Of a stretch of 36,575 bases of DNA, positions 1-36,575 are shown piece after piece. The stretch's first letter is position 1. Every line of letters begins with the position of its first letter. The notes under the pieces are model-generated. The model did no database searches and had not been told where the DNA came from. It saw nothing but the letters and a program-made list of their open reading frames with translations. Where the stretch lies: positions 1 through 36,575 of the forward strand of contig CAIQRY010000051.1 of assembly GCA_903874345.1 (NCBI GenBank), in the 5' to 3' direction. Position numbers and translations under genes: made by a program. This DNA is from an uncultured bacterium. GTDB lineage: Bacteria; Patescibacteriota; Patescibacteriia; Patescibacteriales; UBA12465.

Positions 1-50
1 AAAAAAATAATCAAGAGTAATGAAAAGTTTTATTACTTAATAAAAAAATA

Positions 51-135
51 GATAAAGACACACTAGGCGAGGAAAAACCGGTGATGCTCCCCAGCCACTT
101 GCCGGGTCCCTAGCCTCTAGTCGTGATCCGTTATC
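51..135 (+). ncRNA. Candidate structured RNA (unassigned class)
   Basis: A GC-rich block stands out in AT-rich sequence and folds into one long irregular hairpin. GATAA (51-55) pairs with TTATC (131-135), CAC (59-61) with GTG (123-125), ACTA (62-65) with TAGT (118-121), GAGG (69-72) with CCTC (114-117), and CCGG (78-81) with CCGG (102-105). The apical loop contains GCTCCCC, which could pair with GGG at 104-106. A terminator hairpin follows 19 bases later and a promoter and a giant surface-protein gene lie beyond. It could be a riboswitch with its terminator or the 3' part of a separate small RNA. I could not match it to fluoride, cyclic-di-GMP, cobalamin, SRP or RNase P consensus. The strand is inferred from the terminator. 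Confidence 0.45.
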
Positions 136-153
136 TATTGTAAAAAAATAAAC

Positions 154-194
154 AGCATCATAAAAGTGGTTGGAAATTTTTGTGATGCTTTTTT
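154..194 (+). terminator. Intrinsic terminator
   Basis: AGCATCA (154-160) pairs with TGATGCT (183-189), with further A/T pairs inside, followed by a run of six T. It ends the transcript carrying the structured RNA at 51-135. Confidence 0.7.
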
Positions 195-291
195 GTTTAT
201 TCTGACTTTTCCGCGATTAATTATTAAGGATTGTTTCTATATAGTAATACGTATTTTTTAAGAAAATAGTTTCTATTTTAAAGCGATACAT

Positions 292-320
292 TTGAAGGCA
301 ATAATAAATTTAAATATAAA
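292..320 (+). promoter_or_regulatory. Sigma70-type promoter for the repeat surface protein
   Basis: TTGAAG at 292-297, a 17-base spacer and TATAAA at 315-320. The predicted start of transcription, near 327, leaves a leader of only about 16 bases before the ATG at 343, with no Shine-Dalgarno sequence. Confidence 0.5.
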
Positions 321-342
321 ATAATAAAAAAATAAAAAAAGT

Positions 343-3300
343 ATGAAAAACTTTTTAGTTAATAAAACTTTTAACCGCTTGATGCTGGGATTATTACTTT
401 CCTTAGTATTAGTCGGAGCGCCATTATTTAAGGCTTCGGCCGACTCAAGCGTTACCCCCGCGACTGGCGGAACGAATATTTCAATTGATACGACCTCTTA
501 CGCCGGCGGTTCGCATACCGCCACAGCCCTAGGTGATATTGTTATCACGGAAGGGGCGGCCGGCGAAATTTCCGCCGGGACCCATACCTTTTCTTTGCCG
601 GATGGCTGGAATTTTACGACCGATACGGTAACGATTACGACGACGAATGGCACGGGCATGACTATCGCCGTACCTTTGATTACGCCAGGAGCTACTACTT
701 TGTCATTCTATGTTAATACCCAGTCCTCTAGCGGTCCAGAGATTTTGTCGATTAAGGGAGTAAAGGTCCATCCGACTGGTAATGCTACCGGCTCCGGAAA
801 TATCACTATGACGGCAGGGACGATTACAGGTCTAGATGGTTCGACTAATTTTGGATCTCTATCGACGACCGCTGGGACGGTTACTAAGTTAGCTTTTACC
901 ACTCAACCGACCACAACTGTTTATGGATCGACTATTTCTAGCGTCGTAGCCAAGACTCAGGATCAATTTGGTAATAATTCAGTTAGCAGTTTGGCTGCTA
1001 GCAAGACCGTGACGATTGCTAAGACTTCGGGTAGCGGGACGCTGTCCGGAACTTTGACCAAGGATATCGGTACAGGTGCGGGCAATGGGACAGTAACTTT
1101 TGATGATTTAACTCTCAGTAACGTGGGCGCCCATGTCTTGAATGTTTCCGCCGCCGGCCTTGCGACCGCGACGAGTGACTCTTTTACCATGAGCCAAAAG
1201 ACTTTAACCGCGACTATGACGGTTAGTAATAAGACTTATGACGGTGGTGTAACAGCGACCATTACTGGTCGGACTCCGGTTGGCACGGTCGGAGGAGATA
1301 CAATTAGTCTTTCCGGCGGAACCGCTACTTTTAATAATAAAAATGTCGCTACAGGCAAAGCGGTTAATGCAACAGGTATAACTTTAGGCGGGGCTGACGA
1401 AGCGAAATATTCTTATGATGGTACGGCGGCCACTACCGCTAATATCACTGCGCTTCAGTCAACGCTCGGTGGCTCTTTCACAGCTAATAATAAAACTTAC
1501 GACCGAGGAACAACGGCTACTGTTGCGACTAATAGTTTAACTCTTACTAGTTTAGTCGGCGGCGATTCAGTCACTATTTCACCGACCATAGCTTTCGGCA
1601 ATAAGACGGTCGCGAATGGCAAGACGGTTAGTATTACAGGTGCTAGTTTAGGTAGTACGGACGGCGGCAACTATACAGTTGATTTAACAGGCGCGCCAAC
1701 GACAACCGCTAATATCACCGCCCTCCAATTAGGTATTACCGGGAGCTTCACTCCAGCGTCTAAAGCTTATGACGGCGGCACTACGGCTACTCTAGATAGT
1801 AATAACATTGGTTTAAGTGGTGTTATTTCTGGTGATTCGGTCGGTTTTACTTGGGGCTCGATGGATTTTGATACTAAATATGTGGGCACTGGAAAAACAG
1901 TTACGGTTTATATTGTTTTAAATGATACTGACTCCGGTAATTATTCTTTACCAGTCGGTGGAGCAATTACCTCAAGTAGTGGAGTGATTACGGCTAAGCC
2001 TTTAACTATCGCTGGTGCTTTTACGGCTCATGATAAAACTTATGATGGTAGTGCTGCGGCCACGGCGAGCAGCAGCTCTCTAAGTTTGGTCGGTAAAGTC
2101 GGCGCGGAAGAGGTTACTCTGACACCGGCTCTAGCCTTTTCTGATAAGAATTATGGCGTTGGCAAGACCGTCAGTATTACCGCGGGTTCTTCTTTGGGCG
2201 GTGCGGATGCGGCTAACTACGCGCTCTCTTTAGCGGGGGCGACCACGACTACCGCCAACATCGCCAAAAGAGCAATTACGCTTAATCGAACGGCTGATAC
2301 TAAAGTATATGACCAGACAACCTCTTCCAATAAAATACCGACTGTTTCGTCAGGATCTTTAGCTTCGGGCGATGCGGGTGTATATTCACAGACATTTTTA
2401 ACTAAAAATGTCGCCCCAGATATCCAGCTTAATGTGGCCGTAGTTTCGATTAAAGATGCTTCTGACGACGATATGACCGGAAATTATACGGTTACCTTAA
2501 ACCATGGAATGGGTGGAACAATTACGGCTAAACCGGTAACAGTTACTGGTGCGACCGTGACCACAAAAACTTATGATGGTAATACCACGGCGGCCATTAC
2601 CGGCGCAGTTTTAAGTGGCATTATTCAAGGTGATGAAGTTGATTTAGATAATGCTTCATCTGGAACTTTTTCCAGCGCAAACGTCGCTCCGAGTATTTCC
2701 GTCGCGACTGCGCCAATGACACTCTCAGATGTCGATTCGGGAAATTATTCCTTAACTCAGCCAACCTTAACTGGCGCAATTACGGCCAAAGAAATAACTA
2801 TTGGCGGCAGCTTCACAGCTAATAATAAAGTTTACGATAACTCTAATGCCGCTACGATTTTAGTCAATTCTTTGACTTTGCCAGGCAAAGTTGGTGCCGA
2901 TGATATTTCTTTATTTAATCTGTCCTTAGTATTTTCCGATAAGCTTGTCGCTAACGGTAAGACAGTTAGTATCGCTAGTGTTGGTTTGACTGGTACTAAA
3001 GCCGGGAATTATTCTTTGTCTTTATCCGGTGCACCGACTACTACGGCCAACATTACTGCCAAAGAGTTGACTCTCGACGGCACTTTCTCATCTTTTGATA
3101 AATATTATGATGAGACAACTACGGCTACAATAAATAGTAACTCCTTGTCTTTAGTCGGCGTTGTTAGCCCGGATGCAGTCGGTTTAACAAGTATCGTTCT
3201 TGATTTTAATAGCGCGGCTGCCGCCTTCGGTAAAACGGTTAATATTACCAGCGCCAGTTTGAATGGGGCAGACGCTTCAAACTATACGCTTTCTTTAGTG

Positions 3301-4944
3301 GGTGCCCCTAATACTCATGGTAGTAATAATATTTTAAAGGCGACGCCGACGATTACTTGGTCTAGCCCAAGTGATATTGTGGCTGGGACAGCTTTAAGCG
3401 GTACTGAATTTGATGCGACGGTGGCTGGTGTTAGCGGCTCTTTGCCCGGCGCTCTCGTTTATAGCCCGGCGACCGGAACAGTCTTGACCACGGCCGGTTC
3501 GCATGTTCTCTCTACGGCATTCACTCCGGTAGATACGACTAATTATAATGATGCTTCGGCGACAACCTCGGTGGTAGTCGTGCCGGCGGCGATAAATAAA
3601 TTAGCTCTTTCTGCTAGCCCTGCTTCTTTGACAGTCGGTGGGAGTAGTACGATTACGGTCACGGGCAAGGATCAATATGATAACGTCGTAACTAATAATA
3701 GTTCTTCGATTACTTCTCTTTCTACAGATAATGGTGGCAGTTTAGCTTCTTCTCTATTAACACTCGCAAGTGGGGTAAAAACAACCACCTTAACTAATGC
3801 TTTAGCGGGTGTTGTCAACGTCAATGTGACCAGTGGTACTTTGACTCCGGCGACGACGCAAGTAACCTTTACTTCTGGCGCCGCTCCGACCGTTACTGCA
3901 CAAACCCCGACTGATAATGCGACCGGTACAGCAATTACTATTACTCCGACCATTACTTTCTCGGGAGCCATGGATGCCGCGACTTTAAACGGCGGAACGA
4001 TTCAACTCAGAAAATATAGTGACGATACAGCGGTTAGTGCCACGATTAGTTATAATCCGACTTCTTATGTCGTGACTTTAACTCCGAGTGCGAGTCTCGC
4101 CAACAATACTCAGTATTACCTTTGGGTCTCTGGTGCGAAGAACGCCGGCGGGACAACAGTTACGGATTACACAACCAAGGCATCTCAAGAATTTACGACC
4201 GTCGCGGCCGGCGCCGCTCCGACCGTTACCGCGCAAACTCCGACCGATAATGCAACCGGTACGGCCATTACCATTACTCCGACCATTACTTTCTCGGCGG
4301 CTATGGACGCGGCAACTTTGAACGGCGGAACGATTCAACTCAGAAAATATAGTGATGATACGGCGGTTAGTGCGACCATCAGTTATAATCCGACTTCTTA
4401 TGTTGTGACTTTGACTCCGAGTGCAAGTCTCGCGAACAATACTCAATATTATCTTTGGGTCTCTGGTGCGAAGAATGCCGGTGGGACAACCGTAACTGCT
4501 TATACGACTAAAGCTAACCAGGAATTTACGACTGCGACGGCCGGAACAGGCAGCTTCGGTATTGTCAGTACGACCATGACTAAGATGACGGGCACGGCCG
4601 ATAATAGCTTTGCTAATGGTTGGGAATGGGTAATTAGAATGACTTTACCAACCAATCAAAATCACGTCGCCTTGAAATTTAATGATTGGGTTTCCGGTTC
4701 GAATACACTCGCCACGGCGAATAATATGCAGTATTACTCCGAACAGATTTCTTCCGGTACCGGTAGCGCGGCTGTTCCAGTTACTATTACCGCGGCCAGT
4801 ACTTACCCGAGCAATATTACAGTTTCAACCGACGTCGATCCGTCAACACCCGGTATTCAGACTGACATTCATGTCCAAGTTAAAATCCCGGCATCGACTG
4901 CTAACGGATCATATTCTACGAGTTATCGCGTGAACTACGAGTAA
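343..4944 (+). CDS. Giant secreted surface protein with MBG/YDG and SbsA-type Ig repeats
   Basis: This 1533-residue protein starts with a signal peptide (basic MKNFLVNK, hydrophobic core about residues 14-28, Ala-rich cleavage region near 32). A beta-rich N-terminal domain and an Ig-like domain (about 180-283) follow. Next come eight MBG/YDG repeats (about 286-1000), each marked by a motif like KxYDGxTTAT and most closing in TTANITA or GxITAK. An invasin-like Ig domain occupies about 1085-1178. Two almost identical 111-residue Big_5/SbsA-type Ig domains follow (1179-1289 and 1290-1400), and a unique 130-residue C-terminal domain ends the chain. It has no sortase motif and no C-terminal membrane helix, so anchoring is unclear. 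The probable role is a cell-surface or adhesion fibre, inferred from architecture. Ser, Thr and Ala are very abundant. A hairpin lies after the stop and a second exported protein is next. Confidence 0.85.
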   Translation: MKNFLVNKTFNRLMLGLLLSLVLVGAPLFKASADSSVTPATGGTNISIDTTSYAGGSHTATALGDIVITEGAAGEISAGTHTFSLPDGWNFTTDTVTITTTNGTGMTIAVPLITPGATTLSFYVNTQSSSGPEILSIKGVKVHPTGNATGSGNITMTAGTITGLDGSTNFGSLSTTAGTVTKLAFTTQPTTTVYGSTISSVVAKTQDQFGNNSVSSLAASKTVTIAKTSGSGTLSGTLTKDIGTGAGNGTVTFDDLTLSNVGAHVLNVSAAGLATATSDSFTMSQKTLTATMTVSNKTYDGGVTATITGRTPVGTVGGDTISLSGGTATFNNKNVATGKAVNATGITLGGADEAKYSYDGTAATTANITALQSTLGGSFTANNKTYDRGTTATVATNSLTLTSLVGGDSVTISPTIAFGNKTVANGKTVSITGASLGSTDGGNYTVDLTGAPTTTANITALQLGITGSFTPASKAYDGGTTATLDSNNIGLSGVISGDSVGFTWGSMDFDTKYVGTGKTVTVYIVLNDTDSGNYSLPVGGAITSSSGVITAKPLTIAGAFTAHDKTYDGSAAATASSSSLSLVGKVGAEEVTLTPALAFSDKNYGVGKTVSITAGSSLGGADAANYALSLAGATTTTANIAKRAITLNRTADTKVYDQTTSSNKIPTVSSGSLASGDAGVYSQTFLTKNVAPDIQLNVAVVSIKDASDDDMTGNYTVTLNHGMGGTITAKPVTVTGATVTTKTYDGNTTAAITGAVLSGIIQGDEVDLDNASSGTFSSANVAPSISVATAPMTLSDVDSGNYSLTQPTLTGAITAKEITIGGSFTANNKVYDNSNAATILVNSLTLPGKVGADDISLFNLSLVFSDKLVANGKTVSIASVGLTGTKAGNYSLSLSGAPTTTANITAKELTLDGTFSSFDKYYDETTTATINSNSLSLVGVVSPDAVGLTSIVLDFNSAAAAFGKTVNITSASLNGADASNYTLSLVGAPNTHGSNNILKATPTITWSSPSDIVAGTALSGTEFDATVAGVSGSLPGALVYSPATGTVLTTAGSHVLSTAFTPVDTTNYNDASATTSVVVVPAAINKLALSASPASLTVGGSSTITVTGKDQYDNVVTNNSSSITSLSTDNGGSLASSLLTLASGVKTTTLTNALAGVVNVNVTSGTLTPATTQVTFTSGAAPTVTAQTPTDNATGTAITITPTITFSGAMDAATLNGGTIQLRKYSDDTAVSATISYNPTSYVVTLTPSASLANNTQYYLWVSGAKNAGGTTVTDYTTKASQEFTTVAAGAAPTVTAQTPTDNATGTAITITPTITFSAAMDAATLNGGTIQLRKYSDDTAVSATISYNPTSYVVTLTPSASLANNTQYYLWVSGAKNAGGTTVTAYTTKANQEFTTATAGTGSFGIVSTTMTKMTGTADNSFANGWEWVIRMTLPTNQNHVALKFNDWVSGSNTLATANNMQYYSEQISSGTGSAAVPVTITAASTYPSNITVSTDVDPSTPGIQTDIHVQVKIPASTANGSYSTSYRVNYE
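3877..4542 (+). repeat. Tandem 333-bp in-frame duplication
   Basis: Two adjacent copies (3877-4209 and 4210-4542) encode 111-residue Ig-like domains that differ at only a few residues (SGAM/SAAM, TDYTT/TAYTT, KAS/KAN). Most base differences are synonymous. This fits a fairly recent domain duplication kept in frame under protein-level selection. Confidence 0.9.
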
Positions 4945-4963
4945 TTAGCTAATTAATGTTTAA

Positions 4964-4990
4964 ATAGAGCCGGCCTTAAGCCGGCTCTAT
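4964..4990 (+). terminator. Perfect 11-bp hairpin after the surface-protein gene
   Basis: ATAGAGCCGGC (4964-4974) and GCCGGCTCTAT (4980-4990) pair perfectly around the loop CTTAA. No T-run follows, so it may be a weak terminator or an mRNA-stabilising 3' end rather than a classical intrinsic terminator. Confidence 0.55.
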
Positions 4991-5012
4991 CTAAGACTTC
5001 ACCGTAAATTTT

Positions 5013-6284
5013 ATGAATATAAAAAATAAATTAATAATTAGCCTTACTCTCGCCACGTTAATGATTTTAGTTGCTTGGTCAGTGGCTTCCGCTAGCGAAA
5101 GCGCTTGGCAGAATTTGAATCCAAGTTTCGAAAGCGGGCTCTCTGGCTCGGCTCATAACTGCAATCCTTTGACTGTCTCTAACGGTTCAGTCGCGGCTTA
5201 TCCCTCTTGTACGATTACTTGTAATTCTGGCTATAGCCAAAGTGGCAGCTCCTGCGTGATTAATAGTAACAGTGGCGGCGGTGGCGGCGGTGGCGGCGGC
5301 GGAACAGTTGGCGTCATCCCAACCGTTAGCTCGATTGGTTCAGAAAATGTGACTGTACCGCTTAGTGTTGATGGCAGCCAAATCGGCAGCTTAAATCAGC
5401 CTTTGTCTGGCGGTGCTAAAGTCGAATTGACCGTGCCTCAGTTTGCGGTGAGTACACCGACGGCGTTCTCCGCGACGATTGGGTCCTTAAGCAGTGATTT
5501 AACACCCTCGAATACGTCCGGCGCGTTTATGGTTAATAATCAGGTTTTTAATATTAATGCAATTAGCGGTGGCTCGACTGTTCATAATTTTTTGACCAAT
5601 TTATCCATTACTCTAACCGTTCCTAATTTAGGTACGAGCACATCTAGTCTCGGCGTTTATTATTTTAATGAGACGGCGAGCGCTTGGGTCTTAGTACCGG
5701 GCGCAACTTTTGATCCGGCCACAGGCAGAGTTACTTTTCAAGTTAACCATTTAACTAGATTTGCCGTCTTCAATATTCCTGGTTTGCCCTCAGTTATTAA
5801 TGTCGCCTCGGCCGCTGGAAATGAGGTTAATATCGAAGTGCCTGGCGGTTTGAGCAGCGCGGATTATATCGCTGCCGAAAAATCATTAGTCAAAAAAGTT
5901 AATAAGACTTTAACGAAGCGTTTGTCCGGCCGCATCCTCTTACAAATCGAGGCGCAAGGACAAGGTTGGTATATTAATCCGGTTAACGGTCAGAAATATT
6001 TCTTAGGCACGGCTGCGGATGCTTATCAAGTCATGCGGAAACTAGGCTTGGGGGTTAGCAACAAGACTTTCGCGACCTTCAAGAATGATAAAGCGCCGGC
6101 GCGTTTATCCGGTCGTATCCTCTTAAAAGTGGAAGACGTGGGCAAAGCCTATTATGTTAATCCGGTTAATTTGAAGTTATATTATTTAGGCACGGCTGAC
6201 GACGCTTATGGCCTGATGCGTAGTTTGGGCTTAGGCATTACTAATGCTAATTTACGTCAGATTACGGTCGGGGAATTAAAATAA
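5013..6284 (+). CDS. Exported protein with two C-terminal GRILL/YINP/YFLG repeats
   Basis: This 423-residue protein has a clear signal peptide (about residues 1-28, ending SVASASES). A short Cys-containing segment follows (four cysteines, about 46-82), in which CTITCNSGYSQSGSSC resembles small EGF- or Sushi-like modules. A polyglycine hinge lies at about 88-97, and a beta-rich middle domain at about 100-270 includes VYYFNETASAWVLVPG. The end carries two copies of a repeat (about 305-360 and 363-420) with the pattern RLSGRILLxxE...WYINP...KYFLGTAADAYxxMRxLGLG. I know this repeat type as a recurrent C-terminal module in patescibacterial exported proteins. A wall- or surface-attachment role is inference only. 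It begins 22 bases after the upstream hairpin and probably works with the giant repeat protein before it. Confidence 0.75.
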   Translation: MNIKNKLIISLTLATLMILVAWSVASASESAWQNLNPSFESGLSGSAHNCNPLTVSNGSVAAYPSCTITCNSGYSQSGSSCVINSNSGGGGGGGGGGTVGVIPTVSSIGSENVTVPLSVDGSQIGSLNQPLSGGAKVELTVPQFAVSTPTAFSATIGSLSSDLTPSNTSGAFMVNNQVFNINAISGGSTVHNFLTNLSITLTVPNLGTSTSSLGVYYFNETASAWVLVPGATFDPATGRVTFQVNHLTRFAVFNIPGLPSVINVASAAGNEVNIEVPGGLSSADYIAAEKSLVKKVNKTLTKRLSGRILLQIEAQGQGWYINPVNGQKYFLGTAADAYQVMRKLGLGVSNKTFATFKNDKAPARLSGRILLKVEDVGKAYYVNPVNLKLYYLGTADDAYGLMRSLGLGITNANLRQITVGELK

Positions 6285-6304
6285 ATCAAATCCTTTCCAT
6301 AAGA

Positions 6305-6333
6305 AAAAAGAGCCTAGAAATTAGGCTCTTTTT
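6305..6333. terminator. Bidirectional terminator
   Basis: AAAAAGAGCCTA (6305-6316) pairs with TAGGCTCTTTTT (6322-6333). A-runs and T-runs on both flanks let it serve both the surface-protein gene and the convergent rnhB. Confidence 0.85.
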
Positions 6334-6962
6334 TATTTTTTTGCTTCCATTTCTTTAATCGGACTGAAACTCCGGCGATGAATGGGGCAGGGACCATGCT
6401 CCTTAATTTTTTCTAAATGAAGTTTTGTGCCGTAGCCTTTATGTTTAGCGAATAAGTATTCCGGATATTTTTTATCAAGTTCGCCCATGAGCCAATCCCG
6501 GCTAACCTTGGCGATGATTGACGCGGCCGCGATACAGAAAACACTACCGTCGCCTTTGACAATGGCTGTCTGCGGTTTATCTAATTTCGGGATTTTGAAG
6601 GCACCATCGAGAAGGATGTAATCCGGTTGAACCTTTAAACGTTTAATCGCTCGGCGCATGGCGAGGAAACTGGCTTGTAAAATATTTATTTTATCAATTG
6701 TTTCATGTTCGACCACGCCGATTTCCACGGCTAAGACTTTTTCTTTGATAATTTTAAATAATTTTTCTCGTTTTTGGGCTGTTAGTTTTTTAGAATCCGT
6801 AACTAATTCCAAATCGCCGTGATCAATTTTAAAATCCCGCCCGACAACGACGCAAGCAGCCACCACTGGTCCGGCTAAAGGACCGCGGCCGGCTTCGTCA
6901 ACCCCGCCGATAAAGTTATAACCGAGGTCAAAATATTGTTGTTCCGTCTTTAAATCTAACAT
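6333..6962 (-). CDS. rnhB: Ribonuclease HII
   Basis: RNase HII cuts the RNA strand of RNA/DNA hybrids, including single ribonucleotides built into DNA. The 209-residue protein has the family signature GGVDEAGRGPLAGPVV at residues 19-34, with D22 and E23 as metal ligands. The further acidic residues are D119 (in ILLDGAF) and D156 (in IIAKVSRD), and the C-terminal HRRSFSPIK block is present. Length and motif order are normal for bacterial RnhB. It is a lone gene facing the upstream surface protein, and its last codon touches the shared bidirectional terminator. No Shine-Dalgarno is visible. Confidence 0.97.
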   Translation of the reverse strand: MLDLKTEQQYFDLGYNFIGGVDEAGRGPLAGPVVAACVVVGRDFKIDHGDLELVTDSKKLTAQKREKLFKIIKEKVLAVEIGVVEHETIDKINILQASFLAMRRAIKRLKVQPDYILLDGAFKIPKLDKPQTAIVKGDGSVFCIAAASIIAKVSRDWLMGELDKKYPEYLFAKHKGYGTKLHLEKIKEHGPCPIHRRSFSPIKEMEAKK

Positions 6963-7022
6963 AACTTTATATTTACATTTTTTATACTTTGTGGCAAGCT
7001 GTAATAGTCAAAAAATACCTAA

Positions 7023-7106
7023 GCCCGGGTGGTGAAATTGGTAGACACACAGTGTTCAGAACGCTGCGGGAGCAATCCCATGGGGGTTCAAATCCCCCCT
7101 CGGGCA
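7023..7106 (+). tRNA. tRNA-Leu(CAG)
   Basis: The acceptor arms GCCCGGG (7023-7029) and CTCGGGC (7099-7105) pair, with discriminator A at 7106. The anticodon stem CAGTG/CGCTG closes the loop TTCAGAA, giving anticodon CAG (reads CUG). A long variable arm (GGGAGCAATCCC) marks it as class II. The T-arm is GGGGG-TTCAAAT-CCCCC. The full 3' CCA is not encoded: A is followed by CCG. Confidence 0.96.
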
Positions 7107-7162
7107 CCGTTCTATAAATAAAAAGTTCCTAAACAATTCATAAACCCCATAAAAACCAGAGT

Positions 7163-7813
7163 ATGAAAGAATTAGTTGAAAAATCAAGCCTTGATAAACT
7201 AGAAGGCTTGTCTAGTAATTTTAGGGCCATCGCGCCAGTTAAAAAAGCTTTTGAAAAACTCTTTTTTCTGTACAGTGGACAAAGTAGTCGTCAGGGCTGG
7301 GGCAAGCCTTATTTTTCCCATATGTTTTCTGTTTGGCAGCTTTTAGGCTCTTATGACCAAGCGCCAGACGTTTGTCTGGCCGGATTTTTTCATAGTGCTT
7401 TAAATGATTTGCCAAATTACACCTATGCCGATTTGGTTAATGACACGGACACCAATATTGCTCGTTTAGTCCAGGAGCTAAGCGAAAAGAATCGGCCCCG
7501 TGGCATAAGAAATAAAAAAGCTAACTGGCGATTGCGCAAGGAGGATATTCTGAAACGTTTTCCGGAAATGAGTATTGAGGCGAAAATTATTTTTGTAATC
7601 GCCCAAACTGACTACTTGTCTTCCTTGCTCGAATATCATAGCTTACAAGGAGAAAAGATTTGGTCGCGGCTTAACGCTTCGAAGAAAGAAATGGGCTGGT
7701 ATTATTTGCAGTTGGAAGATCTTCTGCCGGCGAATTTACAGCACCCCCTAATTAGTGATTACCATTTCTTTCTTAATCAAGCCAAGAAGAGGTTTCACTG
7801 GCGGGAAGAATAA
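7163..7813 (+). CDS. Degenerate RelA/SpoT-type HD domain protein
   Basis: The 216-residue protein resembles the hydrolase half of RelA/SpoT-family (small alarmone hydrolase) enzymes. It has GWGKPYFSHMFSVWQLL (H53), which matches the GxPYxxHPxxVA block. The segment LAGFFHSALND (H77, S78) stands where these enzymes have LLHDxxED. The metal-binding HD pair is therefore HS. A later segment, IAQTDYLSSLLEY, lies where the family has KLADRLHN. No synthetase or TGS domain is present. It may be an inactive or altered phosphohydrolase, or a divergent member with another ligand set. It stands alone between two tRNA genes and has its own terminator. Confidence 0.6.
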   Translation: MKELVEKSSLDKLEGLSSNFRAIAPVKKAFEKLFFLYSGQSSRQGWGKPYFSHMFSVWQLLGSYDQAPDVCLAGFFHSALNDLPNYTYADLVNDTDTNIARLVQELSEKNRPRGIRNKKANWRLRKEDILKRFPEMSIEAKIIFVIAQTDYLSSLLEYHSLQGEKIWSRLNASKKEMGWYYLQLEDLLPANLQHPLISDYHFFLNQAKKRFHWREE

Positions 7814-7833
7814 TTTTAAAACATTACTAAGGC

Positions 7834-7862
7834 AAACCCGGTTAATCAAAACCGGGTTTTTT
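7834..7862 (+). terminator. Intrinsic terminator
   Basis: AAACCCGGTT (7834-7843) pairs with AACCGGGTTT (7850-7859), followed by T residues. It closes the HD-protein gene. Confidence 0.85.
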
Positions 7863-7874
7863 ATAACCCTAAAT

Positions 7875-7904
7875 TTGACTAATCTCTGGTTGAGAAGGTA
7901 AAAT
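7875..7904 (+). promoter_or_regulatory. Promoter of tRNA-Val
   Basis: TTGACT at 7875-7880, an 18-base spacer and TAAAAT at 7899-7904. The tRNA begins 12 bases after the -10 box. Confidence 0.6.
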
Positions 7905-7915
7905 ATTGATAATTC

Positions 7916-7989
7916 GGTCGCTTAGCTCAGCTGGTTAGAGCGCTGCGTTCACATCGCAGAGGCCAGTGGTTCGAGTCCACTAGCGACCA
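7916..7989 (+). tRNA. tRNA-Val(CAC)
   Basis: The acceptor arms GGTCGCT (7916-7922) and AGCGACC (7982-7988) pair, with discriminator A at 7989. The D-arm is GCTC-AGCTGGTTA-GAGC. The anticodon stem CTGCG/CGCAG closes loop TTCACAT, giving anticodon CAC (reads GUG). The T-arm is AGTGG-TTCGAGT-CCACT. CCA is not encoded. Confidence 0.97.
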
Positions 7990-7990
7990 C

Positions 7991-8018
7991 AAAAAACACT
8001 TGCTGCCAAGTGTTTTTT
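7991..8018 (+). terminator. Terminator of tRNA-Val
   Basis: AAAAAACACTTG (7991-8002) and CAAGTGTTTTTT (8007-8018) pair perfectly around the loop CTGC, directly after the tRNA. Confidence 0.9.
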
Positions 8019-8045
8019 ATTAGAAAAAATGATAAAATATAATAT

Positions 8046-8642
8046 ATGTCAGAAAAAATAGAAATAAGAAATTATCGTCAACCCGAACAGGAAATAAACC
8101 CCCTAATTCTTAAGCGTTGGTCGCCGCGTGCTTTAAGCAGGGAAGAAATTAGCCAGGCTGAACTAATGGCCTTGTTTGAGGCGGCTAAATGGGCGCCCTC
8201 GGCGTTTAATGAACAGCCGTGGCGTTTTATCTATTCTTTGCCTAATACTCCATCCTGGGAGAAATTATTTAATCTTTTAGCGGAGCCTAATCAGCTCTGG
8301 GCAAAAAATGCGGCCGCCCTTATTTTATTTATTTCGAAAAAGACCTTTGCTTATAATGGTAAAGAAAATATTAACGCTAGTTTCGATACCGGTTCGGCTT
8401 GGGAGAATTTAGCGCTTGAAGCTTCGAGTCGTGGTTTAGTCGCACATGCCATGGCTGGCTTTGACTATGCAGCCGCGCGAACCACTTTAAATATTTCTGG
8501 CGATTATAATATCGAAGCCATGGTGGCTATTGGTCGACCCGGAGATAAAGAAGAATTACCTGAAAAAATGAGAGCGAATGAATTCCCATCTGATCGTCGA
8601 AAAATTGCCCTGTCCATTGCCGAAGGAGAATTTAAATTTTAA
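8046..8642 (+). CDS. Nitroreductase-family FMN oxidoreductase
   Basis: The 198-residue protein matches the nitroreductase fold, in which FMN carries electrons from NAD(P)H to an unknown acceptor. KRWSPRALSREEIS (about 24-37) holds the FMN phosphate-binding Arg/Ser block. FEAAKWAPSAFNEQPWRFIY (about 46-65) is the classical second motif. FDTGSAWENLALEASSRGL (about 117-135) and VAMVAIGRPGDKEELPE near the end are also typical. The length is normal for a single-domain member. The substrate cannot be read from sequence. It heads a plus-strand run of five genes. The next gene begins 5 bases after the stop, so they are probably cotranscribed. Confidence 0.88.
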   Translation: MSEKIEIRNYRQPEQEINPLILKRWSPRALSREEISQAELMALFEAAKWAPSAFNEQPWRFIYSLPNTPSWEKLFNLLAEPNQLWAKNAAALILFISKKTFAYNGKENINASFDTGSAWENLALEASSRGLVAHAMAGFDYAAARTTLNISGDYNIEAMVAIGRPGDKEELPEKMRANEFPSDRRKIALSIAEGEFKF

Positions 8643-8646
8643 AGAT

Positions 8647-8853
8647 ATGAAGCTAGTCAAACCCATCACGATTAAATTAAGTGAGAAAGACGCGAATCAA
8701 GCCATCGTGAAGGGAATTAAGGAAATAAGCCGCGAACACGCGCGAGCGAGCCGTTCCTTGCGAGAACAGATTATTCCAAACAAAAAGGATGGTCGGACTA
8801 AATTAAGACAGGCCTATCCTAAACATATAAATCTGGAAGATTTGGATAAATAA
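8647..8853 (+). CDS. Small basic protein of unknown function
   Basis: This is a 68-residue protein that I do not recognise. The ATG at 8647 is preferred over an in-frame upstream start at 8578, which would overlap the nitroreductase by 65 bases and add unconvincing residues. The sequence is highly charged and probably helical (KLSEKDANQAIVKGIKEISREHARASRSLREQ is the helical stretch, residues 10-41). It ends in the acidic NLEDLDK. It has no signal peptide and no cysteines. It lies 5 bases after the nitroreductase and 17 bases before the Gmad2 protein. An antitoxin-like or adaptor role is possible but unsupported. Confidence 0.55.
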   Translation: MKLVKPITIKLSEKDANQAIVKGIKEISREHARASRSLREQIIPNKKDGRTKLRQAYPKHINLEDLDK

Positions 8854-8869
8854 ATTAATTTTAATTCCC

Positions 8870-9380
8870 ATGAAAAAAGAAAATTTTTTTTGGATTATTT
8901 TAGGAGCAATTGTAGTCGTGGCCGTGGTTTTACGTTTATTAGGTGTAGGTAATGCTCATCAAACTCCCGTCGTTCAAACGCCAATTAGTACTAGTACCGT
9001 CCCCGTCGTCACAGCGACAACTAGTACCCCAATTGCGACTCCGGTTACAACGATCTCGCCGGTTACTATTTTTATGCCGCAAGCCGGCACCGTTATTCAT
9101 TCGCCCCTTGTTGTTGCTGGCCAAGCCCCGGGCAATTGGTTTTTTTGAAGCGTCCCTACCTGTTAAATTATTTGACGCTAGTAATACTTTAATCGCGAGT
9201 GCGCCGGCGACCGCCCAAGCAGATTGGATGACGGAGAAACTCGTTCCTTTTGGCGCAACTTTAAATTTTGCCGCTACTTCGACTAGCGCGACGGATGGCT
9301 ATCTCGTCATTTCCAAAGATAATCCTTCGGGTTTACCTGAGCACGATGCCTCAATTAGTATTCCGATTAAATTTAAATAA
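8870..9380 (+). pseudogene. Gmad2-domain membrane-anchored protein, interrupted by a +1 frameshift
   Basis: The first 92 codons encode an N-terminal membrane anchor (about residues 7-24), a Thr/Pro/Val-rich linker and the start of a Gmad2 Ig-like domain (MPQAGTVIHSPLVVAGQAPG). Reading then hits TGA at 9146-9148, right after a run of seven T (9140-9146). With six T the frame continues FFEASLPVKLFDA...WMTEKLVPF...DNPSGLPEHDASISIPIKF to 9380, which is the rest of a textbook Gmad2 domain. Gmad2 occurs in spore-germination GerM partners and in many envelope proteins elsewhere. The intact product would have about 169 residues. The break may be a real mutation, a phase-variable homopolymer, transcriptional slippage or an assembly error. 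The next gene starts 4 bases after the stop. Confidence 0.8.
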
Positions 9381-9384
9381 ACAT

Positions 9385-10200
9385 ATGATTAATTATTTAC
9401 CCGGTCTTGAGGCGGGTCAAAAAATAGATTTGGATCGTTTTAAAAAAACCGAAAAGATTAATTGGGAGTCGTTTTTACCATTTTTAAAAACAGAGCTCGC
9501 TAAGATGTCGCAGGACGTTAATGAGCGCTATGGTAATTTTTTAAATCCCGAAGGAAAGATTATTTTAGCCGGGGAAGATGCTAAAAGCGATCAAGAATTA
9601 GTTAAGGTCCAAGAAGATACTTTACGAGGATCTAAGAGCCTGGAGAACTGGCGACTTGATCGTGAAAAAAATCCGGCCGAAATAGCGGAAATGGCGCTGG
9701 CTTTAGTGATTAATAAATTTTTAGGCGCCGATTTCATTGTCGCTCGCGCCTCGAATTATGATGATTATAATAGTGGCGTGGACTTGGTCGTGATTGATAA
9801 GAAAACCGGCGACGTGGTTTGCGGTTTTGACGATGTCTTGGGTAATATTGGTGATGATGGCGGAGCGAAAAAAGAAGTGAAAATGACTAATTTTCGGAAA
9901 AAAGGCGGGGCGAAAATAAAATACGGCGCAACGATTAAAGACGGCGAATTAATTCGCCAGGCCGCTCAAGGCATCCCGGCTTTTTATTTATCATTAAGTC
10001 AGGTAGAGCTCGGCGAATTACTCACGGCTCTCAAAACAGGCGAACCGATTACTCCGGCCGAGAATAAAATTTTTAATAAATTAGTTGCTTCCTTGGAAGA
10101 ACAGGCCGCGCTCGCTAAAGATAATTGGGCTTTAAAGGCTAAGACGAATTTAGTTTTAGAAAAATTACACGCTGCTTCTCGTTTACAAGTGGCCGCTTAA
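9385..10200 (+). CDS. Conserved-looking cytoplasmic protein, possible nuclease-like fold
   Basis: The 271-residue protein is not recognised with confidence. The ATG at 9385 follows the Gmad2 stop at once. The longer in-frame ORF from 9268 only reads the Gmad2 gene out of frame. The centre has ADFIVARASNYDDYNSGVDLVVIDKKTGDVVCGFDDV (residues 113-149), followed by KKEVKM. Acidic residues on adjacent beta-strands followed by Lys faintly recall PD-(D/E)XK nucleases, but the exact motif is absent. The C-terminal third is helical (LEEQAALAKDNWALKAKTNL). It has no signal peptide or membrane segment. The flavodoxin gene starts 4 bases later, so the two are likely cotranscribed. Confidence 0.65.
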   Translation: MINYLPGLEAGQKIDLDRFKKTEKINWESFLPFLKTELAKMSQDVNERYGNFLNPEGKIILAGEDAKSDQELVKVQEDTLRGSKSLENWRLDREKNPAEIAEMALALVINKFLGADFIVARASNYDDYNSGVDLVVIDKKTGDVVCGFDDVLGNIGDDGGAKKEVKMTNFRKKGGAKIKYGATIKDGELIRQAAQGIPAFYLSLSQVELGELLTALKTGEPITPAENKIFNKLVASLEEQAALAKDNWALKAKTNLVLEKLHAASRLQVAA

Positions 10201-10204
10201 ATTT

Positions 10205-10672
10205 ATGAAAACTTTAATTGTTTTTTATTCTCGGACTGGAACGACTAAGAAAGTTGTCGAACGTTTAGCTAAAGAACTGGGCGCGGACCAGGAGGAATTA
10301 ATCGATCAGGATAAGCGAGGGGGTGCTTTAGGGTATCTTAAAAGTGGCCGGGAAGCGATGCAGAAGAAATTAGCGACCATTTTGCCGCCGCAAAAAGATC
10401 CGAGCACTTATGATTTAGTTATTATTGGGACGCCGGTTTGGGCGCATGCCATGTCCTGTGCAATTCGCACCTATTTAACCGAACAAAAAGGCAAACTCTC
10501 TAAAATTGCGCTCTTCGCGACCCAGGGTGGTAGCGGCGGCGAAACCGCCTTGCGGCAGATCGAGGAATTAGCTTGTCTCGTGGCGCGGGCAAAATTAATT
10601 GTGACGACTAAGGAGGCGGTTAAAGGCGATTATGAGGATAAATTAAATGCCTTTATTAAACAATTAGTTTAA
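10205..10672 (+). CDS. Flavodoxin-family protein
   Basis: The 155-residue protein begins MKTLIVFYSRTGTTKKV, the FMN-phosphate-binding loop of flavodoxins (S/T-R-T-G-T-T, residues 9-14). It continues with DLVIIGTPVWAHAMSCAIRTYL (about 75-96), the second flavin-contacting loop. KIALFATQGGSGGETALRQIEEL (about 99-121) gives the third loop. It would shuttle electrons or reduce quinones using FMN. Its position in the same run as the nitroreductase suggests a shared redox theme. It is the last gene before a bidirectional terminator. Confidence 0.92.
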   Translation: MKTLIVFYSRTGTTKKVVERLAKELGADQEELIDQDKRGGALGYLKSGREAMQKKLATILPPQKDPSTYDLVIIGTPVWAHAMSCAIRTYLTEQKGKLSKIALFATQGGSGGETALRQIEELACLVARAKLIVTTKEAVKGDYEDKLNAFIKQLV

Positions 10673-10704
10673 ATTATTAAAAAGTTAACCCAAACAAAAA
10701 ATAA

Positions 10705-10739
10705 AAAATCCGGAATTAATCTTCCGGATTTTATTTTTT
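10705..10739. terminator. Bidirectional terminator
   Basis: AAAATCCGGAA (10705-10715) pairs with TTCCGGATTTT (10722-10732). A T-run on one side and an A-run on the other allow termination of the flavodoxin operon and of the convergent membrane-protein gene. Confidence 0.85.
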
Positions 10740-10756
10740 TAATAAGAACTTAAATG

Positions 10757-12139
10757 TTAAGCGGCCACTTTGCTGGATAGCCATTTTATGAACCAGATGA
10801 CGGCCAGCCCGCTGGCTAAAGTAGTAACCCCAAAACAGAGCACGGCGATAATCCCATTTGCCGGATAAGCCGAGAACGAGAGAACGGCCATTGTCGATAT
10901 GAAGGTTTTTGTTAGTTTTGATAGTCGTTTTATATTTAATGTCCCAAAAACAATCAGATAGCACAAGGCCAACACCAGTACTCCTACTATGGCACTACCT
11001 CCATAAAAAACTAGTGTCTTCGTTAGGTCAAGTCGCTCATCTGGAGTTTTCGCCGTAAGGTATAATATTTTATGGCCGACTAAAACCGATTGATGATTGG
11101 GTGTTTGGCGATAAAACATTGGCAGTAATCCGTGCCATTCCATTTTATTTTCAAGCTGCTCTTTGAGATTTACTCTTTTTTTCAAATAGGTTTTGATCCA
11201 GTACTCTTCAGGCACCAGGGGCGAAATGTAAGTTAAGCGGTCGATAATCGGTCGGCAAAGGTATCCATCCTTAACTGTTAATTCGGAACTTGGTGCGTAA
11301 AGATAGTATAGGCCTCTGACTTTAACCAGATTCAAGCTATCAGTCGCATTTTTCTTAAGATCCTGAGCACTTAGTAAGCAGGGAATGGCGAGTAAAATTA
11401 TCAGGCTCAAAATTATTTTTGTTCCGGCCATATTCCGCGCCGCGTACTTATCGAATTTTCGACTCTGGCAGACACCCTTGATAATCATAACTAAGTACCA
11501 GATAGCCAAACCGCCAATCGTCGCAACTGTAATGGCGATGGCGCCATTAAAGCCGATGAAGAGATAAGCGATGATAAATAAGAGTAACTCGCCGGTTAAT
11601 GATTTAAGGAAATAAGTTTCCCAGTAAGCACATAAACACGAAACAAGGAAGCCTAAGCCCAGACCCAGCGATAGCGCCAGAGCGAGTAAGCCAGCGGTTT
11701 GCAGATAGGAAAACTGATAGCTTGTTTCTCGGGTGACAATTGATTTAGCAAAAATCTTATGACCAACTAATTGCCCGCTTTTTTCGCGTACGGTTTGTTT
11801 TAAAACCAGATGCTTGTCAACCAGGTGCAAAGTCGGTTTACCGAGATTATTAACCTGGTAGGTGCAAGAACCCCAGAGATAAATTATTGGCCAGGCTTCT
11901 GGGGGGATAAGGGGTGAGATGTAAGTTAAACAATCAATAAGGTGCTCGCGGTAGTAAACTTTGTATAAGCCTTCGTCCTGGGTTATTTTCAGATCATTCA
12001 GTATTTGCTCGAACGAACCTATCTCGGCTTTGGTGAATTCCTGGGGATAATTAATGGTGTCGGCCGGCGATAAAGCCAGACTGCGGTTTATCCCGATTGA
12101 TGCCAGAATCAAGAGGATAAGAATAAGGATTTTTTTCAT
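10757..12139 (-). CDS. Membrane protein made of two homologous halves, unknown function
   Basis: I do not recognise this 460-residue protein. It shows an internal duplication with an offset of about 230 residues. Each half has an N-terminal hydrophobic signal-like helix (about 3-22 and 240-258) and an extracytoplasmic domain with the shared motifs DxLTYISPLxPxExW (about 69-83 and 300-314) and LVGHKI (124-129 and 353-358). Each half ends in two or three membrane helices (about 145-170, 185-221 and 376-398, 408-455). The first half carries extra cysteines (C70, C92). The gene stands alone on the minus strand with its own promoter and a shared terminator. The two domains probably lie outside the membrane and may bind a ligand, but nothing fixes the role. 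Confidence 0.75.
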   Translation of the reverse strand: MKKILILILLILASIGINRSLALSPADTINYPQEFTKAEIGSFEQILNDLKITQDEGLYKVYYREHLIDCLTYISPLIPPEAWPIIYLWGSCTYQVNNLGKPTLHLVDKHLVLKQTVREKSGQLVGHKIFAKSIVTRETSYQFSYLQTAGLLALALSLGLGLGFLVSCLCAYWETYFLKSLTGELLLFIIAYLFIGFNGAIAITVATIGGLAIWYLVMIIKGVCQSRKFDKYAARNMAGTKIILSLIILLAIPCLLSAQDLKKNATDSLNLVKVRGLYYLYAPSSELTVKDGYLCRPIIDRLTYISPLVPEEYWIKTYLKKRVNLKEQLENKMEWHGLLPMFYRQTPNHQSVLVGHKILYLTAKTPDERLDLTKTLVFYGGSAIVGVLVLALCYLIVFGTLNIKRLSKLTKTFISTMAVLSFSAYPANGIIAVLCFGVTTLASGLAVIWFIKWLSSKVAA

Positions 12140-12221
12140 GACTTCGGTTTTGGTTAATTGGTTTATGGTTTGCTTTAATTTTTTCGGATGTATTTTATTT
12201 TTAAAAGATCTTTAATCAAAA

Positions 12222-12250
12222 ATCCTATCATTTTTGTTTTTATCTGTCAA
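12222..12250 (-). promoter_or_regulatory. Promoter of the duplicated membrane-protein gene
   Basis: On the minus strand TTGACA (12250-12245), a 17-base spacer and TAGGAT (12227-12222). The leader to the ATG at 12139 would be about 75 bases. Confidence 0.5.
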
Positions 12251-12283
12251 TAACGGAAGTCATGAGTTTAATCAAGACCTTGG

Positions 12284-12312
12284 TTGTGAAAATCAGGCTT
12301 TTATTTTATACT
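12284..12312 (+). promoter_or_regulatory. Promoter of cysS-dus-tsaB
   Basis: TTGTGA at 12284-12289, a 17-base spacer and TATACT at 12307-12312. The predicted leader is about 14 bases before the ATG at 12333 and carries no Shine-Dalgarno. Confidence 0.6.
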
Positions 12313-12332
12313 GAGATTAGAATAATACGCCT

Positions 12333-13751
12333 ATGAATCCTATATTTTTATATAATACGCTCTCCCGTAAAAAGGAAGAATTTAAGCCGCTTAAATCGGG
12401 TCAGGTGGGTTTATACACTTGCGGTCCGACGGTTTATAATTTTGCTCATGTCGGCAATCTCCGGACCTATTTGTTCGAGGACTTTTTAAAACGAATGCTC
12501 ACGTATAATAGCTATAAGGTGAAGCATGTCATGAACATTACCGATGTCGGTCATTTAACCGGCGACCGGGATATGGGCGAGGATAAGCTTGAGGTGGGCG
12601 CGAAGCGGGAAAAGAAAAGCGCCTGGGATATCGCCGCTTTTTATACTGAAGCATTTAAAGCGGATTTGAAATTGTTAAATATTGAAGAGCCGACGATTTG
12701 GTGTCGCGCCACGGACAACATCCCGGAGCAGATTGCGCTGATTAAGACTCTGGCCGAGAAGGGTTATACTTACCAGACTAAGGACGGTGTTTATTTCGAT
12801 ACGTCTTTGGTTAAGGATTATAATAAGTTGAGCCATCTGCCACTCGCCGAGTTAAAAGAAGGTGCCCGTGTGGAGAAAAATCCGGAAAAGAAAAATCCGA
12901 CTGATTTTGCCCTCTGGAAATTCTCGCCGTCTCTTGGCGTCGCAGGAACAAAAAGACAAATGGAATGGGAGTCGCCCTGGGGCGTCGGTTTCCCAGGCTG
13001 GCATATCGAATGTTCGGCCATGAGCTTGAAATATTTGGGAGACGAACAGGATATCCATTGTGGTGGCATTGATCATATTAATGTCCATCATACGAATGAA
13101 ATTGCCCAGAGCGAAGCCGCGACCGGACATAAGTTTTTTAACTATTGGTTACACGGCGCTTTCTTAAATATTATCGGCGGCAAAAAGATGTCGAAGAGCG
13201 AAGGTAATTTTTTAACGCTAGAAAATTCTTTCGTTAAAATAGGCATTAATCCGCTTGCTTATCGTTTTGCGGCTTTACAGGTTAATTATCGCAAGCCGAT
13301 GGAATATAGTGGCGCCGCCATGAAACAAGCCGCAGCCGGCCTTGATAGCTTATACGGTCAGGTTCTAGCCTTAGGCCAGGCCAAGGGGAAGGTTAATGCC
13401 GAATATAAAAAAGATTTTTTAGAAGTGATTAATAATGATTTGAATTTGCCAAAAGCTTTGTCTATTGTCGCCGCGGTCTTAAAATCAGATTTGAAAGACG
13501 CGGATAAACGGGCGACGATTTTAGACTTCGATCAGGTCTTCGGTTTGAGTCTAGCGCAGGCTGATAAATTATTACCTAAAGATTTGAACTTGCAGGATCT
13601 GCCGGCGGCGATTCAGACTTTAGTTATTTCCCGTCAGGAAGCGCGAGGCGCTAAGGATTGGGAGGAAGCCGATCGTCTGCGCCAAGAAATAAAGAAACGC
13701 GGTTATATTATTGAAGATGTTTCTGGCGGCGTTAGAATCTCGAAACTTTAA
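12333..13751 (+). CDS. cysS: Cysteine--tRNA ligase
   Basis: This enzyme charges tRNA-Cys with cysteine in an ATP-dependent reaction. In the 472-residue protein, [21 protein letters not shown] (residues 26-46) has C30 as zinc/cysteine ligand and HVGN as the HIGH motif. A second zinc segment, [10 protein letters not shown], lies about 228-237, and [10 protein letters not shown] about 259-268 supplies further ligands. [10 protein letters not shown] (about 282-292) is the KMSKS loop. The C-terminal DALR-like helical domain ends in [21 protein letters not shown], typical of CysRS. It is full-length with no missing motif. It is the first gene of a three-gene unit; dus follows after 9 bases. Confidence 0.98.
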
Positions 13752-13760
13752 ACCTAATTC

Positions 13761-14720
13761 ATGACAAAAAATTTTTGGTTAAAACTTAAGGCGCGACGCC
13801 AGCCGATTTTAGCTCTCGCGCCACTCGCCGGCTTTACGGATTCCGCTTTCCGTCAAATTTGCCGCTCGTTCGGGGCGGATGTTTTATATAGCGAAATGGC
13901 CTCGGCTACGGCTTTATACTACAATCAGAAGACGAAAAAGAACGCGACCCTGGAACTTTTGAAATCTAGTCGCCTAAAAGAGAAGTATTATGTGGTCCAG
14001 TTATTCGGCTCTAATCCGGAACATTTCGCTATGGCGACGCAAATTATAACTAAGAAGCTTAAACCCGACGGAATTGATATTAATTTTGGTTGTCCCGTGC
14101 CGAAAATAATTAAGCAGGGTGCCGGTTCCGGCCTGATGAAAAATTTAAAGCAATCCCGCGCTGTGATTGAAGCCGTGCTCGCTAATACGAATTTACCGGT
14201 TTCCATTAAGATCCGGGCGGCGGCTGGGGAAGTGGGAGCTTTAAAATTTATTAAGAATATCGCTGGTTTGCCAATCGCGGCGCTGATGATTCATGCCCGG
14301 ACTTTAAAACAAGGTTTTGCTGGGGCGCCTGATTGGGCCCTAGTTAAAGAGGCGCGTCAGTATTTCTCGGGCGTGATTCTAGCTAACGGCGGAATAAATA
14401 ATTTAGTAGAAGCCAAAAAAGCTTTAAGCGAGACAAAAGCCGATGGTTTAGGACTGGCACGTGGCGTCTTAGGCCGCCCCTGGCTGTTTAAAGAAATCAA
14501 AGCCAATCGTCTTATTAATTTAAAACCAAAACAGATTTATGCCATCGCGCTCCGCCACGCCGCGTTAACACAGAAATTAAAAGGGAAGACGGGAATTATT
14601 GAACTGCGTAAACATCTTGTTTGGTATGTCCAAGGCCTTTCGGGCGCGAGTCAGCTCCGAGCGGCCTTAGTCAAAGTCAATAATTTAAAAGATATTAAAA
14701 ATATTTTTTCCTCTATATGA
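13761..14720 (+). CDS. dus: tRNA-dihydrouridine synthase
   Basis: Dus enzymes use FMN and NADPH to reduce uridines in the tRNA D-loop to dihydrouridine. The 319-residue protein has the TIM-barrel FMN-binding start LALAPLAGFTDSAFRQ (about 17-32). The Dus signature DGIDINFGCPVPKIIKQGAGS follows (about 104-124), with the catalytic Cys in NFGCP. Its other conserved blocks are SIKIRAA, MIHARTLKQGF (about 176-186), ILANGGI and GLGLARGVLGRPWLF (about 234-248). The small C-terminal helical domain is present. Which uridine it modifies cannot be said. Its stop overlaps the tsaB start (ATGA), implying translational coupling. Confidence 0.96.
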   Translation: MTKNFWLKLKARRQPILALAPLAGFTDSAFRQICRSFGADVLYSEMASATALYYNQKTKKNATLELLKSSRLKEKYYVVQLFGSNPEHFAMATQIITKKLKPDGIDINFGCPVPKIIKQGAGSGLMKNLKQSRAVIEAVLANTNLPVSIKIRAAAGEVGALKFIKNIAGLPIAALMIHARTLKQGFAGAPDWALVKEARQYFSGVILANGGINNLVEAKKALSETKADGLGLARGVLGRPWLFKEIKANRLINLKPKQIYAIALRHAALTQKLKGKTGIIELRKHLVWYVQGLSGASQLRAALVKVNNLKDIKNIFSSI

Positions 14721-15100
14721 CCCTCTATATCAATACCGCTTCTTACGAAGAAATTATTATCGGTCTCTTCGCCGGTACTAAAACCCTGGCTCTAAAGAAA
14801 TTTAAGGCGCCGCAACAGCAAGCGGAAAAATTATTACCAGCCATAGCCAGTCTTCTTAAGAGTAAAAGAATAAAATTAAGCGCTATAAAGAAAATCATTG
14901 TCGCCAACCGCGGCGGTAGTTTTACGGCGCTCCGCATCGGCGTAATTACGGCTAATGCTTTGGCTTACGCCTTACAAATTTCGGTGGAAGCCGAATTCCC
15001 AAGTCCAAAAAAAACAAAAAAAACTTCGACTTTTGCTATTGTTGAACCCGATTATGAGCGGGAGCCTAATATTGGTAAACCGAAAATTTCAACGTTTTGA
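14717..15100 (+). CDS. tsaB: Short TsaB-like protein
   Basis: TsaB is the partner of TsaD in making t6A37 of ANN-decoding tRNAs. The 127-residue protein carries the TsaB N-terminal start MTLYINTASYEEIIIGL and the diagnostic IIVANRGGSFTALRIGVITANALAYAL (about 61-87), equivalent to GPGSFTGLRIG. Usual TsaB proteins have about 220 residues, and here the second lobe is largely missing. What remains after residue 95 is a Lys/Pro-rich tail. Loss of the C-terminal lobe with retention of the dimer-forming N-lobe is inferred. It overlaps dus by 4 bases (ATGA) and a terminator follows about 75 bases later. Confidence 0.8.
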   Translation: MTLYINTASYEEIIIGLFAGTKTLALKKFKAPQQQAEKLLPAIASLLKSKRIKLSAIKKIIVANRGGSFTALRIGVITANALAYALQISVEAEFPSPKKTKKTSTFAIVEPDYEREPNIGKPKISTF

Positions 15101-15177
15101 TCATTAATTGCTGGTTGAAGCCCCTGTGCATTAGTTGTTGAAAACTTTTTGACGATTTTGACAATTTTTTTCCGAAT

Positions 15178-15209
15178 AAAAAGCTACTTGTTAATAAGTA
15201 GCTTTTTTT
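15178..15209 (+). terminator. Terminator of cysS-dus-tsaB
   Basis: AAAAAGCTACTT (15178-15189) and AAGTAGCTTTTT (15196-15207) pair around GTTAAT, followed by more T. A second inverted repeat (TTTTACC 15216-15222, GGTAAAA 15231-15237) lies between it and the mraZ -35 box and may be regulatory. Confidence 0.88.
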
Positions 15210-15245
15210 GTTAATTTTTACCTTATTTTAGGTAAAAGGTAAGTG

Positions 15246-15274
15246 TTGACCATCGGGTGTTCGTGGTGTATAAT
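15246..15274 (+). promoter_or_regulatory. Strong promoter of the mraZ division/cell-wall cluster
   Basis: TTGACC at 15246-15251, a spacer of exactly 17 bases and a perfect TATAAT at 15269-15274. It is the best sigma70 match in the window. The predicted start of transcription is about 15281. Confidence 0.85.
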
Positions 15275-15284
15275 TAAACTTGTA

Positions 15285-15310
15285 AGGTGAATTGTGGTGA
15301 ATAGAGGTGA
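15285..15310 (+). promoter_or_regulatory. MraZ operator: three GGTGA boxes with 10-bp period
   Basis: AGGTGA at 15285-15290, TGGTGA at 15295-15300 and AGGTGA at 15305-15310, each followed by AT, repeat every 10 bases just after the promoter. A fourth TGGTGA at 15335-15340, inside the mraZ coding region, is in the same phase (30 bases on). MraZ proteins are known to bind direct repeats of about 10-bp period in front of their own gene (TGGGN-type in E. coli). Autoregulation here is inferred from that. Confidence 0.75.
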
Positions 15311-15326
15311 ATTTTTAAGTTCATAT

Positions 15327-15758
15327 ATGTTTATTGGTGAATACAAACACAGTTTAGATGACAAAGGACGTTTAGCCATTCCGGCTAAATTCCGCGCCAT
15401 CTTAAAAAAGGGAGCGGTTGCGACCAAGGGTTTGGACAACTGCTTATTTTTGTATTCGAAAGAGCAGTTTGAAAAGATTGCTTCTAAGTTCGCGGCCTTG
15501 CCAATTAGCCAGGCCAAGGCTCGCGCCTTTAGTCGCCACATGCTCGCCGGCGCTATGGATTTAGAATTTGATAATCAGGGTCGTGTGACTTTACCGGAGT
15601 ATCTCCGCGCTTTTTCCGGTTTGAAAAAGAATGTGATTGTCGCCGGTTTATATAATCATTTAGAAATTTGGGACGAAGCGTCCTGGAAACAATATAAGGG
15701 AGAAGCGGAAAAAAATAGTAATAGTATCGCCGAAGAGTTGGGCGACTTAGGAATTTAA
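15327..15758 (+). CDS. mraZ: Transcriptional regulator MraZ
   Basis: MraZ is the DNA-binding regulator that heads division and cell-wall clusters. The canonical start MFIGEYKHSLDDKGRLAIP fixes the ATG at 15327. An upstream in-frame GTG at 15294 lies inside the operator and would add eleven unfamiliar residues. The 144-residue product has two SpoVT-AbrB domains with the signatures DDKGRLAIPAKFR (11-23) and DNQGRVTLPEYLR (about 82-94), which form the ring-shaped oligomer. It is first in the order mraZ-rsmH-ftsL-PBP-murF. A hairpin with a T-run immediately after the stop may reduce read-through to rsmH. Confidence 0.96.
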   Translation: MFIGEYKHSLDDKGRLAIPAKFRAILKKGAVATKGLDNCLFLYSKEQFEKIASKFAALPISQAKARAFSRHMLAGAMDLEFDNQGRVTLPEYLRAFSGLKKNVIVAGLYNHLEIWDEASWKQYKGEAEKNSNSIAEELGDLGI

Positions 15759-15785
15759 ACTCGGATTTTAATCCGTGTTTTTATT
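15757..15785 (+). terminator. Possible attenuator between mraZ and rsmH
   Basis: AAACTCGGATT (15757-15767) and AATCCGTGTTT (15770-15780) are inverted with one mismatch. The loop is tight, so the innermost pairs must open, and the tail is rich in T. It overlaps the mraZ stop codon and could partly terminate before rsmH. Confidence 0.45.
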
Positions 15786-15792
15786 TAACAAT

Positions 15793-16689
15793 ATGTCTTA
15801 CGCCCACGTCCCGGTCATGCTACCGGAAGTCGGAAAATATTTACACCCCCGCCCTGGCTCTTTTTTCCTCGATTGTACTTTGGGCGGCGCTGGTTATACC
15901 ATCGCGCTCGCGAAAGCAGTGGGCTCTACGGGTCGGGTCTTGGCGATTGATTTGGATGCCACCGCGATTAAGAATGCGACCCAAAAACTAAAAGCCAATA
16001 ATTTAGATAATGTCATTTTAGTTCAAGATAATTTTAAAAATTTAAGCACCATTGTCAGTGAGAACCTTCCAGCCGAGCAGAAATTCGATGGTATTGTCAT
16101 GGATCTCGGCCTGTCCTCGGCGCAACTCAGCGACCCGGAACGTGGTTTTTCCTTCCAGGGCGAGCGACCACTCGATATGGCCTTTGGACCTTTGAGTGCC
16201 AAATCAACCGAAGAAATTGTTAATCACTATTCTTTACCGGACTTAACCAAGATTTTTCGAGAATATGGTGAGGAAAAGGAAGCCTATCGAATCGCTAAAG
16301 CTATCGTTAATTACCGCCGCACCAAAAGACTTAAGACCACGACTGATTTAGTGACCATAATTGAAGCCGTTGTTCCGCCCCGCTTTTACACCAAGATTCA
16401 TCCGGCGACTCGTATTTTCCAAGCTCTAAGAATGGCGACTAACGGGGAATTAGACAATTTAACGACAGTTTTACCGGCCGCGCTCGAACTCCTTAAGCCC
16501 CAGGGTCGTCTCGTCGTCGTTTCTTTCCATAGCGGCGAAGACCGAATCGTTAAAAACTTCTTTCGTACCGCCGCCCTTGAAGAACAATTAATTATTCTAA
16601 CCAAAAAACCGCTTATCCCGACGGAGGCTGAAACGCAAGTTAATCCCCGGGCCCGGAGTGCTAAGCTCCGCGCCGCCATTAAACTTTGA
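15793..16689 (+). CDS. rsmH: 16S rRNA (cytosine1402-N4)-methyltransferase
   Basis: RsmH (MraW) methylates N4 of C1402 in the ribosomal P site using S-adenosylmethionine. The ATG at 15793 gives MSYAHVPVMLPEVGKYL, the usual family start (HxPVML). The earlier in-frame GTG at 15775 lies in the intergenic hairpin. The 298-residue product has the SAM motif FLDCTLGGAGYTIAL (about 24-38), VLAIDLDATAI (about 50-60), FDGIVMDLGLSSAQLSDPERGFSF (about 99-122) with DLGLSS, and the C-terminal VVVSFHSGEDRIVKNFF and NPRARSAKLRAAIKL. All conserved blocks are present. It is second in the mraZ cluster. Confidence 0.97.
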   Translation: MSYAHVPVMLPEVGKYLHPRPGSFFLDCTLGGAGYTIALAKAVGSTGRVLAIDLDATAIKNATQKLKANNLDNVILVQDNFKNLSTIVSENLPAEQKFDGIVMDLGLSSAQLSDPERGFSFQGERPLDMAFGPLSAKSTEEIVNHYSLPDLTKIFREYGEEKEAYRIAKAIVNYRRTKRLKTTTDLVTIIEAVVPPRFYTKIHPATRIFQALRMATNGELDNLTTVLPAALELLKPQGRLVVVSFHSGEDRIVKNFFRTAALEEQLIILTKKPLIPTEAETQVNPRARSAKLRAAIKL

Positions 16690-16727
16690 TAATTCTCAAA
16701 TTAGCATAACTTATTTCGTTTCGTCTT

Positions 16728-17072
16728 ATGACCAAAGCGATTAAATGTTCCTACGCGCAACTGAACTGCGCTCCTGTTTCGGGCCTTCGCCTGAATCTTA
16801 AGTACCTTAATGGCGCCATCTTTTCCCTAATTATTCTTTTAGGCGCTTTTTATTTGTTTAATATTAACGATTTGACCGTTAAGGGCTTTGCTTTGAAAGA
16901 AATGCAGACCAAAGCGGCCGCTTTGTCTAACCAGCGGGTCGATACCGAAGAAAAACTGGGCGCCCTGGAATCCTATTATTCGCTTAATGATCGAGTTCAA
17001 AAACTAAACATGGTCGCGGTTGGTGATATTGAATATTTAACTTCGAATCAGACCGCCCTCGCCCGCCGGTAA
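16728..17072 (+). CDS. FtsL-like bitopic division protein
   Basis: The 114-residue protein has a short cytoplasmic N-terminus, one membrane helix (about 29-47, GAIFSLIILLGAFYLFNI) and an extracytoplasmic segment likely to form a coiled coil (about 55-95, KEMQTKAAALSNQRVDTEEKL). That layout is typical of FtsL/DivIC, which link FtsQ to the septal wall synthase. FtsL sequences diverge strongly, so the assignment rests on topology and on the place between rsmH and the class B PBP, exactly where ftsL sits in mraZ clusters. Two cysteines near the N-terminus are not explained. Confidence 0.75.
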   Translation: MTKAIKCSYAQLNCAPVSGLRLNLKYLNGAIFSLIILLGAFYLFNINDLTVKGFALKEMQTKAAALSNQRVDTEEKLGALESYYSLNDRVQKLNMVAVGDIEYLTSNQTALARR

Positions 17073-17105
17073 ATTTTATTCTTTGTCTGGTTCACTTGTC
17101 TTTTT

Positions 17106-19097
17106 ATGTGGCGCGACCCTAAAAACAATTCTCGGCCGAGTAGTTTTAAGATTAATAATAATCGCTGGCGTTTAGTCGTGGCGTTTATTTTTTTATTAGC
17201 CGGCGCTCTCTTATATAAATTATTTAATGTTCAGATTCAAGAGTGTGATTTGTATACGGCGATGGCGGCCAGTCAGCAGGATGTTAATCGGGCCCTCTTA
17301 CCCACGCGCGGTAAGATATATGTAACCGAAGAAGTGAATGGTCAAGAGAAACTTTACCCCTTGGCGACTAATAAGGAGATGGCGACTATCTTTGCTGTCC
17401 CTAAAGACATAACTAATTCCACGCTTCTGGCGGAGGAATTTTTTAAATTTTTTGATCTGCCGACTTTAACCGCTTCTTCCAGTGCCTCTACCACCCTTAC
17501 CTCTTCGACGCACGATCAGCTTATCGCCGCTTATTTAAAACGCTTTACTAAGCCTAATAGTTTATATCAGCCTTTGGATAAGCGAATTGACGACGATACT
17601 TTACTTAAATTTTATGCCACTCTCGCTACGGCTTTAGCGAATGCGACTTCAACTAGTCCTATTGTACCGATTACCACGACGACCGCGCCTGTTTTAAAAC
17701 CAGTGACGGCTGATGAGCTCATGGTGTTAAATGAAAGAGTGGTTTATAAAAATGATACATCGACGCCGCTCGTAATTCCGGGTTTGGGTTATAATTTTAG
17801 TGATTACCGTTATTATCCGGATAATGAAATCGGTTCCCATCTTTTGGGTTTTGTGAGCTATCCGGACGCCGCCAGTTCGGGGGTTGGCAAATATGGTTTG
17901 GAGGAATTTTTTAACGATGAGTTGTCCGGCCGCGCCGGCTCAGTTAATTCCGCCAAAAGCGCTCAGGGTCGGACGATTATTGTGAATGACCGTAAATATC
18001 TGAAGCCCGAAGATGGCAGCGATTTGATTTTAACAATTGATCGTAATGTCGAATATGTCGCCTGTACGAAATTACAGGAAGCGGTAAAAAAACACGGCGC
18101 GGATGGCGGCTCCGTTATTGTTATGAACCCGGCGACCGGAGCGATTATTGCTATGTGTTCGGTACCTGATTTTAACCCGAATAATTATGCGGATGTGAAA
18201 GATATTCGTGTTTTTAATAATCCGGCTATTTTTGATCAATATGAACCTGGCTCAGTATATAAAACGATTACTATGTCCGCGGCCATTGATCAAGGGAAAG
18301 TCACGCCGGCCACGACTTATCATGACGCGGGCGAAATTATGATTCCGGGTTGGCCCAAACCAATTAAAAATTCCGACTTTGAAACTAAGGGCGGGCATGG
18401 CGTGGTTGATATGAATACGGTTTTGGAATATTCCCTTAACACCGGTGCTATTTTTGCCGAACGCCAAATCGGTCCGAAAGTTTTTTCCGATTACGTAAAA
18501 GGCTATGGCTTTGGTGAAAAAACCGGAATTGAACTTGGTTCCGAAAGCCCGGGCAATATTGGCAGCTTGCTGACCGATAAAGTAAAAGAAATCGAAGCAG
18601 CCACCGCTTCCTTCGGGCAAGGGATTGCCGTTACGCCGCTGCAGATGATTATGCCTTATCAGGCCATTGCTAATCATGGAATATTAATGACTCCTTACGC
18701 CGTCAAAGCAATTTTGCGTCCGGGTGGCATAAGAGAGAATATCGAACCGAAGCAGATTCGTCGCGTTGTTAAAGAGTCGACCGCTAATACAGTTAGCGCG
18801 ATGTTGGTTAATGTCGTGGAAAGCGGTCATGCCAAAGGAGCACGTATCCCTGGCTATTTCATTGGTGGCAAGACCGGAACCGCCCAGGTCGCCGAACACG
18901 GCCTTTATAGTGCGACTAATTATATTCATAGTTTTATTGGCGTCATGCCCATTGACCACCCCGCTTTTGTGATGTTAACTAAGATTGATAACCCGCGGGA
19001 TGCAAAATTTGCGGAATCAACAGCCATCCCACTTTGGCACGATATCGCCGAGTTTATGTTAAAATATTATCAGATTCCATCGACGCGTCCGAAATAA
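17106..19097 (+). CDS. ftsI: Class B penicillin-binding protein (FtsI/PBP2-like)
   Basis: This is a peptidoglycan transpeptidase of the septal type. The 663-residue protein has a cytoplasmic tail, a membrane anchor (about 23-42) and the dimerisation-domain start RALLPTRGKIYV. A Ser/Thr-rich insert lies about 120-215. The pedestal block YPDNEIGSHLLGFV and the block GLEEFFNDELSGRAG follow. The transpeptidase domain has S383-V-Y-K386 as nucleophile motif, S443-L-N445 and K589-T-G591 (GGKTGTAQVAEHG). All active-site motifs are intact and there is no PASTA domain. It lies fourth in the cluster. The murF start follows the PBP stop by 8 bases. Naming it ftsI rests on context; a PBP2 function cannot be excluded. 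Confidence 0.93.
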   Translation: MWRDPKNNSRPSSFKINNNRWRLVVAFIFLLAGALLYKLFNVQIQECDLYTAMAASQQDVNRALLPTRGKIYVTEEVNGQEKLYPLATNKEMATIFAVPKDITNSTLLAEEFFKFFDLPTLTASSSASTTLTSSTHDQLIAAYLKRFTKPNSLYQPLDKRIDDDTLLKFYATLATALANATSTSPIVPITTTTAPVLKPVTADELMVLNERVVYKNDTSTPLVIPGLGYNFSDYRYYPDNEIGSHLLGFVSYPDAASSGVGKYGLEEFFNDELSGRAGSVNSAKSAQGRTIIVNDRKYLKPEDGSDLILTIDRNVEYVACTKLQEAVKKHGADGGSVIVMNPATGAIIAMCSVPDFNPNNYADVKDIRVFNNPAIFDQYEPGSVYKTITMSAAIDQGKVTPATTYHDAGEIMIPGWPKPIKNSDFETKGGHGVVDMNTVLEYSLNTGAIFAERQIGPKVFSDYVKGYGFGEKTGIELGSESPGNIGSLLTDKVKEIEAATASFGQGIAVTPLQMIMPYQAIANHGILMTPYAVKAILRPGGIRENIEPKQIRRVVKESTANTVSAMLVNVVESGHAKGARIPGYFIGGKTGTAQVAEHGLYSATNYIHSFIGVMPIDHPAFVMLTKIDNPRDAKFAESTAIPLWHDIAEFMLKYYQIPSTRPK

Positions 19098-19105
19098 AGA
19101 GATTT

Positions 19106-20401
19106 ATGAAGAAGATTTTGCGTTTAAAATTGAAGATTTTAGCCCGGCTGATTTTGAAAAAATATAAGCCGGTGGTTGTCGGGATTACCGGTTCAATTGG
19201 CAAGACAAGCGCCAAAGAAGCGGTTTTTACGGTTTTGCATAATCACTTTTCGGTCCGCATGAGTTTGAAAAATTATAATAATGAAATTGGACTGCCACTC
19301 ACGATTATTGGAATTGAGTCGGCCGGCCGTGATTTATTCGCTTGGCTTAAAGTTTTTACGGCCGCTTGGCGACTTTTGCTTTTTAAGGATAAGAATTATC
19401 CGAAAATTTTAATTTTAGAAATGGGCGTTGATCGTCCGGGCGATATGGATTATTTAACGGCGATTGCACCGGTCTCTGTCGGCTTAGTCACGGGCGTTAG
19501 TTATGCGCATTTAGAATATTTTGGCTCGATAAATAATATTAAAAAAGAAAAGCAGGTTTTAATTGAAAAGATTGTTAATCCGACTAAAGGCTTGGCGATT
19601 TTAAATTATGATAACGAACTCACGCGCGAGATGGCCGACGTTAGCCGGACGCGGATAATGACTTATGGCTTGAAGCCCGGGGCTAATTTGCAGGCGCAGG
19701 ATATCGTTTATAATCTTACCAAAAGCAATTATGAACTGTCCGGTATTAATTTTAAATTGAATTATAATGGCGCCATTGTGCCAGTTCTAATGCCTAATGT
19801 CATGAGTGCGACCGCGCTTTATGCGGCGCTTGCTGGCGCGGCGCTTGGTTTATATTTTGAGATGAATTTGGTCGAGATTGCGCAAGCCTTGCATGATTTT
19901 GTTTTGCCGCCTGGTCGCATGCATCTTTTACCTGGCGTGAAACATACTTTTTTAATCGATGATACTTATAATTCTTCGCCGGAAGCGGCTCTGGCCGCCA
20001 TTGAAATTTTAAGCCAGATGAAGATTGACGAGGCTTCAAAAAAATATGCGGTCTTAGGCGATATGTTAGAGATTGGTTCTTATACCGAAGAAGGACACCG
20101 CGCCGTGGGTGCAGCTGTGGCCAAACAAGGCTTGAATTATTTAGTCGCTGTCGGCGAACGGGCGCGCGGTTTTATTCATGGCGCCAAAGAGGCGGGTCTG
20201 GATGACAATTATTTGTTTCATTTTGATCGCCCGGAAGAGGCTGGATTATTTCTTCAGGATCGGATTAAGGCCGGCGACGTCTTATTAATTAAAGGTTCGC
20301 AAGGGGCACGAATGGAAAAAATAGTTAAAGAACTCATGGCCGAACCAGAGCGGGCGTCGGAATTATTAGTGCGCCAAGGTCAAGAGTGGGAAAATAAATA
20401 A
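19106..20401 (+). CDS. murF: UDP-N-acetylmuramoyl-tripeptide--D-Ala-D-Ala ligase-like protein
   Basis: MurF adds D-Ala-D-Ala to the UDP-MurNAc-tripeptide in the cytoplasm. The ATG at 19106 (MKKILRLKLKILARLILKKY) is preferred over an in-frame ATG at 19034 inside the PBP gene. The 431-residue product has the Mur-ligase P-loop VVVGITGSIGKTSAKEAV (about 24-41), LEMGVDRPGDMDYL (about 106-119) and VGLVTGVSYAHLEYFGSINNIKKEK (about 126-150). It also has LIDDTYNSSPEAALAAIEIL (about 290-309), which is characteristic of MurF, and AVLGDMLEIGSYTEEGHR. It lacks the long N-terminal substrate domain of some MurF proteins, beginning almost directly at the ATPase domain. That shortening makes the exact substrate slightly less certain. 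It is the last gene of the cluster. Confidence 0.9.
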   Translation: MKKILRLKLKILARLILKKYKPVVVGITGSIGKTSAKEAVFTVLHNHFSVRMSLKNYNNEIGLPLTIIGIESAGRDLFAWLKVFTAAWRLLLFKDKNYPKILILEMGVDRPGDMDYLTAIAPVSVGLVTGVSYAHLEYFGSINNIKKEKQVLIEKIVNPTKGLAILNYDNELTREMADVSRTRIMTYGLKPGANLQAQDIVYNLTKSNYELSGINFKLNYNGAIVPVLMPNVMSATALYAALAGAALGLYFEMNLVEIAQALHDFVLPPGRMHLLPGVKHTFLIDDTYNSSPEAALAAIEILSQMKIDEASKKYAVLGDMLEIGSYTEEGHRAVGAAVAKQGLNYLVAVGERARGFIHGAKEAGLDDNYLFHFDRPEEAGLFLQDRIKAGDVLLIKGSQGARMEKIVKELMAEPERASELLVRQGQEWENK

Positions 20402-20408
20402 AAATTTC

Positions 20409-20432
20409 GTCACCCCGTGCTTGACACGGGGT
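20409..20432. repeat. REP-like palindrome, copy 1
   Basis: GTC precedes the arms ACCCCGTG (20412-20419) and CACGGGGT (20425-20432) around loop CTTGA. A second copy at 35133-35157 keeps the flank, loop and arm core while its inner two pairs change together. A T-rich tail follows here, so it may also terminate murF. Confidence 0.7.
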
Positions 20433-20445
20433 TTTATTAAAATAA

Positions 20446-20472
20446 AAAAGACCTCTTAGGCGGAGGTCTTTT
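20446..20472. terminator. Bidirectional terminator after murF
   Basis: AAAAGACCTC (20446-20455) pairs with GAGGTCTTTT (20463-20472). It separates convergent murF and the minus-strand unknown gene at 20492. Confidence 0.85.
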
Positions 20473-20491
20473 GATTTTAATAAACAGTTGA

Positions 20492-21439
20492 TTATTTCGG
20501 TTCCTCTTCCGGCTCCAGGAAAATTATTTCCGTGTACTTCTTTACGGGAATGACCTGGTTGCTTCTTCTTTCGTCGGTTGTGCGGTAAACACGGGCGTCT
20601 TCGTTTTCGGTTTTGACGTAGATTTCTTCGTAGTAGGGTTCGTTGGAATAGTGCTGCTCCGGAAATTGGAAAGTTTCACCAGGCTCGAGTTCGAGAAAAC
20701 AATATTTGTTTTCGTGATGCTTAGGGAAAACAGCCGGGAAGTAATGACGTAGCGTTTTTAAGTGATAAGGATTTCGTGCCGAAAAGGTATCCGTCGCGTC
20801 TTCTTCGTAGGAGAAGCCCATTTTTATTATTGTTTCGGTTGTTGTTCGGGGATCGCGCAAGAAACGAATAGGCCAGGCCAGTTCTTTGAGAATCAAGGTT
20901 TGACTGGTATAAGCCGGCGAATAGACTTGAGCCTCCGGGTACCAGATGATTTTGTAGATGTCCCCGACTTTTAAATTCGGTTGTTTTTCCGGAACGACGG
21001 CGATGAAAATCAGGGAATTATCATTGTTTAATGCCCATGCAAGTTGCGTCGCGTTATGTGGCAATAACCCCGGGAAGAAAGTGCCCGGAATTTGGTTCAT
21101 GATAATAAGGTCAGCCTCGGAAATCGCGGCTTCCAATAAGGCAGGGAGGGCTTCCTTAAGCGGTCCCTCGGCTTCCTGATAAAGTAAGTTTAACTTTTCC
21201 AGGTCGCTCCCTTCGCGACGGAAAATGAGCTTGGTAGTTCTCGGTGTTTCTTTAATCACCTCGAGATTCATTCCTTGCTGCTCACTGATTTGGCGTAAAC
21301 TTTTTAGGTCCTGACCGGATAAATCATAATCAACGGTTGCAAATGTTACGACATCGTCTTGATTATTGGAGACGTAACGGATCCATTTCCGGCTATTTCG
21401 GCCGCGGAATAAATGGACGAGTCTGATGAAGCTGTACAT
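20492..21439 (-). CDS. Protein of unknown function, second gene of a minus-strand pair
   Basis: I do not recognise this 315-residue protein. It has no signal peptide or clear membrane helix. A Rossmann-like core is suggested by alternating strands and helices: VVTFATVDYDLSGQDLKSL (about 30-48), AISEADLIIMNQIPGTFF (about 105-122) and SLIFIAVVPEKQ (about 139-150). The C-terminal half is rich in aromatic and acidic residues, with MGFSYEEDATDTFSARNPYHL (about 207-227), and ends in acidic FLEPEEEPK. A divergent methyltransferase- or nucleotide-binding-like fold is possible but lacks a clean motif. It begins two bases after the 114-residue gene and is surely cotranscribed with it. Both lie next to the retron. 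Confidence 0.7.
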   Translation of the reverse strand: MYSFIRLVHLFRGRNSRKWIRYVSNNQDDVVTFATVDYDLSGQDLKSLRQISEQQGMNLEVIKETPRTTKLIFRREGSDLEKLNLLYQEAEGPLKEALPALLEAAISEADLIIMNQIPGTFFPGLLPHNATQLAWALNNDNSLIFIAVVPEKQPNLKVGDIYKIIWYPEAQVYSPAYTSQTLILKELAWPIRFLRDPRTTTETIIKMGFSYEEDATDTFSARNPYHLKTLRHYFPAVFPKHHENKYCFLELEPGETFQFPEQHYSNEPYYEEIYVKTENEDARVYRTTDERRSNQVIPVKKYTEIIFLEPEEEPK

Positions 21440-21441
21440 GG

Positions 21442-21786
21442 CTATTCGTATTTTTGTTGAAACTCACCGTCGCTTTCCTGGAAATTTTCCGGGAAATTTG
21501 CTTTTAACTTTTCCGGGTCAGTACCGGCGGCTAAAAAGACTATTTCCCTGATTTCGTCAGATCTGGTGTCCGGCTTAATAATTGTAATAGCGAAACCTTT
21601 TTTTACACCAATTTCGCGGATATTGTGGATTACTACGGCCCCCAAAACTTGCAAGGGACGAATGTGTACTTCATCTTCGCTCATCGGGCAAAGACAATAA
21701 TCAGTTGGCTTTAAGCCCTGTTTGGCTAGAAACGATTTGATCGAATCTAAAAACCAGTTGTTTTCTTTTTCCATACGGCATCTCAT
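21442..21786 (-). CDS. Small protein of unknown function, first gene of a minus-strand pair
   Basis: I do not recognise this product of up to 114 residues. The start is uncertain: an ATG at 21786 gives MRCRM, and an ATG four codons on (21774) gives MEKENNWFLDSIKSFL, which looks more natural. The chain starts with a helix (DSIKSFLAKQGL) and then holds a beta-rich segment with ADxYCLCPMSEDEVHIRPLQVLGAVVIHNI-type pattern (about 30-56). Two cysteines occur close together as CLC. It ends in a charged tail. The next gene follows after two bases. The retron terminator lies upstream, so this pair is probably transcribed on its own. Confidence 0.65.
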   Translation of the reverse strand: MRCRMEKENNWFLDSIKSFLAKQGLKPTDYCLCPMSEDEVHIRPLQVLGAVVIHNIREIGVKKGFAITIIKPDTRSDEIREIVFLAAGTDPEKLKANFPENFQESDGEFQQKYE

Positions 21787-21828
21787 TTGGGTTATTAATG
21801 AATCTGGTTAGTTGTTAAAGAATAAAAT

Positions 21829-21857
21829 AATTTAACACGGTTTTTAAAAATAAGCAA
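21829..21857 (-). promoter_or_regulatory. Possible promoter of the unknown gene pair
   Basis: On the minus strand TTGCTT (21857-21852), a 17-base spacer and TAAATT (21834-21829). It is a weak match but in the right place, between the retron terminator and the gene at 21786. Confidence 0.35.
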
Positions 21858-21861
21858 GTAA

Positions 21862-21891
21862 TAAAAAACCCGTACTTTTGGTACGGGGTTT
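21862..21891 (-). terminator. Retron terminator
   Basis: On the minus strand the hairpin arms AAACC-CCGTAC and GTACGGGTTT (plus positions 21881-21891 and 21866-21875) are followed by a T-run (TTTTTTATT). It lies two bases after the reverse transcriptase stop. Confidence 0.8.
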
Positions 21892-21892
21892 A

Positions 21893-23062
21893 TTATGATG
21901 TCGGTCTGCTGTCTAAGGATTTAAGATATTTTAGATACGGTTTTAAAACAGCCGGTGGAATATCTCCAATGATTCGTCCCTTGGGATATCCTTCGGGTTT
22001 AGGGTAAACTCCTTTTAAAAAAGCAATATATCCTGCTACCCTATTATCCTTGTCCGCGCTAGGATCAATTGTCGCTTGATGAATTAGGGAACGGATCGCT
22101 AAGATTTTTTTCTTAGGAACAATTACTTTGTTGTTTATCCGGCCACCGCGCGAATTGAATCTTTTAGCTACTCTCAGTCCGGTTATCAGCGGATCGATTT
22201 GTCGACGTTTAGATTGAATGGTTTTTTCACGATTAACGGTAAATGTACCGCTAGCCTCAATAGTCGAAATTAGTTTTCCTAGCATGTCCCGAGTAATTTC
22301 CTTTTTAGTGGAAATGACGATGTCGTCAGCGTAGATTGATAAGGCATGATCATAAGCCTCTTCATTCAACTGTCGGGAAATATTTTCCGGAATTTTGAGA
22401 TGAGAAAGTACCAGATTCAACAAGAACGGTGAAGTTGGCGCTCCTTGAGGCAGAGCCCCTTGATAAGTTGTTAGGGTTACCAAATGTTCAATAAAGCGTG
22501 CTGTAATGTCCCACGGAAAGTCGGAGTCGAGATTATTGATAATCAAGCGTCGAAACCAACGGACGCGCCGGGACGGAAAGATGGGATGTAAATGGTATAT
22601 TTTTTTAAACCATTTCCTGGGTTTAAGCTTCCGCTCTCGGTATTGGTCGGCATAGTCGGCAATTTCCTGAAAAAGATATTCTTGGAAAATGCTGCGGATA
22701 TTTTCCGCCTTGACCGAAGGGAAAGCATCTTTTAAATCCAAACGAGTGACATGTTTCCAGCTTTTGTCTTTATGGCTATTAGCGTTACTGACGATCGATC
22801 GCCCGGGCAAGAAGCCGTGCATCGTTAAGGAGATTTTGCTTTTAAAGAGATAGAAAAAATTTCTTAAAAGCAATCTTTGCAATTTTTTCAGATCGGTCGG
22901 AGGTACATATAGTTTCCTCAGACTGCCGTTTTTTTTAGGAATGGTCTTCAGCTTATAGTCGGCGCATTGATTTAAAGCTTTGATTATTAGTTCCGCCTTG
23001 GTCTTCTGGCCGAGCATTCCCTGAAGTAATTTACGTGGTCCAGGACTGAATTGTGCTTCCAT
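21893..23062 (-). CDS. Retron-type reverse transcriptase
   Basis: This 389-residue enzyme would prime on and copy its own upstream RNA. Visible motifs in order: IPKKNGSLRKLYVPP (41-55, RT1); GFLPGRSIVSNANSH (83-97) with the retron-specific NAxxH at 93-97; RLDLKDAFPSV (107-117), catalytic D109; ALPQGAPTSPFLLNLVL (203-219); SIYADDIVIS (242-251) with catalytic D246 and D247; TVNREKT (275-281); and LITGLRV (292-298), the counterpart of the retron VTG motif. The thumb follows (NKVIVPKKKILAIRSLIHQA) and ends in GYIAFLKGVYP. LPQGAPTSP argues against diversity-generating and group II intron enzymes. An insertion of about 50 basic and aromatic residues (130-185) separates motifs 3 and 4. No effector domain is fused. 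The candidate msr-msd RNA and promoter lie directly upstream, a terminator directly downstream. Confidence 0.93.
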   Translation of the reverse strand: MEAQFSPGPRKLLQGMLGQKTKAELIIKALNQCADYKLKTIPKKNGSLRKLYVPPTDLKKLQRLLLRNFFYLFKSKISLTMHGFLPGRSIVSNANSHKDKSWKHVTRLDLKDAFPSVKAENIRSIFQEYLFQEIADYADQYRERKLKPRKWFKKIYHLHPIFPSRRVRWFRRLIINNLDSDFPWDITARFIEHLVTLTTYQGALPQGAPTSPFLLNLVLSHLKIPENISRQLNEEAYDHALSIYADDIVISTKKEITRDMLGKLISTIEASGTFTVNREKTIQSKRRQIDPLITGLRVAKRFNSRGGRINNKVIVPKKKILAIRSLIHQATIDPSADKDNRVAGYIAFLKGVYPKPEGYPKGRIIGDIPPAVLKPYLKYLKSLDSRPTS

Positions 23063-23088
23063 TCTTTTTGTTTTTAAGGTTCGAAATA

Positions 23089-23330
23089 GGGGTAGCTTGA
23101 GCCGAACTACGCCGGCTCAAAGCTAGACTTTCCTTTATTAACGTGCCTATTGAACCGCCCGCTTTTAAAGTCGTTCAGAACAACACCGTTAATTTACGTG
23201 ATAATGTCGGCCGAAAAAAGCCAATAAACATGATTACATTACCCAACGGCCAGCAACTGACCGCCGTTTCAGGCCAGGGGATAAAGCTCCCCAGGGCGTT
23301 TTTTTATAAGTCTTGCCAGCTTACCCTTAA
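23089..23330 (-). ncRNA. Candidate retron msr-msd RNA
   Basis: Read on the minus strand, the RNA starts about 23330, just after a promoter. Near its 5' end AAGCT (23322-23318), a 4-base bulge and AGACTT (23313-23308) are complementary to AAGTCT (23130-23125) and AGCTT (23124-23120) at the 3' end: an 11-bp a1/a2-like duplex. GGGT plus AGCT near the 5' end can also pair with AGCTACCC (23097-23090). Two GC-rich hairpins follow the 5' arm: GGGGA/TCCCC (23292-23277) with a TTT-containing loop, and AACGGC/GCCGTT (23268-23245) extended by CAG/CTG. The remaining ~110 bases could form the msd stem through ATTAACG/CGTTAAT. A hairpin TTGAGCCG/CGGCTCAA (23120-23097) separates it from the RT gene. The exact ends and the branching G are not determined. 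Confidence 0.7.
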
Positions 23331-23335
23331 TCTTT

Positions 23336-23363
23336 ATATTAAAGGTTTTTAATGTTTTGTCAA
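23336..23363 (-). promoter_or_regulatory. Retron promoter
   Basis: On the minus strand a perfect TTGACA (23363-23358), a 16-base spacer and TAATAT (23341-23336). Transcription would begin about 23329, exactly at the proposed 5' arm of the retron RNA. Confidence 0.75.
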
Positions 23364-23394
23364 ATAAAAAATCCCGCGTTTGGTTGCGGGATTT
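23364..23394 (-). terminator. Terminator of a short minus-strand unit
   Basis: On the minus strand AAATCCCGC (23394-23386) pairs perfectly with GCGGGATTT (23377-23369), followed by TTTATTT. The T-run exists only in the minus direction, so it ends a transcript arriving from 23400-23490, not the retron. Confidence 0.8.
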
Positions 23395-23411
23395 CATCTG
23401 TCTGTTTGAGT

Positions 23412-23444
23412 TTATAAAGGGATATCGTCAGGGATTTTACCCAT
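23412..23444 (-). CDS. Ten-codon ORF in a small transcription unit next to the retron
   Basis: The first ATG after the minus-strand promoter at 23490-23519 opens the peptide MGKIPDDIPL and a TAA stop, with a perfect terminator 18 bases on. The acidic DDIPL end resembles the C-terminal tip (DDxIPF) by which bacterial single-stranded-DNA-binding protein recruits partners. Upstream in frame, FIQVLKQKFRI follows a stop, so it may equally be a gene remnant or just a small RNA of about 120 bases. Translation is unproven. Confidence 0.3.
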   Translation of the reverse strand: MGKIPDDIPL

Positions 23445-23489
23445 GATTCTGAATTTTTGTTTAAGAACTTGAATGAATTACCTAGAATT

Positions 23490-23519
23490 ATTATAGTTAT
23501 GAATATTTGTTATTATCAA
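23490..23519 (-). promoter_or_regulatory. Promoter of the short unit upstream of the retron
   Basis: On the minus strand TTGATA (23519-23514), an 18-base spacer and a perfect TATAAT (23495-23490). A second candidate, TTGACA (23538-23533) with 17 bases to TAATAA (23515-23510), overlaps it. Both face away from the rfbD promoter. Confidence 0.6.
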
Positions 23520-23531
23520 TTTAACCGATGA

Positions 23532-23560
23532 TTGTCAATTTTCTCTTTTCCCATTATACT
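23532..23560 (+). promoter_or_regulatory. Promoter of rfbD-rfbA
   Basis: TTGTCA at 23532-23537, a 17-base spacer and TATACT at 23555-23560. The ATG at 23570 follows by only 9 bases, so the mRNA is probably leaderless or nearly so. Confidence 0.7.
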
Positions 23561-23569
23561 TATAGGCGT

Positions 23570-24427
23570 ATGACTATTCTCATTCTTGGCGCGCAAGGCA
23601 ACCTCGGAACGCAGCTCGCGAAGCTCTTGGCCGCCGAATATAATGTGGTTGCTTGGGACAGAGACGATTTGGACGTCTTGGATTTTAAATTACTGGCGGC
23701 TAAGATTAAGGAACTTTCTCCGGAACTCGTAATTAACGCCGCGGCCTATAATAATGTTGATAAATGCGAGGATAAGACAGAATATGAAATGGCTTTGAAA
23801 TTGAACCGTGATTTGCCCGCTAAGCTCGCCGACCTTTGTCTCGCGCTGGGCGCGGTCTTGATTCATTATTCTTCCGACTACGTTTTTAATGGCACTCCGG
23901 AGAAAATGGAGTTTTTAGAAGATGATACTCCGAATCCGATTAATAAATACGGCGAGAGCAAGTTTTTAGGGGAACGGGAAGTTTTACGTCGTTTTGAAGA
24001 AGGCTTATCTGGTTATTTAATTCGAACCTCGAAACTGTTCGGTCCCCGAGGCACGAGTCCGCAGGCGAAACCCAGCTTTTTTGACATCATGCTTGATTTG
24101 GCGCAGAATAAAAAAGAATTAATCGTTGTCAACGAAGAATTAAGCTGCTTTACTTATACGCCGGACTTGGCCGAAGCTTCGAAACGGCTCTGGGAACTGG
24201 AAGTGCCCTTTGGTACTTATCATTTAGTAAATGAAGGCGCTTGTACCTGGCATGATGGTGTTCAAGAATTATTTCGTTTAAAAAAGATGAAGGTCGTCAT
24301 GCGGGCCGTCCGTAGTGAGAATTTAGCCCGTGCCGCCAGGCGTCCAAAGTTTTCCGTTTTGAAAAATACCAAGGTGCGGAAACTTCGACCCTGGAAGCTC
24401 GCCTTAAAAGAATATTTAGAAAATTAA
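23570..24427 (+). CDS. rfbD: dTDP-4-dehydrorhamnose reductase
   Basis: RmlD makes the last step to dTDP-L-rhamnose, reducing dTDP-4-dehydrorhamnose with NAD(P)H. The ATG at 23570 gives MTILILGAQGNLGTQL. The in-frame ATG at 23528 lies upstream of the promoter -35 box and is rejected. The 285-residue protein has the nucleotide-binding GAQGNLG (7-13), LVINAAAYNNVDKCED (about 60-75), IHYSSDYVFNGT (about 102-113) and the catalytic YGESK (about 131-135). FGPRGTS and a C-terminal substrate domain follow. It is slightly divergent, so a related sugar reductase is possible, but rfbA directly downstream supports the rhamnose pathway. rfbB and rfbC are not in the window. Confidence 0.88.
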   Translation: MTILILGAQGNLGTQLAKLLAAEYNVVAWDRDDLDVLDFKLLAAKIKELSPELVINAAAYNNVDKCEDKTEYEMALKLNRDLPAKLADLCLALGAVLIHYSSDYVFNGTPEKMEFLEDDTPNPINKYGESKFLGEREVLRRFEEGLSGYLIRTSKLFGPRGTSPQAKPSFFDIMLDLAQNKKELIVVNEELSCFTYTPDLAEASKRLWELEVPFGTYHLVNEGACTWHDGVQELFRLKKMKVVMRAVRSENLARAARRPKFSVLKNTKVRKLRPWKLALKEYLEN

Positions 24428-24458
24428 AAATAAAGATTTAAGTTTAAAAGTCTAATTT

Positions 24459-25184
24459 ATGCGTGGTATTATTTTATCTGGCGGTTCTGGTACTCGGCTC
24501 CGCCCCTTAACCAAAATCACTTCGAAACAACTACTCCCGGTTTATAACCGGCCGATGATTTATTATCCCTTAAATACCCTGATTAAAGCGGGTATTAAGG
24601 AGATTTTGATTATTGTTGCGCCGGAGAGAGCTGGCGATTATCTTAATTTGCTCGGTTCGGGCAAGGAATTCGGCGTGAAGTTTACTTATGAAATTCAGGA
24701 TAAGCCAGAGGGTCTGTCACAAGCCTTTATTATCGCCGAGAAATTTATTGATTCTGATCACGTCGCTATGATTTTAGGCGATAATATTTTTGAAGATGAT
24801 TTAGCTGATGAAATCAAAGGCTTTAAGAGCGGCGCGAAAGTGTTTGCTAAAAAAGTATCTGACCCAGAACGCTTCGGCGTTGTAAAATTTAATAATCAAA
24901 TGAAGGCGGAAAAAATAGTGGAGAAACCGAAAGAATTTTTAAGCGATTATGCCGTGACCGGTTTATACGTTTACGACTCGCGTGTAGTGGAAATTGCTAA
25001 AGGCTTAAAACCGAGCGTGCGGGGCGAACTCGAAATTGCTGATATTAATAATTGGTATTTAGAGAAGGGGGAATTGGAAGTCGCGCTTATTAATGGCGAG
25101 TGGGAAGATGCCGGTACCTTTGATAGCCTGCTCCGAGTTCAAAATTTAGCTAAGGAAAAATTGGCCGATAAGATGGTCATTTAA
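24459..25184 (+). CDS. rfbA: Glucose-1-phosphate thymidylyltransferase (short form)
   Basis: RmlA joins dTTP and glucose-1-phosphate to dTDP-glucose, the first step to dTDP-rhamnose. The 241-residue protein opens with MRGIILSGGSGTRLRPLT, the nucleotidyltransferase loop. It continues with KQLLPVYNRPMIYYPL (about 24-39), QDKPEGLSQAFIIAE (about 81-95), ILGDNIFEDDL (about 105-115, metal-binding D), GVVKF and EKPKEFLSDYAVTGLYVYD. EWEDAGTFDSLLRVQ stands near the end. The usual length is about 290. The C-terminal helices used for tetramer and allosteric contacts are missing, as in other short forms. It is the second gene after rfbD. Confidence 0.95.
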   Translation: MRGIILSGGSGTRLRPLTKITSKQLLPVYNRPMIYYPLNTLIKAGIKEILIIVAPERAGDYLNLLGSGKEFGVKFTYEIQDKPEGLSQAFIIAEKFIDSDHVAMILGDNIFEDDLADEIKGFKSGAKVFAKKVSDPERFGVVKFNNQMKAEKIVEKPKEFLSDYAVTGLYVYDSRVVEIAKGLKPSVRGELEIADINNWYLEKGELEVALINGEWEDAGTFDSLLRVQNLAKEKLADKMVI

Positions 25185-25192
25185 AAAAAAAG

Positions 25193-25221
25193 AAGGTCAC
25201 GGCTAATTGTAGCGTGACCTT
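25193..25221. terminator. Terminator between rfbA and a convergent small gene
   Basis: AAGGTCAC (25193-25200) pairs with GTGACCTT (25214-25221), extended inside by GCTA/TAGC. The minus direction has a long T-run and the plus direction a weaker pyrimidine tail, so it works best for the minus-strand gene. Confidence 0.75.
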
Positions 25222-25230
25222 TCCTCTTAT

Positions 25231-25587
25231 TCAGGTGTCTGGCGGGAATTTTTTCGTGATTTTAAATTCATTTTCCCGTCCGATTTCTGGTAGATTGACT
25301 TTGACTTTAAAGCCCAAGCCACCGGAAGGCGACCCGGCCCTCGGATTCAATTTAATGAAAATCAATTCCGGCAGAGATAATCTTGCCTGTTTGCGGAAGA
25401 AGGCCTCATTTGGGGATTGGGCGGCAATCTTCGTCAATTTTTCCTTGATTTCACTAATCAGTTGTTCCTCTTTCTTGTCGTTAACTCTTTGTTCTCGGAT
25501 GTGATTATTAGTCTTATCCCTAAGAACAATTGTTTTCGATCGCGGCCCGGGTCGCATGGTCTCTTCTTTCGTCTGCGATTTAGTCAT
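25231..25587 (-). CDS. Small basic protein of unknown function
   Basis: I do not recognise this 118-residue protein. The N-terminal part is strongly charged (RDKTNNHIREQRVNDKKEEQ, about 23-42) and leads into a likely helix (LISEIKEKLTKIAAQ). The second half (LPELIFIKLNPRAGSPSGGLGFKVKVNLPEI) looks like a short beta-sheet domain. An internal ATG at codon 11 (MRPGPRSK) is an alternative start. A dedicated terminator directly after its stop supports it as a real gene. It sits alone, antisense to the sugar genes around it, and nothing in it suggests an enzyme. Confidence 0.6.
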   Translation of the reverse strand: MTKSQTKEETMRPGPRSKTIVLRDKTNNHIREQRVNDKKEEQLISEIKEKLTKIAAQSPNEAFFRKQARLSLPELIFIKLNPRAGSPSGGLGFKVKVNLPEIGRENEFKITKKFPPDT

Positions 25588-25693
25588 GGTCTGGTTTATT
25601 TGGGTTTAAGGGTTTTAAGAATGAACGATTTTAGTCTAACAGAGAAAATATAAATCCATCTTGATTATTTGTCAATCCTTTTTTGCTTATTTT

Positions 25694-26665
25694 ATGAAAC
25701 TAGCTGTCGGTTTTATCACGTATAATGAAACGAGCGCTAAATATCTAGCGGATTTTTTACCGAGCCTGTTCAAAGCTTTAGAATTTTTGTCGTCCGTTGA
25801 TTATAAGGTTTTAGCTTGGGATAATAGTGAGTCAGAAAACAACGCTAACCGTTTAGCGGTTGAGTCTTTTAATCAAGAATTAGCTCTAAAGAACGCTAAT
25901 TTAATTAAGTACGCGACACGCGGCCTTAATTTAGGTTTTGCTCGCGCTTATAATATATTAATGGCGCAGGCACAAGTCGTCGGGGCTGAATATTTTTTAA
26001 TCATTAATCCGGATACGCTTCTTGAGCCCGCGGCTATTTCTGAATTAGTTCGCGCCTTAGATCAAAATTCGGCTCTGGTCTCGGTTAGTCCGAAAATTTT
26101 ACGTTGGGATTTTGCGGCGCGACAAAAAACTAAAATTATTGATTCTTGCGGCCTAATTTTAAAATCCGGTTTGCGTTTTAAAGATTTAGGGCAGGGAGAA
26201 GCTGACCATAGTCAATTAGACCAGGCGCCGATTCTCGGACCATCGGGAGCAGCTGGCCTTTTCCGTTTGAGTGCCTTGGGGGTAGCGCCCTATTTTGACG
26301 AACGGTTTTTTATGTACAAGGAGGATTGCGATTTAGCTTATCGTTTGTCTCTCGCCGGCCAAGTCTCCCGCCTAGTTCCAACCGCTATAATTTATCATGA
26401 CCGAACCGCGACCACTTCCGGCGCCGGCTTATGGCGCGATTTGCGGAGTCGTGGCCAAAAAAGCCGTCTAATTCGTGCTTGGTCATTTCGGAACCAGCAC
26501 TTTATTTTTGTAAAGTATTGGAAAAATCAAAATTTTGTCAATAAACTAGAGATTGTTTTTCGAGCTTTGTCTATGCTCATTTTTTCTCTTATATTAGAAC
26601 AATTTCTCTTAAAACAGTACTCCTATATCCTAAACCCTAAAAAAGTATTGACTAATGTAAAATAA
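25694..26665 (+). CDS. Family 2 glycosyltransferase (rhamnosyltransferase-like)
   Basis: This GT-A enzyme probably adds a sugar from a nucleotide donor to an envelope glycan. The ATG at 25694 (MKLAVGFITYNETS) is the family start. The in-frame ATG at 25661 adds an unlikely leader. The 323-residue protein shows LAVGFITYNE, NLGFARAYNILM (about 81-92), FLIINPDTLLEPAAI (about 103-117) where NPD stands for the DxD site, LGPSGAAGLFRL (about 180-191) and DERFFMYKEDCDLAYRL (about 200-216) with the ED catalytic pair. A hydrophobic C-terminal segment (about 289-307) may attach it to the membrane. The nearby rfbD-rfbA would supply dTDP-rhamnose, which makes rhamnose a plausible donor (inference). Confidence 0.88.
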   Translation: MKLAVGFITYNETSAKYLADFLPSLFKALEFLSSVDYKVLAWDNSESENNANRLAVESFNQELALKNANLIKYATRGLNLGFARAYNILMAQAQVVGAEYFLIINPDTLLEPAAISELVRALDQNSALVSVSPKILRWDFAARQKTKIIDSCGLILKSGLRFKDLGQGEADHSQLDQAPILGPSGAAGLFRLSALGVAPYFDERFFMYKEDCDLAYRLSLAGQVSRLVPTAIIYHDRTATTSGAGLWRDLRSRGQKSRLIRAWSFRNQHFIFVKYWKNQNFVNKLEIVFRALSMLIFSLILEQFLLKQYSYILNPKKVLTNVK

Positions 26666-26714
26666 TATGATAAGTTTGTAGGTAATTAAAGAGTTATTAG
26701 CTTTATTTTTTTAT

Positions 26715-27755
26715 ATGGAAAACTTATTAGAGAAAATGATTCAAGATGAAAAGTCCGAAGAGTTAGCCCGCTTGGACGCGATTAATATCGTCGACCAACT
26801 CTTTGCCGAATTATTAGACCGGGAAAAAGACATTTTATCCCGTCGTTTTGGCTTAAAAGGAGACAAGGGTGAAACCCTGGAAAAAATCGGCAAGCTCCAT
26901 AAGCTCACTAGAGAACGGGTGCGCCAAATTGAAGCGGCGAGCATCAAAAAAATTAAGAAATTAGAAAATTTAGAAAGCTATATTGCGACCTTGAAAAGTA
27001 CGGTTCAGAATTTATTATCTGAACACGGCGGTTTAATTCGTCGCGATTATTTATTGGATATTTTGACGGTTATGGCGCTTGAAATCAATAACGAAGCTAA
27101 TGTCGCCGATCCGAATTATGAAAAAAATCGCCAAACTTATCGTAACCATTTTAACTTCCTGATCTCTAAATTAATGGGTGATGATTTGGAATTAGTCGAA
27201 GAAGGGGATCAATTCAACCCGTCCTTCAAGATGAAGAACGAGCCGGTTGATCACTTAAAAGAATTAGCCGATGATTTACTCAAGAAAGTTGAGACCTTAA
27301 AGAAGACTTTTACGACCGAAGAACTTTTAGACTTACTCAAGAAACTAGACGCTTATAATAAACATGCTGTTAAATTAACTTTTAAAGATTCGGCGGATAT
27401 TACCCCAATTTTTAAGAGCCAACTTTTTCCGGATAAGGCTGAACTTATCAATAATAATAAGATTTTATATTCCCTCATGCAGGCGGTTAAGAATCTGGAA
27501 CAGAATAAATATGGTGAATGGGGTTTAGCGGACTGGGAAGAAGTTAAGCCGAAGACCGTGAATGATAAAATCTACTTAATTTTGAAGCACGAAGGCAAGC
27601 CGCTCCACTTTACTGATATCGCTAAAAAAATCAATGAAATGAAATTCGATAAGAAGGTGGCTAATGCCGCAACCGTCCATAACGAACTCATTTTGGATGA
27701 CCGTTATATCCTGGTTGGCCGGGGTACTTATGGCCTTAAAGAATGGGACAAATAA
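26715..27755 (+). CDS. Sigma-region-4-like / HARE-HTH fusion regulator
   Basis: The 346-residue protein begins with a sigma70 region 4 look-alike: LLDREKDILSRRFGLKGDKG (about 33-52) followed by the helix-turn-helix ETLEKIGKLHKLTRERVRQIE (about 53-73). It has no region 2, so it cannot melt a -10 box as a normal sigma would. A long helical middle follows. The last 70 residues (LKHEGKPLHFTDIAKKINEM...VHNELILDDRYILVGRGTYGL) form a HARE-HTH domain of the kind found in the RNA polymerase delta subunit (RpoE). It is probably a polymerase-associated transcription factor. Known families support both ends; the combined role is inferred. It is a single gene with its own terminator. Confidence 0.85.
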   Translation: MENLLEKMIQDEKSEELARLDAINIVDQLFAELLDREKDILSRRFGLKGDKGETLEKIGKLHKLTRERVRQIEAASIKKIKKLENLESYIATLKSTVQNLLSEHGGLIRRDYLLDILTVMALEINNEANVADPNYEKNRQTYRNHFNFLISKLMGDDLELVEEGDQFNPSFKMKNEPVDHLKELADDLLKKVETLKKTFTTEELLDLLKKLDAYNKHAVKLTFKDSADITPIFKSQLFPDKAELINNNKILYSLMQAVKNLEQNKYGEWGLADWEEVKPKTVNDKIYLILKHEGKPLHFTDIAKKINEMKFDKKVANAATVHNELILDDRYILVGRGTYGLKEWDK

Positions 27756-27781
27756 TCACTAATCATAAATAAAATAAATAG

Positions 27782-27816
27782 AATCCGACTCGGCTGAGTC
27801 GGATTTTATTTTTTTA
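27782..27816 (+). terminator. Intrinsic terminator
   Basis: AATCCGACTC (27782-27791) and GAGTCGGATT (27796-27805) pair around GGCT, followed by TTATTTTTTT. It closes the sigma-4/HARE gene. Confidence 0.92.
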
Positions 27817-27861
27817 GTAAAACATGGTAAAATATCCATATCATCATTCGCTAAAATATTT

Positions 27862-29289
27862 ATGGATTTAGTCATTAATACTAGCGGGATTGACCATTTT
27901 TTAAGCCTGCCACCCGACCAAATGTTTTGGTCATTTTTGGGTAACGGTGGTTGGATTATTATTGCGCTCGCTTTCCTGGTTGGAATTCGCGATCTTTGGC
28001 TTTTTTCTCGTCGCAAAAAATGGAGCAAAAACCACAAGAGCATTCTCTTGGCGATTGATATCCCGCGTGGTAACGAGCAGTCGCCGAAGGCGGTTGAAAA
28101 TATGTTTACTTATTTAGGTGGCGCCCACGGCACGCAAAATTTTTTTGAGAAATGGATAGAGGGACAATATCAGAAAAATTTCAGTTATGAAATTGTTAGT
28201 ATCGAAGGCTATACACAGTTTTTGATTTGGCTCCCGGCCGAATTCCGTAATCTAATTGAAACCTCGGTTTATTCGCAGTATCCGGACGCGGAAATTTCCG
28301 AAGTCGATGATTATACCCAAAATGTCCCTCAGAAATGGCCGGATGAAGAATATGAGATTTATGGTTCAGAGTTTATTCAGGTATCTTCTAAATTTTTTCC
28401 GATTAAGTCGTATTTAGAATTCGAACATCAAATGGGACCAAGCGAAACGCAGTTTAAGGACCCAATGGCCTCACTCATGGATTTATGCGGCTCCCTGGGT
28501 CCGGGTGAACAGTTTTGGATTCAACTTATCGTTGTCCCTATGGGTTTTGATTGGGTTAAGGAGGCAGAAAAAGAAGCTAATAAAATCTTAGGTCGTAAAG
28601 CCAAAGCCAAGACCGGTTTGTTTGCCTGGGGCTTAGAGGCTTTAGGCGAAGCAAGCGAAGTCGTCTATCCGATTTGGCAGGATATTGATCCGACTAAGAA
28701 AAAGGAAGAGAAGCCGAAAACGATGATGGATTTGTCGCCTAAAGAAAAAAATCAGATTGAGGGTTTGCAGCTTAAGGCCAGTAAATTAGGCTTTGAAGCT
28801 AAAATTCGTGTTGTCTATATCGCCAAAAAAGAAGTCATGAATAATCGCAAAGTGTTTAATGGTTTTGTCGGCTATATTAAACAATTCGCAGCTTTGGATT
28901 TAAATAGTTTTAAACCGGATTTGGATGTGACCGCGACGCGAGCCCAGTATTTTATGAAGAAACCGCGCACGCTTGAAAAGAAGCGACGGATTTTCCGTAA
29001 CTATGTTAATCGCAGCGATACGGGCGGTCGTAAAGTTGGTTTGTTTAATATCGAGGAATTAGCCACACTCTGGCATTTTCCGGTCGAAGCGAATGTTAAG
29101 GCCGCCATGGTTCAGAGAGCGCCGGGTCGTAAAGCTGACGCCCCTTCGGCTCTACCTTTAGCGCCTGAAAAAAAGGAAACCGTTGATGATATGTTTAATC
29201 TCGAGGGACGATTTTATAATCAGCCGGCGGGTGAGTATAAACTTGATAATGCGGACGCGCCGCCGCCCCCTAATTTACCTACAATCTGA
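27862..29289 (+). CDS. Membrane-anchored protein of unknown function, first gene of an envelope operon
   Basis: This 475-residue protein has one membrane helix near the N-terminus (about 28-48, GGWIIIALAFLVGIRDLWLF) and a large mixed alpha/beta cytoplasmic part. A conserved-looking block SYEIVSIEGYTQFLIWLPAEFRNLIE (about 109-134) is followed by YPDAEISEVDDY. The C-terminal tail is Pro/Asp-rich (DADAPPPPNLPTI type). I do not recognise an enzymatic motif. The fold hints at the N-terminal domain that precedes type IV secretion-like ATPases in some lineages, but no ATPase follows here. It overlaps the next gene by one base (TGATG), so the two are translationally coupled. The region upstream has no clear promoter. 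Confidence 0.7.
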   Translation: MDLVINTSGIDHFLSLPPDQMFWSFLGNGGWIIIALAFLVGIRDLWLFSRRKKWSKNHKSILLAIDIPRGNEQSPKAVENMFTYLGGAHGTQNFFEKWIEGQYQKNFSYEIVSIEGYTQFLIWLPAEFRNLIETSVYSQYPDAEISEVDDYTQNVPQKWPDEEYEIYGSEFIQVSSKFFPIKSYLEFEHQMGPSETQFKDPMASLMDLCGSLGPGEQFWIQLIVVPMGFDWVKEAEKEANKILGRKAKAKTGLFAWGLEALGEASEVVYPIWQDIDPTKKKEEKPKTMMDLSPKEKNQIEGLQLKASKLGFEAKIRVVYIAKKEVMNNRKVFNGFVGYIKQFAALDLNSFKPDLDVTATRAQYFMKKPRTLEKKRRIFRNYVNRSDTGGRKVGLFNIEELATLWHFPVEANVKAAMVQRAPGRKADAPSALPLAPEKKETVDDMFNLEGRFYNQPAGEYKLDNADAPPPPNLPTI

Positions 29290-30482
29290 TGACGATCGGA
29301 ATCGATGCCCGCTTCTATGGCCCCTTAGGCAAAGGTTTGGGGCGTTATACGCAAGAAGTGGTCGACAATCTGATAAAAATTGCTAGCGCCGAATCGCCCA
29401 GTGGTGAAGGCGTTGCTTTTAATTATGTTGTTTTTTTGAGTCCGGAAAATTTCAATGAATTTAATGAAGATTGGCCGGGCGTCCGAAAAGTTTTGCTCCC
29501 CGTGCCCTGGTATTCTTGGCGCGAGCAAATAATGATGCCGTTTTATATCTGGCGCGAGAAGATTGATTTAATGCATTTTCCGCATTTCAATGTCCCGATT
29601 TTGACTCCGGTCCCTTTTGTAGTGACGATTCATGATTTGATTCTGACGCATTTTCCCACGACCCGCGCGACGACTCTTCGCCCCTGGCTTTATAGTTTAA
29701 AAAATTTAGCCTATCGCTTGGTAATTTCGGTGGCTGTCCACCGGGCCAAAAAAATTATTACTGTTTCCGAGTTTACCAAAAAAGATTTAGTTGAACAGTT
29801 TAAAATTGCCGCTACTAAGATTGCGGTGACCTACGAAGGCGTGGCAAATTTAGCAAAAGGGCGTGATTCCTTGTTTGTCGCCAAATTAGATCGTCAGGAA
29901 ACCCTGGAAGAGTACCATATTGCCAAAGATTTTTTACTCTATGTTGGTAACGCCTATCCTCATAAAAATTTGGAGCGCTTACTTAAAGTGTTTAGTGATT
30001 TACATGGTACGCGACCGGATTTGCGTTTAGTCTTAGTCGGTAAAGATGATTATTTTTATACCCGTGTAAAAAATATCGCCCGTTCCTTAAATTTATGGCA
30101 GGCGGAGAATAAAAATAGCCCGGTTATCTTTGCCGGCTATGTGCCGGACGCGCAGCTCGAAATTTTGTATCAAGCCGCTCGCGCCTATGTTTTTCCTTCG
30201 CTGTACGAAGGTTTTGGCTTGCCGCCTTTAGAAGCGATGGCTAAAAATTGCCCGGTTTTAAGTTCGAATCGTTCGAGTTTGCCGGAGATTCTTGGTAACG
30301 CCGCTTTGTATTTTAATCCGGAAGACGAGGAGAATATGAAAGAAAAAATAAAATTGATTTTAGAGGATGATAGCGTACGAGCTGGTCTAATCACGCGCGG
30401 CCAAGAATTAGTTAAAAAATATAATTGGTGGCAATGCGCCCGGGAAACCTTAGCGGTTTATGAAGAAGTTTTAAAAAATTAA
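29289..30482 (+). CDS. Family 4 glycosyltransferase
   Basis: This GT-B retaining glycosyltransferase has 397 residues. The N-terminal domain opens MTIGIDARFYGPLGKGLGRYTQEV with the glycine-rich acceptor-side loop. Also present are LMHFPHFNVPILTPVPFVVTIHDLI (about 95-119) and ITVSEFTKKDL (about 157-167). The donor domain has FLLYVGNAYPHKNLERLL (about 215-232), LVLVGKDD and FPSLYEGFGLPPLEAMAKNCPVLSS (about 301-325), which holds the ExxxxxxxE signature. The sugar donor is unknown; a mannosyl- or rhamnosyltransferase is likely by similarity of motifs. It is coupled to the upstream membrane protein and followed 18 bases later by the DUF4012 gene. Confidence 0.92.
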   Translation: MTIGIDARFYGPLGKGLGRYTQEVVDNLIKIASAESPSGEGVAFNYVVFLSPENFNEFNEDWPGVRKVLLPVPWYSWREQIMMPFYIWREKIDLMHFPHFNVPILTPVPFVVTIHDLILTHFPTTRATTLRPWLYSLKNLAYRLVISVAVHRAKKIITVSEFTKKDLVEQFKIAATKIAVTYEGVANLAKGRDSLFVAKLDRQETLEEYHIAKDFLLYVGNAYPHKNLERLLKVFSDLHGTRPDLRLVLVGKDDYFYTRVKNIARSLNLWQAENKNSPVIFAGYVPDAQLEILYQAARAYVFPSLYEGFGLPPLEAMAKNCPVLSSNRSSLPEILGNAALYFNPEDEENMKEKIKLILEDDSVRAGLITRGQELVKKYNWWQCARETLAVYEEVLKN

Positions 30483-30500
30483 TTTCATTTATCAGCAAAA

Positions 30501-33023
30501 ATGCCGGATAAAAAAATGACCGAACAGGATATTTGGGAAATGGAACGAGCCCGACGCTCGAGTTTTGTGATTGATTTGCGTCCGGTCGCTAAGTTGAAAG
30601 AAGAAGCGCAGGCCGAAGCAATAAAAATAAAAAAAGAAACGACTAAGCTTAAGAAGGAGACTGCCACCGCGGTTCGGGTTGCTAAAAAGGGCCTGGCCAA
30701 GGAAATGCGTCAGGAGTTAAAAAGCGCCAAGCATAAATTACATCTTGATTTTTTGTCTTCGCTCCATCCAGAGAAGGCGACTTCGGCTTGGTTTTCTTTT
30801 AAATTTAAAAAAAACTCTCCCTGGGCCAAGTTTATCGCGCGCGAAGCACGTATTTTAAGCGCGCCGGTGAAAATTAAGAAGCAACGACAACTTGCCGCCG
30901 AGAAGAGAGCAAATCGCGCCGAAGAGAAAGTGGTCTGGTATCGTTCGCTTTTATCTTTTGTCGTTATTCTTCTAATCATTATTATCCCGTTAAAATTATT
31001 ATCCTCCGCCTCTCTCCTAAATTTTAAAGGTTTGGAGAATAAGATTTTAGGTCATTCGCAGCTGGCGCTAAACGATTTAATGGCGGCCACGAGCGATATT
31101 TCCGCATTAAAATTTACCAGTGCCAGTTCGCAGTTTGAAAAAGCGGGCGAGAGTTTCTTGGCGGCGCAAGAAGATTTAAGTAGTATTAATGATACGGTTT
31201 TGTCGCTCGCCGCGTTATCGAACGATCCGAAATTAAAAATGGCTGCCGAGAGTAAGAGATTTTTAACCGCCGGCGCGCAAGCCGCGTCTTTGGGTCAAAA
31301 TTTGGTTTTAGCGACTAATAGTTTGTTCAATGGTGATAAAAATAATTTTACCTTGACCTTGAGTAATTTTATTAGCTACGGCCAGGCCGCGAGTAGCGAC
31401 GCTAAAGATTTAAAAATTACCTTGGCGCAGATTAACCCGAATAATTTACCAGATGTTTACCGCGCTAAATTTGATTCTTTAAATAAGCAGGCCGGTCTCT
31501 TGGCTGATAATTTGGATAATTTTGTGTCCGCGGCGGATAAGTTGAAGGAAGTTTTGGGCCTCAGTCGCGATAAACGCTATCTTCTGGTTTTTCAAAATAA
31601 TACGGAATTACGCGCTTCCGGCGGTTTCTTGGGGAGCTATGCTTTGCTTGACTTGAGCCAAGGGAAAATTCGAAATTTAGAAGTGCCCGGCGGCGGCTCT
31701 TATGATACGGAGGCCGGTCTTAAAGTTTTGGTCACCGCGCCGCAGCCTTTATGGCTAGTTAATCCCTTATGGCATTTCTGGGACGCGAATTGGTGGCCGG
31801 ATTGGCCGACTACGGCTAAGAATTTAATGTGGTTTTATGCCAAGAGTAGCGGCCCGAGTGTTGACGGCGTTATTAGTGTGACGCCCTCGGTCGTTGAGGA
31901 TTTACTGGAAATTACTGGGCCGATTTCTTTACCCGAATATAATTTAACGGTTGATGCTAATAATTTTTGGAGCACGGTCGAAACGATTGTCGAAGCGAAA
32001 AATTTAGTCAAGACTAATCCAGGCGTGGTTAGCAATGTGCCGACCACAACGAAGCCAATAGTTTCGAAATTGCCGCTCCAGCAAGGTTTGGATGTGAATG
32101 TCGATAATAAGCCAAAAAAAATCATTGGTGATTTAATGGCTAAAATTTTAGAAGTTTTGCCGCAGAAATTAAATCAAGAAAATTTAATTAAGATTTTAGC
32201 GTTGTTTCAAAATAATTTAGCGAGCAAGCAAGTTTTGTTTTATTTTAATGATCCGGCTCTGGAAACGGAGGTGGAGGCTCGCAATTGGGCCGGGGAACTT
32301 CATAATACAGATCATGACTATCTCTTGGTCGTGGATACAAATATTGCCGGTCAAAAATCCGACGCGAAAATGGAAGAAAAAATTGATTTGACTTCCCAGG
32401 TAGCAGCCGATGGTTCAATTATTAATACGGTTAAAATTAGTCGAGCACACACGGGGATAAAGAATGAGCCCATGACCGGCGTGCGTAATGTTGATTGGCT
32501 TCGGGTTTATGTGCCCGAGGGCAGCGAATTATTATCAGCCACGGGCTGGCGCATACCGGATGCGAAATATTTGATGCAAAAGCCGGACCCGCGTTGGGAA
32601 CATGATGCGTTTTTAGCGAATGAAGACCGGGCGCTAGTTGATCCCACGACCGGCACGAAGATTTATACCGAAGCGAATAAAACTGTTTTTGCCAATTGGC
32701 TCATGGTTGATCCGGGCGAGACGGGCGTTGTCACTATTAGTTATCGTTTGCCTTTTAATTTCTGGACAAAACCGGTGACCAAAACCGGGTGGCTAGAAAA
32801 AATCAATGCCTTGCTTAACCCGGATACTAAAACCCTATATCCTTATTCTTTGATGCTCCAGAAACAGCCCGGAACCAAGAATGGCGATTTTTCGGCGACC
32901 CTTAATTTGCCGAGCGGTGAAATTTTTTGGCGCTACCCCGATGATTTAAGCGGCACGCAGGGCTGGCAGATTAAGGAAGCTCTCTCGGGCGACAAATATT
33001 GGTCTATTTTGGTTCAAAAATAA
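30501..33023 (+). CDS. DUF4012 membrane protein
   Basis: The 840-residue protein has a charged cytoplasmic N-terminal coiled-coil region (about 30-140, Lys/Glu/Ala-rich), one membrane helix (about 150-167) and a large extracytoplasmic part. The DUF4012 core begins about 350 with KRYLLVFQNNTELRASGGFLGSY and includes WHFWDANWWPDWPTTAKNLMWFY (about 421-443) and VDGVISVTPSVVEDLLEITG (about 450-469). DUF4012 proteins are widespread in Patescibacteria and Actinobacteria and resemble LytR-CpsA-Psr-associated envelope proteins; their activity is not established. A helical domain (about 190-345) precedes it and beta-rich segments follow. Placement after a glycosyltransferase suggests a role in building or attaching surface polymer (inference). 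Confidence 0.9.
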   Translation: MPDKKMTEQDIWEMERARRSSFVIDLRPVAKLKEEAQAEAIKIKKETTKLKKETATAVRVAKKGLAKEMRQELKSAKHKLHLDFLSSLHPEKATSAWFSFKFKKNSPWAKFIAREARILSAPVKIKKQRQLAAEKRANRAEEKVVWYRSLLSFVVILLIIIIPLKLLSSASLLNFKGLENKILGHSQLALNDLMAATSDISALKFTSASSQFEKAGESFLAAQEDLSSINDTVLSLAALSNDPKLKMAAESKRFLTAGAQAASLGQNLVLATNSLFNGDKNNFTLTLSNFISYGQAASSDAKDLKITLAQINPNNLPDVYRAKFDSLNKQAGLLADNLDNFVSAADKLKEVLGLSRDKRYLLVFQNNTELRASGGFLGSYALLDLSQGKIRNLEVPGGGSYDTEAGLKVLVTAPQPLWLVNPLWHFWDANWWPDWPTTAKNLMWFYAKSSGPSVDGVISVTPSVVEDLLEITGPISLPEYNLTVDANNFWSTVETIVEAKNLVKTNPGVVSNVPTTTKPIVSKLPLQQGLDVNVDNKPKKIIGDLMAKILEVLPQKLNQENLIKILALFQNNLASKQVLFYFNDPALETEVEARNWAGELHNTDHDYLLVVDTNIAGQKSDAKMEEKIDLTSQVAADGSIINTVKISRAHTGIKNEPMTGVRNVDWLRVYVPEGSELLSATGWRIPDAKYLMQKPDPRWEHDAFLANEDRALVDPTTGTKIYTEANKTVFANWLMVDPGETGVVTISYRLPFNFWTKPVTKTGWLEKINALLNPDTKTLYPYSLMLQKQPGTKNGDFSATLNLPSGEIFWRYPDDLSGTQGWQIKEALSGDKYWSILVQK

Positions 33024-33059
33024 AAGTTAATAAGCTGACTGCGGTCGGCTGGTAAAAAT

Positions 33060-35111
33060 ATGTCGGAAACAAAAAAAGAAAAAAAAGCACGACGCCTCTC
33101 CGTGGAACACCAACCCCAATCCGGACTTTCTTCTTTTATTGAACGGCCCGTACCGACTGATAAAGAAGTCGATGGTTTTGAACGTGTGGTCGCACGGGAA
33201 ATTAGGGAGCAGGAAATAGATTCCCATTTATCAGAGATTTATCGCGACCCTAACGGTCGTCTGATTGATGTTAAAAAAATGGCCGTGCGTCGTCGTCATT
33301 TTTGGAGCCGTTTGCTACGAAAATTAGTTTGGCTGGCGATTTTAGCGGCTATTGGCTATGGTGCTTATAATTATTTTTTTGGCGCGAGTAACGATATTAG
33401 CGCTTTAGAATTAAAAATCACGGCGCCTGATAGCGTGATTGTTTCGCAGCCCGTCGCTTACCAGATCACTTATCACAATCCGACCAAGTTCCTTATGTCG
33501 CATTTGGTTTTAGAAATACAGTATCCGGCCGGTTTTATTTTTAGCGATGCGTCCGTCGCGCCAGCCGCCGGTAATTATAATTGGAGTTTGCCGGATTTGG
33601 CGCCGGGAGAAAACGGAAATTTAACTATTAACGGTCAACTTATTGCGCTACCTGATTCCGCGAATGTTGTGCTCGCTCGTCTAAGTTATCTGCCCGGTGC
33701 TTTCTCAACGCAGTTTACCAAAGAAGATTCAGCCTCGACTTTAGTTAGCGGTCCGGGGTTCACTGTTAATTTGCAAGCGAATGATACCGCTTTCTTGGGC
33801 CAAAGCAATAACCTGACTTTGATGTTTTCCGATGTACAGCCGAATTTTGTCGGGGACTTTAATTTAGGTTTTGATTTGCCGGCCGAAGCCACAGCCGGAG
33901 TCGCCTCAACGACAGCGGCTAGTCCTTCGACCCCGATCGCCACGACGACGCCGTTTCTCGGCACGCTGCTCGCGACTAGCACGATGCCAACCGCCCCCAC
34001 AAGCACTAATATCAGTGTGGCTAAAGTCGGCGGCCAGAATTGGCTGATTACCGGGCTCACGCCCGGGATGAGTGTCCAAACCATTCCTTTGCTCTATCAG
34101 ATTAATCAAAAAACCGCGAGCTCGACGGTGACTGTTCGCTTATTTAAACAATTGCCCAATGGTCAGTCTTATATTTTTTGGAAAAAAACTTTGACGCCCG
34201 AAGTCGTTAATAGCGATTTGAATTTAACCTTAGCTTTAAATGGTTCGCCTGATAATTCCGCTTTAAATTTCGGTCAAACCTTGAATTATAGCCTGAGCTA
34301 TGATAATAAAGGTAGTAATATTTATAAAGATGTGGTGATCATGGCTTCGCTAAGCGGTGCCTTCTTGGACTGGGGAAGTGTTAAGACGGATAGCGGCGGT
34401 CTAACTAATAATCAAACCCTACTTTGGACTAAGCAGGACGTCCCGGCTTTGTCGCAGATTTCGCCGGGTCAAAGCGGTCAAATTAATTTCACGATTAATT
34501 TGAAAGACTTTAAGGCGAGCGATTTAGGCAAGAGTTTAAATATTATTTCTTACGCCCAGTATAGCGTTAATAATCAAAGCGTCTCCGGCTCGAATAATAA
34601 GAGTAATACAATTAATAGCTTGATTAATAGCGACTTGTCACTTAATGAACAGATTCGTTATTTTGATGAAAATAATACGCCGGTTGGTTCCGGTCCTTTG
34701 CCGCCCCAGGTCGGTCAAACGACGAGTGTCCGCGTTTTCTGGACTGTGAAAAATAATTTACATGAACTTGCTGGCACGAGCGTGACCATGACCTTACCAC
34801 CTTATGTCGCTTATAATAATAATGCTTCGACTAATGTCGGTAGCGTCACTTATGATGCCGCGAGTCGCCAGGTTACTTGGTATATCGGCCGCTTGCCAGT
34901 TTCCGTTTATTCCGTGGGCGCCTATTTCAATATCAGTTTAACCCCGGCGGCGGCGGATAAAAATAAAATTTTGGTCTTATCGCCCGGCTCAATTGTAAGT
35001 GCGCAGGACACGGAAACAAAAGCCATGATTATCAAAAAGGTTGATCCGAAAACTACGAAGCTAGAAGATGATGATATTGCCGGCTTAAATAATTCCGGGA
35101 TTGTTCAATAA
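33060..35111 (+). CDS. Bitopic membrane protein with DUF11/Ig-like repeats
   Basis: The 683-residue protein has a charged cytoplasmic N-terminus (about 1-85), a single membrane helix (about 88-107) and an extracytoplasmic beta-rich region. That region holds at least three domains with the DUF11 pattern, in which YxxxYxNxG-like strands alternate with LxPGExG turns: QPVAYQITYHNPTKFLMSHLVLEIQYP (about 135-161), SLSYDNKGSNIYKDVVIMASL (about 417-437) and a third near residues 560-650 (VFWTVKNNLHELAGTSVTMTLPPYV). The stretch about 280-320 is rich in Thr, Ser and Pro. It is the last gene of the operon. A structural or scaffold role in the envelope is likely, with no sign of catalysis. An ordinary promoter for tgt follows. 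Confidence 0.8.
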   Translation: MSETKKEKKARRLSVEHQPQSGLSSFIERPVPTDKEVDGFERVVAREIREQEIDSHLSEIYRDPNGRLIDVKKMAVRRRHFWSRLLRKLVWLAILAAIGYGAYNYFFGASNDISALELKITAPDSVIVSQPVAYQITYHNPTKFLMSHLVLEIQYPAGFIFSDASVAPAAGNYNWSLPDLAPGENGNLTINGQLIALPDSANVVLARLSYLPGAFSTQFTKEDSASTLVSGPGFTVNLQANDTAFLGQSNNLTLMFSDVQPNFVGDFNLGFDLPAEATAGVASTTAASPSTPIATTTPFLGTLLATSTMPTAPTSTNISVAKVGGQNWLITGLTPGMSVQTIPLLYQINQKTASSTVTVRLFKQLPNGQSYIFWKKTLTPEVVNSDLNLTLALNGSPDNSALNFGQTLNYSLSYDNKGSNIYKDVVIMASLSGAFLDWGSVKTDSGGLTNNQTLLWTKQDVPALSQISPGQSGQINFTINLKDFKASDLGKSLNIISYAQYSVNNQSVSGSNNKSNTINSLINSDLSLNEQIRYFDENNTPVGSGPLPPQVGQTTSVRVFWTVKNNLHELAGTSVTMTLPPYVAYNNNASTNVGSVTYDAASRQVTWYIGRLPVSVYSVGAYFNISLTPAAADKNKILVLSPGSIVSAQDTETKAMIIKKVDPKTTKLEDDDIAGLNNSGIVQ

Positions 35112-35130
35112 CCTTACCTCGCACTATAAT
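35101..35130 (+). promoter_or_regulatory. Promoter of tgt
   Basis: TTGTTC at 35101-35106, an 18-base spacer and a perfect TATAAT at 35125-35130. It overlaps the end of the upstream coding region. The REP-like palindrome starts three bases later and would lie at the very 5' end of the mRNA. Confidence 0.6.
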
Positions 35131-35132
35131 CT

Positions 35133-35157
35133 GTCACCCCGCACTTGATGCGGGGTC
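35133..35157. repeat. REP-like palindrome, copy 2
   Basis: GTC precedes the arms ACCCCGCA (35136-35143) and TGCGGGGT (35149-35156) around loop CTTGA. Compared with copy 1 at 20409-20432, the inner arm bases TG/CA have become CA/TG, so base pairing is kept. There is no T-run here, so it is not a terminator. Confidence 0.7.
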
Positions 35158-35164
35158 TCAACTT

Positions 35165-36250
35165 ATGTTTAAACTAAACAAAATAAATAAAGGTCGACGC
35201 GGGGGCGCTCTGCAAACCGCCCACGGTCTTTTAAAGACCCCCTTCTTCATGCCAGACGCGACGCGCGGTTTTATAAAATTAATGGATAATCAAGAGGTGG
35301 CGGCGACTGGGACTAAAGCTTTGGTTGTTAATACTTTTCATCTATATTTACAACCTGGTTTGGAAGTAATTAAAAAAGCAGGCGGCCTGCATAAATTTAT
35401 GAATTGGTCCGGGCCATTGCTTTCCGACTCAGGCGGTTTTCAGGTTTTTTCTTTAATTCATAAAAATCCGGGGGCCGGAAAAATTACCGATGATCAAGTT
35501 ATTTTTAGATCTCCCTTAGACGGTTCGCGTCATGAACTAAGTCCGGAAAAATCGATTCAAATTCAGTTTGCGCTCGGAACCGATCTTATGGTTTGTCTTG
35601 ATGACTGCCCGCCGAATGATTTTTCCAGGTTAGACCTAGAGAAAGCCGTCGCGCGTACTATTAATTGGGCGCAGCGCTGTAAAAGGGAATATGACAGACA
35701 GATAAAAAAACGACGACTGGTCGGCACAAAGCGTCCACTTTTATTTGCCGTGATTCAAGGTGGAGCGGAAATTGATTTGCGTGAATATTGTACCCAGGAA
35801 CTGGTAAAAATCGGTTTTGATGGTTATGGTTTCGGCGCCATGCCGGTTGATAAAGAGGGGCATTTTCTAGAAGAGGTTTTGCGCCAGACGGCAAGCTTTA
35901 TCCCGAAGAATGCCCTACGCTTTGCGCTCGGCGTCGGCACGCCGGAAGACATTGTTCGCTGCGCAAAAATGGGTTGGGATATGTTTGATTGTGTTATTCC
36001 GACGCGTGAGGGTCGGCACGGCAAATTATTTATCGCCACTTCGAAAACTAAACCGAGCGCGATTAATATTAATAATGCCAAGTTCGCTCGCGACTTTACA
36101 GCCCTAAATATTAAGAGTAAGATTCCGGCGTTACGCTTAAGTTCGCGCGCTTATTTACATCATCTATTTAAATTAAACGAAGCTCTCGGTCAAAAATTAG
36201 CCAGTTTACATAATTTGGAATTTTATCAAAATTTGGTCCGTAATTTATAG
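35165..36250 (+). CDS. tgt: tRNA-guanine transglycosylase lacking zinc cysteines
   Basis: Tgt swaps guanine 34 of GUN-anticodon tRNAs for preQ1 in bacteria. The 361-residue protein has TPFFMPDATRGFIK (25-38), VVNTFHLYLQPG (54-65), SDSGGFQVFSL (87-97, D88), AVIQGG (195-200), ALGVGTPEDI (254-263) and MFDCVIPTREGRHG (273-286, nucleophile D275). Where bacterial enzymes have the zinc motif CxCxxC before SRAYLHHL, this protein has S318, I320 and L323. Only the fourth ligand, H349 in SLHNL, remains. The substrate loop normally GGLAVGE reads GAMPVDKEG (224-232). It is otherwise full-length. Either it folds without zinc or its substrate differs. It is followed 7 bases later by a membrane-protein gene. 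Confidence 0.92.
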   Translation: MFKLNKINKGRRGGALQTAHGLLKTPFFMPDATRGFIKLMDNQEVAATGTKALVVNTFHLYLQPGLEVIKKAGGLHKFMNWSGPLLSDSGGFQVFSLIHKNPGAGKITDDQVIFRSPLDGSRHELSPEKSIQIQFALGTDLMVCLDDCPPNDFSRLDLEKAVARTINWAQRCKREYDRQIKKRRLVGTKRPLLFAVIQGGAEIDLREYCTQELVKIGFDGYGFGAMPVDKEGHFLEEVLRQTASFIPKNALRFALGVGTPEDIVRCAKMGWDMFDCVIPTREGRHGKLFIATSKTKPSAININNAKFARDFTALNIKSKIPALRLSSRAYLHHLFKLNEALGQKLASLHNLEFYQNLVRNL

Positions 36251-36257
36251 ATAATTT

Positions 36258-36575
36258 ATGATGCAATTATTATTCTTTGCTATTTCCATTATTGTCCTTT
36301 TGGGCGGCCATGCGCTCCTCTGGGTGTTTTTAATATATTTTTTAGGAATTACGACCGCCGCGGGCGAGACAATTACCGCCCTTATTCTTGGTTTTTTCTT
36401 TTTAAGTTCCATAGTCTCTTCTTATTTAATTCATCGCCGTGATAATATTTTCTCACGCTGGTATTATATGATTAGCGGCTTTTGGATTGGACTCTTGCTC
36501 AATTTCGCCTTGGCCATGATTGTTGTTTACCTAGTCAAATTAGGCGAACTTATTTTTGGTTTTAATGTTCCGAAT
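36258..36575 (+). CDS. Membrane protein start, probably a membrane metallophosphoesterase (truncated by window end)
   Basis: An ORF opens at 36258 (MMQLLFFAISIIVLLGGHALLWVFLIYF) and runs to the window end without a stop (106 codons). It shows three or four hydrophobic helices (about 3-30, 40-58, 72-96). The pattern of a short loop with SYLIHRRDN followed by RWYYMISGFWIGLLLNFALAMIVVYLV is the kind of N-terminus seen in membrane-bound metallophosphoesterases of the YkuE type. The catalytic domain, if present, lies outside the window, so the identity is tentative. It starts 7 bases after tgt and is probably cotranscribed. Confidence 0.55.
   Translation, partial: MMQLLFFAISIIVLLGGHALLWVFLIYFLGITTAAGETITALILGFFFLSSIVSSYLIHRRDNIFSRWYYMISGFWIGLLLNFALAMIVVYLVKLGELIFGFNVPN

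Follow-up and report, generated by a model that had tools for sequence, protein, structure and literature searches.

The window, i.e., the whole stretch of 36,575 nucleotides that was analysed, stems from a Patescibacteria genome of 0.84 Mb. On its minus strand (23363-21893) it harbors a compact cassette that consists of a promoter, a structured RNA of about 240 nt and the gene of a reverse transcriptase (RT); all features are compiled in Table 1. The cassette is located within an insert of about 3.1 kb at the murF-rmlD junction (20402-23560). In same-genus genomes rmlD directly follows murF, at a distance of no more than about 15 bases in four cases, and the insert is absent. Because the two genes stand side by side in these genomes, the cassette appears to be an acquired accessory element. 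In two relatives (L174 and L180) the junction is occupied by other single genes; it is therefore a place of gene turnover. A distant relative of the window retron adjoins murF and faces it, with ftsI beyond (L053:394-2587), and the loci L040 and L082 are both found near infB.

Two orphan genes share the insert with the cassette. Their proteins of 114 and 315 aa match no family, and the larger one lacks a homologue in the other genomes among 363 of the class as well as any phage match; its structural model (pLDDT 38) provides no usable fold. Both are possibly cargo or accessory genes. A comparison of the retron loci revealed no common accessory or effector gene, and only housekeeping genes are shared besides the RT.

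Table 1. Features of the cassette and of the surrounding insert in the window
Feature	Position	Strand	Basis
Two orphan genes (114 and 315 aa) sharing the insert	20492..21786	-	Absent from the relatives' murF-rmlD junction
Intrinsic terminator 3' of the RT gene	21869..21887	-	Separates the RT from the next same-strand genes
Retron-type RT, 389 aa, NAxxH/YADD/ITG, extra segment between motifs A and B	21893..23062	-	
msr-msd-like structured RNA, whole element	23090..23330	-	Folding z -3.8; layout conserved in homologous loci
Outer 3' arm a2: AGC UACCC	23090..23097	-	Minimum-energy fold; conserved plan
Hairpin III, 7-8 bp, between b2 and a2	23097..23120	-	z -4.7
Inner 3' arm b2: AAGUCU AGCUU	23120..23130	-	Fold, swap test, unguided alignment
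Variable region with two long stems, candidate msd template	23125..23243	-	Minimum-energy fold
Hairpin II, 10-bp stem and 3-nt loop	23244..23266	-	Covariation; model R1; z -3.5
Hairpin I	23273..23297	-	Local fold -13.3 kcal/mol, z -2.2
Inner 5' arm b1: AAGCU, GGCA bulge, AGACUU	23308..23322	-	Inner helix family-wide
Outer 5' arm a1: GGGUA, bulged A, GCU	23318..23326	-	Minimum-energy fold; equivalent arms in relatives
Candidate priming (branch) guanosine in AAGC	23320	-	(A/G)GC in 9 compared loci; AGC in known retrons
Sigma-70-type promoter TTGACA-N16-TAATAT	23336..23363	-	Consensus scan

The preliminary description had deduced a transcript start near the 5' arm from a -10 box at 23336-23341. 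These coordinates are right, and a TTGACA box at a spacer of 16 completes the promoter (TTGACA 23363-23358, TAATAT 23341-23336; 10 of 12 consensus matches). The position of the -10 box sets the predicted transcription start at about 23330-23327, and a terminator-like hairpin is present upstream of the TTGACA box. A single transcript from this promoter would carry both the RNA and the RT message, given that no terminator was found between them; none was found inside the structured RNA either. Comparable promoters with spacers of 16-20 were read by eye in L046 and in each of the ten loci used to test end-to-end pairing, the promoter ends and the inner arms having been chosen by eye in most relatives.

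Retron RTs are characterized by NAxxH in region X, YxDD and VTG or ITG in motif 7, and they are preceded by an RNA with complementary ends. The window RT exhibits NANSH in region X, YADD and, in motif 7, ITGL; its upstream RNA has complementary ends and two msr hairpins (I and II). The protein matches Pfam RVT_1 with 5e-21, and its best matches in PADLOC and NCBIfam are retron RTs. Ec86 is its best PDB match by sequence, and a 15-member profile of its relatives retrieves Ec86 with 2e-33, whereas the best-matching RT of a group II intron reaches 1.7e-14. With the AlphaFold model (pLDDT 91, pTM 0.88) as the Foldseek query, the first 15 PDB matches are all retron RTs. A conspicuous feature is the spacing between motifs A and B, which amounts to 85-96 residues in the window subgroup compared with 50-56 in several relatives. 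This part of the window RT (residues 119-203 approximately) contains a shared (R/K)xVxWFR motif and is modelled as helices.

None of the described retron types (PADLOC I-XIII) fits the window RT, and a known effector is absent next to its gene. RTs that fit a PADLOC type reach 387-528 bits and have one model clearly ahead of the others, whereas the window RT obtains about 145.5 bits with several types close to each other (146, 136, 130, 124 and others); because these types score alike, no type was assigned. The best model is that of type III-A (145 bits), but good III-A RTs reach 387-466 bits with a clear lead. The score for the St85 retron RT of NCBIfam (NF038233) is 136 bits and hence falls short of the curated threshold (235). 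A tree of 122 RTs places the window RT in a group of 11 (support 0.96) that is nested in a group of 15 (0.93) and then 30 (0.99), nearly all from Patescibacteria; the sample originates mostly from Patescibacteria searches and is devoid of labelled reference retrons, so the tree neither dates nor ranks the lineage. RT relatives at E <= 0.001 were detected in 16 of 380 genomes of the phylum and are mostly distant, and the window RT was found in none of the other same-genus genomes. A search of viral contigs with the window RT alone retrieved no relative, searches with RT profiles yielded 17 loci each, none of them close, and the exact hairpin pattern did not occur in these contigs.

A sister group (L047, L041/L012, L055, L048, L051, L053 and L082) exhibits a motif C of the form YxDN or YxDG, in which the second aspartate is replaced, and in all seven members the NAxxH of region X is replaced by H(A/V)xxH. 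The RNA hairpin is best conserved in this group with its altered RT motifs. These changes could mean altered or absent DNA synthesis. The genome of the window encodes a second RT (L002; G000:C13:11055-11642), which lies outside the retron class and has its best PADLOC matches among a generic RT model, Cas1-RT and DRT models.

The interpretation of the upstream region as msr-msd had been tied to the folding of positions 23330-23063, and this RNA indeed adopts a stable predicted fold that joins both ends (-87.6 kcal/mol, z -3.2). Restricted to 23330-23090, the fold has -86.8 kcal/mol and none of 200 shuffles is as good. The originally proposed span of 23120-23330 had the right start, but its end has to be moved to 23090, since the outer helix extends the element. 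This helix is formed by GGGTA (23326-23322) and GCT (23320-23318) with AGC (23097-23095) and TACCC (23094-23090), which bears out the second pairing of GGGT/ACCC plus AGCT suggested at the outset. The bulged duplex that had been put forward first is likewise present in the sequence, with AAGCT (23322-23318), the four-base GGCA bulge (23317-23314) and AGACTT (23313-23308) opposite AAGTCT (23130-23125) and AGCTT (23124-23120), and its pairing is conserved in related loci. AGCU flanks hairpin III on both sides, and the 5' AGCU (23321-23318) therefore has two possible partners (23124-23121 or 23097-23094). The proposed competition of two closings holds for these four bases only; otherwise the outer and inner closings are predicted to largely coexist around hairpin III (23120-23097). 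In the window sequence alone, the end-to-end duplex is near chance (p 0.06), as is the longest perfect helix between the RNA ends (p 0.31), and the closing duplex owes its significance to its conservation in homologous loci.

The msr of retrons comprises one to three hairpins with stems of 7-10 bp and loops of 3-10 nt, the msd is a single hairpin of 10-50 bp, and the guanosine used for priming is part of an AGC at the closing stem's inner end. In the window, AAGC is found at 23322-23319, and the fold predicts two stems, not one, between hairpin II and b2. This variable region is the most divergent part between relatives. A comparison with Rfam matched no family at gathering score, in agreement with the initial impression of an RNA unlike that of any retron; its parts, however, follow the retron plan.

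The structural conservation of the RNA is evident from the related loci, which belong to Patescibacteria and one Omnitrophota. Upstream of their RTs they share a promoter, an outer arm, an inner arm with (A/G)GC, a hairpin with 10 bp and a 3-nt loop, and the second inner arm, often followed by another hairpin, then the outer arm and the RT. A hairpin at the position of hairpin III was read by eye in L045, L040, L046, L047 and L082. Hairpin II shows two-sided changes in six of its ten pairs, 97% of cells are paired and none of 500 shuffles reaches the covariation score; the sequence boundaries around the hairpin had been set by eye, a choice that favors pairing without producing the covariation. 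The covariance model R1, which represents this one hairpin from 11 loci, scores 28-42 bits in its source loci and 38 bits in L038, a locus outside the training set, compared with at most 21 bits for everything else in 656 kb. Across 380 whole genomes it retrieved the window, G213 and one chance hairpin of 27 bits. The latter, in G436, was rejected as a chance inverted repeat with no RT beside it. Above 28 bits R1 is specific for retron loci.

The inner helix is paired to 92% within loci vs 69% with partners swapped between loci (0 of 5000), the arms for this test being hand-picked, and (A/G)GC occupies the corresponding position of the inner 5' arm in all nine loci compared. An unguided MAFFT alignment with RNAalifold recovered the same helix in the global mode, the only one of three modes to do so, and a second unguided alignment of four loci revealed two-sided changes in three of its eight pairs. 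Swap test and unguided alignments replaced the hand-cut block alignment A4, which was dropped after MAFFT had misaligned the window and L040. End-to-end pairing from the promoter-defined start is significant over ten loci (combined p 4e-5; p 0.005 by a cruder measure). The conservation of the pairing and of the internal hairpin by compensatory changes, together with the retron-type RT that follows and the paired ends, supports the msr-msd reading of the preliminary description, for which covariation among homologues had been named as a check. Broader searches around G213 and G582 added no further loci. Upstream of another retron-like RT, L035:1160-1191 contains the perfect hairpin CTGACCGTCACTAAGTGACGGTCAG, a weak R1 match of 20.6 bits that is preceded by a second similar hairpin about 100 bases before. 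The hairpin GGCTGTCAGAATTCTGACGGTC (L018:1183-1215; R1 19 bits) is located upstream of a more distant RT and may extend the RNA family.

The closest solved RT by sequence belongs to Retron Eco1 (Ec86, type II-A), which resembles the window in the order of promoter, RNA and RT and in the paired RNA ends. Structural alignment of the two RTs results in an identity of about 20%. The Ec86 RT binds to an 8-bp msr stem capped by a 3-base loop, and retron RTs in general bind such loops on stems of 8-9 bp, with a priming G that is usually found in AGC (PMC6868368). The Ec86 stem resembles hairpin II, which is probably the RT-binding stem of the msr by analogy. In contrast to Ec86, the window has no Ec86-like effector alongside, its RNA is without Rfam match and motifs A and B are farther apart in its RT. 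Retrons without an obvious effector gene are on record (PMC8867640); like the window, they consist of RNA plus RT in unrelated neighbourhoods, but the window represents a separate Patescibacteria RT lineage with its own conserved hairpin.

We consider it highly probable that the cassette represents a hitherto undescribed retron lineage that makes msDNA, probably for phage defence, and lacks a recognisable effector. According to the proposed mechanism, whose first step is supported by conservation, the RNA 5' end would pair with the region just before the RT start. The RT would recognise the covarying 3-nt-loop hairpin II in analogy to Ec86 and Ec73, and a guanosine within the inner 5' arm, probably G23320, would provide the 2'-OH for priming. 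Copying of the RNA 3' part back towards hairpin II would then generate branched RNA-DNA whose DNA portion measures roughly 120-150 nt. Its most likely use, judged from retrons in general, would be phage defence, which is a guess because no effector gene is common to the loci. The effector may be absent, encoded elsewhere or among the two adjacent orphan genes.

It is unlikely that the cassette is a DRT-type system, whose RT uses the adjacent RNA as template or scaffold for other DNA (repeat or homopolymer) without a 2'-5' branch. The lack of an effector gene nearby, a weak Drt3a match of the window RT (E 0.0017) and the appearance of DRT9 and DRT2 structures lower in the fold list point in this direction, but the agreement with retron RTs is far closer in sequence, profile and fold, NAxxH and ITG are present, and paired ends, a 3-nt-loop hairpin and (A/G)GC in the 5' arm correspond to the RNA plan of retrons. 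A well-structured RNA that immediately precedes the RT gene on its strand might also be merely a leader (attenuator) that regulates this gene and is not a template. We regard this as very improbable: from the transcript start onward the RNA folds into a structure whose two ends are joined, the RT lineage is accompanied by the covarying hairpin in distant genomes and a terminator inside the RNA was not found.

Diversity-generating retroelements and group II intron RTs are known from Patescibacteria, and the window RT has a weak group II maturase match (60 bits vs a cut-off of 300). Its retron-specific motifs nevertheless argue against both, no direct repeat of at least 40 nt was found within 19000-27000 and a match to group II intron RNA is missing, which leaves an assignment to either class hardly credible. 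The sporadic occurrence of RT relatives within the phylum and their absence from other same-genus genomes would suit a decaying, non-functional retron remnant. Such a state is quite implausible in view of the open reading frame of 389 aa with its catalytic YADD, the near-consensus promoter and the intact, strongly folding RNA.

A search of open-access papers, with most subscription journals outside its range, found no study of retrons in Patescibacteria. The retron reading of the cassette provides a covariation-supported RNA model for a Patescibacteria retron lineage, and its compact RNA-RT pair is a testable candidate for DNA production. It is conceivable, albeit rather doubtful, that ultrasmall bacteria harbor a retron lineage without effector, in which RT, RNA and cDNA themselves are the active system. 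The cassette offers a natural test of retron function without a recognisable effector, and the sister group with its altered catalytic motif raises the question whether retron RTs are able to work with such a motif or have abandoned normal DNA synthesis.
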